Positions 1-29,240 of a DNA stretch of 29,240 bases are shown here, piece by piece (position 1 is the first letter of the stretch; every line of letters begins with the position of its first letter). A program made the position numbers and the translations under genes. Origin of the DNA: Bacteroides intestinalis (GTDB lineage: Bacteria; Bacteroidota; Bacteroidia; Bacteroidales; Bacteroidaceae); contig NZ_QRZF01000035.1 of NCBI RefSeq assembly GCF_003464595.1, positions 1 through 29,240 of the forward strand, written 5' to 3'. The notes below the pieces were generated by a model. The model had not been told where the DNA came from, searched no databases, and worked only from the letters and a program-made list of their open reading frames with translations.

Positions 1-77
1 GACTAGTAATTGCGAATATAACAGGTGCATAAACGGATAATCAGAATAAATTAGTAACACTTAAAAGAATAACGATT

Positions 78-515
78 ATGAAGAAGATTTTATCTATTCT
101 CGTATTGGCTATCGTGGCCGTTCAGTTCGCTTTTGCAGGTGATGTGATTACCAAAGACGCAAAGGAGCTCCCTTTGAATGCGCGTAACTTTATCAATCAG
201 TATTTCAGTAAACCGCAGATCTCATACATCAAGATAGACAGTGAATTCTTATCTAAGAAGTATGAAGTGACTTTGACTGACCGTACAGAGATTGATTTCG
301 ACAAGAAAGGTAACTGGACGGAAGTAGATTGCAAGAAAGGTGCTGTACCTGCCGCCCTTATCCCTGTTTCCATTAAGGATTACGTGAAAAAGAATTTCCC
401 GAATGAAATTATCACCAAGATAGAACGTAAAGGTACAGGTATAGAAGTAGAGCTTGCTAATGATTTCTCATTGAAATTTAATAAAAAAGGACAATTCGTC
501 AGTATGGATGATTAA
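78..515 (+). CDS. PepSY-like periplasmic protein (DUF2874 type)
   Basis: 145 aa with a clear Sec signal peptide (MKK, then a hydrophobic stretch ending AFA-G near residue 20). The mature part contains two similar alpha/beta units (about 25-85 and 90-145). Both have the pattern of the Bacteroidetes PepSY-like family once called beta-lactamase-inhibitor-like: 'yEVtL.d.teIdFdkkGnW..vd' and 'IEVEL.NdfsLkFnkkGqFv.mDD'. Family members are small secreted proteins, often beside two-component systems, and their biochemical role is not established. The gene is followed after 14 bp by a second PepSY-like gene, so the two are probably co-transcribed. No convincing promoter is visible in the 77 bp upstream. 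The family call is firm; the function is unknown. Confidence 0.85.
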   Translation: MKKILSILVLAIVAVQFAFAGDVITKDAKELPLNARNFINQYFSKPQISYIKIDSEFLSKKYEVTLTDRTEIDFDKKGNWTEVDCKKGAVPAALIPVSIKDYVKKNFPNEIITKIERKGTGIEVELANDFSLKFNKKGQFVSMDD

Positions 516-529
516 TGGAGGGGAAAGAG

Positions 530-1030
530 ATGAAGACAAGATTTTTAATGTTAGCGATGATGATGTGTGTGGCTGCTGTTACGTTCAGTGCATGCAGTGA
601 CGACGATGATGATGATAAAAGCATTAATGTTCCTGAGTCTGTGGTACAAGCCCTGAAACAGAAGTATCCGAGTGCGACAGGAATAGAATGGGAACAAAAA
701 GGAGCCTATTTTGTGGCCGATTGCTGGTTGGATGGAAAAGAATCAAATATATGGTTTGATCCCAATGCCAATTGGCTGATGACGGAATCGGAAATATTCT
801 GGAATGATGTTCCTGAAGCTGTACAGACTGCATTTGGTAGTGGAGAATATGCAAACTGGGTACAAGATGATTATTATTTCCTGCTGTATCCATTGCAGCC
901 CATGCAATATGTGATTGAAGTAAAACAGGGAAATCAGAAGTATCAGTTATTCTACTCGGAAGATGGAGGACTGATGAATACGGTGAATGTGACGGGAAAG
1001 GATGATACGATTTATCCACCGGTAAATTAG
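530..1030 (+). CDS. PepSY-like lipoprotein, probably surface-exposed
   Basis: 166 aa from the ATG at 530. An in-frame ATG at 515 overlaps the previous stop codon, but the GGAGGGG at 518-524 is well placed for 530, and 530 gives a clean lipoprotein signal. The lipobox is FSA-C with Cys22. The cysteine is followed by S-D-D-D-D-D-D-K, the acidic pattern known as a lipoprotein export signal in Bacteroidetes, which predicts display on the outer face of the outer membrane. The rest resembles PepSY-like domains ('Vpesvvqalkqkyps.tgieWe.kg.yfvad', 'e..Wfdpnanwlmte'). It is the second gene of a likely two-gene unit. The ligand and role are unknown. Confidence 0.85.
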   Translation: MKTRFLMLAMMMCVAAVTFSACSDDDDDDKSINVPESVVQALKQKYPSATGIEWEQKGAYFVADCWLDGKESNIWFDPNANWLMTESEIFWNDVPEAVQTAFGSGEYANWVQDDYYFLLYPLQPMQYVIEVKQGNQKYQLFYSEDGGLMNTVNVTGKDDTIYPPVN

Positions 1031-1118
1031 TGATTAGGGGTTAGTGATAAGTGATTAGTGGGCTGCGCCATGTACTGCAAGAATACTAATCACTTATCAC
1101 TAACCCCTAATCACTAAT
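1026..1118. terminator. Long hairpin with 34-bp stem between convergent genes
   Basis: 1026-1059 and 1085-1118 are perfect reverse complements (34 bp) around a 25-nt loop beginning GGGCTGCGCC. The arms are built from degenerate TTAGTGAT-like units. The left arm includes the TAG stop of the PepSY-like lipoprotein gene, and the right arm ends 2 bp before the sdaA stop. It can serve as a bidirectional terminator, although there is no long U-tract on either side. A second hairpin with different arms and nearly the same loop lies at 13441-13526. Confidence 0.8.
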
Positions 1119-1120
1119 CA

Positions 1121-2338
1121 CTATTCTCCCATTGGGCGATAGTCCTTGGCTAATCCGCCTTCGCTGGTTTCTTTGTAGAGTGATGGCAAATCGTTTCCGG
1201 TTTCTTTCATTACTTCTACAACTTTGTCGAAGGATACACGATGCATGCCATCAGTAAAAGAAGAATAAAGGTTGGCATCCAGTGCGCGGGCGGCAGCGTA
1301 TGCATTGCGTTCGATGCAAGGTATTTGAACTAATCCGCATACCGGGTCGCAAGTCATGCCGAGGTGATGTTCCAGCCCCATTTCGGCTGCATACTCTATT
1401 TGTGCAGGGCTACCACCGAATAATTGGTTGGCAGCAGCTGAGGCCATGGCACAGGCTACACCTACTTCTCCCTGACATCCTACTTCTGCTCCAGAAATGG
1501 ATGCATTGGTTTTTACGATATTTCCTACAAGACCGGCTGTGGCAAGCGCACGAAGAATTCGGGTGTCACTGAAATCACGGCTTTTAGCAAGATGATATAA
1601 TACTGCCGGCATCACACCGCAAGAACCGCAGGTGGGTGCGGTAACAATTGTTCCCCCTGAGGCGTTCTCTTCACTTACAGCAAGGGCATAGGAAAATACC
1701 AACCCGCGAGATTGTAAAGACTGCTTGTATCCGCTGGCACGTATGTAATAAGTAGAGGCTTTGCGGCGTAAGTTCAATGGACCGGGCAGTACACCTTCTT
1801 GCTCCAATCCGCGGCGAACGGCTGCTTGCATGGTTTTCCATACTTCTTGCAGGTAATCCCATATATCTTCTTCCTCACACTCCTTGACGTACTCCCAGTA
1901 ACTTCTTCCGGTCTTTTCGCACCATTGTAGGATCTCTATCATGTGATTCATACCATAGATATCCGGGGTATTGACAGAAGATGCACCATCATTTTCTTCA
2001 GCCAGTGCACCACCGCCTACACTGAATACTGTCCATGCATCAGTCTCTTTTCCCGAAGCATCCAATGAAACGAATTTCATGCCATTGGGATGGAAAGGTA
2101 GAAATATTTTGGGTTCCCAAATAATTTCTACCGGAGCGGCTGGCTGCAGGGTGTCGGTAATGGCTATGTTAGTCATGTGTCCCTTTCCTGTGGCAGCAAG
2201 GCTACCGTATAAAGTCACTTTAAATGAGGAAGCTTCCGGATGTTTTTCCAGAAAGATCTCAGCAGCTTTGCGGGGCCCCATTGTATGGCTGCTTGATGGC
2301 CCTGTACCGATGCGGTAGAGTTCTTTGATTGATTTCAT
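1121..2338 (-). CDS. sdaA: L-serine ammonia-lyase (iron-sulfur)
   Basis: 405 aa, single-chain L-serine dehydratase converting L-serine to pyruvate and ammonia in the cytoplasm. The N-terminal half starts with the family hallmark 'IGTGPSSSHTMGP' (residues 10-22). The C-terminal half has 'TAPTCGSCGVMPA' (C237, C240) and a cysteine cluster 'MTCDPVCGLVQIPC' (C330, C334, C341), consistent with an oxygen-labile [4Fe-4S] centre. The length fits the fused alpha+beta form of Bacteroidetes and enterobacteria. The start lies 11 bp after the mutS2 stop, so the two genes are probably co-transcribed. The 3' end abuts the 34-bp hairpin. Confidence 0.95.
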   Translation of the reverse strand: MKSIKELYRIGTGPSSSHTMGPRKAAEIFLEKHPEASSFKVTLYGSLAATGKGHMTNIAITDTLQPAAPVEIIWEPKIFLPFHPNGMKFVSLDASGKETDAWTVFSVGGGALAEENDGASSVNTPDIYGMNHMIEILQWCEKTGRSYWEYVKECEEEDIWDYLQEVWKTMQAAVRRGLEQEGVLPGPLNLRRKASTYYIRASGYKQSLQSRGLVFSYALAVSEENASGGTIVTAPTCGSCGVMPAVLYHLAKSRDFSDTRILRALATAGLVGNIVKTNASISGAEVGCQGEVGVACAMASAAANQLFGGSPAQIEYAAEMGLEHHLGMTCDPVCGLVQIPCIERNAYAAARALDANLYSSFTDGMHRVSFDKVVEVMKETGNDLPSLYKETSEGGLAKDYRPMGE

Positions 2339-2349
2339 AATTATTTTAT

Positions 2350-4875
2350 TTATAGGTCAACGACTGTGATTCCTACACCACCAAACTGCACATGTTCGTC
2401 GGCAAAATGCTTGATGCCGGGAACTGTTTGCAGGTATTGCCGGATAAGGGTACGCAAGATACCTGTGCCTGTTCCGTGAAGGATACGTACGCGTGACATA
2501 CCTACAAGGATAGCATCATCAATAAAGTAGGTTACTGCCTGTAGAGCTTCGTCACCACGCATGCCGCGTACATCGATGTCTTGCTTGAAGTGCAATTTCT
2601 TTTCGTACATGCTGTCCTGGGTTTGATTGCTGACAAAAGTACTCTTAGTAGAGGTGTCCACCTTTTGTGGGGCGGAATTTGTGCGTTCCAAACGTTCCAG
2701 CTTAACAGTGGTTTTGATACTGCCAAAAGCAATAATGGCATTTTTGCCATTTACCTCCAATACTTCGCCCACCGAGCTCTGGCCCTTTATCTTTACCATA
2801 GCTCCCGGGGTAATGCTTGCCAGGCGCTCAGCTTCCTGTTTGGCTTTTTGGGCAGCCAGTTCCTGGGCTGAAGGACTGTTGTTTGTATCTTTATTTTTCT
2901 TTTCTTTTTTTCGGTTCTGCTTTTCCTGCAATTTTTGCATTTTGAGGGCTATCTTCTCCTCTTGTTCTTTAGAGGCAAGAGCTTCCATCGATTCACGGAA
3001 CTCGGTCAGTTCCTGACGTGCCTGGCGGGTTTTCTCTTTTTCAGCCTGTGCTTCCTTAATGGTGCGGATGGTGTTTTCAATCCGTGCATTGGCTTCCTGT
3101 ACCAGCTGTTCTGCTTCCTCTTTAGCTTTACGGATAATCTCTTTGCGGGATTTCTGCAGGTCTTCCATTTCTGCCTGATAGCGGGAGATGGTATCTTCCA
3201 TATGCTTTTCACGCTGGCGGATAGTCTGACGTTTGCCTTCCCAGTATCGTTTATCGCGTACAATATCTTGCAGATACTTATCGGCATTAATATATTCGCT
3301 ACCCACAATTTCGGATGCATCTGCAATCACATCTTCCGGAAGACCGATCTTCCGGGCTATCTCTACGGCAAATGAACTTCCGGGATTACCTATCTGAAGT
3401 TGGAAAAGTGCCTGCATCAGGTGGCGGTCGTACAACATGGCTCCATTCACTACTCCTTCATGGTCTTCGGCAAAGTGCTTCAGATTCTGGTAGTGAGTAG
3501 TAATAACACCGAACGTCAGCTTTTGGTTGAAACGTTTCAGTACGGCTTCGGCGATGGCACCACCAATTTGTGGTTCGGTTCCACCACCAAATTCATCTAT
3601 AAGGATGAGACTGCGTTCATTGCAATTCTTCATCATTATCTTCATGTTGGTGAGATGTGAAGAGTAAGTACTCAGATCATCTTCAATGGACTGTTCGTCA
3701 CCTATATCGATGAATATACTGCTGAAGATACCGGTATGGCTACGTTCGTGCATAGGAACGAGCATACCACATTGCAACATATATTGTAACAATCCCACTG
3801 TCTTGAGGCAAACAGACTTACCACCCGCATTGGGACCGGATATAATAAGGATACGCTGCTTTTCAGTCAATTCAATATCGAGCGGAACTACTTTCTTACC
3901 GTGTTTGGCAAGGGAAAGTTGCAGCAATGGGTGTACAGCCATAGTCCAATCCAGTAACTGCGTATTTTCCAATGCAGGTTTTATACCTGATATTTGTAGG
4001 GAGAATAAGCTCTTGGCACGGATAAAGTCTATCTCTGCAAGGAATTCATATGACTGCAATACATCGGGAATGGAAGGGCGCAACAGGTTAGAGAATTCTA
4101 CCAGGATACGGATAATTTCCCTACGCTCATCTCCTTCCAGTTCGCGGATACGGTTATTGGCCTCTACTACTTCGGCAGGTTCTATAAATACGGTTTTTCC
4201 GCTTGCTGATTCGTCATGTACGATACCTTTAATCTTTCGTTTTAATCCCGGAGCAACCGGAATTACCAGACGGCCGTCACGCATGGTCGGGGTAACGTCT
4301 TTATCTACTACACCTTCCGACTGGGCATTGCGTAAGATGCTGTTCAGAGAACGGGATATGCTGTTCATGGTGCTCGCCAATTCACGACGAATACGTGCCA
4401 GCTCGGAAGAAGCATTATCTTTTATCTTTCCATAAGGTGAAAGTATATTATTTATTTTCTGAATCAGTTGCGGAAATGCCAATATATCCTTGGCGAGATT
4501 CCGGAGGCAAGGGTAGGGGGAGTCTTCTCCTTCTATGTCATCCTTTTCTAAAAAACGCACGATGTCCCGTATCGTTTCCAACGAACGGCGCAGGTCGAAA
4601 AGTTCCTGCTCATCCAGGTACATTCCCTCTATGCGTATTCGTTTCAGTGACGGACGGACGTCGAAAAAATACTGTGCGGGGAAGTTATCTTCCTCCTGTA
4701 TGATGCGTACGAATTCTGTAACGAGGTTCAGGCGTTCCTCCACTTCTTCAAAATGGTCGGAGAACGTCATATCGGCTACGCGTTCGGCACCTAATGTGCT
4801 GAGGCATTTTTCGCTCAACAACTGGCGTATTTGGTCGAAACCTATTTTAGGTTCAAAGTTCTGTGGATATATCAT
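2350..4875 (-). CDS. mutS2: Endonuclease MutS2 (ATPase with Smr domain)
   Basis: 841 aa, normal for the family. It has an N-terminal core and clamp, then a MutS-type ATPase with Walker A 'GPNAGGKS' and Walker B '[13 protein letters not shown]'. A long charged coiled-coil of E/K/R/Q follows, then a C-terminal Smr domain ('[13 protein letters not shown]' and '[12 protein letters not shown]'). MutS2 lacks the mismatch-recognition domain of MutS1. Family members suppress recombination by cutting branched DNA and, in Firmicutes, act on collided ribosomes; which applies here is not visible. It probably leads an operon with sdaA. A perfect -7 box lies only a few bases before the ATG. Confidence 0.95.
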
Positions 4876-4879
4876 GTCG

Positions 4880-4887
4880 CAAAAGTA
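4880..4887 (-). promoter_or_regulatory. Candidate -7 box of mutS2
   Basis: TACTTTTG on the minus strand matches the Bacteroides TAnnTTTG box. Its last base is separated from the ATG by only CGAC, so transcription would begin at or next to the start codon. No TTTG is seen 19 bp upstream, which weakens the call. Confidence 0.35.
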
Positions 4888-4917
4888 CGATTAATTCGTG
4901 AAAAAAATGGCAGGAAG

Positions 4918-4948
4918 TTTGTAGATTTAAAAATGATTTGTACCTTTG
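4918..4948 (+). promoter_or_regulatory. Promoter of tRNA-Ser(UGA) copy 1
   Basis: TTTG at 4918-4921, 19 bp, then TACCTTTG at 4941-4948. This matches the Bacteroides housekeeping promoter and lies 40 bp upstream of the tRNA. Confidence 0.75.
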
Positions 4949-4988
4949 CACCGCTTTAAACGAAAAGCCTTCCTTATAAGGGAGTTTT

Positions 4989-5073
4989 GGAGAGGTGGCA
5001 GAGTGGTCGATTGCGGCGGTCTTGAAAACCGTTGTACTGCGAGGTACCCGGGGTTCGAATCCCTGTCTCTCCG
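4989..5073 (+). tRNA. tRNA-Ser (anticodon TGA), copy 1
   Basis: 85 nt with a long variable arm, as expected for a class II serine tRNA. The acceptor GGAGAGG pairs with TCTCTCC plus discriminator G. The anticodon loop CTTGAAA gives TGA, and the T arm contains GGTTCGAATCC. The CCA end is not encoded. The sequence is identical over its whole length to the copy at 17070-17154, and the leaders upstream are also similar. Confidence 0.97.
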
Positions 5074-5077
5074 CTGA

Positions 5078-5106
5078 AAGCAGCTAAATAACGGCTGCTT
5101 TTTTAT
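5078..5106 (+). terminator. Intrinsic terminator after tRNA-Ser(UGA)
   Basis: AAGCAGC (5078-5084) pairs with GCTGCTT (5094-5100) and is followed by TTTTATT. It starts 5 bp after the tRNA end and precedes the next tRNA, so the second tRNA depends on read-through or on an unseen promoter. Confidence 0.8.
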
Positions 5107-5132
5107 TGGAAAATACTTGTCGAAATATACAA

Positions 5133-5220
5133 GGAGAGGTGCTCGAGTGGTTGAAGAGGCACGCCTGGAAAGCGTGTATACCCCTAAAGGGTATCCGGGG
5201 TTCGAATCCCCGTCTCTCCG
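5133..5220 (+). tRNA. tRNA-Ser (anticodon GGA)
   Basis: 88-nt class II tRNA. The acceptor GGAGAGG pairs with the 3' TCTCTCC plus G. The anticodon loop CTGGAAA gives GGA, and there is a long variable arm (TACCCCTAAAGGGTA) and a T arm GGTTCGAATCC. Its 3' end differs from the UGA copies at the att-like core (CCCCGTCTC rather than CCCTGTCTC). Confidence 0.97.
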
Positions 5221-5225
5221 CAGGT

Positions 5226-5250
5226 TGAGAAGCCATTTTCTCATTTCTTT
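5226..5250 (+). terminator. Candidate terminator after tRNA-Ser(GGA)
   Basis: TGAGAA (5226-5231), loop GCCATT, then TTCTCA (5238-5243), followed by TTTCTTT. The stem is short and overlaps the stop codon of the convergent lacI-type gene. Confidence 0.5.
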
Positions 5251-6257
5251 CTACTACTTTCCCTTATCTGCAAATTTGTCGGAATAATCACTTGTCTGAC
5301 TGTTTTATCCCCTTTGATTTGATCTATAAGTAATTGACAAGCCGTTTCTCCCATTTTATAAGTCTGGTGTGATACAGCTGATAATTTCGGTTCTACATAA
5401 TTGGCATGTTGTTCATCCGTATATCCGATGATGGCTATATCTTCGGGGATACGAAGTCTATGTTCTTTAATAACCTCTATGGCGGCAAAAGCTAATGTAT
5501 CATTCATGGCAAGGATGGCATCAGGTGGTTGCGGGAGAGATAATAAAGTTTCCGTAGCTATTTTGCCTTCCTCATAATCTATCTTCCGGCAGATTACCAG
5601 TTCTTTTTCGATAGGAATGTGATTGTCGCGCAGAGCTTCCAAATAACCATGCTTTCGTTTGGTTACGATATCCAAATGATTGGCTCCTCCGATAAAAGCT
5701 ACCCGCTTGCTGCCGGTATCCAATAAATGTTGGGTAGCCATTTGTGCAGATTGCACACCATCTGCTACTACCGACGAAAACTGGTCGGTCAGGCAAACGC
5801 GGTCGAATAGGATGAGTGGCATATTAATGTCCTTTAAGGCGGCAAGATGTGAATAGTCTTTTGTTTCCTGAGACAGGCAGGCGATAATGCCTTCTACTCG
5901 CATATTTACCAGATTTTCGATATTCCTTTTCTCGTATTCGTATGCTTCATGTGAAGTGGTAATAATAACAAAATATCCGTTAGCTACTGCCATGTTTTCT
6001 ATTCCGTTCAGGATGGATGCGAAGAAATGGGTAACGATATCCGGCACAACGACTCCGATGATACGCGGAGTGTTTTTTCGCAGACTCATGGCAAAAGGAT
6101 TGGGACGGTAATTCATCTCTTTTGCCAGTTTTTTGACTTTAGTACGAAGTTCACTGCTGATTTCCGGACTGTCTTTTAGTGCCCTGGATACAGTGGGAAT
6201 GGATACGCCCAATGCTTTGGCGAGATCTTTGAGTGAAGTATGTTTCTGGTATTCCAT
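5241..6257 (-). CDS. LacI-family transcriptional regulator (probable L-galactose operon regulator)
   Basis: 338 aa from the ATG at 6257. A GTG at 6281 is in frame but adds eight residues before the usual LacI start. The N-terminal helix-turn-helix is 'TSLKDLAKALGVSIPTVSRALKDSPEIS', followed by the hinge helix segment 'NYRPNPFAMSLRKN'. A periplasmic-binding-protein-like sugar-sensing domain begins at 'RIIGVVVPDIVTHFFASILNGIE' and runs to the end ('IIGYTDEQHANYVEPKLSAVSHQ'). It is divergent from the L-galactose-type operon across a 177-bp shared region containing a CG-centred palindrome (6333-6342). It therefore probably controls that operon, and perhaps itself, in response to L-galactose or a pathway intermediate. 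The family is certain; the effector is inferred. Confidence 0.9.
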   Translation of the reverse strand: MEYQKHTSLKDLAKALGVSIPTVSRALKDSPEISSELRTKVKKLAKEMNYRPNPFAMSLRKNTPRIIGVVVPDIVTHFFASILNGIENMAVANGYFVIITTSHEAYEYEKRNIENLVNMRVEGIIACLSQETKDYSHLAALKDINMPLILFDRVCLTDQFSSVVADGVQSAQMATQHLLDTGSKRVAFIGGANHLDIVTKRKHGYLEALRDNHIPIEKELVICRKIDYEEGKIATETLLSLPQPPDAILAMNDTLAFAAIEVIKEHRLRIPEDIAIIGYTDEQHANYVEPKLSAVSHQTYKMGETACQLLIDQIKGDKTVRQVIIPTNLQIRESSRKK

Positions 6258-6332
6258 TTTAAAGTCTGCTATTAGATTCACTTACAAAGAAAGCATATTC
6301 CCTGATAAAAGATGGTATGAAAGGATGTTTTT

Positions 6333-6351
6333 TTTACGTAAACCATTACGT
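6333..6351. promoter_or_regulatory. Candidate LacI-type operator
   Basis: TTTACGTAAA (6333-6342) is a 10-bp palindrome centred on CG, as LacI-family operators usually are. Its TTACGT half recurs at 6346-6351, which also makes ACGTAA-N4-TTACGT. It lies between the divergent regulator and the operon. Confidence 0.45.
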
Positions 6352-6389
6352 GTTGTTTTTATACTTTGCATGCTGTCCTGAAATTATTC

Positions 6390-6409
6390 TTGCCCTATTT
6401 TTGCCCTAT
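6390..6409 (+). promoter_or_regulatory. Candidate promoter and 11-bp-spaced direct repeat of the L-galactose operon
   Basis: TATTTTTG at 6396-6403 is a perfect -7 box, 31 bp before the first ATG. It is embedded in two copies of TTGCCCTAT (6390-6398 and 6401-6409) spaced one helical turn apart. A less perfect box, TATACTTTG, lies at 6360-6368. No good -33 TTTG is visible for the first box. Confidence 0.45.
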
Positions 6410-6434
6410 CTAAAAACTTTTAAATTTAATTGAT

Positions 6435-7367
6435 ATGCAATACCATGAAATCGGAAAGACAGGGATGAAAGTGTCATCTCTCAGCTTTGGAGCTTCTTCT
6501 TTGGGAGGAGTTTTCCATGATATTAAAGAGAAAGAAGGAATTGAGTCTGTGTTTACTGCCATCGAAGCAGGTATGAATTTTATAGATGTTTCTCCTTATT
6601 ATGGGCACTATAAAGCTGAAACTGTTTTAGGGAAAGCTTTGAAAGATGTTCCGCGTGACCGATACTATCTCTCTACTAAAGTGGGACGTTATGGAAAAGA
6701 TGGGGTCAATACCTGGGATTATTCTGCAAAACGCGCAGTAGAGAGTGTGTATGAGAGTATGGAGCGTCTGAACATTGACTTTATCGATCTGATAAATGTA
6801 CATGATATTGAGTTTGCCGATCTGAATCAGATTGTAAATGAAACATTACCGGCATTAGTCGGCTTGCGCGAGAAAGGCATTGTTGGGCATGTGGGGATCA
6901 CCGACTTGCAACTCGAAAACCTGAAATGGGTGATTGATCACTCGCCGAGTGGTACGGTAGAATCGATCCTTAATTTCTGCCATTATTGTTTGTGCGATGA
7001 TAAACTGATTGATTTTCTTGATTATTTTGAATCGAAAGGAGTAGGAGTGATCAACGCTTCTCCGCTTTCAATGGGATTATTGAGCGAGCGTGGCGTTCCT
7101 GAATGGCATCCGGCTCCTGAATCACTGGTGGAGGCTTGCCGTAAAGCAATGGAACACTGTAAGGTAAAGAACTATCCTATAGAAAAACTGGCTATGCAAT
7201 TTTCTGTAAGTAATCCACGAATTGCGACCACTTTGTTCAGTACTGCTAATCCGCTGAATGTAAAGAAGAACGTATCCTTTATAGAAGAACCGATTGACTG
7301 GGAATTGGTACGTGAAGTACGGGAGATTATTGGAGAACAGCAACGTGTAAGTTGGGCTAATTCTTAA
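6435..7367 (+). CDS. Aldo/keto reductase, probable L-galactose dehydrogenase
   Basis: 310-aa AKR-family TIM barrel. It resembles plant L-galactose dehydrogenase along its whole length ('GNTGLKVS'-like start, 'NFIDVSPYYGHYKAETVLGKALK', 'HDIEF', 'GVGVINASPLSMGLLSERGVPEWHPA'). The AKR tetrad is visible as D51, Y56, K82 and H123. Expected reaction: NAD(P)-dependent oxidation of L-galactose to L-galactonolactone in the cytoplasm. It is the first gene of a tight four-gene operon (gaps of 15, 15 and 23 bp). The order dehydrogenase, lactonase, permease, second dehydrogenase matches, as I recall, the characterised Bacteroides vulgatus L-galactose pathway (Bvu0219-0222). L-fucose is the main alternative substrate. 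Confidence 0.88.
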   Translation: MQYHEIGKTGMKVSSLSFGASSLGGVFHDIKEKEGIESVFTAIEAGMNFIDVSPYYGHYKAETVLGKALKDVPRDRYYLSTKVGRYGKDGVNTWDYSAKRAVESVYESMERLNIDFIDLINVHDIEFADLNQIVNETLPALVGLREKGIVGHVGITDLQLENLKWVIDHSPSGTVESILNFCHYCLCDDKLIDFLDYFESKGVGVINASPLSMGLLSERGVPEWHPAPESLVEACRKAMEHCKVKNYPIEKLAMQFSVSNPRIATTLFSTANPLNVKKNVSFIEEPIDWELVREVREIIGEQQRVSWANS

Positions 7368-7382
7368 AAAATAGCTGTCTAT

Positions 7383-8306
7383 ATGGACTATACAATAATT
7401 GATGCGCATGCCCATTTATGGTTACGGCAAGATACAGTGGTAGATGACCTACCCATTCGTACGTTGGATAACGGACGTTCGTTGTTTATGGGAGAAATCC
7501 GTCAGATGGTTCCTCCCTTTATGGTGGACGGGGTGAACAGTGCAGAAGTTTTCCTGTCGAACATGGACTATGCACAAGTATCTGCTGCCGTCATTACGCA
7601 AGAATTTATAGACGGTATTCAGAATGAATATCTGGCAGAGGTTGTTTCCCGTTATCCCGGTCGTTTCTTTGTTTGCGGAATGTGTGAGTTTCGTAAACCC
7701 GGGTTTCTGGCACAGGCAAAAAAACTGATTGCAAGAGGTTTTAAAGCTATTAAGATCCCGGCTCAACGTCTGTTGCTTAGAGAAGGACGGGTGATGCTGA
7801 ATAGTGAAGAAATGATGCAGATGTTCCATTATATGGAAGAACGGGATGTGATGCTTTCTATTGACTTGGCGGACGGAGCAACGCAAATTCCCGAGATGCA
7901 GGAGGTCATTCAGGAATGTCCCCGGCTGAGAATTGCTATCGGGCATTTCGGAATGGTGACACGTCCGGATTGGAAAGAACAGATACGGTTAGCCCTACAT
8001 CCCAATGTGATGATTGAATCCGGAGGAATCACCTGGCTTTTCAATGATGAATTCTATCCCTTTAGGGGAGCAGTAAAAGCTATATGGGAAGCTGCCGAAC
8101 TGGTCGGGATGGAGAAACTGATGTGGGGATCGGATTACCCGCGTACCATTACAGCAATCACTTACAAGATGTCATATGATTTTATAGTGAAATCACCCGA
8201 TTTGCAGGAAGATGAGAAAAGGTTATTCCTCGGAGAGAATGCCCGGAAATTCTATGGATTTACTGATCTTCCCATATTGCCATATATCAAAAACATGTCT
8301 GAATAA
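7383..8306 (+). CDS. Amidohydrolase (cog3618), probable L-galactonolactonase
   Basis: 307-aa amidohydrolase-superfamily barrel. Metal-site signatures are 'DAHAHLW' (H9, H11) after strand 1, 'AIGHFGM' (H188), and 'WGSDYPRT' with D251 at the strand-8 position. The family is cog3618, whose known members hydrolyse sugar lactones such as L-fucono- and L-galactonolactone. Between an L-galactose dehydrogenase-like gene and a transporter, the likely substrate is the L-galactono-1,5- or 1,4-lactone, giving L-galactonate. It is cytoplasmic with no signal peptide. It starts 15 bp after the upstream stop. Confidence is high for the family and good for the substrate by context. Confidence 0.87.
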   Translation: MDYTIIDAHAHLWLRQDTVVDDLPIRTLDNGRSLFMGEIRQMVPPFMVDGVNSAEVFLSNMDYAQVSAAVITQEFIDGIQNEYLAEVVSRYPGRFFVCGMCEFRKPGFLAQAKKLIARGFKAIKIPAQRLLLREGRVMLNSEEMMQMFHYMEERDVMLSIDLADGATQIPEMQEVIQECPRLRIAIGHFGMVTRPDWKEQIRLALHPNVMIESGGITWLFNDEFYPFRGAVKAIWEAAELVGMEKLMWGSDYPRTITAITYKMSYDFIVKSPDLQEDEKRLFLGENARKFYGFTDLPILPYIKNMSE

Positions 8307-8321
8307 GAAGATAATAATACC

Positions 8322-9581
8322 ATGAAAAAAAATACTTATACGATACCTTTGGCCCTGGTCTTCTGCCTTTTTTTCCTTTGGGCAATTAGTAGTAATCTGC
8401 TTCCTACAATGATACGGCAGTTGATGAAAACTTGTGAATTAAACACTTTTGAGGCGTCATTTACAGAAACTGCTTATTGGCTTGCTTACTTCATTTTTCC
8501 GATCCCGATAGCTATGTTCATGAAGCGTTATAGCTATAAAGCGGGCATTATTTTCGGTTTATTGTTGGCGGCATTGGGAGGTTTGCTCTTTTTTCCGGCT
8601 GCCATGCTGAAAGCCTATTGGGCCTACCTCTGCATATTCTTTATCATTGCTACCGGTATGTGTTTCCTGGAGACTGCCGCCAATCCGTATGTTACCGTTT
8701 TAGGTGCACCCGAAACAGCACCGCGACGGCTGAATCTGGCGCAATCTTTCAACGGACTCGGAGCCTTTATTTCTGCTATGTTTCTGAGTAAACTGATTCT
8801 GAGCGGTACGCATTATACACGTGATACATTGCCTGTAGATTATCCGGGTGGCTGGCAGGCTTATATACAGGTAGAGACGGATGCCATGAAGTTTCCCTAT
8901 TTGATGCTGGCTTTATTGCTGATTATCATAGCTGTGGTATTCGTATTTTCCAAGTTGCCGCAGATAGGAGATGAAAGTAAGACTACTTCTTCCGGTTCAA
9001 AGAAAGAAAAGCTGATTGATTTTGGTGTGCTGAAACATTCGCACTTGCGTTGGGGGGTGATTGCGCAGTTCTTTTATAATGGCGGACAGACAGCGATCAA
9101 CAGTTTGTTCCTTGTCTATTGCTGTTCTTATGCAGGACTTCCGGAAGAAACCGCAACAACTTTCTTCGGACTTTATATGCTTGCTTTCCTTGTAGGACGC
9201 TGGATTGGTACAGGATTGATGGTGAAGTTTCGTCCGCAGGATATGTTATTGGTTTATTCCTTAATGAATATTCTTTTGTGCGGAGTGGTAATGGTTTGGG
9301 GAGGTATGGTAGGACTTTATGCCATGCTGGCTATCTCTTTCTTTATGTCTATCATGTATCCTACCCAGTTCTCTCTGGCTTTGAAGGGATTGGGCGACCA
9401 GACAAAAAGTGGTTCGGCTTTTCTCGTGATGGCTATTGTCGGCAATGCATGTCTCCCTCAACTGACGGCTTATTTCATGCACGCCAATGAGCACATCTAT
9501 TATGCAGCTTACTGTGTGCCGATGACTTGCTTTATTTTCTGTGCCTACTATGGCTGGAAAGGTTATAAAGTCATTGATTAA
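8322..9581 (+). CDS. FucP-type major facilitator sugar:H+ symporter
   Basis: 419 aa with about 12 hydrophobic helices. It begins 'IPLALVFCLFFLWAISSNLLPTMIRQLMKTCELNTFEASFTETAYWLAYFIFPIPIAMFMKR', typical of the L-fucose permease family. A central charged loop around residues 215-235 ('SKTTSSGSKKEK') separates the two six-helix halves. It sits in the inner membrane and should import the sugar oxidised by the operon, most likely L-galactose, which resembles L-fucose except for the C6 hydroxyl. It is the third gene of the operon, 15 bp after the lactonase gene. L-fucose transport cannot be excluded from sequence. Confidence 0.9.
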   Translation: MKKNTYTIPLALVFCLFFLWAISSNLLPTMIRQLMKTCELNTFEASFTETAYWLAYFIFPIPIAMFMKRYSYKAGIIFGLLLAALGGLLFFPAAMLKAYWAYLCIFFIIATGMCFLETAANPYVTVLGAPETAPRRLNLAQSFNGLGAFISAMFLSKLILSGTHYTRDTLPVDYPGGWQAYIQVETDAMKFPYLMLALLLIIIAVVFVFSKLPQIGDESKTTSSGSKKEKLIDFGVLKHSHLRWGVIAQFFYNGGQTAINSLFLVYCCSYAGLPEETATTFFGLYMLAFLVGRWIGTGLMVKFRPQDMLLVYSLMNILLCGVVMVWGGMVGLYAMLAISFFMSIMYPTQFSLALKGLGDQTKSGSAFLVMAIVGNACLPQLTAYFMHANEHIYYAAYCVPMTCFIFCAYYGWKGYKVID

Positions 9582-9604
9582 ACAATTAATTTCAAATATA
9601 TAAA

Positions 9605-10621
9605 ATGAAAGCAGTTCAAATAGTCAATCCCTCTGAAATGAAGGTGGTTGAACTTGAAAGACCGGTGGTTGGTGCCGGTGAGGTGTTGGTGAGAATTAAA
9701 TATGTAGGTTTTTGTGGTTCCGATTTGAACACCTTCCTGGGACGCAATCCGATGGTGAAGTTACCTGTAGTGCCGGGGCATGAAGTGGGCGCGGTAATTG
9801 AAGAAATAGGTTCGGATGTTCCGGTTGGTTTCGAGAAAGGAATGAATGTGACTCTGAATCCATATACTAATTGTGGCAAATGTGCTTCGTGCCGTAATGG
9901 TCGTGTCAATGCCTGCGAACATAATGAAACATTAGGAGTGCAGCGGAATGGTGTGATGTGTGAGTATGCTGTATTGCCTTGGACTAAAATAATTCCGGCA
10001 GGTGACATCTCTCCCCGTGATTGTGCTCTGATTGAGCCGATGAGTGTGGGATTTCATGCTGTCTCACGCGGTCAGGTGATTGACAATGAATATGTGATGG
10101 TCATCGGGTGTGGTATGATTGGTATAGGTGCTATTGTACGTGCTGCACTTAGAGGTGCCGTTGTTATTGCTGTGGATTTGGATGATGAGAAGTTGGAGTT
10201 GGCTCGGAGAATGGGAGCCTCTTATACAGTAAATTCTAAGACAGAAAGTGTACATAGCCGGATACAAGAGATTACGGAAGGTTTTGGGGCTGATGTTGTG
10301 ATTGAAGCAGTCGGTAGTCCTGTGACTTATGTAATGGCTGTCGATGAAGTTGCTTTCTCAGGCCGTGTAGTCTGCATTGGCTATGCAAAAAGTGAAGTCG
10401 CTTTTCAGACCAAGTATTTTGTTCAGAAAGAATTGGATATACGAGGCTCCAGAAATGCATTACCGGCCGACTTTCGTGCGGTAATCAACTATATGAAGGC
10501 GGGTACTTGTCCGGTAGAAGAACTAATCACGAAAGTAGCAGTACCCGAAAATGCATTGGAAGCAATGACGGAGTGGGTAGCTAATCCGGGAAAGGTATTC
10601 CGTATTCTGGTACAGCTATAA
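9605..10621 (+). CDS. Zinc-dependent dehydrogenase, probable L-galactonate 5-dehydrogenase (LgoD-like)
   Basis: 338-aa medium-chain dehydrogenase/reductase. The catalytic zinc site is C37 ('GFCGSD') with H59-E60 ('VPGHEVG'). The structural zinc site is C90, C93, C96 and C104. The Rossmann nucleotide motif is 'VIGCGMIGIGAI', with an acidic 'VDLDDEKLELAR' that suggests NAD preference. It resembles the E. coli L-galactonate and threonine dehydrogenase subgroup. Expected reaction: L-galactonate to D-tagaturonate, feeding the hexuronate route (tagaturonate reductase and altronate dehydratase, not in this window). It is the last gene of the operon, followed by a 12-bp hairpin. Confidence 0.87.
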   Translation: MKAVQIVNPSEMKVVELERPVVGAGEVLVRIKYVGFCGSDLNTFLGRNPMVKLPVVPGHEVGAVIEEIGSDVPVGFEKGMNVTLNPYTNCGKCASCRNGRVNACEHNETLGVQRNGVMCEYAVLPWTKIIPAGDISPRDCALIEPMSVGFHAVSRGQVIDNEYVMVIGCGMIGIGAIVRAALRGAVVIAVDLDDEKLELARRMGASYTVNSKTESVHSRIQEITEGFGADVVIEAVGSPVTYVMAVDEVAFSGRVVCIGYAKSEVAFQTKYFVQKELDIRGSRNALPADFRAVINYMKAGTCPVEELITKVAVPENALEAMTEWVANPGKVFRILVQL

Positions 10622-10627
10622 ATGTAA

Positions 10628-10662
10628 AAGAGGGTACATCCACTTTAGGAATGTACCCTCTT
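10628..10662. terminator. Bidirectional hairpin between operon end and NigD-like gene
   Basis: AAGAGGGTACAT (10628-10639) pairs perfectly with ATGTACCCTCTT (10651-10662). The U-rich tail (CTTTTACATTT) follows on the minus strand, so it works best for the minus-strand NigD-like gene, but it also closes the plus-strand operon. Confidence 0.7.
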
Positions 10663-10715
10663 CGTCTTCAATAGGTCATAGTTTAGGTTGATATCTTTTC
10701 GTTTAACTTGATCTG

Positions 10716-11423
10716 CTATTTTTTCAAATCCACCGTATAAGTTTGTTTTCCATCGTAAATCGTATTCACGATAATTTTTAATCCCTTCTTTCCTACCAGT
10801 TGATTGGCTATCTCTTTCAATCTGAATGATACAACTCCCCAACCCAGTGTGCGTGGCTCATCATCATAAGCATTGTGGCGGAATTCCAAGGTGACATAAT
10901 CATTTTCTGGAGCAGATGCTTCGTCTGTTTGATTGATAACCAGATTCAACATGTGTTTTTTACTGCTATTATTGTTGTGGAAGAATTGGTGTTCTATATT
11001 TAGGTAATTTCCTGTAATCCACAACTCGACGACATTAATATGGTCATTACCAATACTGTCGGCAGTCTCCTCAGTCAGCGGAATGATATCTTTCGTCAAA
11101 ATGTCTTCTATCTGAATCAGTTTTACATTATACTTATATCCCGGAATACTTTCTTCCAACGGAAGAAAATGAATGAAGACGCGTTGGTCATCATTCACAG
11201 TATAATTATGTATATATGTTGTATCGCTGGGATACATCTTCTCACCGTCATCCAGATTAAAATAGTATTCCTTATCTTCAATAACCTTTATGGTACCGAT
11301 TGTAAAAAGAGTACCATTAGAAGTGTCATCAGCATCACTCAGACAAGACTGTAACATCGGTACCGCTAAAAATGTAAGTAGAAGTATTACCGAATAAAAT
11401 CTCAGCTTTTTCATCAATTGCAT
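10716..11423 (-). CDS. NigD-like lipoprotein
   Basis: 235 aa from the ATG at 11423. ATGs at 11414 and 11453 are also in frame; 11423 or 11414 gives a standard lipoprotein signal. KK is followed by a hydrophobic core 'FYSVILLLTFLAVPMLQS' and Cys27 ('LQSC'). The mature domain starts with 'GTLFTIGTIKVIEDKEYYFNLDDGEKMYPSDT', the OB-like N-terminal pattern of the Bacteroidetes NigD family, and continues with a beta-rich C-terminal domain ('DYVTLEFRHNAYDDEPRTLGWGVVSFRL'). Family members are envelope lipoproteins named from a bacteriocin-linked gene, but most have no known role. It stands alone, divergent from the sigma-factor gene. Confidence 0.85.
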   Translation of the reverse strand: MQLMKKLRFYSVILLLTFLAVPMLQSCLSDADDTSNGTLFTIGTIKVIEDKEYYFNLDDGEKMYPSDTTYIHNYTVNDDQRVFIHFLPLEESIPGYKYNVKLIQIEDILTKDIIPLTEETADSIGNDHINVVELWITGNYLNIEHQFFHNNNSSKKHMLNLVINQTDEASAPENDYVTLEFRHNAYDDEPRTLGWGVVSFRLKEIANQLVGKKGLKIIVNTIYDGKQTYTVDLKK

Positions 11424-11523
11424 GTTTTTGGAGTTAATCTTATTTTTTTCCATGTATTTAAGAAATGCGTGATGAGGGGAAATACTGCACATATGACTGT
11501 TAAAGAAACAAAAGAATTAATTT

Positions 11524-11555
11524 TTTGTTCGCTACGTGCAGTATTTCTATCTTTG
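11524..11555 (+). promoter_or_regulatory. Promoter of the ECF sigma/anti-sigma operon
   Basis: TTTG at 11524-11527, 20 bp, then TATCTTTG at 11548-11555. This is a near-ideal Bacteroides housekeeping promoter about 37 bp before the sigma-factor ATG. Confidence 0.7.
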
Positions 11556-11591
11556 CTGCATTTATAAGGTAAACGCGTGTCAAAGGAAAGA

Positions 11592-12140
11592 ATGGAAGAA
11601 CAGGAACTGGCAGGACGATGCAGGCAAGGGGACAACCTTGCCAGGAAAGAACTGTACGAGCGCTATGCTGGGCGAATGCTCAGCGTGTGCCTCCGTTATG
11701 CGGGCGACCGTGAAACGGCAGAAGACCTGATGCACGACGGTTTCCTGAAACTCTTCGATTCTTTTGATAAATTCACTTGGCGGGGTGATGGTTCCTTGCG
11801 GGCGTGGATGGAGCGTGTTATGGTGAATACGGCGCTGCAATACTTGCGCAAGAATGATGTAATAAACCAGTCGGAAGGATTGGATAACGTACCCGAAACG
11901 TACGAAGAACCCGATGCTTCGGCAGTGGATACTATTCCTCAGAAGGTGCTGATGCAGTTTATCAGTGAATTGCCTGTTGGTTATCGCACCGTATTCAACT
12001 TGTATATATTTGAAGATAAATCTCATAGGGAAATTGCCCAGATGCTGGGAATTAATGAGAAATCATCAGCTTCGCAGCTGACGCGTGCCAAAGCTACTTT
12101 GGCTACTAAAGTGCGGGAGTGGATGAAAAACAATGCTTAA
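11592..12140 (+). CDS. ECF-type RNA polymerase sigma-70 factor (Das-like)
   Basis: 182 aa from the ATG at 11592 with AAGGAAAG just upstream. A GTG at 11577, preceded by AAGG, is a possible alternative that adds five residues. Region 2 is 'ARKELYERYAGRMLSVCLRYAGDRETAEDLMHDGFLKLF', with the '-10' segment 'FTWRGDGSLRAWMERVMVNTALQYLRK'. Region 4 is 'ISELPVGYRTVFNLYIFEDKSHREIAQMLGINEKSSASQLTRAKATL', a helix-turn-helix. It redirects RNA polymerase to an alternative regulon. The gene 12 bp downstream encodes its probable membrane-bound anti-sigma partner, as in the Bacteroides thetaiotaomicron Das/Dma pairs I recall from the literature. Confidence 0.92.
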   Translation: MEEQELAGRCRQGDNLARKELYERYAGRMLSVCLRYAGDRETAEDLMHDGFLKLFDSFDKFTWRGDGSLRAWMERVMVNTALQYLRKNDVINQSEGLDNVPETYEEPDASAVDTIPQKVLMQFISELPVGYRTVFNLYIFEDKSHREIAQMLGINEKSSASQLTRAKATLATKVREWMKNNA

Positions 12141-12152
12141 AGGAAAGGACGT

Positions 12153-13436
12153 ATGATGAAAGATGATGAATTGTGGTTGAAAAAGATAAAGGAACGGTTG
12201 GATGATTACTCCGAGCCGCTACCTGATGCCGGCTGGGAGCGATTGGAGAAGGCATTGCCGACTTCTGCACCCATGTCTGTTGTCGGGACTAAGAAAAAGA
12301 TTCTGTTCCGCCGTTGGGCGATGACGGCTGCGGCGGTTGCGCTGGTGGCTGTGTCGTCCGTCAGTCTTTGGTTGCTGCAAAGTCCGGTAGTGGACGATGT
12401 GCGTCGTGCGGCTGAACCGGCTTTAGCGGCTATACCTGATGTGCTGCCTGAACCTGCAGAGCCGGATGTGCAGGGAGAAGAACCGGAGTCTGTTATCAGA
12501 AGAGTGATTGAACAGGAAAGCTCTCGTCAAGCTCTTGTGGCACAACATTTGGAAACAGAAAAGAATATATCGGAAGTGGGTGCACAGATACAGGAAAAAG
12601 ACACTGAAGTGCTCACAGAAAAGGCGAATGGAGACGATGTCGTTCCATCAAACTCTTCTTCAACTTCTAAAGAAAAGGAGCGCGAGGTATACCGTCCTTC
12701 CAGTAGAGACAAACTGCATTTGCCGACCGAAAAGAAATCTTCTACGAAAAATAAAGGTTGGTCGATTGGTATGTCTGTTGGAAATACAGGAGCACTTGCC
12801 ATGAATACAATGGGAAATGATATGCAGGCCGGTCCTAATTCCAGTCCGATGTTTAGTGATAAGTTGGACTTGCCGGATGTATCTAACGGCGTTCTGAATA
12901 TTCCTGATGGACAAGAACTTGTTTTTGAAGGTGGTGTACCTTATTTGCGGAAAAATGTGCGTCAGGTTAAGGATATCAAGCATAAGCAACCGCTCAGTTT
13001 TGGTGTATCGGTGCGGAAAGCATTGCCGAAAAACTTCTCGGTGGAAACCGGTGTGACTTATACGATGCTGTCGTCTGAGATAACTTACGAAAACAGTTCG
13101 GAAAAGACAGATCAGAAACTGCACTATATCGGTATTCCGGTGCGTGCGAACTGGAGTTTCGTTAATGATAAACGTTTCACGGTGTATGTATCTGCCGGTG
13201 GTGCAATAGAGAAGTGTGTCTATGGTAAGGTAGGAAGTGAAAAGGAAACAGTGAAGCCTGTGCAACTTTCGGTAATGGGTGCGGTAGGTGCCCAATATAA
13301 TATTAGTAATAGAGTGGGCATATATGTAGAGCCAGGTGTTTCCTATTTCTTTGACGATGGCTCTCCGATAGAGACTATACGAAAGGAAAATCCGACGAAC
13401 TTTACGTTGCAGGCAGGTATCCGTCTGACTTACTAA
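12153..13436 (+). CDS. Dual-membrane-spanning anti-sigma factor (Dma-like): inner-membrane anchor plus outer-membrane barrel
   Basis: 427 aa. Residues 1-52 are a charged cytoplasmic segment ('DDELWLKKIKERLDDYSEPLPDAGWERLEKALP') of the kind that binds sigma factors. About 55-75 is a single membrane helix ('WAMTAAAVALVAVSSVSLWLL'). About 76-205 is a Pro/Glu/Ser/Lys-rich linker long enough to cross the periplasm. About 206-427 has alternating beta strands, 'ETGVTYTMLSSEITYE', 'HYIGIPVRANWSF', 'YVSAGGAIEK', 'GIYVEPGVSYFF', ending 'FTLQAGIRLTY' with a terminal aromatic, as in small outer-membrane barrels. It lies 12 bp after the ECF sigma gene. The architecture matches the Dma anti-sigma factors reported to control vesiculation in B. 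thetaiotaomicron. It ends at the second long hairpin. Confidence 0.82.
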   Translation: MMKDDELWLKKIKERLDDYSEPLPDAGWERLEKALPTSAPMSVVGTKKKILFRRWAMTAAAVALVAVSSVSLWLLQSPVVDDVRRAAEPALAAIPDVLPEPAEPDVQGEEPESVIRRVIEQESSRQALVAQHLETEKNISEVGAQIQEKDTEVLTEKANGDDVVPSNSSSTSKEKEREVYRPSSRDKLHLPTEKKSSTKNKGWSIGMSVGNTGALAMNTMGNDMQAGPNSSPMFSDKLDLPDVSNGVLNIPDGQELVFEGGVPYLRKNVRQVKDIKHKQPLSFGVSVRKALPKNFSVETGVTYTMLSSEITYENSSEKTDQKLHYIGIPVRANWSFVNDKRFTVYVSAGGAIEKCVYGKVGSEKETVKPVQLSVMGAVGAQYNISNRVGIYVEPGVSYFFDDGSPIETIRKENPTNFTLQAGIRLTY

Positions 13437-13440
13437 GAGA

Positions 13441-13526
13441 AGTTGAGAGTTGAGAATGGAGAGTTGAGAGTGGCTGCGCTATCACGCTGCATAGTAACTC
13501 TAACTCTCCATTCTCAACTCTCAACT
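13441..13526. terminator. Long hairpin 2 with constant GGCTGCGC loop between convergent genes
   Basis: 13441-13465 pairs perfectly with 13502-13526 (25 bp). After a one-base bulge, 13467-13471 (AGAGT) pairs with 13497-13501. The loop (13472-13496) is 25 nt and starts GGCTGCGCTATC. The arms consist of GAGTTGAGA-like units. It begins 5 bp after the anti-sigma stop and overlaps the first base of the pflA stop. It has the same design as 1026-1118, with unrelated arms. Confidence 0.8.
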
Positions 13527-14251
13527 CAATTAACTATCACCGTTTCGAAGTATTCCTTAAATAGCTTTTCTGCACATTCCAGTTGTTCGGGAGTGTTTTC
13601 TTTTACCTCTTTCAATTGGTAATCCCATCCCATGGCTTCGTACTTGTGCACGCCCAGACGATGATAAGGAAGAATTTCTACCCGCTGTATACTTTTATAT
13701 TGGCCGAGATGTTCGCCCAAACTGCGAATGTCTTCCTCAAAATCACTATATCCCGGTACTAATACATAGCGTAGCCAGAAAGGCCGGTTCTGTTCCTCCA
13801 GCCAAGCTGCCGTATGCAAAGTTTTTGTATTGCTGCATCCGGTCAGCTTCTTATGGCGTTCGGGATTGAATTCTTTGAGATCCAGCAGCACTAAATCCGT
13901 TAGGCTCAATAGTTCTTCTACTTTTTCATTCCAGATGCCACCATTGGTATCCAGGCAGATATGAATGCCGTTTGCTTTCAAATCTTTGAACAAAGGTATA
14001 AGCGCTTCGGCCTGTAATGTAGGCTCACCACCCGAGAATGTGATGCCACCCTTTTTCCCGAAAAAAGCTTTCTGGCTGATAGCCATTTGCAGAATTTCTT
14101 CCGGTGGGGTAGGTGTTCCCCCCTTTGCATCTATCGTATCCGGGTTGGCACAATACAAACAGCGGAACGGACAGCCTTGTAGGAAAACGACGAGCCGGAG
14201 ACCCGGCCCGTCGAATGTTCCCATACTTTCGTAGGAGTGTACGTTTATCAT
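13526..14251 (-). CDS. pflA: Pyruvate formate-lyase activating enzyme
   Basis: 241-aa radical SAM enzyme. The cluster motif CX3CX2C is C27, C31 and C34 in 'GCPFRCLYC', followed by the SAM-binding 'GGITFSGGEPTLQ'. It abstracts a hydrogen from the glycine of PflB to create the active glycyl radical under anaerobic conditions. The normal length is about 245 aa. It starts 1 bp after the pflB stop on the same strand, so the two are translated from one message, with activase downstream of substrate enzyme as usual. Confidence 0.96.
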   Translation of the reverse strand: MINVHSYESMGTFDGPGLRLVVFLQGCPFRCLYCANPDTIDAKGGTPTPPEEILQMAISQKAFFGKKGGITFSGGEPTLQAEALIPLFKDLKANGIHICLDTNGGIWNEKVEELLSLTDLVLLDLKEFNPERHKKLTGCSNTKTLHTAAWLEEQNRPFWLRYVLVPGYSDFEEDIRSLGEHLGQYKSIQRVEILPYHRLGVHKYEAMGWDYQLKEVKENTPEQLECAEKLFKEYFETVIVN

Positions 14252-14252
14252 A

Positions 14253-16490
14253 TTACATTCTTTCGTGGAAACTACGGCTAATAACCTCTAACTGATGCTC
14301 GCGGCTCAGCTTCACGAAGTTTACAGCATAGCCGGAAACACGAATTGTGAGTTGCGGATACTTCTCCGGATGCTCCATGGCATCTTCCAGCATTTCACGG
14401 TTCAACACGTTTACGTTCAAGTGGTGTGCACCTTTAGTAAAGTAACCGTCCATCATTGTTACCAGGTTTTCAACACGGTCTTCCGGTGTCGGGCCAAGAG
14501 ATTTCGGAACGATAGAGAATGTATTACTGATACCGTCCTGTGAGTCGCGATAACGCAACTTGGCAACGGAACTCAGTGATGCGATGGCACCGTTCTTATC
14601 GCGTCCGTGCATCGGGTTGGCACCCGGGGCGAAAGCTACACCCTTGGCACGTCCGTCAGGAGTAGCACCTGTTTTCTTACCATACATTACATTAGAAGTG
14701 ATCGTCAGCAATGAAAGGGTAGGACGGGCATTCTTGTAAACGGGCAACTTTTTCAGTTCTTCGCTGAAATAATATACCAAGTCTACCCCAAGGTGGTCCA
14801 CACGGTCGTCATTATTACCGAAACATGGGAATGTACCGTCGATATCGAAACCTTCCGTCAAGCCGATGTCGTTGCGGCGGACTGTAACCTTTGCATTCTT
14901 GATGGCCGACAGTGAGTCGATGGCAATGGAAAGACCTGCTACACCATAAGCCAGATTAATGCGTGGATTCGTATCGATAAATGCCATCTGAGCCTTTTCG
15001 TAATAATACTTATCGTGCATGAAGTGGATGATGTTCATTGCCTCATTGTAGACACGGGCAATTTCGGTCAGCACTTTCTTGTAGTTCGACATTACTTCCT
15101 CAAACTTCAATGTTTCACCGGTCAATACGGGAATACCCTTTACCATGACAGTACCGGTATTTTCGCAACGTCCACCGTTGATGGCAAGCAACAAGGCTTT
15201 TGCCAGGTTGGCACGTGCCCCGAAGAACTGTATCTGCTTGCCGATAGCCTGATAGGATACACAACATGCGATACCATAGTCGTCGCAGTTACGTACTTCG
15301 CGCATCAGGTTATCATTTTCGTATTGGATGGAGCTGGTATCTACGGATACTTGTGCGCAGAATTCCTTGAAGCCTTCAGGGAGTTCAGGTCCCCAAAGTA
15401 TAGTCAGGTTCGGTTCGGGAGAAGGACCGAGGTTATACAGTGTTTGCAGGAAGCGGAAGGAAGTCTTTGTTACCTTCACACGTCCGTCGTTGAAACGTCC
15501 ACCAATGGCTTCCGTTACCCAAGTCGGGTCTCCGGCAAAGATATCGTTGTATGACTGCATACGCAGATGGCGCACCATGCGGAGTTTGATAACGAACTGG
15601 TCGATCAGCTCCTGGGCAAATGTTTCATTGATTTTACCATGTGCCAGATCATATTCAATAAAGATGTCGAGGAACGAAGAAACGTTACCCAGAGACATGG
15701 CTGCACCGTCTTGTTCTTTTACAGCGGCCAGATAAGCCATGTATACCCATTGTACGGCTTCCTGTGCGGAAGTAGCCGGACGACTGAGATCGAGTCCGTA
15801 ATATTCACCCATTATCTTAATATCTTTCAAAGCCTTGATCTGCTCTGCCACTTCTTCACGCAGGCGAATGCGGTCATCAGTCATCGGACCGGTCAGATTG
15901 TGCAAATCTTCCATTTTGGCTTCGATGAGGCGGTCGATACCGTAAAGGGCCAGACGACGGTAGTCACCGATGATACGTCCGCGGGCATAGTTATCGGGAA
16001 GTCCGGTGAGGAAACCCAATGAACGGAATGAGCGGATCTCTTCAGTATATACGTCAAATACACCGTCATTGTGTGTCTTGCGATAATGGGTAAAGATATC
16101 CTTAACTTTATCATCTATTTCTACACCGTTTTCGCGGCAAGCTTTAGTTACTACATTGATGCCACCAAACGGTTTGATAGCGCGTTTCAATAGCTCATCT
16201 GTCTGCAAACCAACGATAAGTTCATTCTCCTTATCTATATAGCCGGCCTGATGTGAAGTAATAGTTGATACAGTGTGAGGGTCGAGAGAACGTACTCCGT
16301 TGTTAGCTCTTTCTTCTTCGAGTGCTTTGAGGCAAAGCTCCCAAATATGTTTGGTACGTTCGGTAGGTCCTTGCAGGAAAGAAGCGTCTCCAGTATAAGG
16401 CGCGATGTTTTTACTCACGAAATCACTGACATTGATTTCTTTGCTCCAAAGCCCGTCGATAAAGGTTTTGTTCAATTCCATAATATTCAT
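14253..16490 (-). CDS. pflB: Formate acetyltransferase (pyruvate formate-lyase)
   Basis: 745 aa, matching the family. It converts pyruvate and CoA to acetyl-CoA and formate in anaerobic fermentation. The active-site cysteine pair is C409-C410 in '[10 protein letters not shown]'. The radical glycine is G720 in 'RVSGYAVNF' near the C terminus. Start at 16490; an in-frame ATG at 16481 ('MELNKTF') is equally plausible and would remove three residues. It leads the pflB-pflA operon. A perfect -7 box lies 40 bp upstream and a Crp/Fnr-like dyad about 55 bp beyond that. Confidence 0.97.
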
Positions 16491-16529
16491 TTTGTTAGTG
16501 GGTAATGGTTGTTATCCTAATAAGGACTG

Positions 16530-16597
16530 CAAAATTACTATCTTTTTTCCACATAACAGTGCATAAATAGTCGGTTTTTATGTTGTACGACATAAAA
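16530..16597 (-). promoter_or_regulatory. pflB promoter with upstream Crp/Fnr-like dyad
   Basis: The minus-strand -7 box TAATTTTG occupies 16537 down to 16530, so transcription should begin near 16525. A dyad, TTTTATGT-N6-ACATAAAA (16576-16597), has the 5-6-5 half-site geometry of Crp/Fnr-family sites (TATGT-N6-ACATA). Its centre is about 61 bp upstream of the expected start. No TTTG -33 element is seen, consistent with an activated promoter. Confidence 0.5.
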
Positions 16598-16807
16598 TAA
16601 CTATTGTTAGGTATGGGAGTTGGCAGTTAAGGTCGTTTTTTTGTGCTTATTATCTGCACTCTTTTACTCATTTATTGGTAAATGGCAGGTTAATAGCGGG
16701 ACTAATATCATTTGCTGATTGAAAATGGAAATGTTTACAAAAATAAATGGGTTGCGATAAAATTTTGTACTGATTATCATATACTTATAAGAAGATGATT
16801 TTCTGTA

Positions 16808-16873
16808 GACAAGAAGTTAAGAGTTTGTTGACAGGAAATTAACTTCTTGCCAGCAGGAAGTTGATTTCTTGTT
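16808..16873. repeat. Three imperfect 22-nt tandem repeats
   Basis: Units are 16808-16829, 16830-16851 and 16852-16873, sharing the pattern (G)ACARGAARTTRA followed by a TTG-containing half. Because each unit is partly self-complementary, CAAGAAGTTAA (16810-16820) also pairs with TTAACTTCTTG (16839-16849). No coding frame runs through it. The role is unknown. Confidence 0.6.
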
Positions 16874-16998
16874 GACAGCATGTTTTATGCTTTCCTGTTA
16901 TTTTACAATATATCTATGGAGTATTTCAAGTATAGACTCTCCGTAAAATGAATTACGTTTATAAAATATCGTAGAAATAATATTTTTGTGCCGAAATA

Positions 16999-17029
16999 TT
17001 TGTGATATCAAAAAAGAATAGTAATTTTG
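16999..17029 (+). promoter_or_regulatory. Promoter of tRNA-Ser(UGA) copy 2
   Basis: TTTG at 16999-17002, 19 bp, then TAATTTTG at 17022-17029, 40 bp before the tRNA. Spacing and distance are the same as for copy 1. Confidence 0.75.
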
Positions 17030-17069
17030 CATCGCTTTAAGAGAAAAGCACTTCTTGAAAGAGGAGTTT

Positions 17070-17154
17070 GGAGAGGTGGCAGAGTGGTCGATTGCGGCGG
17101 TCTTGAAAACCGTTGTACTGCGAGGTACCCGGGGTTCGAATCCCTGTCTCTCCG
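17070..17154 (+). tRNA. tRNA-Ser (anticodon TGA), copy 2, integration target
   Basis: 85 nt, identical to 4989-5073. Its last 12 bases plus the following C form the left copy of the 13-bp direct repeat that bounds the mobile element. The gene remains intact because the element preserves the 3' end. Confidence 0.97.
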
Positions 17155-17155
17155 C
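17143..17155 (+). repeat. attL core (13-bp direct repeat)
   Basis: CCTGTCTCTCCGC at the 3' end of tRNA-Ser(UGA). It is repeated exactly at 29023-29035. The same 13-mer also occurs in the unoccupied tRNA copy at 5062-5074. Confidence 0.85.
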
Positions 17156-17188
17156 AATAAGCATTGAATTTCAATGATTTATAGGAAT

Positions 17189-17236
17189 AACACCCGATTT
17201 TACACCCAAGAATGTAAAATCGGGTGTTTTTTGTTT
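17189..17236 (+). terminator. Strong terminator inside the left end of the element
   Basis: AACACCCGATTTTAC (17189-17203) pairs perfectly with GTAAAATCGGGTGTT (17214-17228) and is followed by TTTTGTTTTATT. It lies 34 bp past the tRNA and replaces the host terminator displaced to 29057-29095. It also contains a TACACCCAA motif shared with the integrase promoter. Confidence 0.85.
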
Positions 17237-17315
17237 TATTTAAGATTTAATACTTCACTGGCCCATAGTTGGGTATAATTATAAATCATTTCTTGGAAAA
17301 CATATGAAATATTAG

Positions 17316-17323
17316 TATTTTTG
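17316..17323 (+). promoter_or_regulatory. -7 box of the PrimPol cargo operon
   Basis: TATTTTTG matches TAnnTTTG and lies 14 bp before the ATG of the 60-aa gene. A partial -33 element (CTTG) lies about 19 bp upstream. Confidence 0.5.
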
Positions 17324-17337
17324 AAAATAAAAACGAT

Positions 17338-17520
17338 ATGGAATATGAGGTTAAATATAAGCTGAATGGAACCGTTGGTGTTTATTATATAAACTTTTCT
17401 AATAATAATCTGCAAATGCGGGATATTAAGTATTCTATAAAAGTAGAATTGGCTAAGTATTTAAAATGTAATATAGAAATGGATAAATTGGAGATACTTT
17501 CCATAAATAAAATATCATAA
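17338..17520 (+). CDS. Small hypothetical protein upstream of the PrimPol-exonuclease
   Basis: 60 aa, ATG at 17338. No family is recognised. It has no signal peptide or membrane helix. The first half reads as alternating beta strands ('YEVKYKLNGTVGVYYINFSN') and the second as a helix plus strand rich in lysine ('SIKVELAKYLKCNIEMDKLEILSINK'). It has its own -7 box and ends 3 bp before the ATG of the PrimPol fusion, so the two are almost certainly one operon. The AT-rich composition is like that of the following gene. It could be a regulatory or accessory subunit. Confidence 0.65.
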   Translation: MEYEVKYKLNGTVGVYYINFSNNNLQMRDIKYSIKVELAKYLKCNIEMDKLEILSINKIS

Positions 17521-17523
17521 GTT

Positions 17524-19482
17524 ATGCAAAGCAACACAATCATTTGTAATAGAGACAAATTCTCGTTGTATTCTCATTTTTATAAGTCAATGGGGTTTCA
17601 AGTCACATTCATAAATGGATATTTTGGAAATAAGGGTGTTTTGCGCGTGTTTACATTTCAAAACTTCTGTAAATATTATGATAATGAGATATATAACATT
17701 AGTCTTGGATTGAAGGAGAATATACTTTGGGCGATATTTGAATGTCAAAAAGACTGTTCACCTATATTTAAAATTGATATAGTAAAAAATGGTGTAAATA
17801 GAATTTACGAGGCAATTAATTTGTCAAGTGGTATGGATGATGAAACTGATAGTGTTGCTACGGCTTTACCGTTTAGTAATTATTTCTGTTTTAGAAATTC
17901 TGCCCGTATAAAGGCTAATAAGTTTGAAGATTGGGATTGGTGGACTGATGCGGTTATTTGTGAATATAAAGATGTAGTTGCAAATAAGATAAGCTATCAA
18001 ATACTTCATTTAGATGAACTGGATTTGATAAAAACAGAAAATACAGACTTTACATTGTCACAATATGATTTTGTTCAACAATTTAAAAGACCTATTACTT
18101 ATTTTAGAAAAAGAAAGCACATAACGAATTGTTACAATAATATTGAATGGAAATCTTATTTTTGGAATTCCGCGACAGGTATTGGTGTCCTTTCTGGTGC
18201 TAATTCGTATAGGTGCATTGATATTGATGGCTGTTCTTCTACTGAATTTGTAAAACAGGTCTTATTATCTTTGGGCATTAAAGGCATATATGATTGGGTT
18301 ATTAGTACTGGAAGTAATAATGGTTTTCATGTTTGGATAAAGGTGGAAGAATTGCCTTCTAACTTACTAATGAATAGCCACGCAGAGAAGCTTTTTAAAA
18401 ATGCAGGTTTTATTGTTTTTGAGCCAAATGAAAAATATAAAAACGTTTTTAAACGAATAGAATTGAGATGGAAATGTCATGTAATAATGCCACCTTCTTT
18501 GTCTGGATATGGTTTCAATTATAATTTTATTGGTGGATTACCTCAAAATGATCCACAGACGATATCTTCTTCGGTCTTATTATCATCTTTGCAAGAATTT
18601 GGCTATAATACAGCATTAAATTATGAAGAAATAATCCATTGTAAAGTGACAAATATAGGACCTAGTGTCAGACGCTATGATTTATATCAGACAGTAATCC
18701 TTGTTTTGGATATTGAAACAACAGGACTGGCACAAGATTTGAACGTGTCTTTTGATAATATAGATAACTGGCCGTACGTAGTTCAAATAAGTTATCAAAT
18801 CTTTTCAGGTTATGATAATGATATATTGAAGGAGTCTGATTATATATTGAAACCAGATTGCTTCACAATTCCTGATGCTTCTGTTTCTATTCATGGAATT
18901 ACTAATGATAGGGCACAGGAAGAAGGATGGGATAGACGAGATTTTTATAGATATTTCGTGGAGCAGCTAAAAGCTGTTCATTATATAGTAGTTCATAATG
19001 CGGATTTTGATATAAATGTTCTTAAATGTGAGCTCTTGCGTTATACAGAGTTGTCAAAGGATGATATAAATCTACTGTTTTATGGAATATGTATTATTTG
19101 TACGATGAAGGCTACTGTAGATGTGTGTAAAATTGAAAGTAATATGGCTGATAGAAAGTACAAATACCCTTCTTTAAAGGAATTGTACAATTACTTATTT
19201 CACAAAGATTTTGATAATATGCATAATTCCTTGTATGACGTAAGAGCTACGGCAGAATGTTTTTGGGAATTATCTCAAAGAGGAATTATTAAATACTGTA
19301 AAAATTCTCCGATTCAATTAAATTTTGTTTCAGAAAATAAATATTGTTGTCAATGTGGCGGTTTGTTGGAATCGTCTTATTGTAACTTCCCTAAATGGGA
19401 TTGGGAGTTTACATTGCAATGTAAAAATTGTGGTTTGTTTTATGTGGCAGGCTATCGAACGGATGATGAATTGTATTTTTAG
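17524..19482 (+). CDS. Primase-polymerase / DEDDh 3'-5' exonuclease / zinc-ribbon fusion
   Basis: 652 aa. Residues 1-200 are not recognised. About 205-360 resembles bifunctional primase-polymerase (archaeo-eukaryotic primase fold): 'CIDIDG' with D233 and D235, 'STGSNNGFHVW' with H269, and 'RIELRWKCHVIMPPSLSGYGFNY'. About 391-585 is a DnaQ-like exonuclease with all DEDDh residues visible: D396 and E398 ('LDIETTG'), D496 in 'HNADFD', H567 and D572 ('HNSLYDVRAT'). C608, C611, C633 and C636 form a C-terminal zinc ribbon. It could prime or extend DNA and proofread or degrade ends, either to replicate the element or as defence cargo. It is AT-rich, sits at the element's edge and is oriented away from the tRNA. 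I know of no described protein with this domain set. Confidence 0.8.
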   Translation: MQSNTIICNRDKFSLYSHFYKSMGFQVTFINGYFGNKGVLRVFTFQNFCKYYDNEIYNISLGLKENILWAIFECQKDCSPIFKIDIVKNGVNRIYEAINLSSGMDDETDSVATALPFSNYFCFRNSARIKANKFEDWDWWTDAVICEYKDVVANKISYQILHLDELDLIKTENTDFTLSQYDFVQQFKRPITYFRKRKHITNCYNNIEWKSYFWNSATGIGVLSGANSYRCIDIDGCSSTEFVKQVLLSLGIKGIYDWVISTGSNNGFHVWIKVEELPSNLLMNSHAEKLFKNAGFIVFEPNEKYKNVFKRIELRWKCHVIMPPSLSGYGFNYNFIGGLPQNDPQTISSSVLLSSLQEFGYNTALNYEEIIHCKVTNIGPSVRRYDLYQTVILVLDIETTGLAQDLNVSFDNIDNWPYVVQISYQIFSGYDNDILKESDYILKPDCFTIPDASVSIHGITNDRAQEEGWDRRDFYRYFVEQLKAVHYIVVHNADFDINVLKCELLRYTELSKDDINLLFYGICIICTMKATVDVCKIESNMADRKYKYPSLKELYNYLFHKDFDNMHNSLYDVRATAECFWELSQRGIIKYCKNSPIQLNFVSENKYCCQCGGLLESSYCNFPKWDWEFTLQCKNCGLFYVAGYRTDDELYF

Positions 19483-19523
19483 AAGTGTTGTTATGTGTTA
19501 TATCTACTATGTTTACACGTAGG

Positions 19524-19568
19524 AAATAAAAGTGCAATTCATTAACAATCAGAATTGCACTTTTATTT
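19524..19568. terminator. Bidirectional terminator between PrimPol and relaxase genes
   Basis: AAATAAAAGTGCAATTC (19524-19540) pairs perfectly over 17 bp with 19552-19568 around an 11-nt loop. A and T runs at both stem ends give U-rich tails in each direction. The flanking genes converge here. Confidence 0.85.
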
Positions 19569-19582
19569 TCTGATTTAAACAA

Positions 19583-20986
19583 TTATAATTTGAATCCCCT
19601 GCTTTTTCTTGGTTCTTCTGCTGATATTCGTAAACTTGGCCGTAACTTATCAAACTGCTCTTTGAACCACTCTCCAATCGGCTGTCTGTTTATGGTCAGC
19701 ATAAGTTTACCGCTATCGGCTGGATTTTTCTCCACCTTGAAAATATCGTTTTTGATGTCAATTTTTCGTCTATGTTCCTCGGAATAAATCTTACCATTGC
19801 ATCTGATGGCTTCTTTCTTTGTCAAAAGACAATCTATCATATCTTTGGTAAACCCAATGACAGCGCATAGTCTTTCCATTCTCAACATTTCTCTAAACAT
19901 CGGAAACCACTTGAATGCCTTTTCAAGCAGAGTGTTCAGCCGTGATATTTCTCTGTCTTTAGCTTCAAGTTCTTGACTGTGTATTCCTTGAAGATTGCGT
20001 ATCTGTTTGTCATGTTGCTCTTGCATTTCCTGCATTTGGATTTTGAGGTTGTCAATACCTTTATCACGTTTGGCAACCTCTTGATGCAAATCTTCGTTGG
20101 TTCGCTCCAATTCTTTCAACTTTCCACTTCCGAAAAGAGAACCGACACCGCTTGCTATGGCAGTGGCCGCATCGGTGGCTACGCTTTTGAGTTTGTCCGT
20201 ACGTATCTCTGATTTTACTTGTCTGAGTTCCTGTTCGGCAAGATTTATCTGTTGTTCCTTGCGTCGTTTGGTTTCATCAATACGTTGCAGTTCGGCTTTC
20301 TGCTTTTCGATGATGAAATCATTTCGTTCCAAATGTTCCTTGCCTGTCTCGGATTTAGATTGTCCACGTTGCATGGAGAGTATGTCAGAAGCCAAAGTTT
20401 GCATTTCTATCATATCATTGTCATTGAGCTTTTGGCTCTTGCCTGTGTCGTGGTTCATCCAGTCGAATACGATGTGTGCGTGGTAATTCGGTTTGAACCA
20501 TTTTTCACCTACTTGGAAACTTTCCTTGTCCTCTGCATCAGGCTGTCCGTTCAGCCAATGCCCTTCATCTTTGTGCAGAAAGATTTGAAGCGGAGTGATG
20601 CCCCAACGTCTTTGGCATTCCTCGCTAAATTTCTTCACGTCTACCAATGTGGTGTCCGGTTTGATGAGCAACACACCCTCACGGATGGGCGAGCATCCTG
20701 CCACTTTTATGATTTTCCCGTTCTTCCCTTTGCGTTCACGCTCTTTCTCCTGCATGGCACGACCTGTCTTTTCCTTTACTATTTGTTTAATGTTGTCGTA
20801 GTGCGTCTGCAAATTCGAATTGCCGAATTCTGGGTTTACCCACTGCTCGTTGTCGGCAGAGAGTTCGGACACAATGTAGATTTTGGATTCACCGATATTA
20901 CGCATATATTCGGCAGTCCTTCGATTGTGAGCCTCACTTGATTTGGTGTTGCAAGGCTTGATATGTATGCTTGATTTTGTTGCCAT
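19583..20986 (-). CDS. MOBV-family relaxase (Mob/Pre)
   Basis: 467 aa. Motif I is 'SEAHNRR' with H20 (HNxR; the nucleophile in the pMV158 MobM relaxase is a histidine). The metal-binding motif is 'FLHKDEGHW' (H138, D140, E141) with 'PNYHAHIVFDW' (H169, H171). After about residue 230 comes a long Q/E/K/R coiled coil, then a C-terminal basic region ('EEPRKSRGFKL'). It nicks the element at oriT and leads the strand into a recipient through a helper's mating apparatus. The hairpin-rich region just upstream (21031-21201) is the likely oriT. Related relaxases occur on Tn4555- and Tn5520-like Bacteroides elements. Confidence 0.92.
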   Translation of the reverse strand: MATKSSIHIKPCNTKSSEAHNRRTAEYMRNIGESKIYIVSELSADNEQWVNPEFGNSNLQTHYDNIKQIVKEKTGRAMQEKERERKGKNGKIIKVAGCSPIREGVLLIKPDTTLVDVKKFSEECQRRWGITPLQIFLHKDEGHWLNGQPDAEDKESFQVGEKWFKPNYHAHIVFDWMNHDTGKSQKLNDNDMIEMQTLASDILSMQRGQSKSETGKEHLERNDFIIEKQKAELQRIDETKRRKEQQINLAEQELRQVKSEIRTDKLKSVATDAATAIASGVGSLFGSGKLKELERTNEDLHQEVAKRDKGIDNLKIQMQEMQEQHDKQIRNLQGIHSQELEAKDREISRLNTLLEKAFKWFPMFREMLRMERLCAVIGFTKDMIDCLLTKKEAIRCNGKIYSEEHRRKIDIKNDIFKVEKNPADSGKLMLTINRQPIGEWFKEQFDKLRPSLRISAEEPRKSRGFKL

Positions 20987-21030
20987 AGTTATTCTGTTTT
21001 CATTGTATAATAGATTACTTTGTTTGCTTT

Positions 21031-21201
21031 CGCAGAGGGGTTCTTAGGGGTGTAACCCATAAGCGGAGTTTCCAAAGAGAAGGTCACTCTTTGGTCTGGG
21101 TTCTCAGGGGAGAAACGCCCTGAGGGGTCATTAGGGCAAAGCCCTAATCCTCTCGGGAGAGCCCACAACTACGAAAGCGAAGCGTGTAGTTATAGTGGGC
21201 T
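21031..21201. other. Candidate oriT: series of inverted repeats upstream of the relaxase gene
   Basis: Four perfect stem-loops occur in 130 bp: CCAAAGAG-N7-CTCTTTGG (21072-21094), CTCAGGG-N8-CCCTGAG (21103-21124), ATTAGGGC-AAA-GCCCTAAT (21130-21148), and AGCCCAC plus AACTAC paired with GTAGTT plus GTGGGCT (21160-21201). The last one overlaps the primase stop codon. The segment is non-coding, richer in G and C than its surroundings, and directly upstream of the relaxase start. The nick site is not identified. Confidence 0.65.
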
Positions 21202-22156
21202 ATAACCGAAAGCCGTTTTTCTTTTTCGGTGGCCGGCTGTGCGTCTCTTTTGCAGACTGGGCTTGCCTCTTTCTTTCAGTCTGTTTCTGTAAGTATTCGT
21301 TCAAGTCCTTGCATCCGCTGTAGGTCTGCGAAGCATCACGGATGTATAAGTCCCTGCCGTATTCCACACGTATTTGTTGGAGTGCTTCCATCCCTGCACG
21401 GTCATTGTCAAAGAAACAATGGATGCGCTCGTAGCTCCCCAAAGGATAGAGAGCTTTGGAAACATTGGCTACGGAATTCAGCACCATATAATCTTGCCTG
21501 TCCAGTTCGGGATATTTCGGGCAATTCTCCAATCTCAAAGTAAGGAATGAAAGATAGTCCATAAACCCCTCGAACACATAACACGTTTCCCTCGCTGTTC
21601 CCGGCTGTTTGATATGGGAAATCTCTTTCGGGGCAATACAGCCTTTAAAATATCGGTTGCGGATTTCATACCCACCCGACACGTTGGGAAAGGCGATGGC
21701 AAAGTACTGTTTGCCGTTGTTGATAAAGTGCGCTTCACTGCATTCTCTTTTCGCCAGTACAATGTTTATTCCCCTCTCCTGCAAATAGGTGAGCAGGGCA
21801 GGAGAAGAAAGCGGTACAATTTCCAGTTGTTGAAAACTTGGCTCGGAAGATGACTGCTTGCCAAAAGAAAAAGATATGGGACGAATACGGGGTGTCTGCT
21901 CTTCGATTCTTTGCAGGAGATATGGCACATGGTCGGAACAATAAAGTTCCTGTGTCAGTGCGATGATATTCCCACCCTTGCCGAGTGCAAAATCATACCA
22001 TTGGTTACGCTCTGTATTCACCTTGAACGAGGCTTCCGTTTCTTCCCTTAGCGGTGACTTGTACCACAGGTTTATGCCCTGTTGTTTGACTGGAGAAAAG
22101 CCCAAACTGTGCAGATAATCCGCTATTTTGATTTGTCTCGCTGTCTGTATATCCAT
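21200..22156 (-). CDS. TOPRIM-domain primase (DnaG-like, degenerate zinc finger)
   Basis: 318 aa from the ATG at 22156 ('MDIQTARQIKIADYLHSLGFSP', the usual start for this family). Longer in-frame starts exist at 22192 and 22240. The N-terminal segment 'LWYKSPLREETEASFKVNTERNQWYDFALGKGGNII' aligns with the DnaG CHC2 zinc finger pattern, but the cysteines and histidine are replaced. The TOPRIM domain has 'YVFEGFMDYLSF' and 'HCFFDNDRAG' (E and DxD metal residues). The C-terminal tail is basic. It probably primes replication of the transferred or excised strand. The repeat array between this gene and the ATPase gene could be its origin. Confidence 0.85.
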   Translation of the reverse strand: MDIQTARQIKIADYLHSLGFSPVKQQGINLWYKSPLREETEASFKVNTERNQWYDFALGKGGNIIALTQELYCSDHVPYLLQRIEEQTPRIRPISFSFGKQSSSEPSFQQLEIVPLSSPALLTYLQERGINIVLAKRECSEAHFINNGKQYFAIAFPNVSGGYEIRNRYFKGCIAPKEISHIKQPGTARETCYVFEGFMDYLSFLTLRLENCPKYPELDRQDYMVLNSVANVSKALYPLGSYERIHCFFDNDRAGMEALQQIRVEYGRDLYIRDASQTYSGCKDLNEYLQKQTERKRQAQSAKETHSRPPKKKNGFRL

Positions 22157-22204
22157 AAAATGATAGGTTTGATGATAATTGAATTGGTTCATTTCTCTTT
22201 TCGC

Positions 22205-22354
22205 CCGTACCTCTTTATGAAGTACGGTCTTTATAATCACTTCACTTTATTTTCGTATATATAGAGTACGGTAATAAAGTGAAGTGGTTTTGCCACATTC
22301 CGCAACCACTTCGCTTTATCCCTAATATATAGACCCTCGGAATAAAGTGAAGTG
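22205..22354. repeat. Iteron-like array, candidate replication origin or operator region
   Basis: AATAAAGTGAAGTG occurs at 22273-22286 and 22341-22354 (+), exactly at 22238-22251 (-) and with two changes at 22307-22320 (-). This makes two head-to-head pairs with AT-rich spacers of 21 and 20 nt, each containing TATATAGA. CCGTAC (22205-22210) is inverted as GTACGG at 22222-22227 and 22266-22271. The array fills the gap between the ATPase and primase genes. Confidence 0.75.
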
Positions 22355-22369
22355 ATTGTAAGGTGTGGG

Positions 22370-23446
22370 CTAATAGTGGAAGTCGGGCATGAACGTGTAC
22401 TTCCTGCCGTTCTCCTGCACTATCATCCGTTTGTTGCGAAGCATGATGATGAGCGGTACCGCCTTTTGATGGTTCAGCTTTACACCTATTGACGTGTAGC
22501 TTTTGATTAAAGCATCTTCCAGCTCCTTGTAGCCGTATTCCTTTTTCAGTCCGAAAACTGTTTCCAGCGCGATGCGGTGCTGCTGTTCGGTGATATGCCT
22601 GTAAGGATCGAACTTTTCCTCTTCCGGTCTTCCCGGTTTCTTGGCTTCGGGCTTGTACCCCTCCATGAGTTCGGGCAGGGCGTTGTCGTTGATACGGAAT
22701 GCGAAAGGCTCGAAATCCATTGCCCGTATGTGCATGGCTGAAACATTGCTTATATCTCCATTGTTCTTGTCCTTTTCCACAAGGAGTACGGTTTCTGCCT
22801 TGTTGTTCAGTTCAGTACCGATATGTCCCCTCGCGTTCTCATCCCCCTTGTTCTGGTGGAGTATCGTGTGGATATGTATCTGCCTGTCGTCCGTCCACTG
22901 CATCAGTTTGGATATGATGCGTGTCGATTCTCCGGGACTGTTGATGTCATATACCATGTCACGGATGCCGTCTATGATTACAAGGGCTATGTCAGGCGTA
23001 TTGTAGATAGCCTGCTCTACAATTCTGATACGCTGTTCGGGCGTGTATTTCCTCAAAGCGAGAAATTCCAGATGCTCATTGTCCCTGTCATAGGGAAGCC
23101 TGGCCATCCGTAAAATACGCTTCATGACTTTCAGGCAATGATAAGGGCTCTGTTCCGTGTCCACATAAAGGATTTTCCGTTTGTCTTCCGGAAGTTCTGC
23201 CACATATCGCAATGCCGTACCGTTCTTCAATGCGGCGGCTACGATAGCCGACACATTGAACGTCTTTTTACTTTTGGCTTTGCCGATGGATGCGCTGAAA
23301 TTCCCCAATGTCCCTATGACGGAACCATGTACTTTGAGAATTTCCGGTGCTTTCTCGTAACTTTTCGACAGGCTCAAACGTGAGGCTTGCCAAAGGATTA
23401 CGGCTTCTTCTGCCGATATTTCCTTGTTGTCTTTCATATAATCCAT
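22370..23446 (-). CDS. RepA-like AAA/RecA-fold ATPase (mobilizable-element replication helicase)
   Basis: 358 aa, start supported by a strong GGAGGTG 7 bp before the ATG. It has a P-loop in the unusual form 'SIGKAKSKKTF' (residues 53-63), 'KILYVDTEQSPYHCLKVMKRIL' after strand 2, and Walker B 'DIALVIIDGIRDM' (D159). This fits the AAA_25/RepA branch of hexameric helicase-like ATPases common on Bacteroides mobilizable elements. The C-terminal region ('KPGRPEEEKFDPYRHI' then a winged-helix-like end) may bind DNA. It probably works with the neighbouring primase at the repeat array. It is co-transcribed with the DUF3853 gene (14-bp gap). Confidence 0.85.
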   Translation of the reverse strand: MDYMKDNKEISAEEAVILWQASRLSLSKSYEKAPEILKVHGSVIGTLGNFSASIGKAKSKKTFNVSAIVAAALKNGTALRYVAELPEDKRKILYVDTEQSPYHCLKVMKRILRMARLPYDRDNEHLEFLALRKYTPEQRIRIVEQAIYNTPDIALVIIDGIRDMVYDINSPGESTRIISKLMQWTDDRQIHIHTILHQNKGDENARGHIGTELNNKAETVLLVEKDKNNGDISNVSAMHIRAMDFEPFAFRINDNALPELMEGYKPEAKKPGRPEEEKFDPYRHITEQQHRIALETVFGLKKEYGYKELEDALIKSYTSIGVKLNHQKAVPLIIMLRNKRMIVQENGRKYTFMPDFHY

Positions 23447-23460
23447 AAGTACACCTCCAG

Positions 23461-23769
23461 TTATTTTCGTCCTCCGGTTTTCTTTCCGGCCAGTTCAAGG
23501 GCAAGTTCCGCATCAACGATAATCTTGCGCCCTATTTGCGTAATGGCTTTGTCAATCTTTCCGCTTTTCTTTATACGGTTGGCGGTGGGCAGACTGCACC
23601 CGAACAGTTTGGCAATGCCAAGTATTCCGTACACATACTTTCTTTCTGTGTCCGTGACGGGCTGCGGTTGCGCTTCCGTTTGGTTGGAAGCGTGCTTGCT
23701 TAGGAATATGAACTCTTCGCCTGTCATCTGCCAGACGGGTTTTAATAATAACTCTTGAAGATTTGTCAT
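23461..23769 (-). CDS. DUF3853-family helix-turn-helix protein
   Basis: 102 aa. The C-terminal half 'YVYGILGIAKLFGCSLPTANRIKKSGKIDKAITQIGRKIIVDAELALELA' is a MerR/excisionase-like winged helix-turn-helix. The N-terminal half ('LLLKPVWQMTGEEFIFLSKHAS') is characteristic of DUF3853, found on Bacteroides mobile elements ahead of the RepA-like ATPase. It may be a regulator of the replication operon or a directionality factor. It is the first gene of the leftward DUF3853-RepA unit, with a -7 box about 70 bp upstream. Confidence 0.85.
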   Translation of the reverse strand: MTNLQELLLKPVWQMTGEEFIFLSKHASNQTEAQPQPVTDTERKYVYGILGIAKLFGCSLPTANRIKKSGKIDKAITQIGRKIIVDAELALELAGKKTGGRK

Positions 23770-23838
23770 CGTCCAATCTATTTAGTCGTTTAACAATCAG
23801 CCCTGCGCACTGGCTGTTATTTCTGTTCTCGAACGATG

Positions 23839-23846
23839 CAAAATTA
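23839..23846 (-). promoter_or_regulatory. Candidate -7 box of the DUF3853-RepA-primase operon
   Basis: TAATTTTG on the minus strand, about 70 bp upstream of the DUF3853 ATG. In the leader, CAGCC-N9-GGCTG could fold into a small hairpin. No -33 TTTG is seen. Confidence 0.4.
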
Positions 23847-23925
23847 GGTATGGCTGTAAGTGGTAAGGATGTGGATGATATAAATAGGATGTTGTGCTAT
23901 CTCATTAAATATCAGACAATAAAAA

Positions 23926-23953
23926 TACCACTCAAAAATTATTTTGAGTGGTA
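23926..23953 (-). terminator. Terminator of the AT-rich cargo genes
   Basis: TACCACTCAAAA (23926-23937) pairs perfectly with TTTTGAGTGGTA (23942-23953) around a 4-nt loop. On the minus strand it is followed by TTTTTATTG, so it ends transcription from the cargo operon before the replication operon. Confidence 0.75.
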
Positions 23954-24038
23954 AAAGTGGAACTTTCGTGAAACATCAATGGATATCACTGATTAGCAGA
24001 AAGAGTTGTGTTTGTTTATGAATCTTTTTAATATGTGG

Positions 24039-24605
24039 TCAATCAGGATTATGTTTGAATCTAATATTTAAAATTTCTCTCATTTTGTTTATTTGTTCTT
24101 GCGTTGCTTTGCCTAATTCTTTTCTTGGAATTTTCAATCTGCGCATCTTGTTCTTAATGATTCTAATTAATGTTTTTTCCCATTTGGGACTAATGCCAGT
24201 ATCAGGAATTTCTATTATAATATGGTCACTCACTTGAGAAACTTTTTCGCCTTTATGCCCATACGCGATTCTTAGGCCTTTTGATTGAAAAATGGCATCA
24301 ATAATAGAATAATGATTCTTCAAAGAGAATACAATGCTAAAATTATAATCTATAGGTTTATAGAATCTTATATTTAAGATCCATCTATCGACATTAAATA
24401 ATGATGACAATGTTCCACCCCACTGAACTTCAACATCTCCCATTGATATATTGGAATGTAATTTAATGATTTCTTTTATATAATCATCTTCTTTAGAACT
24501 GATTACTATAGAAGGTATTAATCGCCCATCTGCGTAATCTCGACTTGCAAATAACCCTTCTTCATTGATATTATATATTGGTGTTGATATTTTTTTAATC
24601 ATCAT
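24039..24605 (-). CDS. Hypothetical AT-rich cargo protein
   Basis: 188 aa, soluble, no signal peptide. No family recognised. The N-terminal two thirds look beta-rich and the C-terminal 60 residues are strongly basic and helical ('KWEKTLIRIIKNKMRRLKIPRKELGKATQEQINKMREILNIR'), which could bind nucleic acid or a membrane surface. It overlaps the upstream membrane-protein gene by 11 bp, so the two are translationally coupled. Composition is markedly more AT-rich than the element backbone, suggesting separate acquisition. Confidence 0.65.
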   Translation of the reverse strand: MMIKKISTPIYNINEEGLFASRDYADGRLIPSIVISSKEDDYIKEIIKLHSNISMGDVEVQWGGTLSSLFNVDRWILNIRFYKPIDYNFSIVFSLKNHYSIIDAIFQSKGLRIAYGHKGEKVSQVSDHIIIEIPDTGISPKWEKTLIRIIKNKMRRLKIPRKELGKATQEQINKMREILNIRFKHNPD

Positions 24606-25137
24606 AATGAATCTCTTTAATTAACAAACTTTCCGCTTTAGATACGTTATTCTCTACATCTTGAACAATTATTCTATATTTCTCAATGCGTCTATTTTTA
24701 AAAATTTCTGGAATTTGAAAAATAACCCAACCATATTTTATATCCTTGGGTTCTAGTTGAATATTGTTATCATATTTTTCAATTTGAGAGTGGTGTTTTT
24801 TATGGAATAAGTTTTTATCATATGATAATTTTATAGTTCTTATAATACCGTTCTCTTTGTAATCTATTTCTAATTTGGGTAGAACTGTATTTCTATAAGA
24901 AGATTTGTTTTTTACCGTAATACAAAATACAGCATGTGTGTGTTTTGAGGAATTATATGATATTCTATAACAATTCTCTATATAAACAGAGAAATTTGGC
25001 TTTTTGGATATAAAATCTTCTTTATCCATCCTATGCTTTTGATTTGAAATTATTATTTGTCTCATTGTGATAAAAAGTGTAATAATTCCTATAATTGCGC
25101 CTATTATTACATTGTTTTCTTGTATTAATTCTAACAT
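24595..25137 (-). CDS. Hypothetical membrane-anchored protein
   Basis: 180 aa from the ATG at 25137. The frame is open upstream to 25272, but that part overlaps the preceding gene. Residues 1-33 contain one membrane helix ('NNVIIGAIIGIITLFITMRQIII'), followed by a basic segment ('SNQKHRMDKEDFISKK') that would stay in the cytoplasm. The remainder looks like a beta-sandwich ('PNFSVYIENCYRISYN', 'HAVFCITVKNKSSYRNTVLPKLEIDYK', 'KYGWVIFQIPEIFKNRRIEKYRIIVQD'). No family recognised. It is coupled to the 188-aa gene. Small membrane proteins paired with a cytoplasmic partner are common in defence cargo, but nothing specific supports that here. Confidence 0.65.
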   Translation of the reverse strand: MLELIQENNVIIGAIIGIITLFITMRQIIISNQKHRMDKEDFISKKPNFSVYIENCYRISYNSSKHTHAVFCITVKNKSSYRNTVLPKLEIDYKENGIIRTIKLSYDKNLFHKKHHSQIEKYDNNIQLEPKDIKYGWVIFQIPEIFKNRRIEKYRIIVQDVENNVSKAESLLIKEIHYDD

Positions 25138-25168
25138 AAGTTTAACGATATAAATAATACTACTTATT

Positions 25169-26206
25169 TTAATTAAATATGCTTTCCATTTCTTTGGCGA
25201 ATTTTTGGTTGCTGTCACTCGGAAAATCAGAAACGGGTTCTTTGTATTTTGACCGATAATAACTCTCGTCAATATCCAACAGTTTTAATATTTGGCTCCT
25301 CCATTCATCCCTGTATTGCTTGGATAGTTTCTCGCTCATCAGGAATATCAGATAACACACCCGTATCTTTTCCCTTGCCTTGATTTTTAGTTTGTTCTTG
25401 CAGGGGTACAAGTTTATATTGGCATAGAAGTCCGCTATGGTAATGGCTTCGAACTGTTCCCCGACACAGGTTTCATAAATAGGCGAAAGCGGCTTCATGT
25501 CAAAATATTCATGCTGTTTCTCCGGTGTATTCTGTACTTCTTCTTGCGCATTTTGCTCGACTGATTCCTCTGGTCGTTTTTCTTCCACATCATCAGGAAG
25601 GTATTTTTTCAGGACTTCCATAAAAAGAAGGCTTAGGCGGTAAACATCACCGGAAAGGTTTTCCGTATATTGAAAAGCCTCTTTCCTGTCTTGCTTTTGC
25701 AGTTCATAGAGTTTGTCCAATGCCTTCTTTTCTTTGTCGTATTCAGCCTTGCAACGTTCATACTCCTTCTCAGCCAGTATTTCTTCTTCATTCGTATGAG
25801 GTCTAAAACCAATGAAATCATATCTATGGTATGCATCATTCAAAGGCTCATGCAATTTAGTTGTAATCTCCAACTGGTCTTTTATTGCAGAATTATGCCT
25901 GTCTATGTATTGGAAACATACACGTTTTACGGTGTCATCACTTAGTGGTCTTGTCTCATAAGCCCGTATATTCTTTTCTATTTCGATTTTCAGACTATTG
26001 AGAATCAATGTGTATTGTTCTTTCTGCTTGTCAAGTATCAGTTCAAGGATAGCGGATTCAAAAGCCTTTGTATCATTGTGCTGCCTGTAAAAATCGGTGA
26101 TGAATTTTTGCTTGTCAAAAGAAAATGCATAATTGGTTATCCAATCATTATATATCCTGTTGAGTTCTCCGTATAGGGGAATTAGTTTGTTTATTTCTCC
26201 TGCCAT
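25169..26206 (-). CDS. Hypothetical charged, coiled-coil protein of the DUF1016 cargo operon
   Basis: 345 aa from the ATG at 26206 (an in-frame TTG at 26215 overlaps the DUF1016 stop). Cytoplasmic, no known domain. Long helical, charged segments at about 50-95 and 140-200 ('EEEILAEKEYERCKAEYDKEKKALDKLYELQKQDRKEA') suggest a coiled coil. An acidic low-complexity linker ('EEKRPEESVEQNAQEEVQNTPEKQHE') precedes a compact C-terminal domain. It starts 5 bp after the DUF1016 stop, so the two are one transcription unit and probably act together. The function is unknown. Confidence 0.7.
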   Translation of the reverse strand: MAGEINKLIPLYGELNRIYNDWITNYAFSFDKQKFITDFYRQHNDTKAFESAILELILDKQKEQYTLILNSLKIEIEKNIRAYETRPLSDDTVKRVCFQYIDRHNSAIKDQLEITTKLHEPLNDAYHRYDFIGFRPHTNEEEILAEKEYERCKAEYDKEKKALDKLYELQKQDRKEAFQYTENLSGDVYRLSLLFMEVLKKYLPDDVEEKRPEESVEQNAQEEVQNTPEKQHEYFDMKPLSPIYETCVGEQFEAITIADFYANINLYPCKNKLKIKAREKIRVCYLIFLMSEKLSKQYRDEWRSQILKLLDIDESYYRSKYKEPVSDFPSDSNQKFAKEMESIFN

Positions 26207-26211
26207 AGATT

Positions 26212-27510
26212 TCAATTTTGGGGATTATTGTCCTTGTCAAGGAAAGATGCCAGTTCTTCTTCTACCTCTTCCACGCTTGGCAAAGCTGATTTCAAGTTTT
26301 CGGGTATAGCCTTGCTCAACTGGTAATCACTGATACCTATCGGCTGGTCGTAGCCTGTCAAAGCGTATTGTGCCACAACCTCGTCTTTTCCCTTGCACAG
26401 CAACAGCCCGATAGTCTTGTTGTCATTTTCTCCCCTCAGTTTGTCATCCACCACATTGATGTAGAAATTCAATTGTCCTGCATACTCCGGTTTGAATGGG
26501 GTTGCTTTCAATTCCACTACGATATATGCGTGTAGGGGAATGGAATATAGAATAAGGTCGGCAAAGAAATCGCTGTTGCCTATTTGAAAATGCTTTTGCC
26601 GGGCGACAAAGGCAAAACCATTGCCCATTTCCAACAAATAACGGGTAACGTGCTTTACCAACTGTTCTTCTATGTCTCTTTCGTCTTCCTTTTCTTTCGC
26701 TCCTGCCAAATCGAAGATATACGGGTCTTTCAACAGGTAATTGGCAAGGTCGCTTTGTGGTGCCGGAAGTGTGGCTGTAAAATTGTTTACCTTGTTGCTG
26801 CTGATTTGTCTGTTATATAAGTTGGTTTCAATTTGTATTTTAAGAATATTGCTGCTCCAGCCCATTTCTACCGATTGCTTCATATACCAATATCCTATGC
26901 CTAACGGTAATGCTCCGTCAAGTATGACCATTTGGCTTGCCCAGTTTATTTTGGCAACAGGGGAGGTCAGGAAAACTTTTTCTATCTCCCTAATCTCCAT
27001 CCTGTAAATGGCAGAAACTGTTTTCTCCACGTCCTGAATTTGCGCAGGAGCCTCCTGCGTAAATTCTAAAGACTGGCAATCAACAGATTGTATTTGCGCA
27101 GTAAGTTCCTGCGTAAATCGTCCGTTATTTAGTTTCAATACTTCATCTGTAACATTCTGTATGCTTGGAACAGATAGTCTTGCATCCGTGTCAATGAAAC
27201 TTCGTAGCACGTTCAGCGGATATGACCGTGCGAATTGGCACATATAAGTAAGGTTACGTTCCGAATAGCCTTTCTTTTCAGGATAATTGAATCGGATAGC
27301 CTTTGCCAGTTGCTTGATGATTTTGCTTCCCCAGCCTTGTAAGTTCTGATGATACAGGATATAGTTGCCCATTTTCCAGTAATGGAATAGCATTTGCGCA
27401 TTGGCTGCGGTAATCAGCCGGACTTGCGCTTGTTCTATTTCCGAACCGACAGCATGAACAAATGCGTCAAAGTTCGTTCTTTCTATATGATGTTCTTTGT
27501 TGTTTTCCAT
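26212..27510 (-). CDS. DUF1016 / YhcG-family PD-(D/E)XK nuclease
   Basis: 432 aa. The DUF1016 N-terminal domain (about 14-100) contains 'YWKMGNYILYHQNLQGWGSKIIKQLAKAI' and 'GYSERNLTYMCQFA'. The C-terminal nuclease (about 255-405) has D318 ('SDFFADLILY'), E333-x-K335 ('VVELKATPF') and Q346 ('YAGQLNFY'), a complete PD-(D/E)XK site. Between them is a linker carrying two in-frame 18-residue repeats (about 130-165). Family members are frequent near restriction-modification and other defence genes, with no settled function. It is first in a leftward cargo operon just downstream of the integrase. A -7 box TATATTTG lies 23 bp upstream. Confidence 0.9.
   Translation of the reverse strand: MENNKEHHIERTNFDAFVHAVGSEIEQAQVRLITAANAQMLFHYWKMGNYILYHQNLQGWGSKIIKQLAKAIRFNYPEKKGYSERNLTYMCQFARSYPLNVLRSFIDTDARLSVPSIQNVTDEVLKLNNGRFTQELTAQIQSVDCQSLEFTQEAPAQIQDVEKTVSAIYRMEIREIEKVFLTSPVAKINWASQMVILDGALPLGIGYWYMKQSVEMGWSSNILKIQIETNLYNRQISSNKVNNFTATLPAPQSDLANYLLKDPYIFDLAGAKEKEDERDIEEQLVKHVTRYLLEMGNGFAFVARQKHFQIGNSDFFADLILYSIPLHAYIVVELKATPFKPEYAGQLNFYINVVDDKLRGENDNKTIGLLLCKGKDEVVAQYALTGYDQPIGISDYQLSKAIPENLKSALPSVEEVEEELASFLDKDNNPQN
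27036..27120. repeat. Two palindromic 31-bp repeats inside the DUF1016 coding region
   Basis: 27036-27066 and 27090-27120 are 31-bp near-palindromes built on TTTGCGCAG and CTGCGTAAA, starting 54 bp apart. They encode the duplicated 'FTQE..AQIQ' segments of the inter-domain linker, exactly 18 codons apart, so the reading frame is kept. Confidence 0.7.
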
Positions 27511-27532
27511 GTTTCAATGTTTATTGTTGTCG

Positions 27533-27540
27533 CAAATATA
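27533..27540 (-). promoter_or_regulatory. -7 box before the DUF1016 gene
   Basis: TATATTTG on the minus strand matches TAnnTTTG. It lies between the integrase stop and the DUF1016 start. There is no clear -33, and read-through from the integrase is also possible because no terminator is visible in between. Confidence 0.4.
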
Positions 27541-27579
27541 ATTCAAATAGTGGATAATTTATGAAACTGATTGATACTT

Positions 27580-28863
27580 TTATAGTTGGTTAAACTTGTT
27601 CATGGCATTTGCCTTAATATCATCCGCTATGTCAATATAAGGTTTCATGGCTTTATAGTCGCTATGCCCCGTCCATTTCATTACTACCTGTGCCGGAATA
27701 CCGAGAGCCAGCGCATTGCAAATAAATGTTCTTCTTCCTGCATGGGTGCTTAGCAATGCGTATTTCGGGGTGACTTCATCTATACGTTCATTTCCTTTAT
27801 AATAAGTCTCCCGTACAGGCCCATTGATTTCAGCCAGTTCCCCCAATTCTTTCAAATAATCATTCATCTTTTGGTTACTGATGACGGGCAGTACCATATG
27901 GTTTTCAAAATGAACTTCCTTGTATTTTTCAAGTATGGCTTTGCTGTGGTCGTTAAGTTCAATTATCAGACTGTCTGCCGTTTTGACTGTGGTAACTTCG
28001 ATATGGTCGGGTTTCACATCGCTTCTTTTCAGGTTACGAACATCTGAATATCGCAGACTTGTGAAGCAACAGAACAGAAAAACGTCCCTGACACGTTCCA
28101 GATATTGTTTGTCTTTTGGTATCTGGTAATCTTTCAGTCTGTTCAATTCGTCCCAAGTCAGGAATATCACCTTTTTAGAGGTGGTTTTCAATTTGGGTTT
28201 GAAAGTATCGTATGCCATGTTCTGATGATGCCCTTTTTTGAAGCTCCAGCGCAGAAACCATTTGAGGAATCCCATCTGTTTGCCGATGGTGCTGTTCCTC
28301 ATATCCTTTTTGTCACGCAGGAAATTCACATACTCGTTCAAGCCGAACTCATTGAAGTATTCAAAGGTTACATCTTCCTTGAACTCTTTGAGGTGGTTTT
28401 TCACTGCTGAGAATTTCTCGTAGGTGGATGCCGTCCAATTATTCTGATTGCCACACTCCTTTACAAATTCATCGAATACCTCCCAAAAGCTTATCTGTGT
28501 TTCTTCCTGCTGCTCTTCGTTGGCATCTTTCATCCGCAGGTTGAACGCATCCTTTAGCTGTTGGGTGGTTGGCATGGCTTCCTGTACCTCAAATTCCTTG
28601 AATACGTTTTGAATCTCGGCATAGTATTTCAGCAAGTCCGCATTGATTTCGGATGCGCTTTGCTTTAGTTTGTTGGTGCATCCGTTCTTTACCCGTTGTT
28701 TGTCGGCATCCCATTTGGCTACATCAATCCGATAGCCTGTTGTAAACTCGATGCGTTGGCTTGCATATATGACACGCATACGGATGGGTACGTTCTCCAC
28801 GATTGGCACTCCGTTCTTTTTCCGGCTTTCCAATGCAAAAATGATGTTACGTTTGATATTCAT
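27580..28863 (-). CDS. Tyrosine recombinase / integrase of the element
   Basis: 427 aa from the ATG at 28863 ('MNIKRNIIFALESRKKNGVPI', the usual start of this Bacteroides integrase group). An upstream in-frame ATG at 28920 lies before the predicted transcription start and is rejected. It has an N-terminal arm-binding domain, a SAM-like core-binding domain (about 125-225, 'SFWEVFDEFVKE'), and a catalytic domain with R271 ('SLRYSDV'), K294, H374 and R377 ('HAGRRTF'), H400 ('TGHSDY') and the nucleophile Y409 ('MKPYIDI'). It should integrate and excise the element at tRNA-Ser. It lies 160 bp inside attR and is transcribed away from it. Confidence 0.96.
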   Translation of the reverse strand: MNIKRNIIFALESRKKNGVPIVENVPIRMRVIYASQRIEFTTGYRIDVAKWDADKQRVKNGCTNKLKQSASEINADLLKYYAEIQNVFKEFEVQEAMPTTQQLKDAFNLRMKDANEEQQEETQISFWEVFDEFVKECGNQNNWTASTYEKFSAVKNHLKEFKEDVTFEYFNEFGLNEYVNFLRDKKDMRNSTIGKQMGFLKWFLRWSFKKGHHQNMAYDTFKPKLKTTSKKVIFLTWDELNRLKDYQIPKDKQYLERVRDVFLFCCFTSLRYSDVRNLKRSDVKPDHIEVTTVKTADSLIIELNDHSKAILEKYKEVHFENHMVLPVISNQKMNDYLKELGELAEINGPVRETYYKGNERIDEVTPKYALLSTHAGRRTFICNALALGIPAQVVMKWTGHSDYKAMKPYIDIADDIKANAMNKFNQL

Positions 28864-28884
28864 AATTGGGTGCGTTTGAAATTC

Positions 28885-28921
28885 TACACCCAAATATACA
28901 CCCAATATTCGGAATAGCAAA
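28885..28921 (-). promoter_or_regulatory. Integrase promoter overlapped by TACACCCAA repeats
   Basis: On the minus strand TTTG (28921-28918), 19 bp, then TATATTTG (28898-28891), a full consensus promoter about 28 bp before the integrase ATG. TACACCCAA occurs twice over it (28885-28893 and 28897-28905), with an inverted partial copy (ATTGGGTG) at 28865-28872. Another TACACCCAA lies at 17201-17209 near the left end. These may be integrase arm sites or an autoregulatory operator. Confidence 0.65.
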
Positions 28922-29022
28922 AGGCATTTAGAAAGATTTAGATTTACCCTATACTTTGGATAGTATATGATTATCAGTGATTTGCAATTTTATGATATTT
29001 CTTGAAAGTATAGGTTCAAGAG

Positions 29023-29035
29023 CCTGTCTCTCCGC
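29023..29035 (+). repeat. attR core (13-bp direct repeat)
   Basis: CCTGTCTCTCCGC, identical to the tRNA 3' end at 17143-17155. It is preceded by GGTTCAAGAG, a diverged version of the tRNA T-arm GGTTCGAATC, so only a tRNA remnant is present here. Confidence 0.85.
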
Positions 29036-29056
29036 TATAAAGAATTGCAAAGTAAA

Positions 29057-29095
29057 AAATCCCTGTAAATTATGTTTTACAGGGATTTTTTATTT
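29057..29095 (+). terminator. Displaced host terminator of tRNA-Ser(UGA) copy 2
   Basis: AAATCCCTGTAAA (29057-29069) pairs perfectly with TTTACAGGGATTT (29076-29088) and is followed by a T-rich tail. It lies 21 bp beyond attR and presumably ended the tRNA transcript before the element inserted. Confidence 0.75.
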
Positions 29096-29240
29096 TTGAT
29101 GTATAGCATAAGCATATCAAAGCATTCTTAAAAAAATGATCTTTGAGGACTTTTTCATCAATGATACGAGCCCTATAATATATTGTATTAATTTTAATCT
29201 GATTCTCCGCAAACACACCTAATATTTTTAGTATATTAGC
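29096..29240. other. AT-rich flank beyond the element, no gene seen
   Basis: The last 145 bp hold no open frame or RNA that I can support. The next host gene must lie outside the window. Confidence 0.5.

What the first reader, a model, noticed from the sequence alone, without database searches (positions are those of the whole stretch)
17524..19482. PrimPol fused to a DEDDh proofreading-type exonuclease and a zinc ribbon
One chain carries a primase-polymerase-like core (D233/D235, H269, 'PPSLSGYG'), a complete DnaQ-type DEDDh site (D396, E398, D496, H567, D572) and a four-cysteine ribbon (C608, C611, C633, C636), plus 200 unrecognised N-terminal residues. A primer-making polymerase joined to its own 3'-5' exonuclease is an architecture I do not know from any described system. 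It sits as cargo at the edge of a mobilizable element with its own promoter and terminator and is separate from the element's TOPRIM primase, so it is probably not needed for basic replication.
Basis: partly seen in the sequence, partly recalled or inferred. Interest (0 to 1): 0.85.

Follow-up and report, generated by a model that had tools for sequence, protein, structure and literature searches.

The report
Primase-polymerase fused to proofreading-type exonuclease
A gut Bacteroides mobile element carries a gene for one protein that joins a DNA-starting polymerase to a DNA-trimming enzyme; two relatives of it sit inside bacterial restriction (anti-invader) gene clusters, so it may be an undescribed kind of defence enzyme rather than part of ordinary replication.

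The parts
17524..19482 (+). AEP (primase-polymerase) - DEDDh exonuclease fusion gene, 652 aa
17548..18624 (+). AEP (Prim-Pol) fold, residues about 9-367
17614..18081 (+). insertion inside the AEP, residues about 31-186; minimal relatives have 25-45 aa before the same point
18220..18228 (+). AEP motif I, D233 and D235 (H269 at 18328-18330, E313 at 18460-18462)
18691..19302 (+). DEDDh (DnaQ-like) exonuclease domain, residues 390-593
19345..19431 (+). four-cysteine ribbon C608/C611/C633/C636; of 73 fusions tested present in P0001 and P0003-P0010 only
17338..17520 (+). 60-aa ORF directly upstream (3-nt gap), same protein in L001 and L002; no Pfam match
19520..19572 (.). 21-pair hairpin between convergent genes, likely bidirectional terminator
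   Evidence: z -5.93 (+) and -4.53 (-) for the 100-nt intergenic stretch
17070..17155 (+). tRNA-Ser (tga), integration target
17143..17160 (+). attachment repeat at the tRNA end (CCTGTCTCTCCGCAATAA)
29023..29040 (+). attachment repeat at the far end (CCTGTCTCTCCGCTATAA)
19583..20986 (-). mobilization protein (relaxase-like by recall); no Pfam match, but homologues at 73.7-73.9% identity are annotated 'mobilization protein'
21200..22240 (-). CHC2/TOPRIM primase of the element
22370..23446 (-). AAA_25 ATPase of the element
26212..27510 (-). YhcG nuclease (PADLOC candidate PDC-S02), second cargo region
27580..28920 (-). tyrosine integrase

Best explanation
The protein is a two-active-site DNA enzyme. 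A pRN1-type AEP makes or extends DNA 3' ends, and a covalently attached DnaQ-like DEDDh exonuclease trims them. (Fold and intact catalytic residues are shown; both activities are inferred.) It is an accessory gene carried in the cargo slot of a tRNA-Ser-integrated mobilizable element (shown). It most likely acts against invading DNA: at ends or single-stranded stretches left by restriction nucleases and helicases it synthesises and edits DNA, which blocks re-replication or turns the ends into poor substrates (inferred from neighbours of two relatives). The polymerase appears to be the more constant part and the exonuclease a modulator, because the exonuclease site is lost more often. In some relatives the same module follows LRR repeats, which I take as possible sensors.
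For: Fold and residues. Real fusion family: 80 of 113 held proteins have both domains; AEP and exonuclease distances over 73 near-full fusions correlate, r 0.80, 0 of 2000 permutations as high. AEP site DDHE in 69 of 73, exonuclease site DEDHD in 64 of 73. Defence neighbourhoods: in pHsw1 the homologue P0103 lies between a TmtA/MkoA-like sacsin-helicase and a DinG helicase whose start it overlaps by 17 bp, behind a type III Res (REase_III 3.3e-200) and an annotated DNA methyltransferase, with PDC-M64B/C defence candidates farther on. In G093 the homologue follows an Orf5-like protein, IetA, IetS and HsdR on the same strand. Not seen as phage replication gene: 0 of 105 and 0 of 39 matching phage records cover 80% of the query, and the 20 rows listed each time start at residue 300 or later of P0001 and 204 or later of P0032; 35 and 103 viral stretches matching patterns of the fusion encode no relative. 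Patchy: AEP hits in 2 of 399 family genomes and 16 of 395 phylum genomes, of which all but G001 and G093 are ORFs of 699-813 aa. Two relatives by LRR (L156) or WG repeats (L172) resemble the PADLOC candidate PDC-S48 at 1.2e-9 and 5.2e-9.
Against: Only two defence contexts were read, and in both the exonuclease half is degenerate (P0103; G093), unlike the window protein, so they speak for the AEP more than for the full enzyme. The cargo slot is not defence-specific: sister elements carry lnu(AN2)-mef(En2), acetyltransferases and lipoprotein-like genes there. No PADLOC model names the window protein; hits are generic DEDDh and weak PDC-S48 (4.7e-4). Four of 73 proteins have changed AEP residues, all four with intact exonuclease. 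Exonuclease residues are kept in most members, which fits ordinary proofreading too.
Confidence: 0.47

Rival explanations
1. Element establishment factor: the enzyme primes and proofreads complementary-strand synthesis on the single-stranded DNA that enters during mobilization, or otherwise helps the element replicate.
For: The gene is next to the mobilization gene at the element edge. [quoted passage not shown] AEP relatives in the genome sample, two checked, are Prim-Pol + PriCT_2 proteins of 780 and 792 aa.
Against: The element has its own TOPRIM primase and AAA protein. None of 20 sister-element stretches fetched beyond the same mobilization gene encodes an AEP or DEDDh of this type (5 of the 20 end within 4.5 kb). 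No helicase is fused to the AEP. Relatives sit inside restriction clusters.
Confidence: 0.22
2. DNA repair or damage-tolerance enzyme carried as cargo: gap filling and end trimming in one protein, like LigD without its ligase.
Against: No ligase or Ku profile among the 10 ORFs of the element scanned with Pfam; patchy distribution; restriction neighbours of two relatives.
Confidence: 0.17
3. CAPP-like helper of spacer acquisition: the AEP fills and the DEDDh trims prespacers.
Against: No Cas1, Cas2 or effector model matched among the 11 element proteins (window), 9 pHsw1 proteins and 10 G093-locus proteins scanned against PADLOC; CAPP is a more distant fold neighbour than pRN1 or NrS-1.
Confidence: 0.05

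Closest known systems
pRN1 ORF904 PrimPol domain (1rni, 3m1m, 9aam) and phage NrS-1 primase-polymerase
   Different: those are replicases (recalled); here no helicase, an insertion of about 155 residues, and a fused exonuclease
E. coli epsilon / DnaQ-type DEDDh exonucleases (2gui, 2ido, 8h2f)
   Different: attached to an AEP instead of serving a replicative polymerase
GP55 of lactococcal phage 1706 (PMC12205980)
   Same: AEP and a 3'-5' exonuclease in one chain (abstract and section 18)
   Different: GP55 has a helicase and a PolB, and the exonuclease is the PolB's own subdomain; 1317 aa; phage replicase
LigD
   Different: no ligase here; LigD's nuclease is of another fold (recalled)
CRISPR-associated Prim-Pols (CAPP)
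   Same: AEP tied to immunity, one class in Bacteroidetes (PMC8211822 passages)
   Different: no Cas1/Cas2 neighbour seen; no fused exonuclease in the passages read
DinG with N-terminal DEDDh (S. aureus DinG, 8zef)
   Different: helicase partner instead of AEP

Membership tests
AEP superfamily (Prim-Pol like) | AEP fold | tested here: met
AEP superfamily (Prim-Pol like) | catalytic motifs I (DxD), II (H), III (acidic) (motifs from recall) | tested here: met
   D233, D235, H269, E313 in the window protein; DDHE in 69 of 73 fusions
AEP superfamily (Prim-Pol like) | primase or polymerase activity | not testable with these tools
   needs purified protein
Pfam PF09250 Prim-Pol | score at or above the gathering cut-off | tested here: not met
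   window protein 19.7 bits against 22.8; relatives P0103, P0105, P0110, L155 and L156 proteins are above it; so filed under the AEP superfamily, not under PF09250 by score
DnaQ-like DEDDh exonuclease (PF00929) | profile cut-off | tested here: met
   43.6 bits against 24
DnaQ-like DEDDh exonuclease (PF00929) | D-E-D-H-D residues and fold | tested here: met
DnaQ-like DEDDh exonuclease (PF00929) | 3'-5' exonuclease activity | not testable with these tools
   needs purified protein
PrimPol-PV1 supergroup | motif IV arginine in the flange region | not tested
   definition from PMC5862659 passages; not mapped onto this family
CAPP (CRISPR-associated Prim-Pol) | cas genes in the neighbourhood | tested here: inconclusive
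   window element: no Cas1, Cas2 or effector match among 11 proteins scanned, so not met there; pHsw1 and G093 only partly scanned (9 and 10 proteins), with CRISPR-labelled DinG and DEDDh models matching
LigD | ATP-dependent ligase domain | tested here: not met
   no ligase profile in 652 aa at E up to 1
GP55-type replicase | helicase and PolB domains | tested here: not met
   neither found; NCBIfam polymerase and DinG models match only the exonuclease part
a named anti-phage defence system in PADLOC 2023 | specific model match | tested here: inconclusive
   only DEDDh (generic) 2.2e-21 and PDC-S48 4.7e-4 and 0.013

The most novel reading that the evidence does not exclude
AEP-DEDDh proteins are the effectors of an undescribed class of Bacteroidota immunity: a DNA-writing polymerase, tethered to its own eraser, that acts on invader DNA and is wired to different inputs (restriction nucleases with DinG and sacsin-type helicases, LRR or other repeat sensors) by gene and domain shuffling, and is passed between gut Bacteroides in a mobilizable element's exchange slot.
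Probability: 0.33. Interest if true: 0.82.

Novelty: new variant of a known kind. Interest (0 to 1): 0.6.

Why it matters
DNA-making enzymes in bacterial immunity are known mainly as reverse transcriptases and CRISPR-linked primases (recalled; CAPPs from PMC8211822 passages). A primase-polymerase with a built-in 3'-5' exonuclease, free of helicase and found beside restriction genes in two relatives, would add a second polymerase superfamily working outside CRISPR. It would also be a small, testable two-site enzyme from gut commensals. Even if it is not immunity, an AEP that carries its own proofreading-type domain is a useful biochemical object, because AEPs are generally thought to lack one (recalled).

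Tried and rejected
Phage origin of the fusion: not supported; phage and viral collections gave exonuclease-only matches or none (one search kept 80 of 96 loci, and all 80 match from residue 375 on). Cargo slot as proof of defence: rejected, the slot holds mixed cargo. A structured RNA partner as in retrons: no Rfam hit besides the tRNA and the upstream leader folds little better than shuffles (z -0.66). Sequence search against solved structures: no hit at E up to 1. The full-length fold search did not test the AEP because the exonuclease fills the list, hence the AEP-only model. The insertion (31-186) was not assigned a fold; it was not predicted alone, and PCNA-like Foldseek rows had TM about 0.08. 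The 60-aa ORF found no homologue among the loci beyond copies of the same element (a 41% match over 29 residues in L173 at E 0.016 was dropped). Promoter: sigma-70-like sites equal shuffles (15 found, mean 15.5); the Bacteroides-type pattern (recalled) has no exact match between the tRNA and the gene. Genome tallies are lower bounds, since only some first-look candidates were scored in many genomes. Rows dropped before the counts: P0002 (one residue different from P0001) and six partial proteins (P0011, P0066, P0082, P0084, P0086, P0097), from 80 to 73.

Full report

A FAMILY, NOT A ONE-OFF. Three searches of 5.8 billion proteins gave 59, 56 and 10 hits. Of the 113 proteins held after them (P0001 is the window's own, P0104 a primase I translated myself), 84 contain the AEP, 109 the exonuclease and 80 both, by profiles built here at E up to 1e-5. 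Fifty-two of the 80 are 420-480 aa long; names given by sources place such members in Gelidibacter, Ilyomonas, Mariniphaga and Cyclobacteriaceae. Others carry BspA-type LRRs before the AEP (P0019-P0021, P0023, P0094-P0096 and the L156 protein). The exonuclease without this AEP occurs with WG repeats, MORN repeats or long C-terminal regions. Distances in the two domains correlate across 73 fusions (r 0.80, 0 of 2000 permutations), as expected of a fusion that has stayed together; the permutations do not correct for relatedness. The exonuclease site is altered in 9 of 73 (P0010, P0062, P0065, P0087-P0090, P0103, P0105) and the AEP site in 4 of 73 (P0096, and H to Q in P0107-P0109). H to Q need not kill the enzyme, as relaxed conservation of that histidine is reported for PrimPol-PV1 (PMC5862659 passages). 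One member, P0003, has an AEP 99% identical to the window's but an exonuclease 99% identical to P0005's: either a domain swap or a chimeric assembly.

WHERE IT SITS. The element runs from 17143 to 29040, between 18-bp repeats (17 of 18 identical), the left one in the 3' end of tRNA-Ser. The gene is the first large ORF inside the left end and is convergent with the mobilization gene. A 21-pair hairpin between them (19520-19572) makes that stretch fold far better than shuffles on both strands. The terminator scan, whose loop limit is 8 (the loop here is 11), missed it and reported instead a hairpin at 17189-17228, upstream of the gene, and one inside the gene. A 60-aa ORF ends 3 nt before the start; L001 and L002 encode the same 60 aa. 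Codon differences from L002 and L001 are 3 synonymous and 2 non-synonymous, and 9 and 4, too few for a selection test. A protein with two residues different lies in a Bacteroides faecalis genome in the same element. Thirty-nine of 221 genomes sampled from that genome's family carry the mobilization protein at E up to 1e-40. I fetched 20 of the listed places, 5 of which end within 4.5 kb; none encodes an AEP or DEDDh of this type. The stretch beyond the mobilization gene holds other genes, often shared between several of the 20: lnu(AN2) with mef(En2), acetyltransferases, lipoprotein-like genes, and farther along in L198 a type IIG restriction enzyme with a methyltransferase. In G531 the LRR-AEP-DEDDh gene lies between a tRNA-Asp and a C-terminal piece of the same type of mobilization protein. 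In G722 a WG-DEDDh gene starts about 130 bp beyond a tRNA-Ser that bears the attachment motif. It is an exchange slot, but its position alone says nothing about defence.

NEIGHBOURS ELSEWHERE. Two loci outside this element family could be read. On Hymenobacter swuensis pHsw1 the order is DNA methyltransferase (as annotated), type III Res (3.3e-200), a 1673-aa sacsin-type ATPase/SF1 helicase like TmtA and MkoA, the AEP protein P0103, and a DinG-type helicase whose start overlaps the AEP gene by 17 bp; three genes farther on match PDC-M64B/C candidates. In G093 an Orf5/HEC-06-like protein (DUF262 type by recall), IetA, IetS, HsdR, the AEP protein and an 88-aa ORF follow one another on one strand; five ORFs beyond match no defence model except two weak RmrA hits. 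Both AEP proteins have a degenerate exonuclease half (P0103; G093 14.5 bits with the motifs not kept). P0103 keeps the four AEP residues; the G093 protein passes the Prim-Pol cut-off. A WG-DEDDh relative (L173) lies by SLFN_AlbA_2 and DUF2971/PDC-S31 genes. I did not see the fusion in the phage and viral material I could search, and it is rare in sampled genomes, as expected of an accessory gene.

HOW IT MAY WORK. Shown: two intact catalytic sites of known chemistry in one chain, on a mobile cargo gene. Inferred: the AEP starts or extends DNA strands and the DEDDh domain shortens 3' ends. Because the exonuclease site decays more often than the AEP site (9 against 4 of 73), and in both restriction-linked loci, I take synthesis as the core act and trimming as control. 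Neighbouring restriction nucleases and helicases would supply ends and single strands. Whether the outcome is blocked invader replication, marked ends or a self-toxic product cannot be told here. The main rivals are element establishment and DNA repair.

COMPARISON WITH WHAT IS KNOWN. Nearest in build are GP55 of phage 1706 (PMC12205980, abstract and section 18) and LigD (PMC4538821, passages); nearest in theme are the CAPPs (PMC8211822, passages). [quoted passage not shown] a term search of its main text found 'exonuclease' 0 times, and so did one of PMC4538821. PMC10853773 (passages) names Primpols fused to a D5 helicase. The listings of ten full-text searches of the open library showed no account of a PrimPol-DEDDh protein; most listed papers were seen as title and start of abstract only. 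Subscription papers, among them the 2005 AEP survey by Iyer and colleagues (recalled; the identifier I tried is not held), were not checked.

VERDICT. Observation confirmed with corrections. The architecture is real, conserved and, as far as I could search, undescribed; function is open with a lean to defence. New variant of known kinds, interest 0.6.

Noticed in passing
L092:1-17950 (Hymenobacter swuensis pHsw1): Gene row of methyltransferase, type III Res, sacsin-ATPase/SF1 helicase (TmtA/MkoA-like), AEP with degenerate exonuclease, DinG helicase, then PDC-M64B/C-like genes; looks like a composite defence region.
   Followed up: partly
L155:9062-19530 (unnamed Bacteroidota genome G093): One-strand run Orf5/HEC-06-like, IetA, IetS, HsdR, AEP with degenerate exonuclease, 88-aa ORF.
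   Followed up: partly
L156:174-2618 (G531): LRR-AEP-DEDDh protein of 814 aa between a tRNA-Asp and a C-terminal piece of the window's type of mobilization protein.
   Followed up: partly
L172:8306-10447 and L173:9913-13185: WG-repeat proteins ending in the same DEDDh family; one by a tRNA-Ser with the attachment motif, one by SLFN_AlbA_2 and DUF2971 genes.
   Followed up: partly
P0003 against P0001 and P0005: AEP half 99% like P0001, exonuclease half 99% like P0005: domain exchange or chimeric assembly.
   Followed up: no
window 24039-27510: Second cargo region: YhcG nuclease (PDC-S02) with three ORFs of no Pfam family above cut-off; in B. faecalis (L171:8912-10258) another ORF of 448 aa, possibly a transposase, is inserted there.
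   Followed up: no
window 17338-17520: 60-aa ORF ending 3 nt ahead of the fusion gene; a possible partner or regulator.
   Followed up: partly
L194:2351-4093: Sister element carries lnu(AN2) and mef(En2) near its mobilization gene.
   Followed up: no
window 21200-22240: The element's TOPRIM primase weakly matches a PADLOC model for DRT-associated DnaG-like proteins (1.4e-8, TOPRIM part only); probably just shared TOPRIM.
   Followed up: no
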